The notes: generated by a model not told the origin, from the sequence alone. A stretch of 64,000 nucleotides of DNA from Firmicutes bacterium HGW-Firmicutes-11 (GCA_002840285.1 PHAE01000008.1:1-64000), one strand, 5' to 3'. Positions 1-64,000 are shown, counted from the first letter of the stretch. Made by a program: numbers and translations.

Positions 1-1125
1 GGTGGACATGGTTCCATCCTCCAGACTGACCAGACCGAAGGGCACATGGATACAGTCTTTTGCCCAATCATACCCCATCATTTCAACGATGGCGATCCAT
101 TGCTGAAAGTGGAGATTCTGCTGGGATGCCACCACATAAATGTTTCTGTAAAAATCATAGTGTTCTTTGCGATAAATCGCAGCAGCGATGTCTCTGGTGA
201 TGTAGAGGGTGGATCCGTCCTTCTTCATGATCAGCGCAGGAGAGAGATCTTTGGATGAAAGGTCCACGATATGGGCGCCTTCCGATTCTTCCAGCAACGA
301 CCGTTCCTTCAATCGTTCGATGACCGTATCCATTTTGTCTGAATAGAAGCTCTCACCGGCATAAGAATCAAATTCGATGCCCAACATCTGATAGACTTTT
401 TCAAATTCCTTCAGACTCTCGTCCCGGAACCACTGCCAGAGAGCATATTCTTCTTCTGCCCCGTTTTCCAATTTTGTGAACGTTGCTCTGGCTTCGTCTT
501 CCAGAGTTGGATCTGCTTCAGATGCTTCGTGGTATTTGACGTAATAGCCCAGTAAGGTTTGGATCGGGGATCGTTCCACGTCTTCGCGGTTGCCCCACCG
601 GCGATACGCAACGATCATCTTCCCGAACTGAGTACCGTAATCTCCGAGGTGATTGACCCGTACTGTGTCATAGCCAAGAAAATCATACAGTTTGTAGATG
701 GCATTCCCGATCACTGTGCTTCGTATGTGGCCGATGTGAAACGGTTTGGCAATGTTGGGCGAAGAATACTCAACGATGACCTTCCGATCGTTTCCAATGT
801 CACTGCTCCCGAATCGTTCTTTGCGGTCGACAACTTCAGCAAGCGTAGTCGTCAAAAACGCTTCTCTCTCCAGAAACAAATTCACATAGGCATTCACTTG
901 CTCTACCTTGGTGAACATAGGATGTTCCGCCAACTTGGCAGCGATATCTTTAGCGATCGCCGGCGGTGCTTTTCTGAGCTGTTTCGCCAGACGGAAACAG
1001 GGAAACGCATAGTCTCCCATCTTCTCATCGGTTGGGATCTCCAGCATCGACTCGATTTCTTCGACCGGGAGACCTTCCACGATCTCCGCCAGTAAAACGG
1101 CTATTTTTTCTTTATACTGTATCAT
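1..1125 (-). CDS. argS: Arginyl-tRNA synthetase, partial (C-terminus runs off the left edge)
   Basis: Reverse-complement reading from ATG at 1125 gives MIQYKEKIAVLLAEIVEGLP...VIVEYSSPNIAKPFHIGHIRSTVIGNAIYKLYDFLGYDTVRVNHLGDYGTQFGKM, with the class I HIGH signature and ArgRS context. Missing from the ORF track because it has no stop in the window. Confidence 0.95.
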   Translation of the reverse strand, partial: MIQYKEKIAVLLAEIVEGLPVEEIESMLEIPTDEKMGDYAFPCFRLAKQLRKAPPAIAKDIAAKLAEHPMFTKVEQVNAYVNLFLEREAFLTTTLAEVVDRKERFGSSDIGNDRKVIVEYSSPNIAKPFHIGHIRSTVIGNAIYKLYDFLGYDTVRVNHLGDYGTQFGKMIVAYRRWGNREDVERSPIQTLLGYYVKYHEASEADPTLEDEARATFTKLENGAEEEYALWQWFRDESLKEFEKVYQMLGIEFDSYAGESFYSDKMDTVIERLKERSLLEESEGAHIVDLSSKDLSPALIMKKDGSTLYITRDIAAAIYRKEHYDFYRNIYVVASQQNLHFQQWIAIVEMMGYDWAKDCIHVPFGLVSLEDGTMST

Positions 1126-1557
1126 TCAGCAATCCTCCTCTGTTATTGTCTTGATTCCTTTCTCTTTCAGCACTCTGGCAAAGAAACCGTCTCCTTTGAC
1201 TCGGACGCTGTTGAAGGTCCCATCGTATATGACCCCTGCACCGCAGGACGGGCTTCTCGCTTTCAGGATCGCAAGTTCGATGTCCTCGCCGAACCGTTCT
1301 GCTTCTTGCAAGGCTTCTTCCCATGAGGCTTCCGCGCCTTCCAGGAAGAGTTCGGTGAGGTCATCTCCTTCTTTGGAGTAAACCCGGTCATTCCGAATTT
1401 CTGACGGAGGCCTTGGAGGCACCATTCCGGCAGATACTTCGGGACAAACAGCCACATAGCGGTGTCCTTTTATCAAAGATTCCACAGCTTCGCTGTAGTT
1501 GTTTTCGCCGTTGTATTTACAGTTGATGCCCAGCAGACAGGCGCTTACGATGTACAT
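1126..1557 (-). CDS. DUF523 (TudS/YbbK-like) domain protein
   Basis: MYIVSACLLGINCKYNGENN...CPEVSAGMVPPRPPSEI...KARSPSCGAGVIYDGTF; conserved DUF523 Cys motifs. Abuts argS (TGAATG). Confidence 0.88.
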   Translation of the reverse strand: MYIVSACLLGINCKYNGENNYSEAVESLIKGHRYVAVCPEVSAGMVPPRPPSEIRNDRVYSKEGDDLTELFLEGAEASWEEALQEAERFGEDIELAILKARSPSCGAGVIYDGTFNSVRVKGDGFFARVLKEKGIKTITEEDC

Positions 1558-1578
1558 GATGACTTCCTTTACTTTCGT

Positions 1579-3920
1579 TTATTTTATAGTTACAACGGTC
1601 ACGCCGTCGCCGCCTTCGTTGTAATGTCCTTTGTGAAAACTGGTGACGTGTTTGTGATGCCGAAACATGTCAGCCAGCCCCTCTCGCAGGATCCCTGCGC
1701 CTCTGCCGTGAATGATGGTGACTTCCTTCATGCCTGACAGGCCATCATTGCATCGTCTAAGTTCAAACCCACAACGTTGATGGAAGGCAGGAAGGAAGCC
1801 GACTTGCCTTGAAACGCTCCACCAGATTTTGAAGATCGGGCTTCCAGCTTTCGTTCTTTCCCTTTTAGCTTGACCACTTGTTCGAGACCGACGTTGATCT
1901 TCATCAAACCGATCTGCACCATGACTTCGTTTTTGTCGTCCGGTAGGGAAATCAGTTCCCCCTTTTGGTCCAGCGACAGCACACGGACAAGATCGCCGAT
2001 CTTTAGTTCGGAAGGATCTACCGGATCGGGATTCTCCGGAATCGTGATCCGGTCAGCAAATCCGGATCGTTTTTCTCGGATGCTTTGGCGGAGTGCTTCT
2101 TCCGCTCTGTTTCTGGCAGCAGGATCTTCCATCTTTTCCAGCGCCCGCAATTCCTTTTGCATTTGATCCGCAAATTCCTTGATCTCGCGTACCGTTTCTC
2201 TGGCTTCTTCTCTCGCCTTTGCTAAGATCTGTTCCTTTTGTTCTGCAAGGCGCTGCTGGCGAGCTTCCATTTCTTCCTGTTGGGCTTTTATAGATAAATG
2301 AAGAGCCATGGCCTCGTCACGTTCCTGTTCGGCTCGCTTCCTGTCCTGTTCGATGGAGGATATGACATCTTCAAAAACGACGTCGTCCCGTTCCAGCAAT
2401 CCTCTGGCGTGCTGGATCAGTGCGTCGGGAAGTCCGAGTTTTGCAGAAATTTCAAATGCATTGGACCGTCCCGGTGTTCCGATCGTCAGACGATAGGTGG
2501 GAGACAATGTTTCGACGTCGAATTCCATCGATGCATTTTGAACACCGTAGGTGCCGATGGCATATTTTTTCAGTTCGGTATAATGTGTGGTCGCAATGGT
2601 TTTCGATCCTCTGCCATACAGTTCGTTCAAGATGGAGATGGCGAGGGCTGCCCCCTCCGTCGGATCGGTTCCGGCTCCCAGCTCATCCAGTAAAACAAGT
2701 GTGTCTGCGTCCGCTTCCTTGACGATCTCGACGATATTTTTCATGTGGGAGGAAAAGGTAGACAAACTCTGCTCGATACTCTGCTCATCGCCAATGTCCG
2801 CATATATCTTTTGCATGACTGGGATCTTTGTACCGGAAGCGGCAGGTAGATGCAGCCCGGTTTGAGCCATGAGCACGAACAAGCCGATCGTCTTCAGCGT
2901 GACGGTCTTTCCTCCGGTGTTAGGTCCGGTTATGATCAAGGTATCAAACTCTCTTCCCAGAGACGCTGTGATGGGAACGACGACCTTAGGGTCGATCAAT
3001 GGATGGCGACCTTTGTTGATATGAAGAAAACCTTCACCGTCGATCTCCGGTGCTTCCGCCTTCATTGAAACCGAGAGTTTGCCCTTGGCAAACAAGAAGT
3101 CGAGTTCGACGAGCAGCTTCTGGTTATTGATGATCTCTTCTCCCACGTCTGCAACTTCCGCCGACAGCAACGCAAGGATCCGTTCGATCTCCCGTTTTTC
3201 TTCGATTTCAAGCTCTCTGAGACTATTGTTCATATCGACGATGACCTGTGGCTCAATGAACAAGGTCGCGCCGGTGGAGGACTGGTCATGGATGATGCCG
3301 GGAAACCGGTTCTTATGTTCCTGCTTCACCGGGATCACATAGCGTCCCTGTCGAAGGGTGACGATCGCATCCTGAAGCAAGGATCGATTGTCGGCGGAGG
3401 CCAGTATGCTGTTCATGCGATTACGGATCGATTCGCTTTGTATGCTTATTTTTCTACGTATACTTTTCAGCTCCGGACTGGCGCTGTCTGCCATCTCTTC
3501 TTCTGAAAGGATCGAGCGGTCGATCTCCTCCTCCAGCCGCTTCTGGATACTGAGGACTTCCGCTAGCCCATGGATGATCGGGAGTCTGGGCAGATCGCTG
3601 TTCAGAAACCGATGAGCATTACGCGCGATTTGCAGATCGTAAAGGATCTCCAGGAGCTGTTTCATGGTGAGAACGCCGCCCTTCATTGCACGATGGACGG
3701 ATCCTTCCACGTCATAGAAGCTGCCCAAAGGCAATGCTCCCTTTTGCATGATGACGGAAACCGCCTCAGTGGTCTCCGTCAATCTCTCCTTGATTTCTAC
3801 GGGTTCTCTGGCAGGAGACAGCAGATCGATCCGGCTTTTGGCCATTGCCGACACTGCATTTTCCCGGAGCATATCCTTTATTTTGTGGTATTCCAATACC
3901 CGAAGTGTCTTTTCATTCAT
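1579..3920 (-). pseudogene. mutS2: Endonuclease MutS2 with a frameshift/deletion inside the C-terminal Smr domain
   Basis: The 730-aa ORF (1728..3920) carries MutS2 core and Walker motifs (TGPNTGGKTVTLKTIG) but stops at GLNLDDAMMACQA*. The rest of the Smr domain (LSGMKEVTIIHGRGAGILREGL...GGDGVTVVTIK*) lies immediately downstream in another frame, ending with TAA at 1579-1581. Confidence 0.75.
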
Positions 3921-3921
3921 C

Positions 3922-4542
3922 CTATTCCACGATGTTTTTGTAGCGATCCAGCTCTGCTTTCAGTTGTATGTTTTCCATTTGCAGGTCGAAGAAGCTGTTT
4001 TCCATGTCCTTGCAACGGGATTCCATTTCCTTGACGAGGGCAAGGCCGGATTCTTTTTCTTCTTCCTGCGCTTCCACGCGCTCCATCAGATTGTCAATTT
4101 TTCGCTGAAGCACGTCCCGTTGTTCCTCCGAAGAAAGATATTGAGCTCTGAGTTCGCGAAGCTCTTCGATTTTTTCACCGAGTTGCCGTTGCAATGCGTC
4201 CTTTTGTTCGATCGCCTGCTGCGCGTCTTCCTTGTGCTGGAGGAAATTCTTTTTTGCTTCGTCCCAAAGCTGCACATAATGCTGTGCATCCTTTTCCAAT
4301 TGGGCATTCTTCACTTTGAGCTCTTCGATGCTGTTTTGCACCTGGTAGTATTCGTCTGCCGTATTGACTGCGGTGAGCATCGCCAGCATTCCCGTTGAAC
4401 AGGAAGGGATCTCTCCTGCCAACTCATGCATTTTACGATCCACATGATCCGCGATCTTCATGATATGGGCTCTCGGTTGATCTCCTGAAATCGTGAACTC
4501 CTGTCCATAAACCTTTACAGTGACTCGGCTCTGTTCTTCCAT
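3922..4542 (-). CDS. zapA: Cell division protein ZapA-like with long C-terminal coiled coil
   Basis: N-terminus VTVKVYGQEFTISGDQPRAHIMKIADHVDRKMHELA...AVNTADEYYQ is typical of ZapA, followed by a coiled-coil tail. Confidence 0.85.
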   Translation of the reverse strand: MEEQSRVTVKVYGQEFTISGDQPRAHIMKIADHVDRKMHELAGEIPSCSTGMLAMLTAVNTADEYYQVQNSIEELKVKNAQLEKDAQHYVQLWDEAKKNFLQHKEDAQQAIEQKDALQRQLGEKIEELRELRAQYLSSEEQRDVLQRKIDNLMERVEAQEEEKESGLALVKEMESRCKDMENSFFDLQMENIQLKAELDRYKNIVE

Positions 4543-4572
4543 GCGACGATCCTCCCATCAAAGACTCTGCGG

Positions 4573-6969
4573 TTATAGTTCTCTTAAAACGGCGTTCAAT
4601 TCTTCGCGAAGCGAAGATAAGACTTCTTCGTGGACCTCGACCACTTCCTGATCGGTCAGGGTTCTGTCCTTAGCTCGGTAAGTCAATGTGAATGCGACAC
4701 TTTTTTTGCCTTCCGGCACCTGTTTGCCGCGATAGACATCAAATAAGACGACTTCCTCCAACAATTCGGTCCCGTGCTTGCGGATCAAGGCCTCGATGTC
4801 TGCAACTTGCACAGCATCATCAACGAGGAGCGCGATATCACGTGCCGTGGACGGGTAACGGGGCAAAGGCGTGTAATACCGTTTCGTATCTGCAAGCTCG
4901 GTCAAAGCGTTGAAGTCGCATTCGCAGCCACAACCGCGAGCGGCGATCCCATAGCGTTCCAACACGTCGGGATGGAATTCGCCGATCATTCCGACGTTCC
5001 TTCCCTGATAAAGGATGTTGGCGCAGCGTCCGGGATGATACGTTTTTGTTTCTTGTACCGGAACAAATTCCGGATCTCGTATCCCAAGCTTGCTCAATGC
5101 CTGACATAATAATCCCTTCAGCGTGAAGAAATCTTCACCCGGTCCATACGATGCGATACACAAGGATTCGTTCTCCGTCGGCAGGCCTTCCTCTGTGTCG
5201 ATATTCAAGAATGTGTTCCCCATTTCGAACGCCTTGACAGAAGGTATGTTTCTGGAGAAGTTGCGTCCCAAAACCTCGAGCAGGTTGGGAAGCAATGTCG
5301 TACGCATGATGCTGTTTTCCTCTCCGAGGGGATTCAGCAGTTTCACCGTAAGACGTTCTTTTGCGCCCTCCGCGACGCCGATCTGATCTAGGCCTTTTGG
5401 ACTGACGAAGGAATAGGTCTGGACTTCGCTTGCTCCCATGCCGACAAGGGTTGCCTTTGTCAGATCTCTCAAGACTTGTTTGTCTGTTTTTCTCGCTTCG
5501 CAATTCCCTTTGGGAAGTGTTACCGGCAGACGGTCATATCCGTAAAGCCTGGCGACCTCCTCGATCACATCGATTTCTGCCTTCAGATCTCTGCGAAACG
5601 GTGGCGGCGTAACGACAAAGCCGTCGTTTTCCCATGTCCATGGAATTTCCAGACCATCGAACATCGTTGCTATGACATCCTTTTCTAAAGTAACTCCAAG
5701 AAGCAGGTTGATTCTGGCGATCCGCACAAAAATAGTTCCTGGCCGATCAGTGACAGGATGCACATCCACAGAGCCGCCTATGACCTTCCCTGCGCCGATA
5801 GACTCGATCAAATAGCAGACCCGGTCGGCGGCAATCACGGTCAATCCGGCATCGACTCCCTTTTCGAACCGGGAGGATGCCTCTGTGCGCAATCCGAGCT
5901 TCTTCGAAGTGAGTCGGATATTGTCGCAATCGAAATTTGCGGATTCGATGACGATGGTTTTTGTGTCTTCCTTGATCTCTGAATTTCTTCCGCCCATAAC
6001 GCCGGCGATCGCTATTGCGCCCTCGCCATCCTTGATGAGAAGCATTCCTTCTGACAAGCGGCGCTCCTGCCCATCCAGGGTAGTGAATGTCTCGCCTTCT
6101 GCCGCAGTGTCAACTTCGATCTTCTGACCACGGATGTCCCGGATATCGAAGGCATGGATCGGTTGTCCGTATTCCAACATCACATAATTGGTGACATCGA
6201 CGATGTTGTTGATCGGCCGCATCCCGGCATACATCAACCGCTTTTGAAGCCACCAAGGGGAAGGGCCGATTTTGATATCCTCAACGATCCTCGCAGTATA
6301 TCGATTGCACAGTTCCGGCTTTTGTATCGTGACATTGATATGATCAGACGCGATCCCTGATTCCCGAGTGCATATAGTGTCAGGATATTTGATCTTTCCG
6401 CCGAAAGTGGCTGCCGTTTCTCTTGCCATGCCGATCATGGACAAACAATCCGGCCGGTTGGGCGTGATCTCAAAGTCCACGACCTCGCCGGACAACCCCA
6501 GGGCAGTCACGAAGTCGGCTCCAGGCTGATGTTCATCGCCTAAGATCCATATCCCATCCTTGTGAGAGACGGGGATCACTTTATCCTCATATCCCAGTTC
6601 CTTGGCGGAACAAAGCATGCCATAGGACTCGACTCCCCGGATGGCTCCTTTTCGAATCACGGTGCCATTGGGCAACACCCCGTCGGGAAGGATCACAGGA
6701 ACGAAGGCCCCGGCAAACACGTTTGGCGCTCCGGTCACGATTTGCACCGGATCCGTTGCTCCAACATCGACCAGGCAAACAAACAGCTTGTCTGCATCCG
6801 GATGACGATCCATGGTAAGGATCTTTCCGACCACTACGTTCTCGATCCCGTCGCCGAAACGGGCAACCGTTTCAATATTGGAGCCGGACATGATCATGCG
6901 CTCGGCGTAATGATCCATATCGGTTTTGATCTGCGTATATTCCTTCAACCATTCCATAAATACCAACAC
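4573..6969 (-). CDS. pheT: Phenylalanyl-tRNA synthetase beta subunit
   Basis: 798 aa; tRNA-binding domain, B3/B4, B5 and C-terminal FDX-ACB-like domain; adjacent to pheS. Confidence 0.97.
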   Translation of the reverse strand: MLVFMEWLKEYTQIKTDMDHYAERMIMSGSNIETVARFGDGIENVVVGKILTMDRHPDADKLFVCLVDVGATDPVQIVTGAPNVFAGAFVPVILPDGVLPNGTVIRKGAIRGVESYGMLCSAKELGYEDKVIPVSHKDGIWILGDEHQPGADFVTALGLSGEVVDFEITPNRPDCLSMIGMARETAATFGGKIKYPDTICTRESGIASDHINVTIQKPELCNRYTARIVEDIKIGPSPWWLQKRLMYAGMRPINNIVDVTNYVMLEYGQPIHAFDIRDIRGQKIEVDTAAEGETFTTLDGQERRLSEGMLLIKDGEGAIAIAGVMGGRNSEIKEDTKTIVIESANFDCDNIRLTSKKLGLRTEASSRFEKGVDAGLTVIAADRVCYLIESIGAGKVIGGSVDVHPVTDRPGTIFVRIARINLLLGVTLEKDVIATMFDGLEIPWTWENDGFVVTPPPFRRDLKAEIDVIEEVARLYGYDRLPVTLPKGNCEARKTDKQVLRDLTKATLVGMGASEVQTYSFVSPKGLDQIGVAEGAKERLTVKLLNPLGEENSIMRTTLLPNLLEVLGRNFSRNIPSVKAFEMGNTFLNIDTEEGLPTENESLCIASYGPGEDFFTLKGLLCQALSKLGIRDPEFVPVQETKTYHPGRCANILYQGRNVGMIGEFHPDVLERYGIAARGCGCECDFNALTELADTKRYYTPLPRYPSTARDIALLVDDAVQVADIEALIRKHGTELLEEVVLFDVYRGKQVPEGKKSVAFTLTYRAKDRTLTDQEVVEVHEEVLSSLREELNAVLREL

Positions 6970-6980
6970 AGCGCTACCTC

Positions 6981-8015
6981 CTATTTGAACTGCGCGATGA
7001 AGCGCATATCATTTTCGTAAAACAGTCGAATGTCGTCAACGCCGTATTTCAGCATAGCGATTCGCTCCACACCCATACCGAACGCGAATCCGGTATACTT
7101 TTCGGTGTCAACGCCGCCGACAGCCAGCACGTTGGGATGCACCATGCCGCAACCTAAAATTTCGATCCAGCCGCTGCCCTTACAGACACGGCAACCAGCG
7201 CCGCCGCATTTAAAACAGGACACGTCCATTTCTGCGCTCGGTTCAGTGAACGGAAAGAAATGGGGACGGAACTTCGTTTTAGCATTCGAGCCAAAGAGCT
7301 GTTTGGCAAAGGAATCCAGCGTGCCCTTTAGATCGGCCATCGATATCCCTTCATCGACCAACAATCCTTCCACCTGGTGAAACATCGGCGAATGGGTCGC
7401 GTCCGGTGAATCACAGCGAAAACACCGCCCCGGTGATATGACCTGGATCGGAGGATTTTGGGCAAGCAGCGTTCTGGCTTGCACAGGAGAGGTTTGTGTA
7501 CGCAAAAGAACGGCGTCGGAGATATAGAATGTATCGGTCATGTCTCGCGACGGGTGGTTGGGAGCTGCATTGAGTGCATCAAAGTTGAAAAATACGGTTT
7601 CGACTTCCGGACCTTCCGCAATGGAATATCCCATGCTCATGAACACACGGGAGATCTCGTCGATGGTCACTGTGATCGGATGCTTGGATCCAGGGGGGAT
7701 TTGCTTTCCCGGCTCGGTCACATCGATGCGCTCTGCTTTGAACTTCATTTCCTTCTGAAGCTCTTTCAGCTGAGAAAACTTTGACTCCAGCAGACCTTCG
7801 ATTTCACTGCGGACCGCATTTGCAGTCAGCCCAAGGGTTTTTCTCTCTTCCGGACCCAAAGTTCCCATGGATCGAAGGATCTCTGTCAGTGAGCCCTTTT
7901 TCCCCAGTAACCGGATTCGGACTTCCTCTGCGTCTCCCGGAGTAAGCGCTTTGTTCAGCTGTTCCTTTGCTTCTTGTAAAATTTTTGTCAGTTGTTCCTG
8001 CATCGTATTTGTCAT
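6981..8015 (-). CDS. pheS: Phenylalanyl-tRNA synthetase alpha subunit
   Basis: 344 aa; HPITVTIDEISRVFMSMGY...FHQVEGLLVDEGISMADLKGTL...GFAFGMGVERIAMLKYGVDDIRLFYENDMRF. Confidence 0.97.
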   Translation of the reverse strand: MTNTMQEQLTKILQEAKEQLNKALTPGDAEEVRIRLLGKKGSLTEILRSMGTLGPEERKTLGLTANAVRSEIEGLLESKFSQLKELQKEMKFKAERIDVTEPGKQIPPGSKHPITVTIDEISRVFMSMGYSIAEGPEVETVFFNFDALNAAPNHPSRDMTDTFYISDAVLLRTQTSPVQARTLLAQNPPIQVISPGRCFRCDSPDATHSPMFHQVEGLLVDEGISMADLKGTLDSFAKQLFGSNAKTKFRPHFFPFTEPSAEMDVSCFKCGGAGCRVCKGSGWIEILGCGMVHPNVLAVGGVDTEKYTGFAFGMGVERIAMLKYGVDDIRLFYENDMRFIAQFK

Positions 8016-8905
8016 CCTCCGTTATTCGTTGGTAAGTTTTCGCTCCATCGTTGCCGAGCTGCTTCGTACATCAGAATGCTCGCTGCTGCTGCAGCATTCA
8101 GCGATTCCACCCCCGGATGCATCGGTATACTCACTCGAAGTGTGGCCGCTTCTCGAAATATTTCTGAGACGCCTCCGCCTTCGTTGCCGATCACCAAAGC
8201 CGCTCCCTCTGAAAGAGATTCCCGAAACAGTGGCTTGTCACCGTCGGGAACCGCTACTGCAAGCCGTATCCCTCTATTTGAGAGCAGCTCGATCGCTGCC
8301 TCTCCTGATGCAAGGAAGAGCAAAGGCATACGAAACAAGGATCCGGATGCTGCTCGAACGACCTTTGCGTTGTAGACGTCAGCGGTTCCTTTGATCACAA
8401 TGACTCCAGCAACCCCAAGGGCATCGGCGGTTCGAATGGCGGTGCCGACATTTCCCGGATCCTGTAATCGGTCTAAAACCAGGAAATTAGAAGCTCCCGG
8501 TCGCTCTTTTCCACTGAAAAACAGATCCTCTGCCATATCCCGACGCGCTACGATGGCCATCACTCCCTGAGGTGTTTCTGTCTCCGCAAGCCGATCGAAT
8601 GCTTCATCTGACAAAGCAACCATGGGCACATTGGCCAGCTTCAGATGATCCCGAAGGTCCTCTGATTCAGGCGCAGTCTGGCTTAGCGACGAACTCCGGA
8701 AGATCACTGTAGAAATCGCGGTTCCGGTAGCCACCGCCTCAGCGACCAGATGTGGGCCTTCGATCAAGTACTTGCCTTCGTTCTCGCGATGCTTTCTCTG
8801 TTTGAGGCGAAGGACTTCCTTGATAAGCGGATTTTCGCTGGATGTGATGTGTTTGATCGTATCGGGCTGCTTCAATGGTTCACCTTTCACCGTAGCCGGA
8901 AACAA
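8012..8905 (-). CDS. TrmH/SpoU-family RNA 2'-O-methyltransferase
   Basis: LVLDRLQDPGNVGTAIRTADALGV...ALVIGNEGGGVSEIFREAATLRVSIPMHPGVESLNAAAAASILMYEAARQR. Exact start uncertain. Confidence 0.92.
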   Translation of the reverse strand: MFPATVKGEPLKQPDTIKHITSSENPLIKEVLRLKQRKHRENEGKYLIEGPHLVAEAVATGTAISTVIFRSSSLSQTAPESEDLRDHLKLANVPMVALSDEAFDRLAETETPQGVMAIVARRDMAEDLFFSGKERPGASNFLVLDRLQDPGNVGTAIRTADALGVAGVIVIKGTADVYNAKVVRAASGSLFRMPLLFLASGEAAIELLSNRGIRLAVAVPDGDKPLFRESLSEGAALVIGNEGGGVSEIFREAATLRVSIPMHPGVESLNAAAAASILMYEAARQRWSENLPTNNGG

Positions 8906-8908
8906 AAC

Positions 8909-8934
8909 AGAAGCCGGTGGTCATCCCGGCTTCT
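8909..8934 (-). terminator. Rho-independent-like terminator downstream of ftsZ
   Basis: Perfect 9-bp inverted repeat agaagccgg-tggtcatc-ccggcttct; on the minus strand followed by TTTTGTTT. Confidence 0.65.
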
Positions 8935-8948
8935 CTTCTTCGTTCACT

Positions 8949-10109
8949 TCAGTAGCTTCCGCTGTTCTTTTTGTCGAGGAAGGTGGGGATGACGAAGTCC
9001 TTTTTGATGACATCGGAGAATGGGTCGTTCTCGTCGTCCCCGGATTTGGAGGAATCGGTCTCCTCTGTCTCCCGGTGGTCATCTCGATCCGCAGGATAGG
9101 AATCGCGTCCGGCTTTTATGATTTCCCTGTTGTTGGGTGCCAATTTGTCCATGGGTCGATCTTCAAATCCTGTGGCTATGACGGTTATGACGATCTCGTC
9201 CTGAAGGTCTTCTCTGACCGATGCTCCGAAGATGACGATCGCATCCTTGTCTGCCGCCTTTTCGATCTGATCCGCCGCTTCGTTCACTTCCAGCATGCCA
9301 AGGTCGTAACCACCCATGATGTTGAGTAAAATCGCTTTAGCGCCGTTGATGCTCGTCTCAAGAAGCGGGCTTTCGATGGCATCTTTGACTGCCTGTTGTA
9401 CCCGGGTCTCTCCCTTGCCGCGGCCAACTCCCATGTGGGCGATCCCGCGGTCGTTCATGACGGTTTTGACGTCTGCAAAGTCCAGATTGATCAATCCCGC
9501 TTCTGCGATCAAATCGGATATGCCCTGTACTCCTTGCTTCAAAACCTCGTCAGCCATATTGAAGGCCTCAAGCATCGTCGTATTCTTCTCGGCGATCTGC
9601 AGGAGCTTATCGTTGGGGACCACGACGAGGGAATCCACATATTTTTTCAGAAACTTGATGCCAAGATCTGCATGTTCTCTTCTTTTTTTCCCTTCAAAAG
9701 TAAAGGGTCTGGTGACGACGCCGACGGTCAGGATGCCCGCATCTCTGGCTGCTTTGGCAATGACGGGAGCCGCACCGGTTCCTGTGCCTCCACCCATGCC
9801 GGCAGTGATGAACACCATATCCGCGCCGGCAATGAATTTTGCGAGATCATCAATGTTCTCTTCCGCTGCCTTTTGGCCGATTTCCGGATTTGCGCCTGCT
9901 CCAAGTCCCTTGGTAAGTTTTTCGCCGATCTGGATTTTCGTGTCGGCTTTTGAGCATGACAATGCCTGTTTATCTGTATTTATAGCAATAAAAGAAATGC
10001 CCCGCATCCCGGCGTCGATCATACGGTTGACTGCGTTGCTTCCGCCGCCGCCGATACCGATCACCTTGATCTGTGCACTCCGTTCTTCATTCACTTCGAA
10101 TTGGAGCAT
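8949..10109 (-). CDS. ftsZ: Cell division protein FtsZ
   Basis: 386 aa; [26 protein letters not shown]-terminal [11 protein letters not shown]. Confidence 0.98.
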
Positions 10110-10170
10110 GTTGAAACCCTCCCTTTAAAATCATAATACAAATTATAGCATATTTCTACTGTCAATGCAC

Positions 10171-10539
10171 CTATTTGTTGTGTATTCGCTCTTGCTTTTT
10201 CGATACATACTTGTCGATGATGATCCTTCGGATCACTGCTAAATTCTGGAATAAACGACCGCCAAACACAAAAATGACGGCGTAATAGAGGGGAACTCCA
10301 AGACGATCTCCAAGATATACCAGCAGCGCTGCCATGACGGCATTTGTCAGGAATCCGCTGATGAAAATGAGGTTATTGTAGCGATTTTCCATATAGGAGC
10401 GGACTGCGCCTAACAGGGAATCCATCGCCGCAAGCAAGCCCATGGTGATGTAAAAGGAAAATTCCGTCGGATAGGTAATGTTCAGAAGGAATCCAAGTGC
10501 AAGGCCGGCTAAGAGGCCGACTGCGGAAGCGATGATCAA
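10171..10539 (-). CDS. sbp: Small basic protein (Sbp / DUF1290 family)
   Basis: 122-aa membrane protein, GLLAAMDSLLGAVRSYMENRYNNLIFISGFLTNAVMAALLVYLGDRLGVPLYYAVIFVFGGRLFQNLA; located between DUF881 and ftsZ. Confidence 0.88.
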   Translation of the reverse strand: MIIASAVGLLAGLALGFLLNITYPTEFSFYITMGLLAAMDSLLGAVRSYMENRYNNLIFISGFLTNAVMAALLVYLGDRLGVPLYYAVIFVFGGRLFQNLAVIRRIIIDKYVSKKQERIHNK

Positions 10540-11285
10540 TTGTTTTCACCTTCCCTTTTGTCTGTTGCCGTAGCAACTGTCATATAACGATAGTTTCGGG
10601 GCTCCTCATAGCGAGGGATCCTGATGTCATCTTTCAAAGTAACGCGGAACACGAGACCCCAGTCTTTTAACAATGTACCATATCCTCCCGGTCCAATCAA
10701 TGCCGCCGACATCCTGGAACCGTCGCCGATCGCACGTACGACAAATGGTCTTGCATAAAATTGTCCGTTGATCCTGACGGTATAGCCTGAACATGAGATC
10801 GAAGAACCGTCGACGATTCTCTGGCCGTTGACTGAAATTGCTTCAGCACCAGAAGCTTTCAATTCATTTATGATCAAAAGGAGATCGGTATCATGTACCA
10901 GGATATCGTTTGGATTTTCCCAGTACTCCAACACACGCGTTCCATCGTCGATCACGATCTCTACGCCGGCTCCAACCATGTCAACAGAACCGCTGGCAAG
11001 GCGAAACAGGGCAATATCAGCATAGAGCTGTTCTGTGAGTGTATTCTTCAGATCTTGACCACTCAACTGAAGCTCCAGATATTCTTCGATCTTCGCCTCG
11101 GTTTCTTTGATTTGAAGTCCGATGCTCTCCATCTCCTTGCGTTCACCTTCGATGGTGACCCGATAATCATCTAGGATTCTTGGAGACACGTAAAGACGCT
11201 GCCCGTTCGACATTTGGGCAAGCACGATCAGCGAGAAACCGATCAGGAGCGCAAATAAAAAAAATGAGATGTTTCGGATCGTCAT
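10536..11285 (-). CDS. DUF881 family protein
   Basis: VEIVIDDGTR...LLLIINELKASGAEAISVNGQRIVDGSSI. Confidence 0.9.
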   Translation of the reverse strand: MTIRNISFFLFALLIGFSLIVLAQMSNGQRLYVSPRILDDYRVTIEGERKEMESIGLQIKETEAKIEEYLELQLSGQDLKNTLTEQLYADIALFRLASGSVDMVGAGVEIVIDDGTRVLEYWENPNDILVHDTDLLLIINELKASGAEAISVNGQRIVDGSSISCSGYTVRINGQFYARPFVVRAIGDGSRMSAALIGPGGYGTLLKDWGLVFRVTLKDDIRIPRYEEPRNYRYMTVATATDKREGENN

Positions 11286-11297
11286 CAGTCACTCTCT

Positions 11298-12077
11298 CTA
11301 CTGTTGAGTCTCGGGGGATTCGACGGGCGTTGCATAGCGAAACCGTATGACTCCGCTGTAACGTGGTATTTCCAGTTCCTCTTGCTTGACGATCGTGACG
11401 GACAGGCCGTAGGTGTTTCTCATGGTTTCGACGATGCCGTACCGGATCGTCAAGGTGGCATCCAGTGTTTCTGCGTTTCCGATCGCCTTGATAATGTAGG
11501 GAGGCGCCGTCGGAACCGTGTTGATGTTCACATTATCTCCTGCAAGGCTGATCTCTGTCGTGGCGATGATCCTCTGTCCGTTGATGGAAATCGCCTCGGC
11601 GCCCGCATCTTTAAGTTTATTGACCAAAGACAACAGCAAATCATAACGAAGCATGATCGTGCTGTAGCCGTCACCGGGATTTTCTTCCGTTGGCACCGGA
11701 TCGTCAACGGTCACGATCACTCCCGGGCCTATGACATCCACGACACCGGCGCTCAGCCGATACCGCTCCAGTTCCTTCGTCGCGGCCTGAAGTAAAGCAT
11801 CTTCACTGAGGGTCTTCTCTTCGATTTCCTTCATGCGGCTTTCCAGCTCCAGATACTCCTGCATGATGGCTTCTTTTTCCACGCGAAGATCCCGGAGTTC
11901 CTGTTCGAGACCCCGTGCCTTTGCAACTGGAATCAGGCCTCCGATATCTGAACTTGCCGTCGTTCCGATTTGTATCGAAATGATCAGCCCGATCAGCAAG
12001 GCCAGTATTGTTATAACGATGATTCCGCTCTTTCGGTTCATTCGCTGTGATCTCCCGTCTTTATTCCTAATCAACAA
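11298..12077 (-). CDS. DUF881 family protein (second tandem copy)
   Basis: GVIVTVDDPVP...YDLLLSLVNKLKDAGAEAISINGQRIIATTEISLAGDNVNINTVPTAPPYIIKAIGN. Confidence 0.9.
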   Translation of the reverse strand: MLIRNKDGRSQRMNRKSGIIVITILALLIGLIISIQIGTTASSDIGGLIPVAKARGLEQELRDLRVEKEAIMQEYLELESRMKEIEEKTLSEDALLQAATKELERYRLSAGVVDVIGPGVIVTVDDPVPTEENPGDGYSTIMLRYDLLLSLVNKLKDAGAEAISINGQRIIATTEISLAGDNVNINTVPTAPPYIIKAIGNAETLDATLTIRYGIVETMRNTYGLSVTIVKQEELEIPRYSGVIRFRYATPVESPETQQ

Positions 12078-12819
12078 GCGGACTAAAGGAGTAATACCCG
12101 TCCCCGCCTACCTTAATCATGCCCCGTTCGATGCCTTGTACGTACAAATCATACAGTACTTCCTTGAGCCCGTCCATGCTTTTCAGTATGTTTTCCGGTG
12201 TGCCCTCACAAGTCAGATTGTCGTAAATATAAGCTTTTATCACCACCGGTGACACTTCGATCCTCTTGAAAAAAAGTTCGTTTTCTTCCATCGCGATCAG
12301 TAGCTGTAATGTGTCATTCAGTACCGCATTCTCTTCTACGACTAAAGGTGTTCCCGGTTCGATGTTGGACAAGGTCAATCCTGACAAGATCGTCAATGCC
12401 GGCTCCACATCCGTCTGTCGCAGAACGATGCCTTCTTTGTCGATCAATATGAAACCTTCGCCATATGGGATGGCTGACGCCTCTTGCCGCTCGGCGACGA
12501 CGATATTGATCCCATCGGGCAACCTTCGGGATACCTTCGCCGTTTTGATATAGGGATCAGCAAGCAATCGTTCCTTCATGTCTCTCGTTGATGTCATGAA
12601 GAGATTCCATGGCTGGGCTACTTCCCCGATCCCCGTCATGCTGATGATCTGCTGCCCGGTATAATAGCTGTTATTTTCTACTGTGATGTCTTCGATGTCG
12701 AAGATCTCGGAAGACAAAAAATAATAGAGGCCAACGCATAGAATCACTGCAAGCAGAAATCGAAGAAAATACCTCTTCTTTTTTCGCTTCTTTCGTTTCT
12801 TTTTAATTTCCTGTTTCAT
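12067..12819 (-). CDS. ftsQ: Cell division protein FtsQ/DivIB
   Basis: N-terminal basic region plus TM helix, then POTRA-like IEDITVENNSYYTGQQIISMTGI...KTAKVSRRLPDGINIVVAERQEASAIPYGEGFILIDKEG. Confidence 0.85.
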   Translation of the reverse strand: MKQEIKKKRKKRKKKRYFLRFLLAVILCVGLYYFLSSEIFDIEDITVENNSYYTGQQIISMTGIGEVAQPWNLFMTSTRDMKERLLADPYIKTAKVSRRLPDGINIVVAERQEASAIPYGEGFILIDKEGIVLRQTDVEPALTILSGLTLSNIEPGTPLVVEENAVLNDTLQLLIAMEENELFFKRIEVSPVVIKAYIYDNLTCEGTPENILKSMDGLKEVLYDLYVQGIERGMIKVGGDGYYSFSPLVD

Positions 12820-13946
12820 ATGTGTTTCCGAATCGTCTCGTTTCTCTCGTTGCTGAGTCCCAGGTGATCGTAGATCGCTTCGGCGCTGTCCAGTCTTCCG
12901 ATCGACGCGCTGGCGCTGGCCATTGCGTTGAGAGAAGGCTTATGGTTCATTAGACGAAGGATCGTTCCAAATAGTTTCTCTTCCGTGAGGTCTTTTTCTT
13001 CGATCAGCACCGCGCCTCCCCGGTCGGCAACGACCTTGGCGTTGTAGTATTGATGATTTCCCGTGACATTTGGGGAAGGAATCAGGATGCTGGGTTTCCC
13101 GCAGGCCGTGATCTCTGCTATCGTCAGTGCTCCCGCTCTTCCTATGACCAAATCTGCCGCAAGCAGATATTCGTTCATATCATCGACATATGGCCTAAGC
13201 GTCAGCTTTTGTGCAAGTTCATCCGGCAGGGCTGACATCCGTTGCTTGATTTCATCAAAATGCTTTCGTCCGGTGATAAAAAAGAGCCGTAGCTTAGGGA
13301 CTGCAAGTAGCTTTTCTCCGATCTCCTCGATAACACTGTTGATCCGTTCTGATCCCAGGCTGCCTCCAAAGCAAAGCACTCCAAAATCAGAGTCTCCGAG
13401 TCCAAGCCGATCTCTTCCATTGCCCGGACCGACAAAAAGAAATCCCTTTCGGATCGGGTTGCCGGTGACCACAAGTTTATTTGGCTGTTTGAAGTATGCC
13501 TTCGACTCAGGAAAGCTGAGAAACACTTTTTCCGCGTAGCGCTCCAACAGCCGGTTGGTCAGACCGGGCAGCGCATTCTGTTCATGAAGAAATGTTCGGA
13601 TGCCTCTTCTTCCAGCGGCTCGGATCACGGGACCGCAGACGTATCCGCCGGTTCCGATGACAACATCCGGTCGAAATTCATCCAGGATCTGCTTGGCTTG
13701 TGCAGTTCCTTTTATAAAGTCGACAAGGGTTTTAAAATTCCTGTGGAAGTGCCTTCGATGGATCCCGCTGGCAGAAATGAACCGTATGTCATAACCGTTC
13801 TGGGGAACCAGATTTTTTTCCATTCCTCGTTCGGTCCCGATAAACAAAATCTCTGCATCCGGATGTTTCCGCCGGATCTTGTCTGCGATGGAAATGGCCG
13901 GATAAATGTGTCCTCCGGTACCACCGCCGGTCATGATTATTTTCAT
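12816..13946 (-). CDS. murG: UDP-GlcNAc:undecaprenyl-PP-MurNAc-pentapeptide transferase MurG
   Basis: Start assigned at MKIIMTGGGTGGHIYPA (cat 13944-13946); the longer 474-aa ORF overlaps ftsW. Confidence 0.96.
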   Translation of the reverse strand: MKIIMTGGGTGGHIYPAISIADKIRRKHPDAEILFIGTERGMEKNLVPQNGYDIRFISASGIHRRHFHRNFKTLVDFIKGTAQAKQILDEFRPDVVIGTGGYVCGPVIRAAGRRGIRTFLHEQNALPGLTNRLLERYAEKVFLSFPESKAYFKQPNKLVVTGNPIRKGFLFVGPGNGRDRLGLGDSDFGVLCFGGSLGSERINSVIEEIGEKLLAVPKLRLFFITGRKHFDEIKQRMSALPDELAQKLTLRPYVDDMNEYLLAADLVIGRAGALTIAEITACGKPSILIPSPNVTGNHQYYNAKVVADRGGAVLIEEKDLTEEKLFGTILRLMNHKPSLNAMASASASIGRLDSAEAIYDHLGLSNERNETIRKHI

Positions 13947-13966
13947 ACTCGCTCCTGCTTTGACGA

Positions 13967-15097
13967 TCATCCGGTCCTTGTGTGCCGGGAGATATTGAGT
14001 AGTATGCCAAAGGAACCCATGAACAGCAGCAATGCATTTCCTCCATAACTCACAAAGGGAAGCGTGATCCCTGTCGGAGGCATAGAAGAAGTGACGACCG
14101 CAATATTCAAAATGACCTGTACCGCCAACATGATCGTGATCCCGGATGCGATCAGCATCCCAAACCGGTCCGGCGCATTCATGGCGATCTGCGAACCTCT
14201 CCATATCAGTATAATATATGCTGCGACCAATAGCAAACACCCGACAAAGCCGAGTTCCTCTCCGATGATCGACAGAATGAAGTCATTTTGCGGTTCCGGC
14301 AGATACAGCGTCTTTTGGATACTCTTGCCAAGACCGACTCCGAACAAGCCACCGGAGCCAAGCGCAAGCAGAGATTGAATGACTTGCCAGCCGCTGCCGA
14401 GGGGATCCTGAAACGGATCTAAAAAACTGGTGAAGCGCGACAGCCAGTACCCGTCTTCATCGGTTTTTATCATTGCAAAGATACCGGCAGCTCCAGCGCC
14501 GGCAACCGCAACAAAATAAAACAGATTCAACCCGGCGACGAACATCATTCCCACGATGATCGCGCAAATGGTGATCGCGGTTGAAAGATTGGGCTGCAGG
14601 ATGATCAATCCGAAATACACCGCACACAGGAGTAAAAGCGGGAACACGCCACGGGTAAAGGAACGGATCCTCTGGGCATCAACGGATAAAAACCAGGCGA
14701 CGAAAAGAATGGCGCAGATTTTTGCAACCTCACTGGGCATCAAGGTAAATCCTCCGACTCCCAGCCATCGGGTCGCATTGTTCCTTGTAATGCCAAGATC
14801 CGTCAACAAAAGCAACAAGAGAATCAAGCTGACGACAAGAAGCGCCGGCGCAAACTTTCGATAAATACGGTAATTGAGAAGCGCTGTGATCAGCATCAAG
14901 ACTGCGCCTGCGACCGCCCACATGATATGGTCTTTCAAATAAGCGTACGGATCTCCGGTCTCGCTGATCGAACTGTAGTAGCTGGCGCTGAAGACCATGA
15001 TGATACCGAACACCACCAGCGCCAAGACCAGGATCGTCAGCACGAAGTCTCCGGATTTGAATTTCATTTTTCGGCTTTTGTTTTTATTCTTGGCCAT
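13967..15097 (-). CDS. ftsW: FtsW/SpoVE SEDS-family lipid II polymerase
   Basis: 376 aa; VFGIIMVFSASYYSS..., LGVGGFTLMPSEVAKI, GEELGFVGCLLL. Confidence 0.95.
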   Translation of the reverse strand: MAKNKNKSRKMKFKSGDFVLTILVLALVVFGIIMVFSASYYSSISETGDPYAYLKDHIMWAVAGAVLMLITALLNYRIYRKFAPALLVVSLILLLLLLTDLGITRNNATRWLGVGGFTLMPSEVAKICAILFVAWFLSVDAQRIRSFTRGVFPLLLLCAVYFGLIILQPNLSTAITICAIIVGMMFVAGLNLFYFVAVAGAGAAGIFAMIKTDEDGYWLSRFTSFLDPFQDPLGSGWQVIQSLLALGSGGLFGVGLGKSIQKTLYLPEPQNDFILSIIGEELGFVGCLLLVAAYIILIWRGSQIAMNAPDRFGMLIASGITIMLAVQVILNIAVVTSSMPPTGITLPFVSYGGNALLLFMGSFGILLNISRHTRTG

Positions 15098-16487
15098 GTT
15101 CCCGCCCGTCTGTCGTTTTCAAATTGCCTAGAGTTGCAACGCATTTTTTGAAATGCTCGCCCCTTTCTTCAAAACAGGAGTACATATCCCAACTCGCACA
15201 AGCAGGAGACAGCAACACCGTCTCTCCCGGAGACGCCGCCCGATAGGCGGCTCCTACGCTCTCCTCCATACCCGCGGTCATGATGATATTGGAAAATCCC
15301 GCTGCCAATGCTGCGTCCCGGATCTTTGGCCCAGTCTTGCCCATCAAAACGAGAGTGTGTACCTTGTTGCCAAAAGCACCTAAAAAGTCATCATATGTGG
15401 ACTCTTTGTCATATCCTCCCGCAATCAGGACGGTACCGCCTTCCATCGCCTCGATCGCTTTGATCGAAGCGTCAGGATTTGTCCCTTTGGAGTCGTTGAC
15501 GAATCGAATTCCATTGATTTCTCCCACATACTCCAGACGGTGAGCCACCCCCTGGAATCGTTTCATGGTATCTCCGATCTCAGCAGGGTCAATCCCGGCA
15601 AAAAAGGCGATCGCAGCTGCTGCTAAAGCATTCTCCAGGTTGTGGGAGCCGGGGATCCTCAATTCGCTCACAGAGCAGATCCTGTGGCGATCTCCTGCCT
15701 GGTCCCGGATGATGATGTCTCCTTCGAGAACGAACGCACCGAAACTCAATTCCTGCTTTCTGCTGAACGGCACCATCGTGGCTGGGCAGAAGGCTGAAAC
15801 TTTCCAGCTTTCCGGGTCATCCCGATTGACGATGAAGAAATCGGTGATTCCTTGATTCATAAAGATCCTGGCCTTTGCCGCCCCATATTCTTCCAAAGTC
15901 CCGTGTCGATCCATGTGGTCCGGTGTGATGTTCAGCAAAGCGGCGATCTTTGGTCGAAATTCCCGAATCGTTTCCAGTTGAAAACTGCTGATCTCGGTGA
16001 TCATCCATGTGTCTTTTGATGCAGAGATGGCTTTCGTTGTGACCGCCACACCGACGTTTCCGACGACTTCCGTCGACAGGCCGGCATTCTTAAAAATTTC
16101 GCCTACAAGGACGGTGGTCGTCGTTTTACCATTGGTCCCTGTTATGGCGACGTAATTCGCCTCTGCCATAAGCCATGCCAGTTCGATTTCGCCGATCACT
16201 GGCACGCCTGCCTTCATTGCTCTTCTGCCTAGAGGCCCGTCTGGTGAAATCCCGGGGCTCAGCACAATAAGATCATACCCCTCCATGGAAGTCGGCTCAC
16301 TGCCAAGAAGGAGTTCCACTTGGTTTTTTTCTAAAAAAGAAAGCAATGCCGGATCCAATTCTTCCCGGCTCTTTCGGTCGGTCGCTGCGACATCAACTTC
16401 TTTTTTCAATAACGCTTCTACTGCGCCGATCCCTGACATTCCCAGACCGGCCACAAGAATCCGCTTTCCTTCCAGATCCATTTCCAT
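15084..16487 (-). CDS. murD: UDP-N-acetylmuramoylalanine--D-glutamate ligase
   Basis: MEMDLEGKRILVAGLGMSGIGA...AITGTNGKTTTTVLVGEIF...DHMDRHGT...NDSKGTNPDASIKAIEA. Start chosen at 16487. Confidence 0.96.
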   Translation of the reverse strand: MEMDLEGKRILVAGLGMSGIGAVEALLKKEVDVAATDRKSREELDPALLSFLEKNQVELLLGSEPTSMEGYDLIVLSPGISPDGPLGRRAMKAGVPVIGEIELAWLMAEANYVAITGTNGKTTTTVLVGEIFKNAGLSTEVVGNVGVAVTTKAISASKDTWMITEISSFQLETIREFRPKIAALLNITPDHMDRHGTLEEYGAAKARIFMNQGITDFFIVNRDDPESWKVSAFCPATMVPFSRKQELSFGAFVLEGDIIIRDQAGDRHRICSVSELRIPGSHNLENALAAAAIAFFAGIDPAEIGDTMKRFQGVAHRLEYVGEINGIRFVNDSKGTNPDASIKAIEAMEGGTVLIAGGYDKESTYDDFLGAFGNKVHTLVLMGKTGPKIRDAALAAGFSNIIMTAGMEESVGAAYRAASPGETVLLSPACASWDMYSCFEERGEHFKKCVATLGNLKTTDGREHGQE

Positions 16488-16497
16488 CCTCTTTTCC

Positions 16498-17463
16498 TTA
16501 CTTTGCAAGCGCCAGCCATCCCAGACCACAAAAAACTACGGTTGCGATCCAAAAGACGGCGACGACTTTTGATTCTTTCCATCCGGACAACTCAAAGTGA
16601 TGATGAAGCGGCGCCATCCGAAACAGTCGTTTGCCGTTCGTTTTTTTGAAGTATAGAACTTGAAGCAGCACAGAGAGCGCCTCTGCAACGTAAACAGCTC
16701 CGACCACCGGAAGCAACAGTTCCACTTCCATGATGATAGCGACGGCAGCCAACCCGCCGCCCAGCGCCATCGATCCCGTATCTCCCATGAAGATCCTGGC
16801 GGGGTGCCGGTTGTAAAACAGAAAACCGAGACAGGCTCCTGCAAGGGCTATGCTGTATACACCGGCAGGCAAAACGGATAACGCGACAGCAACAGCAGCA
16901 AAAAATGCCGCCACAAAAAATGTGACTCCAGCTGCCAGTCCGTCCAATCCATCAGTAAGATTGACACTGTTTGCCATCGCAACGACCACAAAAATAAGAA
17001 AAGGCACGGCGAACCATCCAAAGTCCAAGGCTCTGCCCAGAAACGGGATCGCGATCATCGTGCCGCTGTCAGATGCGGAGACATGATAGAGTGCCAGCCC
17101 TGCTGCTATCACGATCTGAATCAATAATTTTTGCCCTACAGTAAGACCAAGACTTCTCCTTCGGGCAACTTTGACGAAATCATCAAGAAATCCCAGAAAA
17201 CCAAATGCGACAAACACTGCTAAAACTATGATCAGTTCTTTGTCTGGTCCGATGGTCACCAGTGATGCGATGACGACGGTACCGATCAAAACGATTCCAC
17301 CCATGGTAGGAGTACCGCTTTTCACCAGATGGGAACTGGGTCCGTCTTCACGGATGCTTTGCCCCGCCCGGATACGTCTGAGTACCGGAATCAGCAACGG
17401 TGTCCCCGCCAACGTGAGTACAAGCGCAATCAACGCCGGTAAAATGAGTTGGGATTGTTCCAT
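16498..17463 (-). CDS. mraY: Phospho-N-acetylmuramoyl-pentapeptide transferase
   Basis: 321 aa; TPTMGGIVLI, ANSVNLTDGLDGLAAG, FMGDTGSMALGG, MAPLHHHFELSGWKE. Confidence 0.97.
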   Translation of the reverse strand: MEQSQLILPALIALVLTLAGTPLLIPVLRRIRAGQSIREDGPSSHLVKSGTPTMGGIVLIGTVVIASLVTIGPDKELIIVLAVFVAFGFLGFLDDFVKVARRRSLGLTVGQKLLIQIVIAAGLALYHVSASDSGTMIAIPFLGRALDFGWFAVPFLIFVVVAMANSVNLTDGLDGLAAGVTFFVAAFFAAVAVALSVLPAGVYSIALAGACLGFLFYNRHPARIFMGDTGSMALGGGLAAVAIIMEVELLLPVVGAVYVAEALSVLLQVLYFKKTNGKRLFRMAPLHHHFELSGWKESKVVAVFWIATVVFCGLGWLALAK

Positions 17464-17472
17464 CAGTTTGAC

Positions 17473-18861
17473 CTATTTCCTTCCGGTTTCCAGCAACGCA
17501 ACGATATGATCCATTTCCATACCCCTGGAACCTTTCACCAGTACCGTATCCCCAGTCCGAATCCATTGGTCCAGGACTTCCCTGAGGAGTTCCTGATTGT
17601 CAAAGTGGATCGCTCTCGCACTTCCTCCTTCAGCTCCTGAGGAGATGTGCCTGGCGTTTTTACCAACTGATATTACCACATCGATGCCCGATTTTAAAGC
17701 ATATTCTCCGACTTCCCGATGATGAAGCTCTTCCTCAGGTCCCAATTCAAACATGTCTCCGAGAATGGCTATTTTCCGTCCGCCTGCGGATGCGGACAGC
17801 ACATCGATTGCCGCCCGCATGGAATCCGGACTGGCGTTGTAAGTATCATCTATGATGCGAATACCTCTGATCTCTTTGATGTTCAAGCGCTTATCGGTGG
17901 CTGTGGCCTTGGCAAGCCCTCGCGCCGCCGTTTGCAGATCGATGCCCAGACAAGTTGCGGCTCCTACTGCCATTGCGCTGTTTCCGGCATTGTGAAGCCC
18001 TGCCATGGACAAGGTGAAGTCTGCGGTTTCCGATTCCGACTGCAAGGTGAAGACGATCCCGTCCTGCCCCCGGCTCTCTGCACTGACGATCCTGATATCC
18101 GCATGATCCGACCGACCTACCCTAACCACATGATACGGTCCCTCCGGTCGAAATCCAGACAGCAAGTCGTTGTCGGTGTTGATGACCAAGGTATCTCCAT
18201 CTTCCAGAAGTGAAGCGATCTCCAGTTTGGCTGCCAATATGTTTTCTCTGCTTCCCAGCCGCTCCAGATGAGAATGCCCGACGTTGGTGATCAGGCCGAT
18301 CTGCGGACGAAAGATCTCCACCAGACGCCGAATCTCGCCGATTCGGTCCATACCAAGTTCAAACACAGCCGCCTCTGTCGTTTCGTCGATCTCGAAGATC
18401 GACAGCGGCAAACCGATAAGATTGTTCAGGTTCCCTCGATTGCGAACGGTTTTATACCGTTCCGAAAGAATATGGAAGAGCAGCTCCTTCGTCGTGGTTT
18501 TACCGGTGCTACCGGTGACGGCAATTCGGTGCAACTGAAACTGACGCAGATAATAGGCTGCCAGATCCTGCAACGCAAGCAAGGTGTCGTCTACCTTGAT
18601 GACAACGACGTCTTTGCTTTTTGCCCGACTTAAAACAGGTGCAGGATCTTCAGAGCAGACCAGCACCGCAGCCCCTGCATCGATGGCGTCAAACATGAAA
18701 TCATGACCGTTGAAACGGTCTCCGATCAACGGGAAAAAAGCCATCCTTGGTTTTAGTGCTCTTGAATCCGTTGAGATCCCAAGTATCCATGATTCCGCAT
18801 CACCACACACAAGGGAACCGGACATTGCTTTCGCAACCTCTCTTGCCATAAGTTTCTTCAT
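17473..18861 (-). CDS. murF: UDP-N-acetylmuramoyl-tripeptide--D-alanyl-D-alanine ligase
   Basis: AVTGSTGKTTTKELLFHIL...RNRGNLNNLIGLPLSI...IIDDTYNASPDSMRAAIDVL. Confidence 0.96.
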   Translation of the reverse strand: MKKLMAREVAKAMSGSLVCGDAESWILGISTDSRALKPRMAFFPLIGDRFNGHDFMFDAIDAGAAVLVCSEDPAPVLSRAKSKDVVVIKVDDTLLALQDLAAYYLRQFQLHRIAVTGSTGKTTTKELLFHILSERYKTVRNRGNLNNLIGLPLSIFEIDETTEAAVFELGMDRIGEIRRLVEIFRPQIGLITNVGHSHLERLGSRENILAAKLEIASLLEDGDTLVINTDNDLLSGFRPEGPYHVVRVGRSDHADIRIVSAESRGQDGIVFTLQSESETADFTLSMAGLHNAGNSAMAVGAATCLGIDLQTAARGLAKATATDKRLNIKEIRGIRIIDDTYNASPDSMRAAIDVLSASAGGRKIAILGDMFELGPEEELHHREVGEYALKSGIDVVISVGKNARHISSGAEGGSARAIHFDNQELLREVLDQWIRTGDTVLVKGSRGMEMDHIVALLETGRK

Positions 18862-18872
18862 ACTGCAAACTC

Positions 18873-20879
18873 CTACTTCCAGTACAGATAAACGCTGCTT
18901 CCTTTTTCCGCTTTTTCTCCCGGCTTTGGGTATTGGTCGATGATCGTGAAATCCTCGTCCGTCTGGGTATCCGGCGCTATTACGTAATTCAATTCGACAC
19001 CTCCAAGAATACCGATGGCATCGCTGAAACTTTCACCGGTGACGGATGGCACAGACACCATGTCATTCTCCAGCAAGTCTCGTTCCTCATCGCTGTATTT
19101 TTTCTCTACGTTCAGATATCGAAGTGTGTTCTCCAGAATCGTTTTGGCTCCCGGCGCCGCGGTCAGGCTCCCGAATTTGACTCCCTGCGGAGAATCGACC
19201 ACAAGAAGGATCGCTACTTTGGGATCATCCATCGGCGCCATCCCGATGAATGAGGAATATGTGTCATCGATGTAGACACCGTTTTCCACTTTGTTTGCCG
19301 TTCCGGTCTTTCCGCCGATGCGATATCCGGGGATCTTCGCTGTTCCGCCGCCGCCTTCGGCAACGACTGATTCCATGATCAGGCTCATCTCTTCTGCAGT
19401 CTGTCTTGAAATGACTTGCCTGACTTCCACCGGATCAAATTCCCGGACAACGTTCCCTTCCGCATCGAGCAATGCCTTGACGAGTCTTGGCTGCATCATC
19501 ATTCCTTCATTTCCCAGTGCGGAGACAGCTGTCATGAGGCTGATGGGAGTGACTGCAATGCCCTGGCCGTAGGACATGGTCGCAAGGCCGACCGGACCTG
19601 CCGTATCCTTGTTCTGTAAGAGGTTTCCGGCTTCTCCGGGAAAGTCGATTCCGGTTTTTTCCATTAACCCAAATTGATTCAGATAATGATAGTAGGTTTC
19701 CAGGCCTAATCGCTGAGAAATCTGTACGAAAACAGGATTGCAGGAATTCTGAACAGCTTCGGTCACGGTTTGCAGGCCATGGGGATTGTAAGATCTCCAA
19801 CAATTCAATGTCGAGCCGGCAATGTGGATCGATCCAGTACAGGTAAAAGTTTCAAGCGGATTGGTTACCTTTTCTTCCAAAGCAATCGCTGTGGTTATGA
19901 GTTTGAATGTGGATCCCGGTTCATAGGTGTCGTTGATCATTGGATTTCGCCACATTTCGTTCCAGAAATCCATCTTTTCAGCATCGGTCATGGACTGCAG
20001 CAGTTCCGCCTGTTCCGGATCCGGTGGTGTCCTCGGATCGTTGGGATCGAATTCCGGCGTGGAGGCAATTGCCAGGACTTCACCGGTCGACGGATCCATG
20101 ATCAGGCAGAAAACCCGTTTGGAACTGGTTGTCTGCTGCACCTCAAGAATCGCCTTTTCCACATAGTGCTGGATGACTTCATCGATGGTCAGCATGACCG
20201 ACAAGCCGTCTTCTGCCTGGAAGTACTTTTCGATCCCGAAAGCCAGGCTGTCGCCTGTCACATCGGTATTGGCAATCGAGCGGCCTGGCCGGCCCGCAAG
20301 ATACTTGTCATATCTCAGCTCGATCCCGGAAAGTCCATTGTTGTCATCGGTGGTGCTTCCCAGAAGATGAGCCGCGAAGGATCCCAGAGGATAATAGCGT
20401 TTGACGTCTTCGGTGATGGATATGCCGGGCAGTCTAGCCTCTCTGATCTGATCTGCAACTTCCTTGTCGATGTATTTTGCAAGCTTTACGATCGATCGTT
20501 CCCTTGTGATAAGTTCCTGCACCGTTGCGCTGTCTATGGATAGCAGTTCAGAAAGCTTCGCTGCCGTCGCGCTCACCTGTTGTTGTGATTCCTCGTCGGT
20601 TCTTGCCGACGCAACATCGGCAGGTCTCGCCCAGATCGTATTTTTGACTGCACTGATCGCCAGTTCCTTGCTATTGCGGTCAAAGATGACGCCACGTTTC
20701 GCAGGGATCGGCATATCCCTCGTCTGCTGTTCGGTTGCCAATCTTGCATATCGTTCCATTGCAACGACCTGGATCCACCCGATGCGAAATGCCAAACCGG
20801 TGCAAAGCAACGAAAAGATCAAGAAGAGAAAGATCAGTCTTCGTTTGCTCAACTGTGTCGGATTGATTTCTTTTTTCAT
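18873..20879 (-). CDS. Penicillin-binding protein 2/FtsI/SpoVD-like transpeptidase with C-terminal PASTA domain
   Basis: MKKEINPTQLSKRRLIFLF...YEPGSTFKLITTAIAL...SCNPVFVQIS...GGKTGTANKV...VPSVTGESFSDAIGILGG. Start chosen at 20879. Confidence 0.94.
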   Translation of the reverse strand: MKKEINPTQLSKRRLIFLFLIFSLLCTGLAFRIGWIQVVAMERYARLATEQQTRDMPIPAKRGVIFDRNSKELAISAVKNTIWARPADVASARTDEESQQQVSATAAKLSELLSIDSATVQELITRERSIVKLAKYIDKEVADQIREARLPGISITEDVKRYYPLGSFAAHLLGSTTDDNNGLSGIELRYDKYLAGRPGRSIANTDVTGDSLAFGIEKYFQAEDGLSVMLTIDEVIQHYVEKAILEVQQTTSSKRVFCLIMDPSTGEVLAIASTPEFDPNDPRTPPDPEQAELLQSMTDAEKMDFWNEMWRNPMINDTYEPGSTFKLITTAIALEEKVTNPLETFTCTGSIHIAGSTLNCWRSYNPHGLQTVTEAVQNSCNPVFVQISQRLGLETYYHYLNQFGLMEKTGIDFPGEAGNLLQNKDTAGPVGLATMSYGQGIAVTPISLMTAVSALGNEGMMMQPRLVKALLDAEGNVVREFDPVEVRQVISRQTAEEMSLIMESVVAEGGGGTAKIPGYRIGGKTGTANKVENGVYIDDTYSSFIGMAPMDDPKVAILLVVDSPQGVKFGSLTAAPGAKTILENTLRYLNVEKKYSDEERDLLENDMVSVPSVTGESFSDAIGILGGVELNYVIAPDTQTDEDFTIIDQYPKPGEKAEKGSSVYLYWK

Positions 20880-20987
20880 AATCGTCCCGCCTGCTTCTAA
20901 ATGAAAAAACCGGACATCCAAATTCAAACATAATTCAGTTATCCGGACCATTGTACCATATGCAATTATTCTATGGACGATTGTTTG

Positions 20988-21434
20988 CTATTGCTTGTAT
21001 GCGATTTGTTTCAACTTGAGAGCAAAGTTTTCATCCTGGCTTTCCGTAGCATCAAGATAGGCGATCTGATTAGAGGAAGGGTAGATCATTCCCAGCTGGT
21101 TTGTCGCCTTTTCTTCGATGATCGTGATATTAGTAGCGCTTTTGATCGCCACATTGAGATTTTCGATTTCTCCGCGGACCGCATCCCCATCGGCGAGCAT
21201 TCCGTTGATATCGCATTGGATCTGCGCGCAATAGGCCGCCGAAATGATCAGACAAATGCCAAGAAGTCCTGCAAAAATAGTCAGCAGCAACAGTCGTGCT
21301 TTGTCCTTGGCCTGAACGCGACGTAACTCCCTGTCATCCTCCACCGGTTTTTTGGTCGCGCGGACAGGTTTCATCTGAAATCCGTATTTTTGATAATTTG
21401 CCTGATGTTCATACCATTTTTCTGCTGCAATCAT
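20988..21434 (-). CDS. ftsL: FtsL-like cell division protein
   Basis: Short bitopic coiled-coil protein between rsmH and the FtsI/SpoVD gene: LLLLTIFAGLLGICLIISAAYCAQIQCDINGML...IIEEKATNQLGMIYPSSNQIAYLD. Confidence 0.75.
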   Translation of the reverse strand: MIAAEKWYEHQANYQKYGFQMKPVRATKKPVEDDRELRRVQAKDKARLLLLTIFAGLLGICLIISAAYCAQIQCDINGMLADGDAVRGEIENLNVAIKSATNITIIEEKATNQLGMIYPSSNQIAYLDATESQDENFALKLKQIAYKQ

Positions 21435-21441
21435 TCTCGGC

Positions 21442-22377
21442 CTACCTCTTTTCGATGACACGGAGCTTAGCGCTCCTGGCTCGTGGATTCTCAGATAATT
21501 CCTGTTCTCCGGCAATGATCGGCTTTCCTGTGACTTTTCGTACATCCGACACCTTACCGCACATGCACATCGGGAATTCTTTGGGACAGGTGCAGGGTTG
21601 TTCTCTTCTGCGGAAAGTTTCCTTCACGATGCGGTCTTCCAGTGAGTGAAAGGTGATGACGGCAAATCTGCCGCCGGGAGATAGTGCGTCTATAAAATGG
21701 TCGATTGCCCGTTCCAACTGCCCGAGCTCATCATTGACTTCGATTCGGATGGCCTGAAATGTTCTTTTTGCCGGATGCGGTCCGTCTCTTCTCGCCGCCG
21801 CCGGGATTGCCGCTTTTATGATTTCCACCAGTTCGAAAGTGGTTGAGATCGGATTCTTTTTTCGCGCTTCAACGATGAATTCAGCGATTCTGGATGCCCA
21901 CCGTTCTTCTCCGTATTCGCGGATGATCCGGACAAGCTCTTTTTGTGTATAGGTGTTGACCACATCGAAGGCGGTCGTTGGATCTTCTGCGTTCATACGC
22001 ATGTCCAGTGAGCCGTCATTCATGTAGGAAAAGCCTCTTTCCGGATTATCCAGTTGGTAAGAAGAGACCCCCAGGTCGAGAATCGCTCCGTCTATAGACG
22101 ATATGCCCAGATTGAACAGAACTTCTGTGATGTCGGCATAATTGCCGTTCACGAGATGGAGTGTACATGGAACATCTTGCAAGATCACGCCGGCGGCAGT
22201 CAATGCTTCCCGATCTCTGTCGATACCTATAAAAATCCCCTTTTGACTTAATGCTTGACAGATTTCTTTCGCATGACCGCCGCCGCCCAAGGTGCCATCC
22301 ACATAGATGCCTTCTGGATTGATGTGCAGATTCTCGATCGTTTCGGATAACAACACCGCTGTGTGTTTGAATTCCAT
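21442..22377 (-). CDS. rsmH: 16S rRNA m4C1402 methyltransferase RsmH (MraW)
   Basis: [39 protein letters not shown]...[14 protein letters not shown]...[14 protein letters not shown]. Start chosen at 22377. Confidence 0.97.
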
Positions 22378-22393
22378 GGAGTCCCCTTTGCTC

Positions 22394-22822
22394 CTAGATA
22401 CCGAGTTCCGCCATTTTTTCGGCGATTTCGTCATATCCCAAGTTGTCGCTGCCGTACTTCGCCCATTCTTGCTTGCTCCAGACTTCGATTCTGCTCATGA
22501 CACCGATCGTGACCAGCTCTTTGTCGATCTTGCCGTGCTCCCGTAGATGTGGTGGGATCGTCAGCCGTCCCTGCTTGTCGATTTCGCATTCCACTGCTCC
22601 GGAAAAGAAGTAGCGGACGAATGCTCTGGCTTCCTTGCTGGCAACCGGTAATGTGGTCAATTTGTCCTCAAAGCGCTTCCATTCCTCCATCGAGTACAGG
22701 AAAAGACAGTTATCAAGACCCTTGGTCAGGATGAACTTGTATCCAAGTTCGTCCCTGAACTTCGAAGGGATGATGATCCTGCCTTTGGCATCTATGGAGT
22801 GCTGGTATTCACCGATAAACAT
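22394..22822 (-). CDS. mraZ: Transcriptional regulator MraZ
   Basis: [43 protein letters not shown]...[30 protein letters not shown]. Start chosen at 22822. Confidence 0.96.
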
Positions 22823-22843
22823 GCCACTTGCCCCACTTTCCAA

Positions 22844-22885
22844 CCTACTTGACACCACTATACTCCACTACCCTCCACAATGCAA
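22844..22885 (-). promoter_or_regulatory. mraZ promoter with overlapping MraZ-type 10-bp-spaced direct repeats
   Basis: Minus strand: -35 TTGCAT (22880-22885), 17-nt spacer, -10 TATAGT (22857-22862). Repeats GTGGA/GTGGA/GTGGT/GTAGG start exactly 10 nt apart (fwd tccac 22874, tccac 22864, accac 22854, cctac 22844). Confidence 0.75.
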
Positions 22886-22903
22886 CAAATTAAACAAAAA
22901 AAA

Positions 22904-22919
22904 TGGGTGATGACACCCA
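22904..22919 (-). terminator. Intrinsic terminator downstream of sfsA
   Basis: Minus strand TGGGTG-TCAT-CACCCA hairpin followed by TTTTTTT. Confidence 0.75.
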
Positions 22920-23024
22920 CTTTTTCAATGTTTTTTTATAAATTGTCAGACTTTTTCGATCATATGACAAGATTTTGTATCTGATAAAATATAGTCCACT
23001 CTATCTTGTTTTGAAACTGTCGAT

Positions 23025-23735
23025 TTATAGCGACACCGGAACCGACGTTGTTAGGGAAATCCCGTCAGGATCGACCTGGCACTGGATCGCTTCGATGGTG
23101 ATCCCTGCTTCTTTCGCTTTGCGCAATGCATCCCCAAAGGCGCGGTGTGTCGCATCATTTGGTTCAAATCCATGGATCCGGCCAGTTTGAATCACGAACA
23201 GCAGGATCGCATGATGTCCATGTGCTTTTGCCTTGACCAGTTCTTCCAGATGTCTGATGCCTCGCAAGGTCGGAGCGTCGGGAAATCTGGCGACATCGTC
23301 TTCCTCCAGTGTTACTGTTTTGACCTCAAGAAAACCGGTCTTGCCTTCTCGATCTACAAAATAAAAATCAAAGCGGGAAGAATAAAAGACCGATTCCGGG
23401 CGAAGACTTCGAAGCGGCAAGCTGACACCGGGCAGTAGGAGGCTTCCCTCCAGCAAGGATTCTTTGACCAAGAGGTTGGAGGCGCTGGAATCGATATTGA
23501 CCAGACGATTTTCTTTCTCAACAGAAATCAAAGAATACCGAGTCCTGCGACCGGTATTCTTGTTCTGCATCTGATGGTCTTCCAGATAGATTGCCGCTCC
23601 GGGAATCAGCAGCTCCTTGAATCGTCCCGTATTTTTTATGTGAGCTTCTGTCTCTGTACCATCGACGGAAACGATCGCAATGAATCGGTTCGGCCTGGAT
23701 ACAAATTTTCCGGGTACGATCGTTTCATACTTCAT
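23025..23735 (-). CDS. sfsA: SfsA family protein (sugar fermentation stimulation protein homolog)
   Basis: FVSRPNRFIAIVSVDGTETEAHIKNTGRFKELLIPGAAIYLED...EVKTVTLEEDDVARFPDAPTLRGIRHLEELVKAKAHGHHAILLFVIQ. Confidence 0.94.
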   Translation of the reverse strand: MKYETIVPGKFVSRPNRFIAIVSVDGTETEAHIKNTGRFKELLIPGAAIYLEDHQMQNKNTGRRTRYSLISVEKENRLVNIDSSASNLLVKESLLEGSLLLPGVSLPLRSLRPESVFYSSRFDFYFVDREGKTGFLEVKTVTLEEDDVARFPDAPTLRGIRHLEELVKAKAHGHHAILLFVIQTGRIHGFEPNDATHRAFGDALRKAKEAGITIEAIQCQVDPDGISLTTSVPVSL

Positions 23736-23743
23736 TTCCGATC

Positions 23744-24613
23744 CTACTGTTCATTTTGCTTTCGGCCAGATCCGTTTTTTGCTCCGTCTTTCGCTTCCTT
23801 TTCCCTGACATAGAAAAGCATACTGCTTCCGTGCCGTACCGATTTGATCTCGACGCTCTCCATGGATCGAATGAATGGGGTGAGTTTTTTAAAGCCAAAA
23901 TTACGAACATCAAAATCAGGATATCGTTTCAGTAACATCGTCCCGATGTCGCCGATGAATACCCAGTCATCTTCATCAGAGTTTTCCCGGATGATGGTCA
24001 ATACCGCTTGCTCGATCGTGTCAAAGGTCGTCATTTCGACCTTCGGCTCTTCCTCTGTCTCTTCAAATCCTTCCGGCAGTGAGATAACGATCTTTTCTTT
24101 TCGTTTGAACTCTTCTGCCTTGGATTTTACCAGTTTATCCTTAAGGTCGTCCTTTTTGGCTGGAACAGGTACGTCTTGCTTTGCGATGATGTCCAGATAC
24201 TTAAATTTATTGCACGCGACGATAAAAGCCTTCGGTGTTTTTCGTTCGCCCATACCTACCACGTCCATGCCGGATTCTCTCAGGCGGGACGCGAGCCTGG
24301 TGAAATCACTGTCACTTGTGACCAGACAAAATCCGTCCACATTTCCCGAATACAGGATATCCATGGCGTCGATGATCATGGCGGCGTCGGTCGAGTTTTT
24401 TCCTGTCGTATATCCATATTGCTGGATCGGCGTGATCGAATATTCCAACAACACACTTTTCCAGTTCCCAAGCGCCGGTTTGGTCCAGTCTCCGTAGATT
24501 CGCTTGTATGTCGCGATCCCTTCATTGGACACTTCATCCAGAATGAATTTGATATACTTGTCCGAAATGTTGTCCGCATCGATGAGCACTGCGAAACGAT
24601 GATCATTGGGCAT
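23744..24613 (-). CDS. NYN (PIN-like nuclease) domain protein with C-terminal OST-HTH/LOTUS domain
   Basis: N-term RFAVLIDADNISDKYIKFILDEV...DAAMIIDAMDILYSGNVDGFCLVTSDSDFTRLASRLRESGMDVVGMGE; C-term WVFIGDIGTMLLKRYPDFDVRNFGFKKLTPFIRSM. Confidence 0.9.
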   Translation of the reverse strand: MPNDHRFAVLIDADNISDKYIKFILDEVSNEGIATYKRIYGDWTKPALGNWKSVLLEYSITPIQQYGYTTGKNSTDAAMIIDAMDILYSGNVDGFCLVTSDSDFTRLASRLRESGMDVVGMGERKTPKAFIVACNKFKYLDIIAKQDVPVPAKKDDLKDKLVKSKAEEFKRKEKIVISLPEGFEETEEEPKVEMTTFDTIEQAVLTIIRENSDEDDWVFIGDIGTMLLKRYPDFDVRNFGFKKLTPFIRSMESVEIKSVRHGSSMLFYVREKEAKDGAKNGSGRKQNEQ

Positions 24614-24723
24614 GAGATCCCTCCTGCTGCTTCAAATATAACTGCTTTTATTGTAGCACAAGTATAAAAAAAATGCTATTCGTCAAGAAGGCGTGAATTT
24701 TGTAACGATTTCACTATTCATGA

Positions 24724-24752
24724 TTGAATTTTTTCACTTCATACTATATAAT
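24724..24752 (+). promoter_or_regulatory. Sigma-A-type promoter for lgt
   Basis: TTGAAT (24724-24729), 17-nt spacer, TATAAT (24747-24752), upstream of lgt on the plus strand. Confidence 0.6.
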
Positions 24753-24811
24753 GTCTTTGCGTGCGGCTATCGCTTTTGTCGCACAAAAAAGCCGGAAATG
24801 GAGGATCCTTG

Positions 24812-25576
24812 ATGTTTTTACCTACACCGGACCCTGTGGCTTTTGATCTGTTCGGACTGGAGATACGATGGTATGGTATTCTAATCGCCATCGGCATGCT
24901 TCTGGGTCTGTTGGTTGCATACAAGCGCGCCGGATCTCATGGGATCGATCCGGAACGCGTCGTAGACCTGGCTCTGATTTCCATTCCTGTGGGGATCGTC
25001 GGTGCCAGGTTGTATTATGTTGTGTTCAACTGGGAGTATTATCAGGGAGATTTCTTCCGGATGATCGACGTCCGTGCCGGCGGTCTTGCCATCCATGGCG
25101 GTTTGCTGTTCGGCATCGTTGCCGCAGGGATCTGCTGCAAACTTTGGAATATTAGACCCTTTGCATTTCTTGATCTCATGGCCCCTTCCATCGCTCTCGC
25201 CCAGTCCATCGGCAGATGGGGAAACTACTTCAACCAGGAAGCCCACGGCAGTCCGACCGATCTCCCCTGGGCGATCGAAGTCAATGGGCAGATGGTTCAC
25301 CCGACGTTTCTTTATGAATCGATCTGGTGTTTCCTGTTGTTCCTCGTTTTGCTTTGGATCAGCCGCGACCGGAAGTTTGACGGCCAGATCTTTTTACTCT
25401 ACGGCATATTCTATTCCTTTGAACGCTTTTTTGTGGAGCAGCTTCGTACCGACAGCCTTATGTTCGGCCCATTTCGGACAGCACAGCTGATCAGCGTCGC
25501 GATCTTCCTGCTCTTTATACTACTTTATATCTCACTGAACCGAAGACACGGTCGAAAAAACCGTATGTTTTATTGA
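24812..25576 (+). CDS. lgt: Prolipoprotein diacylglyceryl transferase
   Basis: MFLPTPDPVAFDLFGLEIRWYGILIAIGMLLG...GGLAIHGGLLFG...LAQSIGRWGNYFNQEAHG. Start chosen at 24812. Confidence 0.95.
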   Translation: MFLPTPDPVAFDLFGLEIRWYGILIAIGMLLGLLVAYKRAGSHGIDPERVVDLALISIPVGIVGARLYYVVFNWEYYQGDFFRMIDVRAGGLAIHGGLLFGIVAAGICCKLWNIRPFAFLDLMAPSIALAQSIGRWGNYFNQEAHGSPTDLPWAIEVNGQMVHPTFLYESIWCFLLFLVLLWISRDRKFDGQIFLLYGIFYSFERFFVEQLRTDSLMFGPFRTAQLISVAIFLLFILLYISLNRRHGRKNRMFY

Positions 25577-25598
25577 AAACAGACAAGGAGACCTCTAT

Positions 25599-26693
25599 AT
25601 GAAGCTTGGCATCGTTGGTTTGCCCAACGTAGGAAAGAGCACACTTTTCAATGCAATAACAAAAGCCGGCGCGGAAGCGGCAAACTACCCGTTTTGCACG
25701 ATCGAACCGAACGTCGGTGTCGTCATCGTTCCCGATGAACGACTGAAAGTCCTTCACGAGATGTATGATTCAAAAAAAACAGTTTACACGACCATCGAGT
25801 TTTTCGACATCGCCGGTTTGGTCAAAGGCGCCTCCCAGGGTGAAGGTCTGGGAAACAAGTTTCTCGGGCACATACGGGAAGTTGCTGCGATCGTCCACGT
25901 TGTTCGTTGCTTTGACGACCCTAATGTGGTGCACGTCGACGGAACGGTCGACCCTCTATCGGACATTGAAACCATACGTCTGGAACTGATTTTTTCCGAC
26001 CTTGAACTGTTGGAGCGCCGGATCCACCGCACCCGAAAAACAATGAAAGGTGATGCTCAACTGCAGGAAGAAGCAGCCTTGCTGGACCGGATCAAAGAGA
26101 CACTGGAGTCAGGCAACTCTCCACGCACCATGAATTTGACCGAAGCGGAAGATATCTTTATGAAATCTTTGGATCTTCTTTCGGCAAAGCCGGTGATCTA
26201 TGTGGCAAACGTGGGAGAGGATCAGGTCGCAGAAGGATATTCCAATCCGTACGTAGATAAGGTGCGACAAATGGCTGATGCTGAAGGGTCTGAAGTCGTC
26301 GTTCTTTCAGCGAAACTCGAAGCGGAGATCGCAGAGCTCGAGGAAGAAGAAAAGGCCGCCTTCTTTGAAGATTTGGGCATCAAAGAATCCGGTCTGGATA
26401 AATTGATCAAAGCATCGTACCACCTGTTGGATCTGATTTCCTTCTTGACTGCCGGCCAACCGGAGGTCAGAGCCTGGACGATACGTCGTGGAACAAAAGC
26501 GCCCCAGGCGGCAGGCAAGATCCATACCGACTTTGAAAAGGGCTTCATCAGAGCGGAAACCATTCCCTATGAGAAGCTGATCGCATGCGGAGGAAATTTG
26601 GCCACCGCCAAAGAAAAGGGCCTTGTCCGTTCCGAGGGCAAGGAATATGAGGTCAGGGACGGGGATATCATCCATTTCCTGTTTAATATATAA
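25599..26693 (+). CDS. ychF: Redox-regulated/ribosome-binding ATPase YchF
   Basis: [42 protein letters not shown]...[28 protein letters not shown]. Confidence 0.97.
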
Positions 26694-26735
26694 AGTTATC
26701 GCTCAGAGTTCAATCGTATTGGAGGAGGAATCACT

Positions 26736-28226
26736 TTGGACGTAATCAATTCTGTGATCGATTTTCTCAACGGCATTATCTGGTCCCAAGCTCTGGTCTA
26801 TTTTTGTCTCATCACCGGTCTGTATTTTTCAATTCGTACTAAGTTTCTGCAGGTGAGACTCATCAAGCCCATGGTCAAGTACATTTTTGAAGGAAAAGAT
26901 TCCAAAGAGGGCATCTCTTCCTTCCAGGCACTTTGCACCGCTCTTGCCGGCCGTGTTGGTACCGGAAACATCGCCGGAACCGCCACCGCCATTTTCTTCG
27001 GTGGACCGGGAGCTCTCGTCTGGATGTGGATCATCGCTTTCCTCGGCGCATCGTCCGCTTACATGGAAGCCGCTCTCGCACAGGTCTGGAAGACCGAGAT
27101 CGACGGCGAATACCGCGGTGGTCCGGCGTACTACATCGAAAAGGGCATGCATTCCCGTTGGTATGCAATGGTCTTTTCTGTTTCCACACTTCTGGCTTGT
27201 GGTCTTCTGCTGCCTGGTGTGCAGGCGAACTCCATCGCCAACGCCTTCAACAATGTCGGCGGCGTTCCCAATATCGCATCCGGCGTCGTGATCGCAATCG
27301 TTCTTGCGCTCATCATCTTCGGTGGTATCCGAAGGATAGCCAAAACCGCAGAGATCATCGTTCCCTTTATGGCAATCATCTACATTTTAATGGCTATCAT
27401 CATCATCTTTGTTCACATCGATCGTCTTGGCGAGATTCTGGGACTGATCTTCGGAAGCGCTTTCGGCATGAATGCAACGTTTGGCGGTATCATCGGTTCT
27501 GCAGTTGCCTGGGGCGTAAAGCGCGGCATCTACTCCAATGAAGCCGGTCAAGGTTCCGCACCTCACGCAGCAGCTGCTGCTGAAGTGTCTCATCCTGCAA
27601 AGCAAGGCCTGGTTCAGGCGTTCTCCGTCTACATCGACACTTTGTTCGTTTGTTCCGCTACTGGTTTCATGATCCTGATGACCGACTGCTATAATGTTTT
27701 GGATCAAGCAACCGGCAACTTCCTTCACATCGGTGACAACGCCACGATGCAAGCTTTGGCGGAGACACAGACCGTCGGGCCTCAATTCACTCAGGCTGCG
27801 GTAACAACGGTTGTCGGAAGCTTCGGCGGATGGTTCGTAGCGATCTGCCTTGCATTTTTCGCTTTCACCACGATCATGGCTTACTACTATCAGGCGGAAT
27901 CCAACGTAGCTTACATCTTCCGTCATCAGGACAGCGCTAAGAGACGTGCAGTCACCCTGGTGCTTCGGATCGCCATCATCGTGGCTGTTCTGTACTCCAC
28001 GGTGAGCACCGCGACCGCTGCCTGGAATGCTGGAGACGTTGGTGTTGGTCTGATGGCCTGGATCAACCTGATCGCTCTTTGGATCCTCCAGAAACCAGCA
28101 CTTGCAACTCTGAAGGATTATGAAGCGCAAAGAAAAGCCGGGCTGGATCCCGTGTTTGAGCCGGAAAAACTTGGTATCAAAAACGCGGATATCTGGAATG
28201 ACATCAACAAGAGAAGACTCAAATAG
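26736..28226 (+). CDS. Alanine/glycine:cation symporter (AGCS) family protein
   Basis: GRVGTGNIAGTATAIFFGGPGALVWMW...GVKRGIYSNEAGQGSAPHAAAAAEVSHPAKQGLVQAFSVYIDT; TTG start. Confidence 0.95.
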   Translation: MDVINSVIDFLNGIIWSQALVYFCLITGLYFSIRTKFLQVRLIKPMVKYIFEGKDSKEGISSFQALCTALAGRVGTGNIAGTATAIFFGGPGALVWMWIIAFLGASSAYMEAALAQVWKTEIDGEYRGGPAYYIEKGMHSRWYAMVFSVSTLLACGLLLPGVQANSIANAFNNVGGVPNIASGVVIAIVLALIIFGGIRRIAKTAEIIVPFMAIIYILMAIIIIFVHIDRLGEILGLIFGSAFGMNATFGGIIGSAVAWGVKRGIYSNEAGQGSAPHAAAAAEVSHPAKQGLVQAFSVYIDTLFVCSATGFMILMTDCYNVLDQATGNFLHIGDNATMQALAETQTVGPQFTQAAVTTVVGSFGGWFVAICLAFFAFTTIMAYYYQAESNVAYIFRHQDSAKRRAVTLVLRIAIIVAVLYSTVSTATAAWNAGDVGVGLMAWINLIALWILQKPALATLKDYEAQRKAGLDPVFEPEKLGIKNADIWNDINKRRLK

Positions 28227-28240
28227 CAAACGTACACGAA

Positions 28241-28267
28241 AGGACGACCCGGCGGGTCGTCCTTTTT
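28241..28267 (+). terminator. Intrinsic terminator after the AGCS symporter gene
   Basis: aggacgaccc-gg-cgggtcgtcct-ttttt (10-bp stem plus T-tract). Confidence 0.85.
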
Positions 28268-28294
28268 CACTTCTGTTGCTTTATCGTCAACTGC

Positions 28295-28774
28295 TCAATA
28301 CTCTTCTCGGAGTCCGAACTCCGCGGATTCCACCCACTCGTTTGGGCGGTTGATCAATATCACCAATTCTTCCAGGATCGCATGGTGGGCTTTTTCTTCT
28401 TTTACCAGAAATCCAAAAAGCTCTTTGTCGCTGTCTTCGGTTGCAGCTGCCAACAGTTCGCTATACAAGGCAATGCTTTCCTTTTCCATTTCCATGCCTG
28501 CCCGATAAAGATCGATCTGCTCAGGCTCGGGCTTGATTTCCATTTTAAAATCGGTCTTACCATGAAATACGTTTCTGGCGTCTGTGAGAATATCGTTGTC
28601 ATCCAGTTCGTAGGATGCGTTTTCAACACGTCGCATCAATACGGCTGCATGTGAGCGTTCGTCCTCTGCAAGCATGAGAAAAACCGGCTCTAATCCGTGA
28701 TGCTTCGCTGCTTGCTCACGATAGTACCGTTCTCCATCCTGTTCCATTTTGATTGCAAATTCGATGCGTTTCAT
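28295..28774 (-). CDS. Ferritin-like/rubrerythrin-like family protein
   Basis: IEFAIKMEQDGERYYREQAAKHHGLEPVFLMLAEDERSHAAVL...EEKAHHAILEELVILINRPNEWVESAEFG; di-iron ExxH pattern. Confidence 0.85.
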   Translation of the reverse strand: MKRIEFAIKMEQDGERYYREQAAKHHGLEPVFLMLAEDERSHAAVLMRRVENASYELDDNDILTDARNVFHGKTDFKMEIKPEPEQIDLYRAGMEMEKESIALYSELLAAATEDSDKELFGFLVKEEKAHHAILEELVILINRPNEWVESAEFGLREEY

Positions 28775-28805
28775 ATTCGTCCCTCCTCTATCTTATGCTA
28801 TAGTA

Positions 28806-29699
28806 TCACATACCGGTTTCATTTTGCAAACGTAGCGCTACTATTGAGGGAACCTCAAAAGTTACGGTGGCGACCGACACTCCGGCCTGCTCCAGGGCTT
28901 TCACTTTACCCTCGAAGGTTCCTTTGCCTCGTTCAACAATGGCACCTGCATGACCCATGGTTTTTCCCGGAGGCGCACTCTTTCCGGCAAGGTACGCGAC
29001 TACTGGTTTTTTTACATGCTGCTTGATGTAGGTTGCGGCCTTTTCTTCCGCGCTGCCTCCGATCTCGCCGATCATCACGATCAGTTTTGTCGACGGATCC
29101 TGCTCCAGATCCTTGATCACATCGATGAAATCCAGACCGACGATGCGGTCTCCGCCCAAGCCGACCACAGATGATGTGCCGATCCCTTCCGCTGCAAGGG
29201 CACCTACGATTTCGTAGCTCAACGTTCCCGACCGGGAGATCACGCCCACCGGTCCAGGCACGAAATATCGGTTGGGTGCAATGCCGATCTTGGAAAGTCC
29301 GGAAGTAGCCAGACCGAATGTATTGGGTCCGACGATCGTAGTCCCCTTTTGCTTTGCATAGGCAATCAGTGCAATCGTATCTTTTATGGGAACATGCTCG
29401 GTCAAGAGAACCAGCAATTTGATCCCGTTGTGGATCGCTTCTATCGCTGCGTCCTTTACAAAAGGAGCCGGGACAAAGAGGACGGAAACCTCTCCGCCAA
29501 ACCCTTCAACAGCTTCCTTTACAGTGTTGCAGACAGGAACTTCGCTGATCGTCTCTCCTCCGTGTCCGGGTGAAACACCGGCTACGATCCTCGTGCCATA
29601 TTGAAGCATCTGTTCCGTGTGAAAGCTTCCCTGTTTTCCGGTGATGCCCTGCACGATGACTTTTGTCGATTCTGTAAGTACGATACTCATATCAGACAC
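28806..29699 (-). CDS. sucD: Succinate--CoA ligase (ADP-forming) alpha subunit
   Basis: VIVQGITGKQGSFHTEQMLQYGTRIVAGVSPGHGG...GPNTFGLATSGLSKIGI...SRSGTLSYEIV...MGHAGAIVERGKGTFEGKVKALEQAG. Confidence 0.92.
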   Translation of the reverse strand: MSDMSIVLTESTKVIVQGITGKQGSFHTEQMLQYGTRIVAGVSPGHGGETISEVPVCNTVKEAVEGFGGEVSVLFVPAPFVKDAAIEAIHNGIKLLVLLTEHVPIKDTIALIAYAKQKGTTIVGPNTFGLATSGLSKIGIAPNRYFVPGPVGVISRSGTLSYEIVGALAAEGIGTSSVVGLGGDRIVGLDFIDVIKDLEQDPSTKLIVMIGEIGGSAEEKAATYIKQHVKKPVVAYLAGKSAPPGKTMGHAGAIVERGKGTFEGKVKALEQAGVSVATVTFEVPSIVALRLQNETGM

Positions 29700-30813
29700 T
29701 CCCCCTTTCCCGAGCTGCCAGTTCTACCGCAGATTTCGCAGCTTCGTGCATCGCGGAAAAAGGTTGGATCCCGACTTCGGATAGAATGTCCCATCCTTCT
29801 TCCTGGTTTGTGCCAACCAGACGAACGACCAACGGAACCTCAATGCTCTTCTTTCTTTTCACAGAAGCAATCGCCCGCGCTACGTCATCACATCTTGTGA
29901 TCCCTCCAAATATGTTGATCAGGATCGCGTTGGGTTTTCGTTCCAATACCAACTCCAGTGCTTTTGTCGTAGCCTCTTCACCGGCTCCGCCTCCAGCATC
30001 CAGAAAATTTGCTGCTGCTCCTCCGTAATAATCGATCAGATCCAGTGTCGCCATCGTGATTCCTGCGCCGTTGGCCATGACGCCAATGTCACCTTCCAGA
30101 TCAACAAAGGCCAGCCCGAGATCCTTCGCAGACGCTTCTGCCGCGGATCGTTCTTCTACGCTTGGGAGATCCTTCTGCCGGTAGAGAGCATCCTCATCAA
30201 TCGTGATTTTCGCATCTGCCGCAATCAATTCCGCGCCAGACTGCACCAAAGGGTTGATCTCCACAAGCTCTGCATCCAGTTCGGAAAACAAAGCAAACAG
30301 CTTTTGCAGAAGATCCTGGAACTGCTTTTGCAACTCAGAAGGAAGTGCGAGAGCTTCGGAGATTTCTCTGACCATGAAAGGCATCAGCCCAATGGTAGGA
30401 TCCACAAGATATGTGACGATCAGGGATGGATCCACTTCTTCGATGTCCATTCCTCCTGATGCTGATGCAAGGATCACCGGACATCTGTTTTCTCGATCGA
30501 TGGTCACCGCCAAGTAGTACTCTTTTTCGATCGCAAGCTTTTCTTCCACAAGAACAGCTTGCACGATGAATCCTCGTAGATCAGATCCAATCAGTTCATC
30601 TGTTATCCTTGCTGCTTCCACCGGATCCTTGGTGAATCTGATCCCTCCCGCCTTCCCTCGTTTTCCCGATAGAATTTGCGACTTTATGACGACATCTCCC
30701 AGTCGGGCGGTCGTCTCTGCCGCCTGTTCTGGAGTGAACGCCACCTGTCCTTTTGGGATCGGGATCCCATACCGTTGGAAAAGATCCTTTCCCATATACT
30801 CGTGGAGCTTCAT
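29692..30813 (-). CDS. sucC: Succinate--CoA ligase (ADP-forming) beta subunit
   Basis: MKLHEYMGKDLFQRYGIPIPKGQVAFTPEQA...VVIKSQILSGKRGKAGGIRF...NGAGITMATLDLIDYYGGAAANFLDAGGGA...INIFGGITRCDDVA. Confidence 0.94.
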   Translation of the reverse strand: MKLHEYMGKDLFQRYGIPIPKGQVAFTPEQAAETTARLGDVVIKSQILSGKRGKAGGIRFTKDPVEAARITDELIGSDLRGFIVQAVLVEEKLAIEKEYYLAVTIDRENRCPVILASASGGMDIEEVDPSLIVTYLVDPTIGLMPFMVREISEALALPSELQKQFQDLLQKLFALFSELDAELVEINPLVQSGAELIAADAKITIDEDALYRQKDLPSVEERSAAEASAKDLGLAFVDLEGDIGVMANGAGITMATLDLIDYYGGAAANFLDAGGGAGEEATTKALELVLERKPNAILINIFGGITRCDDVARAIASVKRKKSIEVPLVVRLVGTNQEEGWDILSEVGIQPFSAMHEAAKSAVELAARERGSV

Positions 30814-30833
30814 CGGTAATCCTCCTCTGAACT

Positions 30834-30863
30834 AAAAAAGCTCCGAAGGAACGGAGCTTTTTT
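30834..30863 (-). terminator. Intrinsic terminator after deoC
   Basis: aaaaaagctccg-aaggaa-cggagctttttt; 12-bp perfect inverted repeat ending in an A/T tract. Confidence 0.85.
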
Positions 30864-30873
30864 GCATGGTTCA

Positions 30874-31533
30874 TTAATTATCGTCTTCCGCGCATATGGC
30901 GATCGAAGCGGATGCTCCGATCCTGTCAGCGCCGGCTTCGATCATCTCCACTGCTTTTGCTCTGTCTCTGATACCGCCGGAAGCCTTGACCTTCATCGTG
31001 TCTCCAACAGTCTGTTTCATCAGCCGTACATGCTCAGCAGTTGCTCCAGCGGTAGAAAAGCCGGTTGATGTCTTGACGAAAGCGGCTCCCGCTCCTTTGG
31101 CAAGCAGACAAGCGTCGACGATTTCTTCCGTTGTAAGAAGACAGGTCTCCAAGATCACCTTAACGATGGCGCCCCCTTTGCCGGCGGCGTTCACTACAGC
31201 TCTGATGTCCTCTAGAACATAATCCGTACGGCCTTCTTTCATCGCGCCGATCGCAAGCACCATATCGATCTCAGTTGCACCTTCTGCCACAGCAATTTCA
31301 GTTTCTGCCGCCTTCGCTGCAGTATGAGCTGCGCCCAGCGGGAAACCGATGACCGCTGCGATGGCAACGTCGGTTCCTGCCAATTCCTCTTTGCACAATG
31401 CTACATAGCAGGAATTGACGCAAACTGCATAAAACTGGTGGTCTCTTGCTTCCTGGCAGAGGGTCTTCACATCCGACGATGTGGCATCCGCTTTCAGGAC
31501 GGTGTGGTCGATATAGGTGTTCAATGGTTTCAT
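30874..31533 (-). CDS. deoC: Deoxyribose-phosphate aldolase
   Basis: YIDHTVLKADATSSDVKTLCQEA...GFPLGAAHTAAKAAE...FVKTSTGFSTAGATAEHVRLMK...KVKASGGIRDRAKAVEMIEAGADRIGASAS. Confidence 0.96.
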   Translation of the reverse strand: MKPLNTYIDHTVLKADATSSDVKTLCQEARDHQFYAVCVNSCYVALCKEELAGTDVAIAAVIGFPLGAAHTAAKAAETEIAVAEGATEIDMVLAIGAMKEGRTDYVLEDIRAVVNAAGKGGAIVKVILETCLLTTEEIVDACLLAKGAGAAFVKTSTGFSTAGATAEHVRLMKQTVGDTMKVKASGGIRDRAKAVEMIEAGADRIGASASIAICAEDDN

Positions 31534-31542
31534 TGGATCTCC

Positions 31543-32115
31543 TTAAATAAGAATCTCTACCAGATCGCCACTGCAGAGTCCCGCGGCATTTCCTTCATCT
31601 GTATCGAAGTGGGCTTCCGCTTCGTGACCTTCTCCGGTCCTGACCATGACGTTTCCAAACACAAGGCCTCGTTCTCCACCGGTGCGGATGCTCACGATCT
31701 GCTTGTCCACGACGCCGGCTTCCTTTGCTTGCGCGGGAGAAAGGTGCACATGGCGAAACGCAACGATCGCTCCGTGATCGAGATCCACTTCTCCGGCAGG
31801 ACCGATCAGCTTCAAGCCAGGTGTTCCGTCTAGTTTTCCTGATTCACGGACCGGAAGGCTGACTCCTAAAGTCCTGGCATCGGTCATCGACAATTCCACC
31901 TGAGTCTCGTTACGCAATGGCCCGAGGATCCGAACGCCGCGGAAGGAACCCTTGGGTCCTGCCACATCGATCTTTTCTTCTGCTGCATACTGTCCCGGTT
32001 GCATCAATGCCTTGAAGGGGGTAAGCTCATACCCTGCTCCAAAGAGAATCTCCAGATGCTCCTTGCTGATGTGAACATGCTTGTTGGACAATCCGACTGG
32101 TACCTGATAAGACAT
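31543..32115 (-). CDS. pduL: PduL-family phosphate acyltransferase (phosphotransacylase)
   Basis: VPVGLSNKHVHISKEHLEILFGAGYELTPFKALMQPGQYAAEEKIDVAGPKGSFRGVRILGPLRNETQVELSMTDARTLGV...FRHVHLSPAQAKEAGV. Confidence 0.94.
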   Translation of the reverse strand: MSYQVPVGLSNKHVHISKEHLEILFGAGYELTPFKALMQPGQYAAEEKIDVAGPKGSFRGVRILGPLRNETQVELSMTDARTLGVSLPVRESGKLDGTPGLKLIGPAGEVDLDHGAIVAFRHVHLSPAQAKEAGVVDKQIVSIRTGGERGLVFGNVMVRTGEGHEAEAHFDTDEGNAAGLCSGDLVEILI

Positions 32116-32125
32116 TTGTCTCCTC

Positions 32126-32668
32126 CTATGAATGTTTCTCTTCCTCTAAATAGCTGATATATGGTAGGTTTCGATATAATTGGTTGAAATCGAGACCGTA
32201 ACCGACGATGAACTTGTTCTCGATGGTAAAACCGATGTAGTCGGCGGTCACAGCCGCCTGCCGACGTTCCGGCTTGTCCAGCAAGGTGCATATTTTTAAG
32301 CTTTTCGGATTGCGGGCGAGAAGATAATCTTTCAAATATTTCAAGGTGAGCCCGGAATCAATGATGTCTTCTACGATGATCACATTTTCCCCTTCGATAT
32401 TGGTGTCAAGATCTTTCAGGATCCGAACGACTCCAGTGCTTTGTGTCGAGGCGCCATAACTGCTGACCGCCATGAAGTCGATTTTCGTTTCGACGTTGAT
32501 CTCACGAATCAGGTCGCTCATGAACAAAACGGCTCCTTTCAGAACGCAAATGGCTAAGATCGATTGCCCTTTGTAGTCCCGGGAAATTTCTGCGCCCAGC
32601 TCCTGGATTCGCTTGTGGATTTGTTCCTTGCCGATCATCACATCGCCGAACACATAGTTCTTCGTCAT
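32126..32668 (-). CDS. hpt: Hypoxanthine phosphoribosyltransferase
   Basis: LAICVLKGAVLFMSDLIREI...VIIVEDIIDSGLTLKYLKDYLLARNPKSLKICTLLDKPERRQ. Confidence 0.96.
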   Translation of the reverse strand: MTKNYVFGDVMIGKEQIHKRIQELGAEISRDYKGQSILAICVLKGAVLFMSDLIREINVETKIDFMAVSSYGASTQSTGVVRILKDLDTNIEGENVIIVEDIIDSGLTLKYLKDYLLARNPKSLKICTLLDKPERRQAAVTADYIGFTIENKFIVGYGLDFNQLYRNLPYISYLEEEKHS

Positions 32669-32671
32669 CGC

Positions 32672-33016
32672 TTACCTGTCCTCTCTATCCTCGTCGTCTT
32701 CTTCCTTCACTTCAAAGTGTACATCATCTATGATCTTTTTTCCACGGAATTTTTGTTCCGGTTTCACTTCTTTCTCTCCCAACCAATACTTGTCCAGCTC
32801 GGTCTTCAAGTACCAGATGATAAATCCCCACAGTACAAAGTCGTCGACGAACCCAAAGATCAGGATCGGCGCAGGGATCAGATCGATCGGTGTCAGAAAA
32901 TATAAAATGCCAAGAATAATGATCAGTTTCTTCCGCTTTGGAACAGTTTTGTCCCTCATGAATGCAGGGATCGCACGGATCCGAAGCAGGAGTGTTCTTA
33001 GAAATATGAACTGCAT
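32672..33016 (-). CDS. YkvA/DUF1232 family protein
   Basis: RDKTVPKRKKLIIILGILYFLTPIDLIPAPILIFGFVDDFVLWGFIIWYL. Confidence 0.88.
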   Translation of the reverse strand: MQFIFLRTLLLRIRAIPAFMRDKTVPKRKKLIIILGILYFLTPIDLIPAPILIFGFVDDFVLWGFIIWYLKTELDKYWLGEKEVKPEQKFRGKKIIDDVHFEVKEEDDEDREDR

Positions 33017-33019
33017 GTC

Positions 33020-33607
33020 TTATTCCTCCAAAGTCCGTTCCAGCTCCCCCATCAGGACATCCATTCCTGTACGCTTGAGGGTAGACACGGGAACGATCCG
33101 GTCCCTGTCTGTCAGCCCCAGCGTTGCGCGTATGACCGAGAGACATTTATTCAATTCGCTTTTCGAAACCTTATCTGCTTTCGTAGCAACCAGCAGGCCA
33201 TCCAGTCCAAAATGGCGAAGCCACTCATACATTTGGATGTCCTGGGTGGAGGGCGCATGCCTCACATCCACCAGTTGTACCACTCGTACAAGATTGGGGC
33301 GGTCTTTCAGGTACGCTTCGATCATCGCGCCCCAATCTTTGCTCAGTGATTTTGAAACCTTTGCATATCCGTATCCGGGCAGATCGACGATACGAAAAGC
33401 ATCATTGATCTGATAGAAATTGATCGTTCTTGTCTTTCCCGGATTTCCGCTGACTCTTGCCAGATGTCTCTGATTGACCAACAAATTGATCAAGGAAGAT
33501 TTCCCGACGTTGGAGCGGCCGGCAAATGCGATCTCTTTCATATCCATAGGAGGATACTGGTTCGGCCGGACAGCGACGGCAATCAGCTCTGTCTTTTTAA
33601 CGATCAT
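33020..33607 (-). CDS. yihA: Ribosome biogenesis GTPase YsxC/EngB
   Basis: [45 protein letters not shown]...[12 protein letters not shown]...[12 protein letters not shown]. Confidence 0.96.
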
Positions 33608-35955
33608 TGTTTTACCAGCGCTTCCTCCAACACCTGGTCGATATTGTCCACCAAGACGAAGGAGAGTCGCTTTCTGACGTTTGCCGGGATCTCATCGATA
33701 TCGACTTCATTCTCCTTCGGCATCACTATTTTTTTGATGCCGGCACGATGGGCAGCCAGTACCTTTTCCCGAATGCCGCCAACCGGCAACACTTTTCCCC
33801 GCAATGTGATCTCACCTGTCATGGCCAGATCCTTGCGTACTGGAATACCGGTCAGCGCAGACACGACCGAGGTGCACATCGTTACCCCGGCAGAAGGGCC
33901 ATCCTTGGGAGTGGCTCCCTCAGGAATGTGGATGTGAATGTCTTTCTCTTTGTAAAATTCTTCGGAAATCGATAGTTCCTTCGCTCTGGATCGGATATAG
34001 CTGATCCCGGCTTTTGCCGATTCCTGCATTACCTCTCCCAGTTTCCCGGTCAGTTCCAGCTTTCCGCTGCCAGGCACTACAGTGGTCTCGATGGAAAGAG
34101 TGTCGCCTCCCACAACGGTCCATGCCAAACCGGTCGTGACACCGATCTCGTTTTCGCCTTCGATCTTATCGTAATGAAACCGCTTTTTGCCCAGATATTT
34201 TTCTACGTTGGCAGCAGTGATATTGATGGTTTCTTTTTCCTTTTCGGCAACTTTGCGGGCTGCTTTCCGGTTGATGTTTGCAATCTCCCGCTCCAAGTTA
34301 CGTACACCGGACTCTCTCGTATAATTGTTTATGATGGTCCGGATCGCCGGCTCAGAAAAGTTCAGATCTGAGGCCTTCAATCCGTGTTCTTTAAGTTTCT
34401 TGGGAACCAGGTACTGTTGGGCGATGTTGACTTTCTCTTCTTCGGTATAGCCTGAAACATAGATGACTTCCATCCGGTCAAGCAGCGGTCTCGGGATCGT
34501 GTCTGTGGTGTTGGCAGTCGTAATGAACATCACCTTTGAAAGATCGAAAGGGATCTCTAGGTAATGATCGGTGAAGTCCTTGTTCTGCTCCGGATCCAAT
34601 ACTTCCAAAAGAGCCGACGCCGGGTCTCCACGGAAATCGCTTCCGATTTTATCGACTTCGTCAAACAAGAACACCGGATTGTTTGTTTTGGCTTCCTTGA
34701 TGGCAGTTATGATTCGTCCGGGGATCGCTCCGATGTAGGTCCTTCTGTGTCCACGGATCTCCGCCTCGTCTCTCACTCCGCCCAAAGACATGCGAACGAA
34801 GTTGCGGTTCAAAGCACGGGCAATGGATTTTGCAATGGATGTTTTTCCTGTTCCCGGCGGGCCAACAAGGCATAAAATCGGACCTTTCAACCCTTTGGAC
34901 AACTGAACAACCGCAAGGTATTCCAGCACTCGTTCTTTCACTTTCTCCAGACCGTAATGGTCTTCGTTCAGGATTTTTTCCGCGAGTTTGATATCTGCAT
35001 TGTCTTTTGATGCTTTGTTCCACGGCAAAGCAAGTATCCATTCAACGTAGGTCCTGATTACGCCACCCTCTGCCGAAGAGGATTGGATTTTCTTGAGGCG
35101 TTTGATCTCCTTTTCCACCTTTTCCGCGATTGCGGGAGAAAGTTTCAATTTTTTCAGCTGTTTGAGCCACTCTTTGATCTCATCCTCTGCATCCTCGTCC
35201 TCTCCGAGCTCCTCCTGAATGACCCGAAGTTGCTCTTTGAGATAATACTCTCTCTGGCTTTTATTGATCTGGGTCCGCACCTTGTTGGTGATCGTGTTTT
35301 CGATGTGGAGGATCTCGATCTCTTTCGTCAAGATCTCGCTGAGGATTTCCAGGCGTTCTTCAACGTCAAAGGCCTCCAGGATCGATTGCTTTTCTTCGAT
35401 TTTGATATCCAGATGGGATGTGATGATATCTGCAAGCCGACCCGGCTGTTCCACTGATGCAACAGAGGGGAAAATATCCTGTGATACTTTGGGGTTGGAA
35501 TTGAGATACTCCTCAAAGGAAGTCAGTATGGAGCGCATCAAAGCGATCACCTTGGGAGAAGGTGTATCCTGGTCTTCTTCCTGGATCGCGGTGACTCTGC
35601 ACTTGAAATAGGGAACTTCAAAGATGAACTCTTCGATCTTGCCGCGGCTGACTCCTTCGACCAAAACACGGATGGTGTCGCCGGGTAGGCGAAGCATCTG
35701 CTTGATCTTTGCAATGGTGCCGATTTGATAGAAGTCTTCGCGAGTCGGAAGGTCCGTGTCTGGATTCAATTGGGCAGAAAGGAACACGGTCTGGTTCATC
35801 ATCATCGCCTTCTCCAGTGCGCTGATGGATTTTTCTCTGCCGATGTCAAAATGCAATACCATATATGGGAAAATGGACAAGCCCCGGAGTGGGATCATCG
35901 GCATGATTTCTTCGATTTCGTCTTTTTGTTCGTCGGTCAGTTTTTCGTCTATCAT
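33604..35955 (-). CDS. lon: ATP-dependent protease La (Lon)
   Basis: 783 aa; [20 protein letters not shown]...[23 protein letters not shown]...[20 protein letters not shown]. Confidence 0.98.
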
Positions 35956-35976
35956 ATTCTATCCTCCTAAAGGGAA

Positions 35977-36002
35977 AAACAGGCGGCGGGGCCGTCTGTT
36001 TT
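35977..36002 (-). terminator. Hairpin terminator between clpX and lon
   Basis: aaaacaggcggc-gg-gg-ccgtctgtttt; 12-bp stem with one wobble. Confidence 0.6.
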
Positions 36003-36007
36003 CCATG

Positions 36008-37288
36008 CTACGATGCTGTTTCTTCTTTTTTATCGAGTCGCTTTGCGTCTCTCAGCACCAATGCCGGCCCCGAATTGTAATCTATGGTTCCCCGAGTGAT
36101 GATGCACTTTCTGATATCGTCTCTCGAGGGGATCTCGTACATAATGTCGGTCATCACGTGTTCCATGATGCTCCGCAGTCCCCTGGCACCGGTCTTGCGT
36201 TCCAGTGCCTTTTCTGCGACTCGCAAGATGGCTTCATCCTCGATTTCCAGTTCTACGCCATCCAACTGGAATAGTTTCTTGTACTGCTTCAAAATCGCAT
36301 TTTTCGGTTCCTTTATGATGCGAACCAATGCTTCCCTTGACAGCTCTTCCAGTGTGACCATGACCGGCAAACGGCCGATGAACTCCGGAATGAGTCCGTA
36401 TTTCAAAAGGTCTTCGCCTTGCACCTGTTTCAGGATCCGGGCTCCTTCTTCCTTGGAAGCCTTGATCTCCGAGTTGAAACCAATCGTTTTTTCTCCAATC
36501 CGTCGCTGAATGATCTTGTCCAATCCATCAAAAGCGCCGCCACAGATAAAAAGTACGTTGGTTGTATCGAACTGAATGAAATCCTGATGGGGGTGCTTCC
36601 GTCCGCCTTGTGGCGGTACGCTGGCAACGGGGCCTTCAAGAATTTTAAGCAGCGCCTGCTGCACTCCCTCACCACTGACATCTCTTGTAATGGAGACGTT
36701 TTCCGATTTCCTTGCGATCTTGTCGATTTCATCCACGTAGATGATGCCCTTTTGCGCTCTCTCCACATCGTAATCTGCAGCCTGGATCAGTTTGAGAAGG
36801 ATGTTTTCCACATCTTCTCCAACATAACCGGCTTCGGTCAATGCTGTGGCGTCGGCGATGGCAAAGGGAACATTGAGTATCTTTGCAAGGGTTTGTGCCA
36901 AAAGAGTTTTACCGGATCCGGTGGGTCCGATCATCACGATGTTGCTCTTTTGGATCTCGACATCATCAGTGCTTTTTCCGATGGTTCCGATCCTCTTGTA
37001 GTGATTGTAGACTGCCACTGCCAGGGCTTTTTTCGCATCGTCCTGATCGATCACATAATCCGAGAGGGCGAGGGAGATCTCGCGTGGTTTTGGCAACGCC
37101 AAAGGATCCAGGTGGGCTGTCCCGTCCTGGGGAAGATCTGAAAATTCTTCTTTGATGATATCCTGACAAAGCTCGATGCATTCATCGCAAATATATACAT
37201 TCGGTCCTGCCACAAGGCGGCGGACCTGATCCTGCGGCTTACCGCAGAAAGAACACTTCAATTGCTTTGTTTCGTCGTATTTTCCCAT
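36008..37288 (-). CDS. clpX: ATP-dependent Clp protease ATP-binding subunit ClpX
   Basis: Zn finger [46 protein letters not shown]. Confidence 0.98.
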
Positions 37289-37292
37289 GTTG

Positions 37293-37880
37293 CTACCTGT
37301 TTCTTTTTTCCATCACCTTGTCGATGATGCCATAAATGACTGCTTCGTCCGCGTCCATAAAGTTGTCGCGGTCGGTGTCTCTGGCGATTCGCTCCAGCGG
37401 TTGCCCGGTGTTTTGGCTCAAAATCTGATTCAGCTTATGTCTGGTCTTGATGATGCGTTCGGCGTGGATCCTCAGATCTTCCGCCTGACCGCTCATCCCG
37501 CCCAGGGGCTGATGGATCATGATCTCTGCATTGGGGAGTGCAAATCGTTTCCCCTTGGCACCTGCTGCGAGCAAGAATGCTCCCATGCTGGCTGCCATAC
37601 CGATGCAGATCGTCGAAACGTCAGGCTTGATATACTGCATCGTATCATAGATCGCCATGCCCGCGGTGATGGATCCTCCCGGGCTATTGATGTAGAAATT
37701 GATATCCTTGTCCGGATCCTCTGCTTCGAGGAAGAGCAATTGGGCCACCACGAGACTTGCAGTGTGCTCATTGACTTCCTCGCCGAGAAATACGATCCGA
37801 TCCTTCAGCAATCTCGAATAAATGTCGTAGGAACGTTCGCCACGGCTGGTCTGCTCGACTACCATTGGAATCAGCGTCAT
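37293..37880 (-). CDS. clpP: ATP-dependent Clp protease proteolytic subunit
   Basis: [37 protein letters not shown]...[35 protein letters not shown]. Confidence 0.98.
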
Positions 37881-37910
37881 GTCTGTTCCTCCTTTTCCCG
37901 ATCGTTATAG

Positions 37911-39197
37911 TTATGCCTCAATGACGGCCTGTTCAAACAAGAAGTCGACGGCTCTTCTGTTGACGATGTCTTTCATCAGAAAGCTCATGCCCTCGATGCC
38001 CATCATCTCCCGGAGTTTGTCCGGTTCCATCTTGTATTGTTCTGCCATCTTTGTCAGTTCGTTTTCGATCTCTTCGTCGCTGGCTTTCAATTCTTCCGCC
38101 TTTGCCACCGCTTCGACCAGAAGGCGAGTTTTTAGTTTTTTAAAGGCATCCGGGCGAATCTCATCCCGATACTCTTTGATGTCACGACCCAGGTATTCAA
38201 AGTACTTCGCTAGATCCAACCCTTGGTAACGCAGTTGCTGGTCGAATTCCTGAAGCATATCGTCGATCTGCTCTTCCACCATGATTTCCGGAATATCTAC
38301 TTCATGGGCTTCGTAGATCTTTTCCAACACCGCATTCTTTGTTTCGTACTCGGCCTTTGCTTTTGCCGTCGTTTCCAATTTCTTTTTGGTATCTTCTTTC
38401 AATTCGGCAAGGGTTTCAAATTCACTGACATCCTTGGCAAAATCGTCATCCAAAGCGGGAAGTTCGGTTTCTTTGATTTCATGGACCTTACATTTGAAGA
38501 TTGCTTCCTGACCCGCCAGCGTGTCCATATGGTAGTCTTCGGGGAACGTGACCTTCACATCCCTGTCATCTCCCGTCATAGCACCGATCAGTTGCTCTTC
38601 AAATCCGGGGATAAAAGTGTTGGAACCCAGCGTCAGCGGCTGACGTTCCGCGGTTCCTCCTTCGAATTGATCCTCACCGACAAATCCGGCATAATCGATC
38701 AAAACTGTATCTCCGTCCTGGGCGGCACGATCGACTATGATCATCCTGGAATTCCGTTTTTGCAATGCTTCCAAATCCCTATCTACATCGCTCTCGTTCA
38801 CTTCGGAATCGATTTTTTTGACCTTGATACCTTTGTATTCTTTCAATTCCATTACCGGGGCGACTGTGACTTTGACCGTTACTCCAAAACCCTTTCCGCC
38901 TTCGATCTGGTCAAATTCTGCGGAAGGTCGATCCACCGGTTCCAGTTCCATCTCTTGTACCGCTACCGGATAAGAGTCTGCAAACAACTGATTGATGGCA
39001 TCTTCGTAAAATATATCATCGCCATATTTGGCTTCGATCAGCTTTCTGGGTGCCTTTCCCTGGCGAAATCCGTCCAATGAAAATTTGCCCCTGGTCTTTT
39101 GATACGCCTTCTGGATCGCGCTTTCAAAATCCTCTGCTGAAAATTCCATTTTAAAAGTAGCTTCGTTTTTCTCTCTTCCGACAAATGTTGCTTTCAT
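37911..39197 (-). CDS. tig: Trigger factor
   Basis: 428 aa; FSLDGFRQGKAPRKLIEAKYG...GDTVLIDYAGFVGEDQFEGGTAERQPLTLGSNTFIPGFEEQLIGA. Confidence 0.97.
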   Translation of the reverse strand: MKATFVGREKNEATFKMEFSAEDFESAIQKAYQKTRGKFSLDGFRQGKAPRKLIEAKYGDDIFYEDAINQLFADSYPVAVQEMELEPVDRPSAEFDQIEGGKGFGVTVKVTVAPVMELKEYKGIKVKKIDSEVNESDVDRDLEALQKRNSRMIIVDRAAQDGDTVLIDYAGFVGEDQFEGGTAERQPLTLGSNTFIPGFEEQLIGAMTGDDRDVKVTFPEDYHMDTLAGQEAIFKCKVHEIKETELPALDDDFAKDVSEFETLAELKEDTKKKLETTAKAKAEYETKNAVLEKIYEAHEVDIPEIMVEEQIDDMLQEFDQQLRYQGLDLAKYFEYLGRDIKEYRDEIRPDAFKKLKTRLLVEAVAKAEELKASDEEIENELTKMAEQYKMEPDKLREMMGIEGMSFLMKDIVNRRAVDFLFEQAVIEA

Positions 39198-39343
39198 TTA
39201 CTGTTCCTCCTAAAATTGATGGCACTTTAGGCCATCATCGCTCAAATATTATACTGTTTAACGCCAAAAAAGTAAAGTATTTAAATGTTTTGGTCTGGTT
39301 TTTTAAAAGTTTGGTCGGTTTTTCCTGATTTTTCATAAAAAAA

Positions 39344-39374
39344 GCGGATCATTGTTCAAGAATCAATCATCCAC
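39344..39374 (-). terminator. Putative terminator after the CYTH-domain gene
   Basis: Minus strand GTGGATGATTG...CAATGATCCGC imperfect hairpin followed by TTTTTTT. Confidence 0.55.
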
Positions 39375-39413
39375 CTCTTTATTGCATGCTTGCGATGGGT
39401 CAATCGTTTGAGT

Positions 39414-40049
39414 TCATTGTTTCATACCCTCAGAGATCAGCTTTAAACCTCGTGCGTATTTGCTTTCGTTCAAAGGGGTCAGTTGGAATCTCTTGGCAAA
39501 TTCAAGCCCGATCGCCAACACATCCTCTTCCTCTCCGGAAAACAGTTCGATTTCCAATTCGCAAATCGGCAACTCGCCGGTATCGGTCACGATATTTCCC
39601 GTGTCGATGGCAACTTCAAGTATGCTCCTACCGTTATCGACTCTCATACGACGTCGAAGATACCGAATTTCCAGCAAACTTTCAAGTCGGCTGCTTCCGA
39701 TCAACTCGATCATCTCCCGGCCGGTTTCGCTCTCTTTGAATATCTGTGGGGAGGGTTCGATAAAACACGCGGGGTCAGCAACCGGAACATTGACCTCTTC
39801 CCGCTTGTGAAGACCATTCTCGCTTCCGCCATTCCATTTAAGCGAGGCGACCACCCGGTTCCCTTCCATTCGAACCCGAAATGCGATATCGTGAGCGGAC
39901 AAGATTCGGGACTCGGTGTCGAAATAGGCGGATTTCATAAACAGAGTCTCGCGGGAATCGACTTCTCCGATTTCTGAGAGATAATCGTCTTCCCATATTG
40001 CTTCCGCAGTCGCTTTGTCAGCGATGGAGTATTTCATTTCTATTTCCAT
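39414..40049 (-). CDS. CYTH domain-containing protein (triphosphate tunnel metalloenzyme-like)
   Basis: MEIEMKYSIADKATAEAIWEDDYL...ESRILSAHDIAFRVRMEGNRVVASLKWNGG...LEVAIDTGNIV...ICELEIELFSGEEEDVLAIGLEFAKRFQLTP. Confidence 0.88.
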   Translation of the reverse strand: MEIEMKYSIADKATAEAIWEDDYLSEIGEVDSRETLFMKSAYFDTESRILSAHDIAFRVRMEGNRVVASLKWNGGSENGLHKREEVNVPVADPACFIEPSPQIFKESETGREMIELIGSSRLESLLEIRYLRRRMRVDNGRSILEVAIDTGNIVTDTGELPICELEIELFSGEEEDVLAIGLEFAKRFQLTPLNESKYARGLKLISEGMKQ

Positions 40050-40157
40050 TAGTAATCCTCAATCAAATCTGAATTTCGCACATTATGACAAGAGATGCGT
40101 CCTTATCTTACCACTTTTCCTTGTCGAATACAACAAATGGATGGCTCGTGCCATTGC

Positions 40158-41219
40158 TCACAGGTTGAGCTTGTAATCGCCGGGTTTGATCTTTCCGGCC
40201 TTTCGCAATACCCGATCGAACACCAGAGCCAGGATTGCCGGCAAAACAAAATGCAACAACAAGACGGCCAGTAAAACACTAGTGTTGAAGCCCATCGATG
40301 TGAACGTTCCGATCTGCCCGACAAAGCCGGAAGTTCCCATTCCCGAGCCGGCAGGAATGTTGGTCATTTTGAATCCCATGGTTGCGATCGGTCCAATGAC
40401 AGCTGCCGCTGCCGTGGGGGGCAACAGGATCCACCAGTTGTTGACGATATTCGAGATTTGAAGCATCGAGGTCCCGATGCCCTGTGCGAACAGGCCTCCT
40501 ATGCCATTGTCCCTGTAGCTGATCACTGCAAAGCCGATCATTTGGGCGCAACATCCGACCGTAGCTGCCCCTCCTGCCAGGCCAGAAAGTTCAAGCATGA
40601 TCGCCAGTGCCGCACTGGAGATCGGCGCAGTCAACACCAATCCCATGATCACAGCAACAGCGATCCCCATGAAAAATGGCTGCAATTCCGTCGCTGTCAT
40701 TACGACTTTGCCCAGTCCGACCATCAATGCCGCAACGACAGGGCCGACGGTCTTTGCCGCCAGTGCGCCGATCAAGATCGTAATGGCAGGCGTCAATATG
40801 ATGTCGATTTTCGTTTCCTTGGATATTGCCTTCCCGAATTCGGCGCCGATCGCAGCTGCAACGAAGGCGCCTGCCGGTCCGCCAAAGGCAGCTCCCATGC
40901 TGCCGGTTACGATGCTGGAAAAAATGACCAGAGGCGGGGCTTTCAATCCAAAAGCAACTGCCGCTCCGATGGCAGCGCCCATCATGCCCATTGCTGCCGT
41001 ACCGGCATCCACCAGGAAAAGCGAGATCAGGTTGTCACCGAACAGCAGTGCTGTTTGCTGCCCCAAAGTCTTGATGATCAGACCGATGATCAGAGAAGAA
41101 AACAGACCGATGGCCATCGCGGACAAAGCTTCGTTGGCATAACGTTTGACCGTGAAGCGTATGTCCTTTCGTTCCAGAAACGTTCCAACTTTACTCATTT
41201 CCTCTTCCTCTCCCGTCAC
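40158..41219 (-). CDS. PTS system EIIC-like multi-spanning membrane transporter
   Basis: 353 aa polytopic protein; GMGTSGFVGQIGTFTSMGFN, GGAATVGCCAQMIGFAVISYRDNGIGGLFAQGIGTSMLQISNIVNNWWILLPPTAAAAVIGPIATM. Start may be internal (41198). Confidence 0.75.
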   Translation of the reverse strand: MTGEEEEMSKVGTFLERKDIRFTVKRYANEALSAMAIGLFSSLIIGLIIKTLGQQTALLFGDNLISLFLVDAGTAAMGMMGAAIGAAVAFGLKAPPLVIFSSIVTGSMGAAFGGPAGAFVAAAIGAEFGKAISKETKIDIILTPAITILIGALAAKTVGPVVAALMVGLGKVVMTATELQPFFMGIAVAVIMGLVLTAPISSAALAIMLELSGLAGGAATVGCCAQMIGFAVISYRDNGIGGLFAQGIGTSMLQISNIVNNWWILLPPTAAAAVIGPIATMGFKMTNIPAGSGMGTSGFVGQIGTFTSMGFNTSVLLAVLLLHFVLPAILALVFDRVLRKAGKIKPGDYKLNL

Positions 41220-41266
41220 GTCACTGATAACAGATTGAAAACATTATATAGCAATTTGTATAAAAA

Positions 41267-41734
41267 TCAATCCGTTCTCTCCAGTGCGAGCAGTTGTTCC
41301 TTGATTGCGAGACCCCCTCCATAACCGACCATGGATCCGTTCTTTCCGATCACACGATGGCAGGGTATCAGGATAGAGATCGGGTTTTTGTTGTTGGCAT
41401 TTCCCACCGCCCTACATGCTTTTGGATTACCAACCGCTTCCGCTATTTCCTGATACGTTTTTGTTTGCCCGTAGGGAATTTGAAGCAGGGCGTTCCAGAC
41501 GTTCTTTTGAAACTCTGTTCCGCAAGGTAAAAGCGGCAAGTCAAAAGATCGACGCCGCCCAGCAAGGTAATCGACGATTTGGGCAGCCGCATCTTTCAAT
41601 AGCGGAGTTTGCTCTGTCAATGCCTGTGGCGGTGTCTCAGATGAAAAGAAAACATCTGTGATATGTCCGTCTTCTTCAGCGATGCCGATGCTTCCTAAGC
41701 GGGTATCGATGTGGATCATTCGCTTCATATGCAC
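41267..41734 (-). CDS. ogt: Methylated-DNA--protein-cysteine methyltransferase
   Basis: NVWNALLQIPYGQTKTYQEIAEAVGNPKACRAVGNANNKNPISILIPCHRVIGKNGSMVGYGGGLAIKEQLLALE (PCHRV active site). Confidence 0.95.
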   Translation of the reverse strand: MHMKRMIHIDTRLGSIGIAEEDGHITDVFFSSETPPQALTEQTPLLKDAAAQIVDYLAGRRRSFDLPLLPCGTEFQKNVWNALLQIPYGQTKTYQEIAEAVGNPKACRAVGNANNKNPISILIPCHRVIGKNGSMVGYGGGLAIKEQLLALERTD

Positions 41735-41794
41735 CTCTGTTGTTTTTTATTATTATATCGCAGAATTTCTTATATGCAAACATCTGCCTGGCGA

Positions 41795-41831
41795 TTGACC
41801 TTCTTTCAGAATTATCGTATAATTAATAATA
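41795..41831 (+). promoter_or_regulatory. perR promoter with overlapping PerR/Fur-like box
   Basis: TTGACC (41795-41800), 17-nt spacer, TATAAT (41818-41823). GTATAATTAATAATA (41817-41831) partly matches the TTATAATnATTATAA PerR box, with a stronger left half. Confidence 0.5.
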
Positions 41832-41877
41832 AGTATCAATCAATAACAAGTCTCATTTTGCTGTATGGGGTAAACGT

Positions 41878-42297
41878 ATGAATCGGTCCTTTGAAGAGCT
41901 GTCGATGCTCTTGCGTACTAGAAAGATACGACCTTCTTATCAGAAGGTTCAAATCCTTTCATACATGCATCGCGTTGGCGACCATCCTACCGTCGACCAG
42001 ATTTTTCACGAGCTGCGCAAAGAGATTCCAACACTATCAAAGTCGACGGTTTACAATGCATTGAGGTCATTTTGTGATGCAGGTATCGCACGAGAACTCG
42101 AAATGGGCGAGGCAGAAACGCGATATGATATCGTCGTAGAGCCCCACGGGCACTTTCGATGCAATCAATGTGGCACTATATACAATTTTACGGTCGACAT
42201 GAAGCAACATAGCGCTGCCGAGCTCACCGGATTTCGCATCGATGAGCGAAATGTGTATTTTAAAGGCATTTGCGATTCTTGCCTTTCGAATAAATGA
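41878..42297 (+). CDS. perR: Fur-family transcriptional regulator, PerR-like
   Basis: [69 protein letters not shown]...CDSC; adjacent to catalase. Confidence 0.85.
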
Positions 42298-42343
42298 TAG
42301 ATTGACTGCCATTCCACGAATCAAGAAAAGGGAGGTACCAACG

Positions 42344-43807
42344 ATGGATGAAAAGAAAAAGCTAACAACGGTCGCAGGCGCACCGGTCGATGACAATCAA
42401 AATTCGATGACTGCTGGTCCCAGGGGACCGATGTTGCTGCAGGATGTATGGTTTCTGGAAAAACTGGCGCACTTTGACCGGGAAGTGATCCCCGAGCGAA
42501 GGATGCATGCCAAAGGTTCCGGTGCTTTCGGAACATTTACGGTCACCCATGACATAACGAAGTATACCAAAGCAAAGATTTTTTCCGAAGTCGGCAAAAA
42601 AACCGAGATGTTTGTACGGTTTTCCACCGTTGCCGGTGAGCGCGGTGCTGCTGATGCCGAACGGGATATTCGCGGTTTTGCCATGAAATTTTATACGGAG
42701 GAAGGTAATTGGGATCTTGTAGGAAACAACACCCCAGTGTTTTTTCTCCGGGATCCTCTGAAGTTCCCCGATCTCAACCATGCAGTCAAAAGGGATCCTC
42801 GTCACAATATGAGGAGCGCAAAAAACAATTGGGACTTCTGGACTTCATTGCCGGAGGCCTTGCATCAGGTGACGATCACCATGAGTGACAGAGGCATACC
42901 TTTCTCTTACCGCTTTATGCACGGATTCGGCAGTCACGCCTTCAGCATGGTCAATGCAGAGGATCAGCGCGTATGGGTCAAGTTCCATCTCGTTTGCCAG
43001 CAGGGAATCAAAACTCTGACTGACGCAGAGGCCGAGGCTGTTGTTGCAAAGGACAGAGAGAGCAACCAGAGGGATCTTTACGATAGCATCGAACGAGGAG
43101 ACTTCCCCAAATGGACGATGTTCATCCAGGTCATGTCGGAAGAACAGGCGAACAACATGCCATACAACCCATTTGACTTGACCAAGGTATGGTACAAGAA
43201 AGACTTTCCCCTGATCGAAGTGGGCTATTTCGAACTCAATCGAAATCCGGACAATTATTTCGCCGATGTGGAACAGGCCGCATTCAACCCTGCAAATGTT
43301 GTACCGGGAATCGGTTTTTCTCCTGACAAGATGCTGCACGGCCGCCTCTTCTCCTACGGAGATGCCCAGCGGTACCGTCTCGGTGTCAACCATCATCAAA
43401 TCCCTGTGAATGCGCCCAAATGTCCCTTCCACAGTTTCCATAGGGATGGGCAGATGCGAGTCAATGATAATTTTGGAAGTGCATTGGGATATGAGCCCAA
43501 CAGCTATGGTGAATGGCAGGAGCAGCCGGAATTCAAAGAGCCAAAGCTTCCCATTTACGGTGATGGGTATCGCTGGGATTTCAGGGAAGACGACAGCGAC
43601 TACTATACGCAGCCTGGCCTGCTGTTCCGCCTGATGAGTCCGGAGCAACAACAGGTTTTATTCGAGAACACGGCAAGAGCGATGGGCGATGCTCCGGAAA
43701 TGATCAAACGACGTCACATCGGCAACTGCTACAAAGCGGATCCGGCCTATGGCAAAGGAGTTGCCATAGCATTGGGACTTTCGCTTGACGAAACCGATCT
43801 GCTTTAG
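42344..43807 (+). CDS. katA: Monofunctional haem catalase
   Basis: [68 protein letters not shown]...[23 protein letters not shown]. Start chosen at 42344. Confidence 0.97.
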
Positions 43808-43831
43808 CAAATTACTAACTCTAACACATTA

Positions 43832-43868
43832 CATGAAGAAGGGATGGCTTTGTCGTCCCTTCTTCATG
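43832..43868 (+). terminator. Hairpin after katA
   Basis: 13-bp perfect stem catgaagaaggga...tcccttcttcatg; no strong T-tract. Confidence 0.55.
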
Positions 43869-43884
43869 CCTCAAAGGTGACTTC

Positions 43885-44277
43885 GTGGATAAACACCAAC
43901 TTAAAAGAATCGTCTATATCGTGATCGGTTCCCTTACCCTGGTGCTTGGGCTGGTGGGAGTTTTGGTTCCCGTTCTTCCGACGACACCGTTTCTGCTCCT
44001 GACCGCATTTTTTTATATGCGAAGTTCAGATCGGCTTTACCACTGGCTGATCCACCACAAACTATGGGGTCGACATCTAGACGACTACCTGACTTACCGG
44101 GCCATAAAAAAAAGCACGAAGATCGCCTCCCTGCTTTTTCTTTGGTTCACATTGACGATCTCCATGGTTCTTGTTCAACAGACCTTGGTGACCCTCTTAC
44201 TGATCGTCGTAGGAACTGCTGTCAGCGTCCATCTACTGCTTCTAAAAACCATTGATGACGACCAGCGTTCTTCTTGA
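43885..44277 (+). CDS. YbaN/DUF454 family membrane protein
   Basis: RIVYIVIGSLTLVLGLVGVLVPVLPTTPFLLLTAFFYMRSSDRLYHWLIHHKLWGRHLDDYL; GTG start. Confidence 0.9.
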   Translation: MDKHQLKRIVYIVIGSLTLVLGLVGVLVPVLPTTPFLLLTAFFYMRSSDRLYHWLIHHKLWGRHLDDYLTYRAIKKSTKIASLLFLWFTLTISMVLVQQTLVTLLLIVVGTAVSVHLLLLKTIDDDQRSS

Positions 44278-44280
44278 AAA

Positions 44281-45132
44281 TCAACTGCCTCCGCCACCGT
44301 TGCCGCCATTGCTGCCGCCGCTGCCGCCATTATTGCCGCCGCTGCCGCCATTACCGCCGCCGTTGCCGCCAGCATTGTTTCCATTGTTATTTTCCGTCTG
44401 ATTCATTTCTTTTCGGTTGGCCTGGATTTCCTTATTGATCTCCTTGACGGAACGTTCCAGCCAGTAGGCCTGGTCCTTCACTTCGTCCCAGTCCTCTTGT
44501 GTTTCGCCCAACTTTTGAACGAGGTTCAGTTTGCCTGGAGTGACATCGAGTTCTCTGGCTTCCATGACCCGTTCCAATCCCACTGCTTCTGACTGAACAT
44601 CAGCGGTCTTTCCCTTTTCTTCAACCACTTCCCGAATACGAAGACGCAACTGTTCTGCTAATTTCTCCGCTTTTTTTGAGTTATCAGAGCCAGTTGTGAC
44701 AACGATGCCATTCTCACCTTCGTCGTCAAAATATCCTTCGGCAATGAGCTCTTCTACGGTCGCTTTCATCGCCTTTTGTATTTTCATGTTCTTGACGTCA
44801 AGCTTTCCAACAAGATCTTTCGCATCCTCATTGACAGCTTCGATGCTCAATACCCGGTCAAGCACATTGATTTCGTATTGGATCGCCGGATTCACATCCA
44901 TACTGACATAACCGACCGGTGTCGTATAAGCAAATGCGCTGACAGTGAACACCGCGACCAATGCCGCAACCGATGCCAGCAGGCGGAATTGGCGGTTGCC
45001 GGATCGCTTGATCGTATTCATGGCAATCACTTCTCCAACTTGATATCCCCGGTTTTTTATGTTCTCAACAGACCCGTCGTCCCCAAGGATGGCTGCCTGC
45101 TTGTCTCTGATTCCAACGACGATGCCTTTCAT
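44281..45132 (-). CDS. rsgI: RsgI-like anti-sigma factor with Gly/Asn-rich C-terminus
   Basis: MKGIVVGIRDKQAAILGDDGSVENIKNRGYQVGEVI, TM helix, GYVSMDVNPAIQYEINVLDRVLSIEAVNEDAKDLV; overlaps the sigI end. Start chosen at 45132. Confidence 0.9.
   Translation of the reverse strand: MKGIVVGIRDKQAAILGDDGSVENIKNRGYQVGEVIAMNTIKRSGNRQFRLLASVAALVAVFTVSAFAYTTPVGYVSMDVNPAIQYEINVLDRVLSIEAVNEDAKDLVGKLDVKNMKIQKAMKATVEELIAEGYFDDEGENGIVVTTGSDNSKKAEKLAEQLRLRIREVVEEKGKTADVQSEAVGLERVMEARELDVTPGKLNLVQKLGETQEDWDEVKDQAYWLERSVKEINKEIQANRKEMNQTENNNGNNAGGNGGGNGGSGGNNGGSGGSNGGNGGGGS
44284..44372 (-). repeat. Gly/Asn/Ser codon repeat at the 3' end of rsgI
   Basis: Low-complexity tandem GGN-type repeats encoding GGNGGGNGGSGGNNGGSGGSNGGNGGGGS. 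Confidence 0.85.
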
Positions 45133-45803
45133 TTTTTTGTACCTTCTTTCAAGTGGTGAAAATAGTCGGCGAGAATGGGATACTCTCCGTGCAAGATCTC
45201 TACTGCTGCTATTATATACTTTCGATGGTTTTCCAGAATTTTGGGGGTCAGAGAAAGATTTTTTGTAAGCAGTTTCACTGGAAGTGTTTTTGTTCGCCAC
45301 AATTCAGAAAGCAATAACGGCTGCTCCAGCAGAAACAAGATCGCTTTGCCACAGGCCTCTTTTGTTTTTATCGCTTTTGGAGACGCTTCCGCAAGGTCAA
45401 AGAAGGAAATGTTGTAATGACGCAGGATCTGTTCGATGCTTTCCACTTCCAGGGCTGCATCGCTGACGATCTCAATTGCCTTGTCTTCTTGCTCGCTCAT
45501 TGCTTCCGGGTCTAACAGTGTTTCTCCGAAGTGGCGCTGCTCTTGCTTTCTGTGATCGAACAGCCTGCGCCGTATCACCGTGTTGGCAAAGGGAAAAAAG
45601 CTGCCCTTGTCAAAGTCATAAGACAGTATCGCTTCATGAAAGGCAGACAAAGAAACGGACCACCGATCATCGCTTTTATCGACATAGGTTCCGGTGGCTC
45701 GATACGCGGTTCGGAGAATAAAGGATTCGCAATCGCGGATCATCTCCTCCAAAATGCGTTCGTCGCTCTTGGCGAGCACAGCTTTCTGATCGACTTCTCT
45801 CAT
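45129..45803 (-). CDS. sigI: RNA polymerase sigma factor SigI
   Basis: MIRDCESFILRTAYRATGTYVDKSDDRWSVSLSAFHEAILSYDFDKGSFFPFANTVIRRRLFDHRKQEQRH; coupled with rsgI. Confidence 0.92.
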   Translation of the reverse strand: MREVDQKAVLAKSDERILEEMIRDCESFILRTAYRATGTYVDKSDDRWSVSLSAFHEAILSYDFDKGSFFPFANTVIRRRLFDHRKQEQRHFGETLLDPEAMSEQEDKAIEIVSDAALEVESIEQILRHYNISFFDLAEASPKAIKTKEACGKAILFLLEQPLLLSELWRTKTLPVKLLTKNLSLTPKILENHRKYIIAAVEILHGEYPILADYFHHLKEGTKK

Positions 45804-45812
45804 GTTTGACTT

Positions 45813-46400
45813 TTATTCGACCTCGCATACGCTTTTGATGAAGGATTCATAATCTGATAAAATACGATCCAGGTCAGCGGTTTCGTCGTCCAATGCCAGT
45901 CCATAAAACGTCGGAGCTTTGACTCCCCTGTCTTCGATTTCTTTTCGTAGTTCTTCGATGTAGACTCCCGATCCCTGTACGAGAGCGGCATTGTAGTCAA
46001 GATCCACCGGGCTTCCTCCCCAGTTCTCATCCCAGCTTGTGATCGTTACCCCGCAAGTCGGGGAGCCGTCGCAACTGAGGACAGCAACGGTTTCATACCC
46101 CACTTGTTCGTAGGCCTCCATGTAGTCGACCACTTCTTTCGCCAGCTTTCGGCAGAAACTTCGAAATCCAACATTGTCGTAGAGATTTTTCGTTGCCCAC
46201 CAACGCTGGATCCCCAGGTACAATGTCTCCGGACAATGCATTTGGTTGACTCCGAGACCATACTTGTGAAGGGTGTCAAATACCTCTTTGCAAAGCCCTG
46301 GATATCGGGCCAGGCCTTTTACCTTGTTGTTCGTGTTCAGAAGACAACTGGAAACAAATACGATTTTTTTGCTTCGGGCATCTTCCATTCGGTTGTCCAT
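45813..46400 (-). CDS. TudS-related putative desulfidase (CD3072-like / DUF523 superfamily)
   Basis: KIVFVSSCLLNTNNKVKGLARYPG...GVNQMHCPETLYLGIQRWWATKNLYDN...VAVLSCDGSPTCGVTITSWDENWGG. Confidence 0.78.
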   Translation of the reverse strand: MDNRMEDARSKKIVFVSSCLLNTNNKVKGLARYPGLCKEVFDTLHKYGLGVNQMHCPETLYLGIQRWWATKNLYDNVGFRSFCRKLAKEVVDYMEAYEQVGYETVAVLSCDGSPTCGVTITSWDENWGGSPVDLDYNAALVQGSGVYIEELRKEIEDRGVKAPTFYGLALDDETADLDRILSDYESFIKSVCEVE

Positions 46401-46418
46401 GTCGTTCCTCCCTTTTGT

Positions 46419-47984
46419 CTATATCCCGATCGGGACCTGCAATACCTCTCCCAGATACGGCGCTGCTTTTTCCATGACATGCGCCGGTTTCTTTTGATGG
46501 AACACGATCGTGACATCCGCGCGAATCGCATCCTCCGCTGCATTTCCGTCGTCCCCGGCCAAACCACTGGGGATATCCAGGGAATAGACGGGAGCATCGG
46601 TGCTGTTGATCCATTTGGTAATGATCCGAATATCAGGCTTTAATTGTCCGTGATACCCAGTCCCATAAAGCCCGTCTACGACCAAATTCAAATCATTCTC
46701 TTTCAAGTAATGCATTACTTCTTCTTGAGTACGGACCATCCGGATTCCAAGATTCTCGCAGATTTCCTTGTTTCTTAGCGACTCCGCGCCGGTCGGTTCT
46801 CCATCTGGACAAAGAATGATCGTTTCTGCTCCTGCTTCTTTCAGCATACGGGCTACAACAAAACCATCTCCCCCGTTGTTTCCCTTCCCGCATAGTATCA
46901 AGACCGGCTTGCCCTCCACCGGTTCCCTCTCCAAAATTACACTGGCCGCAGCCTGTCCGGCATTCTCCATCATTTGATGATAGGTGATTCCCGACGCTGC
47001 CGCCCGAGCTTCGATCTTTTTCATTTCTGCGCAGGTGACGACATCATTAAAAAACAATGCTGTCAGATTTCGGGACAGCAAATCGTAATCTTCCATATAA
47101 TTCCAACGTATCAGCTTCTGTTGTGTTGATTCTTCCAGATCAGGAAACGGCGTCCCGGAAAGGATCGCTTTCGTCTCATTTTCGTTAAAAATTGCGATGT
47201 CTTCGATCATTGTCAGCGAAGACCGGTTCATAGGGCAATTCCATTGGCATTCCATACAGCCGATGGCAGTGTTATGCCAGTCGCTTCCGATCCAATCAGG
47301 AAATGGGGCAGCGCTTTCGTTGTACAAAGTCAGGCAACGATCGGCATGGACCAGGAATCGGTCTTCACCGATGGCATTTCCCGGGCATGCTACCGCACAA
47401 CATGCACAGCCTTCACACGCTTCCATCACGGCTTGTGCTACCCAGGAATCGAGTTCGCAAGGCATGTCGATGACGTAGACGCCGATCCAGTAAAAACTGC
47501 TGTCGCCGTCGATATAGCAGATGTTGTTTCGCCCATACTTCCCGAGACCACTTTTAACAGCCATCAGTTTGCCCGGCAGATTGATTTTGGTTCCGCTTAC
47601 GCCCTCATCCGCCAAAATTTGATCCAGTTTACGATTGACTTCGCCAATTCGCGGGTGAGCATCTTCGTTCTCAACGCTGGTGTTCATCAAGTAAGTTGGT
47701 GGGAGGATCGCCGGCTTTTCAATTCCGTTAATAGTAAACCACGCCCTGGCCATTGGCTGAGGGATCGCCAGGATGAGCAACGATCTTTCGTTTGACCCAT
47801 CAAAACTCTTGCCATAGTCAAATTTATCTATGTAACGGCCGACACTATGCTCAACGTCGGAATTGTCTTCGCGCAATTGCGCCAGGACGTTGCGGATCTC
47901 CTCCGCGTGATAAAACGAAACGATTTGCGCCTTCCATCCGAATTCCTCCAGTTTGCTTATGATCCGTTGATTTCTGCTTTCCAT
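46419..47984 (-). CDS. Fusion protein: QueG-like double [4Fe-4S] reductase domain plus NAD(P)H-hydrate epimerase (NnrE/YjeF_N) domain
   Basis: N-term KSGLGKYGRNNICYIDGDSSFYWIGVYV...CEGCACCAVACPGNAI...GCMECQWNCPMN; C-term ARAAASGITYHQMMENAGQAAASVIL...LILCGKGNNGGDGFVVARML...DGLYGTGYHG...DIPSGLAGDDGN. Confidence 0.85.
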   Translation of the reverse strand: MESRNQRIISKLEEFGWKAQIVSFYHAEEIRNVLAQLREDNSDVEHSVGRYIDKFDYGKSFDGSNERSLLILAIPQPMARAWFTINGIEKPAILPPTYLMNTSVENEDAHPRIGEVNRKLDQILADEGVSGTKINLPGKLMAVKSGLGKYGRNNICYIDGDSSFYWIGVYVIDMPCELDSWVAQAVMEACEGCACCAVACPGNAIGEDRFLVHADRCLTLYNESAAPFPDWIGSDWHNTAIGCMECQWNCPMNRSSLTMIEDIAIFNENETKAILSGTPFPDLEESTQQKLIRWNYMEDYDLLSRNLTALFFNDVVTCAEMKKIEARAAASGITYHQMMENAGQAAASVILEREPVEGKPVLILCGKGNNGGDGFVVARMLKEAGAETIILCPDGEPTGAESLRNKEICENLGIRMVRTQEEVMHYLKENDLNLVVDGLYGTGYHGQLKPDIRIITKWINSTDAPVYSLDIPSGLAGDDGNAAEDAIRADVTIVFHQKKPAHVMEKAAPYLGEVLQVPIGI

Positions 47985-48106
47985 CCAGCGCCTCCCGATC
48001 CGTCGTTTCTTGTGTGTTAATCATAGCAGAAATGATTGTAAAATAGCAAGAAAACCAGTATAATAGGGCCCGTATGTTTACGCTATCGTTCCATCTTATG
48101 TAAAGG

Positions 48107-49747
48107 ATGTCTCTTATGGTTCGCGACTACATCACCGATCTTCGTCAGGAATTCCAAGGGTACGGCAAAACGAAACTTATGAAAGATGTACTTGCGGGCC
48201 TGACGGTGACGGCGGTTGCCTTGCCTCTTGCTCTTGCCTTCGGCGTCAGCAGCGGAGCCGATGCGGCAGCTGGTCTGATCACCGCCATCATCGCAGGTAT
48301 CGTGATTGGCGCCTTTTCCGGCGCGTATTATCAGATCTCAGGACCAACCGGCGCAATGGCTGCTATCCTGATATCCGTCATCGCCAATTACAAATTGGAA
48401 GGTGTCTTCATTGCAACACTGATTGCTGGTGTCATTCTCGTTCTTGCAGGATTGTTCCATTTAGGTACGTTGACGCTCTTCATTCCCGGTCCGGTGATCA
48501 CCGGGTTTACCTCGGGTATCGCTATCATCATAGCACTTGGCCAATTTGATTCTTTTTTCGGTGTGCATTCCGAGGGAGAAACTGCAATTGCCAGGCTGTT
48601 CAGCTATCGCGAACTTGGATTCGATCCTAATTATTCCGCCATTGGCGTTGGTCTGTTCGTCGTCTTGTTCATGCTTCTTTTCCCTAAGAAATGGACACGA
48701 TTCGTTCCTTCTTCTCTATTGAGCATTCTACTGACGACGATCGTCTGTTTTGCGGCAGGCATCGATGTAGAAACCGTAGGCGAGATACCGAAGACGCTGA
48801 TTCCTGCTGGACGACTCCATTTTAGCGATTTGAACCTATCTTCGATGTTTGATCTCCTCGCTCCCGCACTCAGCATCGCTTTGCTCGGTATGATCGAAAG
48901 TCTGCTCTGCGGAAGCAGCGCCGGCAGAATGACCGGAGTCCGGCTGAACAATGACCGGGAATTGGTGGCACAGGGGATCGGAAACATACTTGTACCTTTT
49001 TTCGGTGGCATCCCTGCTACAGCAGCCATTGCCCGCACCAGCGTTGCCATACGTTCCGGCGCAGTCACAAGACTGACCGGGATCGTTCATGCTGTCGGAT
49101 TGTTGTTGTCTATGTTTTTGCTGGCACCTTTTATGTCGCGAATTCCCCTTTCAGCTTTGGCAGGCGTTTTGATCGTCACTGCCTGGCGAATGAACGAGTG
49201 GGATACGATCCACTATATTTTCTCACGCAGATTCAAAGGCGCGATCTTAAAATTCACAGCCACTATGCTTGCCACGGTAGTCTTTGATCTCGTCGTCGCA
49301 ATTTTGATCGGTGTCTTCATCGGATTGGTGCTGCTGGTCCATCGTCTATCTGAAATTGAGATCAACTATGAAAAAGTCGACATCGAGCGTCTGGGCATAC
49401 ATGATGAGGACCTTACCAAGAGATATCGGAATGCCTATGTCGTTTACATCACCGGTCCATTGATCTTCGCAAACACCAATAGCCTCGAACAGATCCTGAA
49501 GAAAATTCCCGGTGACTGTGATAGACTATTGTTGTCGATGCGGGGTGTCTCTCACATCGACGTCTCCGGCGCCCAAAGCTTGTTGGAAATGATAAAAATT
49601 TTTAAAGAATCCGGCGGCAACTTGTTGTTATGCGGCGTTCCCAACGGCACGATGGAGAGCATGCGTCGCGCCGGTATCTACGACATGGTTGGCCAGGATC
49701 GCTTTTACTGGAGCGTGGAGCGTGCGATACTGGATCATCCCCATTGA
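48107..49747 (+). CDS. SulP-family inorganic anion transporter with C-terminal STAS domain
   Basis: LAGLTVTAVALPLALAFGVSSGADAAAGLITAIIAGIVIGAFSGAYYQISGPTGAMAAIL...; STAS LLLSMRGVSHIDVSGAQSLLEMIKIFKESGGNLLLCGV. Confidence 0.94.
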   Translation: MSLMVRDYITDLRQEFQGYGKTKLMKDVLAGLTVTAVALPLALAFGVSSGADAAAGLITAIIAGIVIGAFSGAYYQISGPTGAMAAILISVIANYKLEGVFIATLIAGVILVLAGLFHLGTLTLFIPGPVITGFTSGIAIIIALGQFDSFFGVHSEGETAIARLFSYRELGFDPNYSAIGVGLFVVLFMLLFPKKWTRFVPSSLLSILLTTIVCFAAGIDVETVGEIPKTLIPAGRLHFSDLNLSSMFDLLAPALSIALLGMIESLLCGSSAGRMTGVRLNNDRELVAQGIGNILVPFFGGIPATAAIARTSVAIRSGAVTRLTGIVHAVGLLLSMFLLAPFMSRIPLSALAGVLIVTAWRMNEWDTIHYIFSRRFKGAILKFTATMLATVVFDLVVAILIGVFIGLVLLVHRLSEIEINYEKVDIERLGIHDEDLTKRYRNAYVVYITGPLIFANTNSLEQILKKIPGDCDRLLLSMRGVSHIDVSGAQSLLEMIKIFKESGGNLLLCGVPNGTMESMRRAGIYDMVGQDRFYWSVERAILDHPH

Positions 49748-49762
49748 AGCGAGGTGAGCCGA

Positions 49763-50374
49763 ATGTGCGGAAGATATGCTTACTTTAACGACATCGAACT
49801 CAAAGAAATCGTTCGTATCGCAGAGGGTTCTGTTAGCGAGCCGGAGATCTCCGAAGCCCGGATGATGGAGATCCGACCTACGGAGGTCGCACCGATCTTA
49901 GTGGCGGAAAAAGGAATCGTCCTTCCCAAATTGGTTTCCTGGGGATTTCCCGGTTTTCACGGCAGCGAGGTCATCTTCAATGCCAGATCGGAAACCGCGC
50001 AGGAGAAACCGATGTTTCGCACCGCACTTGCAGGTGGTCGCTGCGTGGTCCCTTCCGTCGGTTTCTACGAATGGGACAAAGAAAAGCGCAAGCATCTGCT
50101 GCGCCTTTCGGATTCATCATTCCTTTTTATGGCAGGTCTGTTCCGTTTTTTTAAAGGTGTTCCAAAGTTTGTCATTCTCACGACGGCGGCCAACGAAACC
50201 ATGTCACATATCCACGACCGCATGCCTCTGGTTTTGCCATCGAGCGAACTCCATGACTGGCTGAATGATGAGAGCTCCGCGCTCAAGTACCTTTCCTCTT
50301 CAGGATTGCCTTTGGTCAGTCAAATCGTAGACGTATCAAAAGATCCGAAGTCTGGTCAACTCTCATTTCTTTGA
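49763..50374 (+). CDS. SRAP (YedK/HMCES-like) abasic-site-processing protein
   Basis: MCGRYAYF with Cys2; RPTEVAPILVAEKGIVLPKLVSWGFPGFHGSEVIFNARSETAQEKPMFRTALAGGRCVVPSVGFYEWDKEKRKHLLRL. Start at ATG 49763 so that Cys is residue 2. Confidence 0.93.
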   Translation: MCGRYAYFNDIELKEIVRIAEGSVSEPEISEARMMEIRPTEVAPILVAEKGIVLPKLVSWGFPGFHGSEVIFNARSETAQEKPMFRTALAGGRCVVPSVGFYEWDKEKRKHLLRLSDSSFLFMAGLFRFFKGVPKFVILTTAANETMSHIHDRMPLVLPSSELHDWLNDESSALKYLSSSGLPLVSQIVDVSKDPKSGQLSFL

Positions 50375-50894
50375 TGTACCGTTCTTCCATCGGGATCCAT
50401 TCCTTCAGAAAGCGTTGTTGCTGCTGCACGCCGTTTCGTTCAAAGATCCGGCGGCTTTGGGTCTCTTTGTCTACCGTCAGGAATGCGCTGATGTCATATA
50501 CGTCTCGAAAGAGTGGATGCAGACTGTAGGCGCCTTCAACGACAGTTACTTTGTTACGTGGGATCGTGATCCATTTTTTCATTTTTTGATCTCTGCAATC
50601 ATATTCCTGATAGTGCAGATCCTCTCCCTTTCTAAGGGGGTCAATGACTTCGAAAAGAAACCGTTCCTGATCGAAGTTGCCTCCGGTTTCTGCCAGCCGC
50701 GCTTCCGTCCTCTGCCCCGTTTGAAGAAAAAAATGATCCATCCGAATCAATCCGGCTCCCCGCTCTTGCGCCAGGCGCTCCGCGAGCCAGCTCTTTCCTG
50801 CTGCGCTTCTGCCGTCGATTCCAACCACCACAGCCTCTTTGTGCAACAGAACTATCTCGATCCGCCGGTTCACCTCAGCGATCGCTTCTTCCAT
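50316..50894 (-). CDS. Uridine kinase-like P-loop protein
   Basis: AVVVGIDGRSAAGKSWLAERLAQERGAGLIRMDHFFLQ...GNFDQERFLFEVIDPLRKGEDLHYQEYDC...KVTVVEGAYSLHP. Start at 50894 avoids overlap with the upstream gene. Confidence 0.85.
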   Translation of the reverse strand: MEEAIAEVNRRIEIVLLHKEAVVVGIDGRSAAGKSWLAERLAQERGAGLIRMDHFFLQTGQRTEARLAETGGNFDQERFLFEVIDPLRKGEDLHYQEYDCRDQKMKKWITIPRNKVTVVEGAYSLHPLFRDVYDISAFLTVDKETQSRRIFERNGVQQQQRFLKEWIPMEERYIKEMRVDQTSDLLIRLRFD

Positions 50895-50913
50895 GCTCCA
50901 CTCTTTGATCGAA

Positions 50914-51438
50914 TCAGTCAATTTGTCCTGCTTTCTTTGCAGCAATCAATACCGCAGGAATCAATACTAATTGGATCACGATTCCAGGGATGGCGTTCAG
51001 CAAGGATCCTGCAATAAAAACCTCAAGAGAAAAAGGAATCCCCGCAAGTCCATAGAACAAATAAGCGGCGATACCCCAAACGATGCGTCCGATGATCATC
51101 GCGCCGAGCAAAGCGATGAGGAAGGAGCTGTTTTTCTTCGGCAGACGACGATATAGCTCCCCGGCGAAGAAACCGTAGGCGGCAAGCTCAAAGGCCATGG
51201 TGACCGCGATGGGAAAGAGCAGCGGCATCCCAAAAAGCAGACTGCGAAGCAACGGCGTCAGCAAACCCAGCAACAGCCCATACGGCCCGCCGCAGAAAAA
51301 TCCTCCGAGAAGCACCGGGATGTGCATCGGTAGTAGTCGATTCCCAAGCGCCGGCACTTGTCCTGTCAGCAACGGCAACAACAATCCCATTGCCAAGAAC
51401 AAACCAGCCAGTACCATTCGTTTCGTCTTATCGTTCAT
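50914..51438 (-). CDS. ECF transporter S component
   Basis: 174-aa membrane protein; LFLAMGLLLPLLTGQVPALGNRLLPMHIPVLLGGFFCGGPYGLLLGLLTPLLRSLLFGMP. Confidence 0.85.
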   Translation of the reverse strand: MNDKTKRMVLAGLFLAMGLLLPLLTGQVPALGNRLLPMHIPVLLGGFFCGGPYGLLLGLLTPLLRSLLFGMPLLFPIAVTMAFELAAYGFFAGELYRRLPKKNSSFLIALLGAMIIGRIVWGIAAYLFYGLAGIPFSLEVFIAGSLLNAIPGIVIQLVLIPAVLIAAKKAGQID

Positions 51439-52318
51439 TCATTCCTCCCAAGGCTTCTTTCCAGTCGACTTCTGCAATCAATACGGCAATAAAAATGACG
51501 GCAAATGCTCCAATCATGATGGGGGTATAGCGTTCTCCCAGGAACGTGACTGCGATAAGGCTCCCGAATACGGTCTCCAGGTTGATCAAGATCGCTGCAT
51601 GGCTCGGCGACGTATATTTTTGACAAAACACCTGTATGATGAAACAAACAAATGTGATGATCACAGCAGCATACAGGATCGCCCAAATCACTTCCAACGT
51701 AACGGGTTGTCTGTCGGTATCGAACAACCCAAGAATCAAAAACAAAGCTCCTGCTGCACTAAACTGGATCCCGGCCAGCAGGATCGGGTCCTTATGAGGT
51801 GCAAAGATACCGATCACTGCGGTGTGGAAGGCAAAGCCGACTGCGCTTAGCAGCACCAAGCTGTCACCCAGATTCCATCCGGAAAACCCTCCCGGACCGA
51901 TCGAAAGCATCCCCAATCCAATGAGCATGATGAAACAGGCCAGCAAGATCTTTGCTTTTGGCCTCTCCTTGGTCATTGCCCAAAAGAGAAACGGCACCAT
52001 GATCACAAACGCGCTGGATATAAAAACCGCTTTTCCTGCGCCTGTATACTGAAGACCTATGGTCTGAAACAGCATTCCAAAGGTGAGAAAAGCGCCCATC
52101 AGGATGCCCGCTTTCCAGTCCGATTTGCTGGAAACCGCGAACCGGTGGCGAAAGATGACGAGGGCAAGCACCGCGGAAATCACAAATCGGAAGGTCAGAA
52201 ACTGTGTCGGCGACATTACTTCGACGACCACCTTTGTTACGGTATACCCGCTGCCCCATATCATAGCCATGAGCACGAGGATCAGATCTGCTTTTCTGGC
52301 TGTCATCTTCCCGTTCAT
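51428..52318 (-). CDS. EamA/DMT-superfamily transporter
   Basis: MNGKMTARKADLILVLMAMIWGSGYTVTKVVVEVMSPTQFLTFRFVISAVLALVIF...; duplicated EamA unit. Start chosen at 52318. Confidence 0.92.
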   Translation of the reverse strand: MNGKMTARKADLILVLMAMIWGSGYTVTKVVVEVMSPTQFLTFRFVISAVLALVIFRHRFAVSSKSDWKAGILMGAFLTFGMLFQTIGLQYTGAGKAVFISSAFVIMVPFLFWAMTKERPKAKILLACFIMLIGLGMLSIGPGGFSGWNLGDSLVLLSAVGFAFHTAVIGIFAPHKDPILLAGIQFSAAGALFLILGLFDTDRQPVTLEVIWAILYAAVIITFVCFIIQVFCQKYTSPSHAAILINLETVFGSLIAVTFLGERYTPIMIGAFAVIFIAVLIAEVDWKEALGGMNER

Positions 52319-52413
52319 ACGATCGGGTCCGCCTTTCCACTTCCATGATTGCACTTATTTTAGTTTACACTGGAACTGGCCATTGTCAACCAAAGACGCA
52401 GTAAATGCCCTTG

Positions 52414-52451
52414 GTTGTCTTTTTTAAATCCACATTGAATAAAAAGACAAC
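52414..52451. repeat. Inverted repeat 1: GTTGTCTTTTT...AAAAAGACAAC
   Basis: Perfect 11-bp arms, 38-bp span. Confidence 0.85.
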
Positions 52452-52497
52452 GATTTGTTATTATATTCCATTAATGGAAGGTAAAATATGGTATTTT

Positions 52498-52521
52498 GCT
52501 AATAAATATATATTTATTAGC
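52498..52521. repeat. 24-bp perfect palindrome GCTAATAAATATATATTTATTAGC
   Basis: Self-complementary across all 24 bases. Confidence 0.9.
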
Positions 52522-52567
52522 TTCCAAATAAATAAATATCCAAACATGACCCAAGACTGCCTTAAAT

Positions 52568-52605
52568 GTTGTCTTCTGAGTCAAATTCCGTCTGGAAAAG
52601 ACAAC
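52568..52605. repeat. Inverted repeat 2: GTTGTCTT...AAGACAAC
   Basis: Perfect 8-bp arms shared with inverted repeat 1; same 38-bp span. Confidence 0.8.
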
Positions 52606-52674
52606 CAGGCCTCCCAGGGTCCGGGCCTGGAGCTGAAGACCTGAAAGCCTGGAGGGTCAAGGTCAATAAGGAAG

Positions 52675-52708
52675 CGAAAGGCCGGCACCTCATGGTGCCG
52701 GCCTTTCG
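52675..52708 (-). terminator. Strong hairpin downstream of the amidohydrolase gene
   Basis: cgaaaggccggcacc-tcat-ggtgccggcctttcg; 15-bp perfect stem. Confidence 0.65.
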
Positions 52709-52761
52709 TTCACTCTGCCGTGTTTGTTTTGGTACAGTTCATTTGGGCGGCTTACGCTTTG

Positions 52762-54414
52762 TCAACGCGATCCTCGTTTGTAAATCACTTTTCCATCCAT
52801 GATCGTCATGTCGACATTGGCTTCCCGAATCTCCTGCGGAGACACCTGGAACAGATCCCGGTCTAAAATGACCACATCTGCCAGCATTCCGACGGCAAGC
52901 GTACCCAGTTCCTTTTCCCGACTCACGCCGTAGGCGGAGCCATAGGTGTACCCCCGGATCAGTTCCGCTACCGTCAGCTTTTCCGTCGGATTCCATCCAC
53001 CGACCGGAAGGCCGTCGTCGTGAAGTCGCGTGAGTCCTCGATGGATGCCATAGAAAGGATTATTGTCCACGACAGGACAATCGCTTCCCAGAGACAAGAC
53101 TCCGGTCGCGTTGAGCAGGCGTCGGAAGGGCCAGGTCTTGCCTGCTCTTTCTTCGCCGAGCACATATCGGTACTCTTCTCCCTCCCAGGTCGGCATGAGA
53201 CCGACATGCTCCGGTTGGACCGAGGGCACGATTCCTAATTCTCCAAACCTTGGGATATCCTCATCGGTAACGAGCTCGGCATGCTCAATGGCATGCCTTG
53301 CTTTGTTCGGTCCATAAGTTTTGATCGCGCGTTCGAAACAGTCCAACGTGAATCGGATCGCCCGATCCCCGATAGCGTGAATTTTGACGGACAAACCAAG
53401 GCGATGCCCTTCCAGGATACCATCTTCGATGCGGTCCAGCTCGCAAAGCTGAAATCCCCGGTTGCCTGGAGCGTCGGTATAATCCTCCAGCATCAGGGCA
53501 GTGTGAGTGATCGGAACACCGTCAACAAACTGTTTTAAAAGATTTGCACGCACCTTGTCTCCGGTACAGGTTTCTGCATCCCTGGCTGCTTGCTCAAGAT
53601 CGCCGAACAGATCCGACGCCGCATGGATCCGAACCGTCAGTTCTCCTTTTTCTTCCATCGCTTTGTAGGTCGACAAGCGTCCCAGATTTGCTCCAAAATA
53701 GGGTTGCACATCTACCAGCGAGGTGATCCCAAGCGGAGCTGCAGCATCCATGTACGCCTTGAGAAATCGCTTTTCCTGATTCATGGTCAGATCAAGGCTA
53801 TGTTCTCCAACCAGCGCCACTGCGCTTTCGTACAGAAATCCAGCCGGTTCTCCGTTTTCCAGACGGGCGATCTCGCCACCGAATGGATCGGGAGTATCTT
53901 TGTCGACTCCGGCGATCCGTAGCGCTTCGCTGTTGACCCAGGCGCCGTGAGCTTCTGCATTGAGCAGAAAGACCGGCCGATCGGGAAAATACCGATCCAA
54001 GGTCTCTTTCTTCGGCAAGACTTTGTCATCCCAGAACACGTGGTACCAGTTGAATCCGTAGACCCACCCTTCGCTCGGGTGGGCTGTCTCATACTCGTAC
54101 AGCATCTTTGCCGCTTCCTCTTCGGATTTGGCGGTTCCCATGTTGACGAAACACTTGTACATGCCCGCCAGGATCAGATGGGTGTGGCTGTCATGGAACC
54201 CAGGTACGACAAGGCGCTTCCCGGCATCGATGATCATTGTGTCCGGTCCGATGAATTTATCCACGCCGTCCTTTGCTCCCACGCCTACGATTCGGTTGCC
54301 TTTGATCGCAACAAACCCTGGTTTGGGAGCATCGGATATACTGTCAAAAATGGCTTCTCCTTGAATGACTATGCCTGCCGCTTGTGTCATTTCTTTCATT
54401 TCTTCCTCCATCAT
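52762..54414 (-). CDS. Amidohydrolase family protein (YtcJ-like, amidohydrolase 3)
   Basis: VVPGFHDSHTHLILAGMYKCFVNMGTAKSEEEA...AHGAWVNSEALRIAGVDKDTPDPFGGEI...KIHAIGDRAIRFTLDCFE...RHAIEHAELVTDEDIPRFGELGIVPSVQPEH...SLGSDCPV. Confidence 0.93.
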   Translation of the reverse strand: MMEEEMKEMTQAAGIVIQGEAIFDSISDAPKPGFVAIKGNRIVGVGAKDGVDKFIGPDTMIIDAGKRLVVPGFHDSHTHLILAGMYKCFVNMGTAKSEEEAAKMLYEYETAHPSEGWVYGFNWYHVFWDDKVLPKKETLDRYFPDRPVFLLNAEAHGAWVNSEALRIAGVDKDTPDPFGGEIARLENGEPAGFLYESAVALVGEHSLDLTMNQEKRFLKAYMDAAAPLGITSLVDVQPYFGANLGRLSTYKAMEEKGELTVRIHAASDLFGDLEQAARDAETCTGDKVRANLLKQFVDGVPITHTALMLEDYTDAPGNRGFQLCELDRIEDGILEGHRLGLSVKIHAIGDRAIRFTLDCFERAIKTYGPNKARHAIEHAELVTDEDIPRFGELGIVPSVQPEHVGLMPTWEGEEYRYVLGEERAGKTWPFRRLLNATGVLSLGSDCPVVDNNPFYGIHRGLTRLHDDGLPVGGWNPTEKLTVAELIRGYTYGSAYGVSREKELGTLAVGMLADVVILDRDLFQVSPQEIREANVDMTIMDGKVIYKRGSR

Positions 54415-54417
54415 CGG

Positions 54418-55299
54418 TCAGTCGCGGATGGAAAGCTTAAGGATTTCACCATAACTGTCGACGCGCCGGTCACGGTGAAACTGAAGAATGTCTCTTGCCC
54501 GTTTGATTTCATCCAGATCCAGTTCGGCAACGATCAGATCCTCTTCATTGCGTTTTCCTTCTGCGATCAGGTTTCCCCAGGGGTCGGAAACAAAACTTCG
54601 GCCATAAAACTCCATGAAACCGCTTCCGTCGGCTGCATCTTCTTTCCCGACCCGGTTACAAGCGCATACATAGAAATTGTTGTGGATCCCATGAGCTTTG
54701 ACGCCGTCGACCCAGGTTTGTGATGTATCCAGATCCGGATTGTCCGGTTCCGAACCGATCGCCGAGGGATAGAAGATGAAATCAGCGCCTTTGATTGCCA
54801 GGATACGGGACGGTTCCGGGAACCATTCGTCCCAACAGATCAACACTCCAAAGGTGCCGTATTTGGTTTTCCAGACATGGTAAGGAGAATCGCCCGGTGT
54901 GAAGTAATACTTTTCGATGTATTGCGGTCCTTCCGGGATATGATGTTTGCGATAGACTCCCAGTAGCGATCCATCAGCATCAATGACAGCTGCGCTGTTG
55001 TAATAGACGCCATCCATGGCATATTCGTAAAAACAGCTGACGATCACGACATCCAGTTCCTTCGCCAAAGACATCATCGCCTGATTGGACGGACCATCGA
55101 CCGGTTCCGCCCAGTCGTATTTCGTGTAGTCGATGATCTGTGCGAAATACTGGCCTCGGAACAGTTCCTGCGTACAGATGATTTTTGCGCCTTTTTCTGC
55201 TAGTGCACGTATCTGCTCTGCTGCTTTTTCAACATTCTTGTCTCGATCGATGTCACAGGCAAACTGGGTCATACCGATTTTCACTTTTCCTTTGTTCAT
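54418..55299 (-). CDS. Nitrilase-superfamily amidase, N-carbamoylputrescine amidase-like
   Basis: KIGMTQFACDIDRDKNVEKAAEQIRALAEKGAKIICTQELFRGQYF...YRKHHIPEGPQYIEKYYFTPGD...FGVLICWDEWFPEPSRILA (E-K-C triad). Confidence 0.9.
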   Translation of the reverse strand: MNKGKVKIGMTQFACDIDRDKNVEKAAEQIRALAEKGAKIICTQELFRGQYFAQIIDYTKYDWAEPVDGPSNQAMMSLAKELDVVIVSCFYEYAMDGVYYNSAAVIDADGSLLGVYRKHHIPEGPQYIEKYYFTPGDSPYHVWKTKYGTFGVLICWDEWFPEPSRILAIKGADFIFYPSAIGSEPDNPDLDTSQTWVDGVKAHGIHNNFYVCACNRVGKEDAADGSGFMEFYGRSFVSDPWGNLIAEGKRNEEDLIVAELDLDEIKRARDILQFHRDRRVDSYGEILKLSIRD

Positions 55300-55318
55300 T
55301 TGAAGCTAGCTCCTTTCT

Positions 55319-56686
55319 CTATGCAATTATGCCTGCAATCACAAACGCAATGAACCCTAGCGCAAGGGGCAGCGCGAGGATCGGAAGCACAGCTCTTGCA
55401 TAGTCGGAATTTCTGATTTGCGTGGAGGCACAGGTCAAAGTGACCGCATCGCTGTAGAAACAGCTGTGGCTGCCAAATGCCGCGCCTGAAATGACTGCAC
55501 CGCAAGCCAGCAGAAGATTGACGTCCATTGAGATGGAAAGCGGTACGATGATCGGGAACGCGATGGCGGCGACGCCCCAGAAGCTTCCGGTGGCAAAGGC
55601 GAGGAATCCGATCACTAAGAATGAGATCGCCGGCATCATTACCGGACTCAGGATCGGTTCGACTTTTTCAATGACATAAGGAGTGAGACCAAGGGCATCG
55701 TTTGCCTGTTGCAGGAAGAACGCAGCGCAGACGATAGCAAGCACAAGAACCATATCCATAAATCCACTGATTGCCGTATCACCATATTCCGCCGGCTTCA
55801 TCAACCGCTGCGGTGCGTAAAGAACGACACAGCTTACGATAGCTATGATCACGCCGATCAACATATCGGATGTGACCATTACAACTCCACCGAGGATCAA
55901 CATGGGAATGATAAAATTCATTGCCCTGGGTTTCTTGTCGAATGTTTTTACGATCTGTGTCTCTTCTTCTGCGATCTGCAGGGTGCTGTCCGGGAACGTC
56001 TGTCCTGTCTCCAAAACTCTTTGTTCCACTTTCTTCATCGGTCCCCAAATAGGAATCACTTTAAGAATCAGAAGCGGAACCACGAGAACTGCGACCCAGC
56101 CATAGAGAATGAACGGGATCGTGCTGATATAGGTCGCTGTTCCCATGCCTGCTTCCGCAGCTCCGGAAGCTTCCAGTTGGCCGGCCATGAAAGCAGACCA
56201 TGTGGAAAATGGAATGAGTACGCACACGGTGGCACCGGTGGAGTTGATGACATAGGCAAGAAATTCTCTTGGTACTCCATATTTATCGGTGACTTTTCTC
56301 ATTGCCGTACCGACTGCCAGTGCATTCAGGTAGTCATCGATGAACACGATGATCCCAAGGATCCATGTGCCGATCAATGCAGACTTCCTGTTCTTCACCA
56401 GGCGGGATGCGATATCGGAAAAGCCGAGGGCGCCTCCAGATTTTTCCAGCAAGGCCACCAGACTTCCGAACAAGCCACACACCAGAATGACCCAGACGGT
56501 CACACCGTCCATCATGACCACGTACACTGCGTCCAGCCATGCATAGAAGAAGTTCGTGCCTTCCAGGATGATAAATCCGATGACCGAGCCTAAAAGCAAT
56601 GGCTCCAGGGTCCGTCTTGTGAAAAGGGCCGTGATGATAACGACCGCTGCCGGGATCAGACTTAATGCTCCATAATGATCCATCAT
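55319..56686 (-). CDS. Na+/H+ antiporter NhaC-family transporter
   Basis: 455 aa; LIPAAVVIITALFTRRTLEPLLLGSVIGFIILEG...FIDDYLNALAVGTAMRKVTDKYGVPREFLAYVINSTGATVCVLIPFSTWSAFMAGQ...AFGSHSCFYSDAVTLTCASTQI. Confidence 0.9.
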   Translation of the reverse strand: MMDHYGALSLIPAAVVIITALFTRRTLEPLLLGSVIGFIILEGTNFFYAWLDAVYVVMMDGVTVWVILVCGLFGSLVALLEKSGGALGFSDIASRLVKNRKSALIGTWILGIIVFIDDYLNALAVGTAMRKVTDKYGVPREFLAYVINSTGATVCVLIPFSTWSAFMAGQLEASGAAEAGMGTATYISTIPFILYGWVAVLVVPLLILKVIPIWGPMKKVEQRVLETGQTFPDSTLQIAEEETQIVKTFDKKPRAMNFIIPMLILGGVVMVTSDMLIGVIIAIVSCVVLYAPQRLMKPAEYGDTAISGFMDMVLVLAIVCAAFFLQQANDALGLTPYVIEKVEPILSPVMMPAISFLVIGFLAFATGSFWGVAAIAFPIIVPLSISMDVNLLLACGAVISGAAFGSHSCFYSDAVTLTCASTQIRNSDYARAVLPILALPLALGFIAFVIAGIIA

Positions 56687-56855
56687 TGTACCTCCTTAAA
56701 AAAATAGTAAAAGTTCAGAATACTCTAATTAATATATAGCAATTGCCATGCCAACGTTGGATCGTTACAATTTGGACCGTCGCCTTCAACATGATGTATC
56801 ACAATTGATACGATTTTGCTCCTCCCAGGGAAAACGGGTGAAAAATAAACGAAAA

Positions 56856-56885
56856 AGACAGTGTCTCTCCAAAGATACACTGTCT
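56856..56885 (-). terminator. Intrinsic terminator ending the B12/GGDEF operon
   Basis: Minus strand AGACAGTGTATCT-TTGG-AGAGACACTGTCT followed by TTTTC; 13-bp stem with one mismatch. Confidence 0.8.
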
Positions 56886-56918
56886 CCATATGGTTACATT
56901 TATGAACTATCAAAGATA

Positions 56919-57449
56919 TTACTGCCGTGCTTTTTGTATCCGTTGTCCAATATTTCGTGCTAAAAACAATTGGCCGATGGAAACGACCGCCCCCTCAAAT
57001 AACAATATCCCTGCATAAACGATCCTATTGTTGTCCAGGACTCCCATCAGTAAGGCAAACATATGGGTGGAAAGCAGCAGATCTGTCAGAAGGATCCCAA
57101 CGAGAAATCCCACGGAATTGGCAATCGTCAGAATCGGGACCGAGATCCACATCTTAAGTTTTAAAAGCAACGGCAATACCATCGCAACCAGAAAACATAT
57201 CAGAAGGAACACCATCTGCAATTTGAAAAACAAGAAACACAGCAGAGCCACCAATCCGAACACTGCAGCTTTTTCCACCGGCTTCGTTCTCACTGTTCCA
57301 AGGTGCAAAGCGATGGGCACGAGAAATGCGTTGAAGATATTGGTCACGCCTTTGAACATCGAAAAGGAAACGATGATAAGGGCGATCGCCAGAGCCCCTC
57401 GTGTGATACTCTTTGTATTAATTCGCCCATTCCCCCTTTTCTCGCTCAT
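56919..57449 (-). CDS. Small polytopic membrane protein of unknown function (last gene of the operon)
   Basis: MSEKRGNGRINTKSITRGALAIALIIVSFSMFKGVTNIFNAFLVPIALHLGTVR...; several TM helices, ECF-S/DUF2232-like look. Start at 57449 overlaps the GGDEF gene end. Confidence 0.7.
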   Translation of the reverse strand: MSEKRGNGRINTKSITRGALAIALIIVSFSMFKGVTNIFNAFLVPIALHLGTVRTKPVEKAAVFGLVALLCFLFFKLQMVFLLICFLVAMVLPLLLKLKMWISVPILTIANSVGFLVGILLTDLLLSTHMFALLMGVLDNNRIVYAGILLFEGAVVSIGQLFLARNIGQRIQKARQ

Positions 57450-58458
57450 ACTCCGAAGGATCAAACCTGCTATATCTGTTTTTTCCATTTCTTTTCGCCT
57501 GATACATGGCGAAATCGGCATATTCGATCAGATCGTAAATTTCTTCGGTATCGATCCCGAATACTGCCATCCCCGCGCTGATGGAAATCGGTATTTCATG
57601 TGTTTCAACGACTACTGGTTCCCTCAATACATGAGTCTGTAGCGCAGCCCAAAGGTCGGCGATGTCCTCGTCGTTCACATCCGGAAGTCCGTAGGTGAAT
57701 AGTCCGAACTCATCCCCCGAGATCCGCATCAGGATCGTATCAGTAAAAGGCAAGCTCCTGAGTCGATCTGCAAACGCGATCAAATAGCCGTCTCCGACAC
57801 GATGTCCGAAGGTATCGTTGACCTGTTTGAACGCATCGATGTCAACAAAGGTGAAAACCCCCAGCTTCCCGGGATTTTTTTTGATCGCCAGCTCGATTTC
57901 CGCCCGATATTGATACCTGCTGACCAGTCCTGTCAAGGCGTCTTTCACAAGACGATTGCTTAGATCTTCATTCAGTCGCTTCAACTGCGCGTTGGCCTTT
58001 TCCAGATTCCGCCTCGTGTTGGTCAACTCGTTGTTCAAGAATTGAATGTTCTCAAACTGATAGCGGGTCGCCTCACTGTTGTCAAATTTGATTTTTTTAT
58101 GCAATTCTCGATTGATCTGCATAAAGCGGTTGATGATGCTTTTGTATTCGCTTGCGTTGCTGTTTTCATCGAACAGCAACGTATCTGCTCCAAATACCAG
58201 GAATCGGGTTTCTTCCAGGGGAAGGACACAAAAGCGCACCGTTGCGCCATGCCCCACCAATGACAGAGGCCTTCCACAATGCAGCACATCGCTTTCGGGA
58301 GTGATGGAATCGAATAATTGGATCAACTCCGGTCGTTCCTCTGAGGAAAATAAATCGAAAAACGAGTGATCGACCGCAGGAACAATGTACGCCGGCTGAC
58401 TCCACCGGACATCACAGATCATGCCAGTCCTCTCGATGGTGATCAGAAAATGGATCAT
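57418..58458 (-). CDS. GGDEF-domain protein (putative diguanylate cyclase)
   Basis: C-term KDALTGLVSRYQYRAEIELAIKKNPGKLGVFTFVDIDAFKQVNDTFGHRVGDGYLIAFADRL...ILMRISGDEFGLF (SGDEF variant), coiled coil and novel N-term. Start ATG 58458 overlaps the upstream stop (TAATG). Confidence 0.9.
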   Translation of the reverse strand: MIHFLITIERTGMICDVRWSQPAYIVPAVDHSFFDLFSSEERPELIQLFDSITPESDVLHCGRPLSLVGHGATVRFCVLPLEETRFLVFGADTLLFDENSNASEYKSIINRFMQINRELHKKIKFDNSEATRYQFENIQFLNNELTNTRRNLEKANAQLKRLNEDLSNRLVKDALTGLVSRYQYRAEIELAIKKNPGKLGVFTFVDIDAFKQVNDTFGHRVGDGYLIAFADRLRSLPFTDTILMRISGDEFGLFTYGLPDVNDEDIADLWAALQTHVLREPVVVETHEIPISISAGMAVFGIDTEEIYDLIEYADFAMYQAKRNGKNRYSRFDPSEYEREKGEWAN

Positions 58459-59534
58459 TACTGGCTCTCCCCAAGAACGATCGTCTGGTTTGCCCAAGCA
58501 ATCAACTGGATCGCATTGTCCGTCGAAACGTCGACCCCCCATTTTTTCCAAAGATGATCGGTCTGCCGGAACGCCCTTCCTCCTACGGCGATCTTCAGCT
58601 CCGGAAACCGTTTTTTGATTTCCAGCACAAGTTTATGACAATCGATGATGTGTTGCGGCATAGTGACTGATAGACCAACAAGATGCGGCTGGAATTCTTC
58701 GATGCTGTGTAGGATCGCATCGATCGGGGCCGCCGATCCCAGATAATGGCTGTCCCAGCCATTATACTCAAAGAGATCAGAGACCATGCGAATTCCCATC
58801 TCATGAAGTTCACTACCCACGCAGCAGGTCAGAACCCGATGACCGTGCTTGGCCTGGCTGAAAATCAAGGGATAGAACTGAGAGAGCGCGGCTTGCGTCG
58901 TCGATGTGCAATAGTGTTCCTTGTCCACCGTGATCTCATGTCTGTGCCAAAGATCGCCTACTTCATACATGGCGGCCTGTAAAATGTCGATGTAGACATC
59001 TTCCAGTGAGATCCCGCTCTTGACTGCCCGATCCACCAGACCGACGGCAGCCCTTGTGTTGTTTTGCATCATGTAATCCAGATACTCGCGTTTCCATGCG
59101 TCGTGCCTTCCCCTTGTGAAAGGAAACGAAGGATCAAACTCAGCACATGCTGTTTTTGTAGCTTCTATGGCGCGATCCAGGTGGTATGCAGCCTTTTGGC
59201 CCTTCTCTTCCGGAAAAACTTTGAACAGCTCTTCCTTCAGAATCTTGTAATGATCGATCATATGATCCCGGATTCGCTCTTTGTCCAGTTCTTTCATAAA
59301 ATGGCAGAGCAAATAATAGATCCACACCGCATAATTATTGAACACCCGCTCGTCGTCGTATTCCATTGCGGTCTCCAGGTAGCTGAGATTATACAGGATG
59401 TCGTTGTACATTTCCCGTTTTCTCCGATCGTCATACTCGGATTCCAATCGTGTATCCTCTGCAAATTGTCGATTGTACACGTTTCTGGCCAACGCAGCCG
59501 TTTGTTCGCTGCTGTCCAAAAATAGCAGACTCAT
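58458..59534 (-). CDS. Cobalamin B12-binding sensor protein with CarH-like W-x9-EH motif
   Basis: Helical N-term; B12-binding-2-like YIDILQAAMYEVGDLWHRHEITVDKEHYCTSTTQAALSQFYPLIF; Rossmann domain with ExHxxG: VGSELHEMGIRMVSDLFEYNGWDSHYLGSAAPIDAILHSIEEFQPHLVGLSVTMPQH. Confidence 0.88.
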   Translation of the reverse strand: MSLLFLDSSEQTAALARNVYNRQFAEDTRLESEYDDRRKREMYNDILYNLSYLETAMEYDDERVFNNYAVWIYYLLCHFMKELDKERIRDHMIDHYKILKEELFKVFPEEKGQKAAYHLDRAIEATKTACAEFDPSFPFTRGRHDAWKREYLDYMMQNNTRAAVGLVDRAVKSGISLEDVYIDILQAAMYEVGDLWHRHEITVDKEHYCTSTTQAALSQFYPLIFSQAKHGHRVLTCCVGSELHEMGIRMVSDLFEYNGWDSHYLGSAAPIDAILHSIEEFQPHLVGLSVTMPQHIIDCHKLVLEIKKRFPELKIAVGGRAFRQTDHLWKKWGVDVSTDNAIQLIAWANQTIVLGESQ

Positions 59535-59552
59535 AACCGTGATCCCCTCTCA

Positions 59553-60956
59553 TTAAACAAATTCCGTATGCCCTACTGTAGCCTCAATGGTCTGTTGCGG
59601 AAAGACCGATTTGAACATGTCATAATACAGTCCTTCCTCGTAAGTCGTTATCCTGTGACCACTCGGAGTGACGGTTCCCGGCGCCCATATCCCGTCTCCG
59701 TAGGTCTCTTTGGCGTAGTCTTCCAATATGGAAAAGGAGCCGGCGCCGATGCTGAATTTTTGCTTTTTCCGCCTTGCAACCTCTGGCGGAAGCTGATCTG
59801 CAAATGCAGTTCTCAGTATCCACTTTTCCACTCCCTGGCAATTGATTTTCATCTGCGGCGGAATCGAATGGGCCAACAGAATCATCTCTTTTGAAAGAAA
59901 TGGCACATTGGCTTCCAGGCCAAATGCTGCGGACATACGATCCCCTCTCTGTAAACCGGTATTATGGAGATTTCTAAGCAGAGAGTCTGTCTCATCAAGC
60001 AATTGCTCCGGAGGAAGCCCCTTCATATACTCATACCCGCAAAACAGTTCGTCAGCCCCTTCTCCGGAGCAGACTTGATCTACGTGTTCGGAAGCAAGTC
60101 GCGCCAACATATAATTTGGAATTGAGCTTCTGACGAGCGCCATATCATATGACTCCAGATGATAAATGACATCAGGCAATACTGAAAGCATATCTTCAAG
60201 ATCATAACTGTACTCATAGTGATCTGTACCGAATTTATCTGCGCACAGCCTTGCATGGGAAAGGTCCGGACTACCTTTCATTCCAACACAAAAGCTTTTG
60301 ACTCCCGGAATTTCTTCCGAGACGATGGATGCAATGATGCTGCTGTCCAGGCCGCCGCTCAAATAGACGCCCATGGATGACGCATTATACAAAATTCTTT
60401 CGATCGAACTCTCCAGCTCTGTACGTATGGCCTCTTCCACTTCGCCCTTTGAAGCGTCAAGTCCTGACGCATCCAGTCCTTCCTTGTTATCTGTGAGAAA
60501 GTGTTTCTGCTGCGATCCATTGATTATACTTAATGCACCAGGTGGTATCGCCTCGATCTTTGACACACGATCTGCCAGTGCCTTGATCTCTGATGCGAAG
60601 TACCAGGTACCGTCGTTTTGTCCAACGTAAAGCGGCACGACTCCTAATGAGTCTCGCCCAAGAACAAGTCCTCGATTTGGATCATGGATGGCAAAAGCAA
60701 ACGTGCCTTCCAGTTTTGCTACACAACGGTCGCCATGGGTCTTATAGCAATCCAGCGCATAGTCTGCGTCTGTTATACTGTCAGAGCACATCTCACGATT
60801 TACCAACGCTCCGTTGAAAAGTATCGATTCTTGCTCGAAATCGGAGTCTGTAAACCACTGTTGATCGATGCAGCCGCGATGATCGATTGCTTCTGCCATC
60901 GTTTCCAATTGTTTGAATGAACCTCTCTGCCCGTAAATTCCTGCTATACCACCCAT
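59553..60956 (-). CDS. Asparagine-synthetase-like ATP-dependent amide ligase lacking Cys2
   Basis: MGGIAGIYGQRGSF...AIDHRGCIDQQW...GRDSLGVVPLYVGQ...; synthetase PP-loop YLSGGLDSSIIASIV; CSGEGADELFCGYEYM. Confidence 0.9.
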   Translation of the reverse strand: MGGIAGIYGQRGSFKQLETMAEAIDHRGCIDQQWFTDSDFEQESILFNGALVNREMCSDSITDADYALDCYKTHGDRCVAKLEGTFAFAIHDPNRGLVLGRDSLGVVPLYVGQNDGTWYFASEIKALADRVSKIEAIPPGALSIINGSQQKHFLTDNKEGLDASGLDASKGEVEEAIRTELESSIERILYNASSMGVYLSGGLDSSIIASIVSEEIPGVKSFCVGMKGSPDLSHARLCADKFGTDHYEYSYDLEDMLSVLPDVIYHLESYDMALVRSSIPNYMLARLASEHVDQVCSGEGADELFCGYEYMKGLPPEQLLDETDSLLRNLHNTGLQRGDRMSAAFGLEANVPFLSKEMILLAHSIPPQMKINCQGVEKWILRTAFADQLPPEVARRKKQKFSIGAGSFSILEDYAKETYGDGIWAPGTVTPSGHRITTYEEGLYYDMFKSVFPQQTIEATVGHTEFV

Positions 60957-62665
60957 CGTGTTCCTCCTTTTTCAGCATTCATGATCTGTGAAATTCTTTC
61001 TTCTTCTGAGAGTATCCGTTCCTCCTTTCGACTCCATGCATAAATCGCCCCGCCGACCGCCCGGGTCTCAAGTTCGCCGGCAGCGAAGGGATTGCCCTTC
61101 AGGTGCGGCGCGTCAAGCAACCCCGTTTTGATCGCCATTGCAAGCGTATCCGGATCCGTGAATGGATCTTGTTGATTTTGACCGATTTTTTGGATCGCGG
61201 CAAGCAATTGTTTTGCTTCGATCAGCAATACCCGCTTTCGTTTTTGGATCGTCGCATCAAAGGAAAAGTCCGGTTGCCCGTAAAAGCAGTTGCGGATCGT
61301 GCCGTGTACGATGTCGCAGCTTTCGATCACATCTTTCGCTTCTGCAGCGTGGTCTCCCTCGCAATACCCCACCACATGGATAATGTGTGGTTTCAGCTGT
61401 AGTGCGAACGCCGTCGAGGTCGCCAGCTGACCCTTTGCCACACATTCCCTCGGCGACAAATGAAGCAATCCGGCTCTTACCTGACGATAGGTAGTAAACT
61501 TGCTGTCGTGCAAGGATTCGATCAGTTCAATTTTTGCCAACATTTTGGCGATATCCATCGCCGGCGTGACCGTCGGCGGTGTGTTCATCATATATTGCGC
61601 GATGTAATGAGATACTCCTGCCGCCTTTGCGTTGTAGGCGGCCAAATATGCCATCACGACCGCAACGGTGTCATGTGCTTCTCTCAGGCTCCAATGATGA
61701 GATTCGTTGACTTCCAGTGGTATTTCGCCCCATTCAGAGTCCGTTGTCCTTCCATACCATCGCATTGTTTCTATGTTTTCTTTGATTGCCTGGACTAATG
61801 GTCGGTCGGATCGGCCGTCCAACCCGCTGTACCAGCATAACGGCACGGCGCCCCAGGCATTTTTGATGGTGTCCGCAGACATTTCCGCCCAAGGGATCAG
61901 ATCTCTGGTTCCGCTGTATATGCGAAGCAACGGCCGGTTGCCGTGATTGGCAGCCTCTCTCAGTCGTATAAGGTCTACTTTCGACCGTATGGGGGCACCA
62001 CCGGCGCCATCCATTCTCCGGTCCATTTCATCGGGACGGAAAAAAGACTGTTGCGCATTTTGATCCGGCGCAAGGGAAATGATATCGAGAACGCCGGATT
62101 CGGCGATTTCTTCAACGCCTTGTATCGTCGCATCCATATCCGGTAAACCAAAATGGTGACGGATCAAAGGAAGTGGAGACGAATCTTTGAGTCGATCAAG
62201 CAAGCTGTCGCTGTTTTTGCATTGAGCCACTGCATAAAGCGTCCCACCCAACAAGCATCTTGCTTCATTCATGTGTTCCAGTCCGGTAAAGCATTGTTCA
62301 AAGAGACCGCTCTGCTCGGCTACCACGCATACCGGAGGGGTTCCGGCAAAGGCCATCTTTAACGTAGCCAGTCGTTTTTCTCCCAGCGCGTCCCTCAAAT
62401 TTTCAATCAATTCGATTGCCACAGAGGGCGTCAAACGATAACTGACTCCCAAAATATCCGGTTGGTAGCGATCCACTGCCTCGACCCATTGTTCAACGGG
62501 GACCGCCGCGCCAAGAAAGTGAGTCTCATAACCCATTTCTTCAGCAATTCGTAAAAAAGAGACCACGCCTGCAACGTGAACACAGTTGCCCAACGCTCCT
62601 GCAACGACGACCTTTTTCTTTATTTCAGTCACATCAAATTCCTCCTTCCCTGCTGCTCCCTTCAA
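60944..62665 (-). CDS. B12-binding-domain protein with mutase-like (MutE-like) C-terminal region
   Basis: N-term VVVAGALGNCVHVAGVVSFLRIAEEMGYETHFLGAAVPVEQWVEAVDRYQPDILGVSYRLTP; downstream GVSHYIAQYMMNTPPTVTPAMDIAKMLAKIELIESLHDSKFTTYRQVRAG reads as a TIM-barrel mutase region. Subfamily assignment tentative. Confidence 0.72.
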   Translation of the reverse strand: MKGAAGKEEFDVTEIKKKVVVAGALGNCVHVAGVVSFLRIAEEMGYETHFLGAAVPVEQWVEAVDRYQPDILGVSYRLTPSVAIELIENLRDALGEKRLATLKMAFAGTPPVCVVAEQSGLFEQCFTGLEHMNEARCLLGGTLYAVAQCKNSDSLLDRLKDSSPLPLIRHHFGLPDMDATIQGVEEIAESGVLDIISLAPDQNAQQSFFRPDEMDRRMDGAGGAPIRSKVDLIRLREAANHGNRPLLRIYSGTRDLIPWAEMSADTIKNAWGAVPLCWYSGLDGRSDRPLVQAIKENIETMRWYGRTTDSEWGEIPLEVNESHHWSLREAHDTVAVVMAYLAAYNAKAAGVSHYIAQYMMNTPPTVTPAMDIAKMLAKIELIESLHDSKFTTYRQVRAGLLHLSPRECVAKGQLATSTAFALQLKPHIIHVVGYCEGDHAAEAKDVIESCDIVHGTIRNCFYGQPDFSFDATIQKRKRVLLIEAKQLLAAIQKIGQNQQDPFTDPDTLAMAIKTGLLDAPHLKGNPFAAGELETRAVGGAIYAWSRKEERILSEEERISQIMNAEKGGTRWVV

Positions 62666-63758
62666 TGATGAAGCTTCTGATCTCTTTCAGTGACATTCCC
62701 TCCAATCCCATTTTGTCTACGGTCCGTCCTTCTTCTCTGAAATCGGTCTGATGCAAGATCGAACCCAGGTCAATGATCGTGTCGATCGTTGGAGTCGGAA
62801 CGTTGCCCAAGCGGCCAAGAGAAGCGATGGGGACCAGACTCATAGGGATATCTTCTGAAATATATCGATGAAAAATCGTTTTCGGTGCTTTGATCCCGTC
62901 ATACCCCCGATTGTTTCGCATCGCTTCGTAAAGTGTCCTGCCTGCTGCATCGTATGCAATATAAAGCCACTCTCTGGCGGTCATTGCCCGAAATCCCAGG
63001 GACTCGGCGACGTCCACCCGCTCTTGATCCATTTTTTCCAGTATCAATGCAACGGAAGGCGTGATTCCTTCAGTATAATAGTCAAAATCTCCATTGGTGC
63101 TTTCGATTCGCGCCGCATTGAGCACGGTCACCGCCGGGTGAAAAATGGCGCCGATATTGTCCAAGCTGGTCTTCATGACGTTATCGCCGGGAATAAATTG
63201 CTTAAACGCGGTTCGCAGGGCGCTTACGACTTCCGGTGTGCGATGGGCCGGGATCGCTGCCACCGGCACACTGTTTTTGATTCGAAAGATGTGGGTTTGC
63301 GCAGGATTCATGGAACGGCTAGCATAGAGCAATGTCTGCGCCTCACAGACGACGACTTCCGCCTTGCACCCTTTCGCTCTTATTACGTTCAATACTTCCA
63401 GTGCTCCGCCGGTTCGGCCCGGATTCAGCACAATGATCTGCCCGTCGACCAGATGGTCCGCCAACTGTTCCGCGATGAATCGGTGGCCTGTCGCAGGAAG
63501 CACCACCATTAAAACATCTCTCCCCTGTATTGCCTCCTGAATGTCCGAAGTCACGATGGAAAGAGTGGCGAATCCTCCCGGGATGTTGTCTCCCGACGTC
63601 AGGATCTCGATACCACCACTGTTTTGTATCGCTCGTATCCGGTTTGCGCTCCGGTTATAAAGGCTCACATCCACACCGAGCAGCGACAGATGTCCGGCCA
63701 TTGCCGTTCCGCCGTGCCCTGCACCGAGAACTGCAAACTTTATATTGTTTTTTTCCAT
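62634..63758 (-). CDS. NAD/NADP octopine/nopaline (opine) dehydrogenase family protein
   Basis: MEKNNIKFAVLGAGHGGTAMAGHLSLLGVDVSLYNRSANRIRAIQNSGGIEI...VLNPGRTGGALEVLNVIRAKGC...DNIGAIFHPAVTVLNAARIES. Start chosen at 63758. Confidence 0.88.
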   Translation of the reverse strand: MEKNNIKFAVLGAGHGGTAMAGHLSLLGVDVSLYNRSANRIRAIQNSGGIEILTSGDNIPGGFATLSIVTSDIQEAIQGRDVLMVVLPATGHRFIAEQLADHLVDGQIIVLNPGRTGGALEVLNVIRAKGCKAEVVVCEAQTLLYASRSMNPAQTHIFRIKNSVPVAAIPAHRTPEVVSALRTAFKQFIPGDNVMKTSLDNIGAIFHPAVTVLNAARIESTNGDFDYYTEGITPSVALILEKMDQERVDVAESLGFRAMTAREWLYIAYDAAGRTLYEAMRNNRGYDGIKAPKTIFHRYISEDIPMSLVPIASLGRLGNVPTPTIDTIIDLGSILHQTDFREEGRTVDKMGLEGMSLKEIRSFIIEGSSREGGI

Positions 63759-63795
63759 ATATTCCTGTCTCCATTCTGTTGGGAGTAAAATAAAA

Positions 63796-63821
63796 GGCAG
63801 GCCAATATCCACAGGCCCGCC
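63796..63821 (-). terminator. Terminator separating the MazG-like gene from the downstream operon
   Basis: Minus strand GGCGGGCC-tgtggatatt-GGCCTGCC followed by TTTTATTTT; 8-bp stem with one wobble. Confidence 0.65.
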
Positions 63822-63830
63822 ATTCTACTT

Positions 63831-64000
63831 TTAGATATCGCCTTCTACGTCTTCCAGCAGGATCCTCTCACGGTACGAGCCTCGGGCTTCTCTCTTTATT
63901 AACTTGATATAATCGATGTGCATCGGTTCGTATTCTTTTAATTCCACCAGACAATCGAGCGCTTCGTAGATGTCTGCGATCTCTTCTTCGTTGCCTGTGA
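63831..64000 (-). CDS. MazG-like / phosphoribosyl-ATP pyrophosphohydrolase-like protein, partial (C-terminus only)
   Basis: Reading from the right edge: ...TGNEEEIADIYEALDCLVELKEYEPMHIDYIKLIKREARGSYRERILLEDVEGDI*; EEIAD and RG-x-RI-LE-V pattern. Confidence 0.65.
   Translation of the reverse strand, partial: TGNEEEIADIYEALDCLVELKEYEPMHIDYIKLIKREARGSYRERILLEDVEGDI

Follow-up and report, generated by a model that had tools for sequence, protein, structure and literature searches.

The window analysed here, the whole stretch of 64,000 nucleotides from Firmicutes bacterium HGW-Firmicutes-11 (PHAE01000008.1:1-64000; genome of 1.93 Mb on 75 contigs, 95.85% complete), carries six closely packed minus-strand genes, all of them present at or very near the coordinates of an initial annotation of this DNA. 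The first three, which we refer to as module A, encode an opine dehydrogenase of 374 aa with an Octopine_DH domain and a relative in PDB 1bg6 (62634..63758), a B12 mutase-like protein of 562 aa with an N-terminal B12 domain and a TIM barrel (60944..62632), and an AsnB-like amide ligase of 467 aa that lacks Cys2 (59553..60956). Module B comprises a CarH/photocobilin-like B12 sensor of 358 aa with an N-terminal helical domain (58458..59534), a diguanylate cyclase-like GGDEF protein of 346 aa (57418..58458), and a small membrane protein of 176 aa (56919..57449). The earlier coordinates held overall apart from the start of the mutase-like gene, which had been placed at TTG 62665, a codon that would yield 573 aa and a 32-nt overlap with the dehydrogenase gene. 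The most likely start is instead GTG 62632 (562 aa), which has a good GGAGG ahead of it; because this codon follows the dehydrogenase stop by 1 base, the 32-nt overlap is probably not real.

The hairpins that had been proposed on both flanks of the genes are real, each being followed by a T-run and more stable upon folding than shuffled sequence. The hairpin at 63796..63821 (minus strand, 8-bp stem, -17.0 kcal/mol, z -3.8) is the terminator of an upstream 106-aa gene just ahead of the operon, and the hairpin at 56856..56885 (minus strand, -15.5 kcal/mol, z -3.6) is the terminator at the operon end; neither was listed by a simple terminator scan, for which the loop limit of the scan is probably responsible. 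The gene junctions measure, in order, +1 (or -32), -13, +18, -1 and -32 nt. With such spacing, and as we saw no hairpin terminator between the six genes, a single transcript is likely, and the genes probably form one transcription unit in this genome. The window had no match to any Rfam family, cobalamin and other riboswitches included. The genome has a gene for a BtuR/CobO corrinoid adenosyltransferase (207 bits), so that AdoCbl can plausibly be made, and a PduO-type adenosyltransferase was not found in it. A plasmid origin was also considered and set aside, as the mutase-like protein had no match in the plasmid collection.

The dehydrogenase matched Octopine_DH at 169.9 bits against a cut-off of 30 (Pfam) and aligned with PDB 1bg6 over its full length at 284.7 bits. 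Among the catalytic residues of 1bg6 (His-202, Arg-292 and Asp-297), the His and Arg are kept in 87 of 87 dehydrogenases encoded beside a mutase-like gene and the Asp in 86 of 87. The enzyme would form or oxidise N-carboxyalkyl amino acids.

For the mutase-like protein, Pfam recognised the B12-binding domain alone (residues 20-110) and no Pfam TIM-barrel family matched the barrel. Sequence searches of the PDB reached essentially B12 domains only, and the strongest sequence matches of this domain were to corrinoid methyl carriers. An AlphaFold2 model built from 58 sequences (pLDDT 90.3, pTM 0.86) displayed the TIM barrel and Rossmann B12 domain of glutamate-mutase-type AdoCbl mutases, and its top Foldseek matches were the glutamate mutase E chains 6h9e_B and 1cb7_B (E 6.6e-16 and 7.7e-16, TM 0.56-0.58 on the query), followed by lysine 5,6-aminomutase and ornithine 4,5-aminomutase (1xrs and 3kow) and then by methylmalonyl-CoA mutases. 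The glutamate mutase E profile PF06368 detected two homologues of the protein at E 8.5e-6 and 1.3e-5 with scores of 23-24 bits, below its curated cut-off of 26.6 bits, and since glutamate mutase E gave a weak result in a direct hhalign comparison (E 0.0032, prob 9.9%), the mutase assignment rests mainly on the fold. Within the DxHxxG motif the axial His and the Gly are kept in the window's family, which we term type 1, and the Asp is replaced by Cys in about 85 of 87 members; because of this replacement and the weak profile-profile comparison, we infer AdoCbl radical chemistry from the fold. The larger of the two B12 proteins, which the initial annotation had described as enzyme-like, is thereby placed nearest to glutamate mutase E in its predicted structure and is most likely a glutamate-mutase-like AdoCbl mutase.

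Among the 395 genomes searched from the order, 23 encode homologues of the mutase (E <= 1e-60) and 101 encode related dehydrogenases (E <= 1e-30); given that the dehydrogenases are far commoner, it is the mutase that goes with the dehydrogenase and not the reverse. Across the genome collection at least 391 stretches encode relatives of the mutase, from which the best 80 were kept, and our neighbourhood counts refer to 98 non-redundant mutase loci. An opine dehydrogenase gene lies immediately upstream of the mutase gene in 87 of these 98 loci, and several of the other 11 are contig ends or re-ordered dehydrogenase-mutase pairs. The two genes often overlap by 1-4 nt or are separated by short gaps, and no other gene among the 98 loci is linked to the mutase as tightly. 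Dehydrogenase and mutase also agree in their distance matrices (r = 0.73, exceeding 999 of 999 permutations with a maximum of 0.09), although part of r stems from genome kinship and the count of adjacent pairs carries more weight. These loci occur in Bacillota, Armatimonadota, Bacteroidota, Ignavibacteriota, Aminicenantes and one Lokiarchaeota bin, and include one from a Halothermothrix MAG (L117). The carriers of module A are mostly anaerobic prokaryotes. A YheO-type regulator gene lies upstream in the Thermoanaerobacter and Caldanaerobacter loci, and an MFS-like transporter gene lies downstream in loci L074 and L076. Lgt-, Lnt-, TldD- and ATPase-like neighbours, identified by sequence inspection at the loci of relatives, are lineage-specific and were set aside as parts of the system.

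We also identified a sister mutase family (type 2) of about 634 aa that is 30% identical to the window family and carries a canonical DxHTxG motif; an opine dehydrogenase precedes it in every locus with a visible upstream side. In genome G401 the sister mutase, a dehydrogenase that is 77% identical to that of the window and, between the two, a Cys-less AsnB-like ligase are encoded in a single run, which continues into genes for both fumarase subunits (alpha and beta) and for malic enzyme. The sister pair of genome G112 is surrounded by FemAB-like, DegT-like and ATP-grasp genes as well as sugar-transferase- and flippase-like genes recognised by sequence inspection, a gene content that looks like glycan synthesis. 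Bacterial polysaccharides bearing N-(1-carboxyethyl) amino acids are known, and together with the G112 context this makes glycan decoration one possible fate of the product.

The window ligase combines Asn_synthase and GATase_7 domains (Pfam), and its MGGIA start and degenerate glutaminase bear out the earlier description of an AsnB-like protein without Cys2. It keeps the ATP loop SGGLDSS together with E299, D302, E303 and R337 of the amino-acid pocket (Glu-364, Asp-367, Glu-368 and Arg-403 in human ASNS numbering), but the counterpart of Asp-400 (human ASNS) is lost and replaced by Gly, and the 'TTxR' ahead of the pocket Arg reads 'ALVR' or similar in the operon ligases. Retention of the pocket with loss of Asp-400 suggests that the substrate would be an amino-acid-like carboxylate other than plain aspartate, and the acceptor may be free ammonia or an amine. 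We rejected an ordinary asparagine synthetase, as Cys2 is absent, the score of 261.5 bits falls below the TIGR01536 equivalog cut-off of 267.1 bits, and the genome encodes a separate asparagine-synthetase-like protein with Cys2 (MCSIMG).

An AsnB-like gene follows the mutase gene, directly or one ORF further on, in 15 loci and in a sixteenth that is truncated at the end of its contig, spread over Bacillota, Bacteroidota, Ignavibacteriota, Armatimonadota and one alphaproteobacterial bin. Cys2 is absent from 14 of these 16 ligases and kept in L121 and L079; as the ligase tree pairs L121 with the Cys-less L110, Cys2 was probably lost more than once. A Ddl-like ATP-grasp ligase is encoded directly upstream of the dehydrogenase in five type-1 loci (one of them cut by a contig end) and after the sister mutase in the type-2 loci L239 and L244; measured against the first of these ligases, the others are 62-81% identical, whichever type of locus they come from. 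Most mutase loci have neither ligase adjoining the dehydrogenase-mutase pair, indicating that the third step is not universal. Collectively, the recurrence of these genes as a conserved unit across loci agrees with the proposal that the three enzymes of module A belong together.

The sensor of module B contains B12-binding and B12-binding_2 domains (Pfam) and has the axial-ligand His. The motifs GxxW, EH, GxxxP and GxxH form the light-response signature of B12 photoreceptors (PMC11796333), and in an alignment of nine sequences the corresponding G193-W196, E206-H207 and G266-P270 of the sensor are invariant, while GxxH is not matched and SxxH (GSELH) is found in its place. The predicted structure (pLDDT 86.7) is nearest in fold to CtMerR (8jbs), with photocobilins close behind, so that the smaller B12 protein, previously called sensor-like, is of the light-sensor type by both signature and nearest folds. 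In an anaerobe that is perhaps rarely lit, sensing of B12 itself would be as likely as sensing of light. The neighbouring GGDEF protein scored 107.7 bits (Pfam) and has at residue 247 an SGDEF loop of the diguanylate cyclase type, and the sensor probably controls this separately encoded diguanylate cyclase-like protein; fusions of photocobilins to diguanylate cyclases have been described (PMC10979010). The membrane protein had no Pfam or NCBIfam match. Of the 395 genomes of the order, 13 encode the sensor (E <= 1e-40); a GGDEF gene follows it in most of the 13, and in three genomes besides that of the window a weak homologue of the membrane protein is encoded at the corresponding position. Sensor, GGDEF protein and, in some cases, membrane protein are a conserved unit of their own elsewhere.

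The initial annotation had proposed that all six genes form one system in which a B12-dependent pathway is coupled to a B12 or light sensor that feeds c-di-GMP signalling. The gaps of at most 18 nt, the single closing terminator with no internal hairpin seen, and the use of B12 by both halves are compatible with this arrangement, and the 18-nt gap between ligase and sensor makes co-transcription likely here. However, mutase and sensor occurred together in only 1 of 395 genomes, that of the window itself, against 0.76 expected by chance (none of the other searched genomes is of the same genus as the window's), no sensor was found beside any other module-A locus among those examined, and module B is a unit by itself in other genomes. 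We therefore interpret the locus as two separate units joined here and regard a single six-gene system as quite improbable. Rare co-occurrence, which had been put forward as grounds for abandoning the six-gene proposal, was observed for the link between the modules and not for the links inside module A. A functional link local to this genome is possible, and the tempting connection between the pathway and c-di-GMP is corrected here as unsupported beyond it. Module A constitutes a genuine and widely distributed system centred on a B12 mutase family, and module B is its neighbour.

Our preferred reading, which we hold at about even probability, is that two independent modules are juxtaposed in one probable transcription unit and that module A is a widespread, likely biosynthetic opine/mutase/ligase pathway. 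Such a pathway would most likely make an amino-acid-derived amide through opine and B12 radical chemistry; the succession of reactions and the compounds given below are our proposal. The dehydrogenase would produce an N-(1-carboxyalkyl) amino acid by the reductive joining of a 2-oxo acid and an amino acid, the glutamate-mutase-like AdoCbl enzyme would catalyse a 1,2-rearrangement of the opine or of one of its building blocks, and the ligase (AsnB-like here, Ddl-like ATP-grasp elsewhere) would use ATP to activate a carboxylate and form the amide. A more specific version, in which the mutase acts on the opine itself and converts an N-(1-carboxyalkyl) into an N-(2-carboxyalkyl), beta-amino-acid-type product that the AsnB- or Ddl-like ligases amidate, we consider doubtful, and we know of no B12 enzyme that acts on secondary amines of the opine kind. 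If this version holds, bacterial phyla and one archaeal bin would carry a metabolite pathway of a new class.

Because an ATP-driven amide ligase recurs in two unrelated folds, synthesis is favoured over breakdown. The opposite direction, in which an opine or N-alkylated amino acid is oxidised, the mutase rearranges the released amino acid so that it can be fermented and the ligase plays an accessory part, is unlikely but the most serious of the competing explanations. Many carriers are fermentative anaerobes, and glutamate, lysine and ornithine mutases, whose folds are nearest to that of the mutase, are fermentation enzymes. The continuation of the G401 run into fumarase and malic enzyme, the MFS-like transporter in L074 and L076, and the YheO-type regulator or transporter adjoining some loci fit breakdown too. 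Aside from the ligases, which would consume ATP, this explanation is opposed by the lack among the loci of any widely common acyl-CoA, lyase or thiolase gene cluster and by the glycan-synthesis-like surroundings of the G112 sister pair. It is improbable that the large B12 protein is of the corrinoid methyltransferase type or a structural B12 protein rather than a mutase: its B12 domain is closest in sequence to corrinoid methyl carriers and has Cys in place of the canonical Asp, yet its full-length fold matches are AdoCbl mutases (glutamate, lysine 5,6-, ornithine and methylmalonyl-CoA), PF06368 picks up the barrel regions of its homologues, and no conserved methyltransferase partner gene lies beside it. 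Synthesis of a beta-lactam, through an opine, a 1,2-shift to an N-(2-carboxyethyl) amino acid and ring closure by a beta-lactam synthetase (BLS)-like ligase, would be self-consistent chemistry, and CarA and beta-lactam synthetase are homologous to the ligase. We find it very improbable nonetheless, as the ligase scored 205 bits against AsnB and under 70 bits against CarA or BLS, and CarA Tyr-345, one half of the ring-closing Tyr-Glu dyad, aligns with Glu-299, an invariant residue of the ligase family and the one that asparagine synthetase has at this position. On the latter ground we rejected a beta-lactam synthetase identity for the ligase.

Few reactions are known for AdoCbl-dependent mutases, and additions to them are rare. 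The family described here spans many phyla and combines a barrel outside Pfam and a high-confidence model with a nearly fixed partner enzyme, whose chemistry narrows the search for a substrate to opines and their building blocks. Relative to glutamate mutase (GlmS/GlmE, methylaspartate mutase), with which it shares the B12 Rossmann domain and TIM barrel and gives its best fold match, the window mutase is a single chain with an N-terminal B12 domain, 14% identity and Cys for the Asp of DxHxxG, and it is paired with an opine dehydrogenase and not accompanied by recognised methylaspartate pathway genes. The dehydrogenase resembles the N-(1-D-carboxylethyl)-L-norvaline dehydrogenase of Arthrobacter (1bg6) over its full length, catalytic counterparts included, and differs in having a B12 mutase as its regular genomic partner. 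Similarly, the operon ligases share the synthetase domain, SGGLDSS and pocket residues with asparagine synthetase B and human ASNS but have an eroded glutaminase, mostly without Cys2, and a changed Asp-400 counterpart. The sensor shares GxxW, EH, GxxxP, the axial-ligand His and the CtMerR fold with photocobilins and CarH-type photoreceptors but has SxxH in place of GxxH and a GGDEF output encoded by a separate gene, and its helical domain is N-terminal, without the C-terminal biliverdin domain of photocobilins.

The initial annotation had not recognised the gene combination as a described system, and indeed we found no published pathway for the set, in a search that left most subscription papers outside and may have missed a report. 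The dehydrogenase-B12 pair itself had already been noted in 2009 in the genome of Halothermothrix orenii, where Hore_09740/09750 form an operon of unknown role in which the gene for a cobalamin B12-binding protein comes directly after that for an octopine dehydrogenase, a pair then placed only in a few thermophilic, anaerobic genera (PMC2626281). This genome paper was the one record that our literature searches for the combination yielded. Compared with it, the pair described here spans many phyla including non-thermophiles; an amide ligase as a recurrent third part, the glutamate-mutase-like fold of the B12 protein and the existence of a sister mutase family are further additions, and the question raised in 2009 about its role is now directly testable with purified proteins.

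Nearly all type-1 mutases, comprising the window enzyme (60944-62632, minus strand) and its relatives, have a B12 motif (CVHVAG) in which Cys takes the place of the Asp adjoining the axial His, whereas the sister mutase family retains Asp at this position. Both types of dehydrogenase-mutase pair are adjoined by one separate family of Ddl-like ATP-grasp ligases, observed at the homologous loci L028 (7119-8102), L030 (12579-13574), L065 (7661-8647) and L145 (6686-7687) and at the sister-mutase loci L239 (6040-7062) and L244 (1896-2918).

Closer to home, the next minus-strand gene run downstream of the six-gene operon (window 52762-56686) encodes a Na+/H+ antiporter-family permease, an N-carbamoylputrescine-amidase-like nitrilase and an Amidohydro_3 hydrolase, and has the appearance of a set for degrading carbamoyl compounds or amides. 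The window also holds a complete catalase gene (42242-43807), although the host appears anaerobic.

In the window's closest relatives, the AsnB-like ligase is followed by a gene for a cysteine-desulfurase-like, class-V aminotransferase (L073:4837-5988, L075:8767-9969, L072:13552-14706), which occupies the position held in the window by the CarH/photocobilin-like sensor. The sister dehydrogenase-mutase pair of genome G112 lies among FemAB-like, DegT-like and ATP-grasp genes (L241:613-17423), in what looks like an exopolysaccharide cluster. Both system types are mixed in genome G401, where a single run (L204:7417-14666) encodes an opine dehydrogenase, a Cys-less AsnB-like ligase, a sister B12 mutase, fumarase alpha and beta subunits and malic enzyme.
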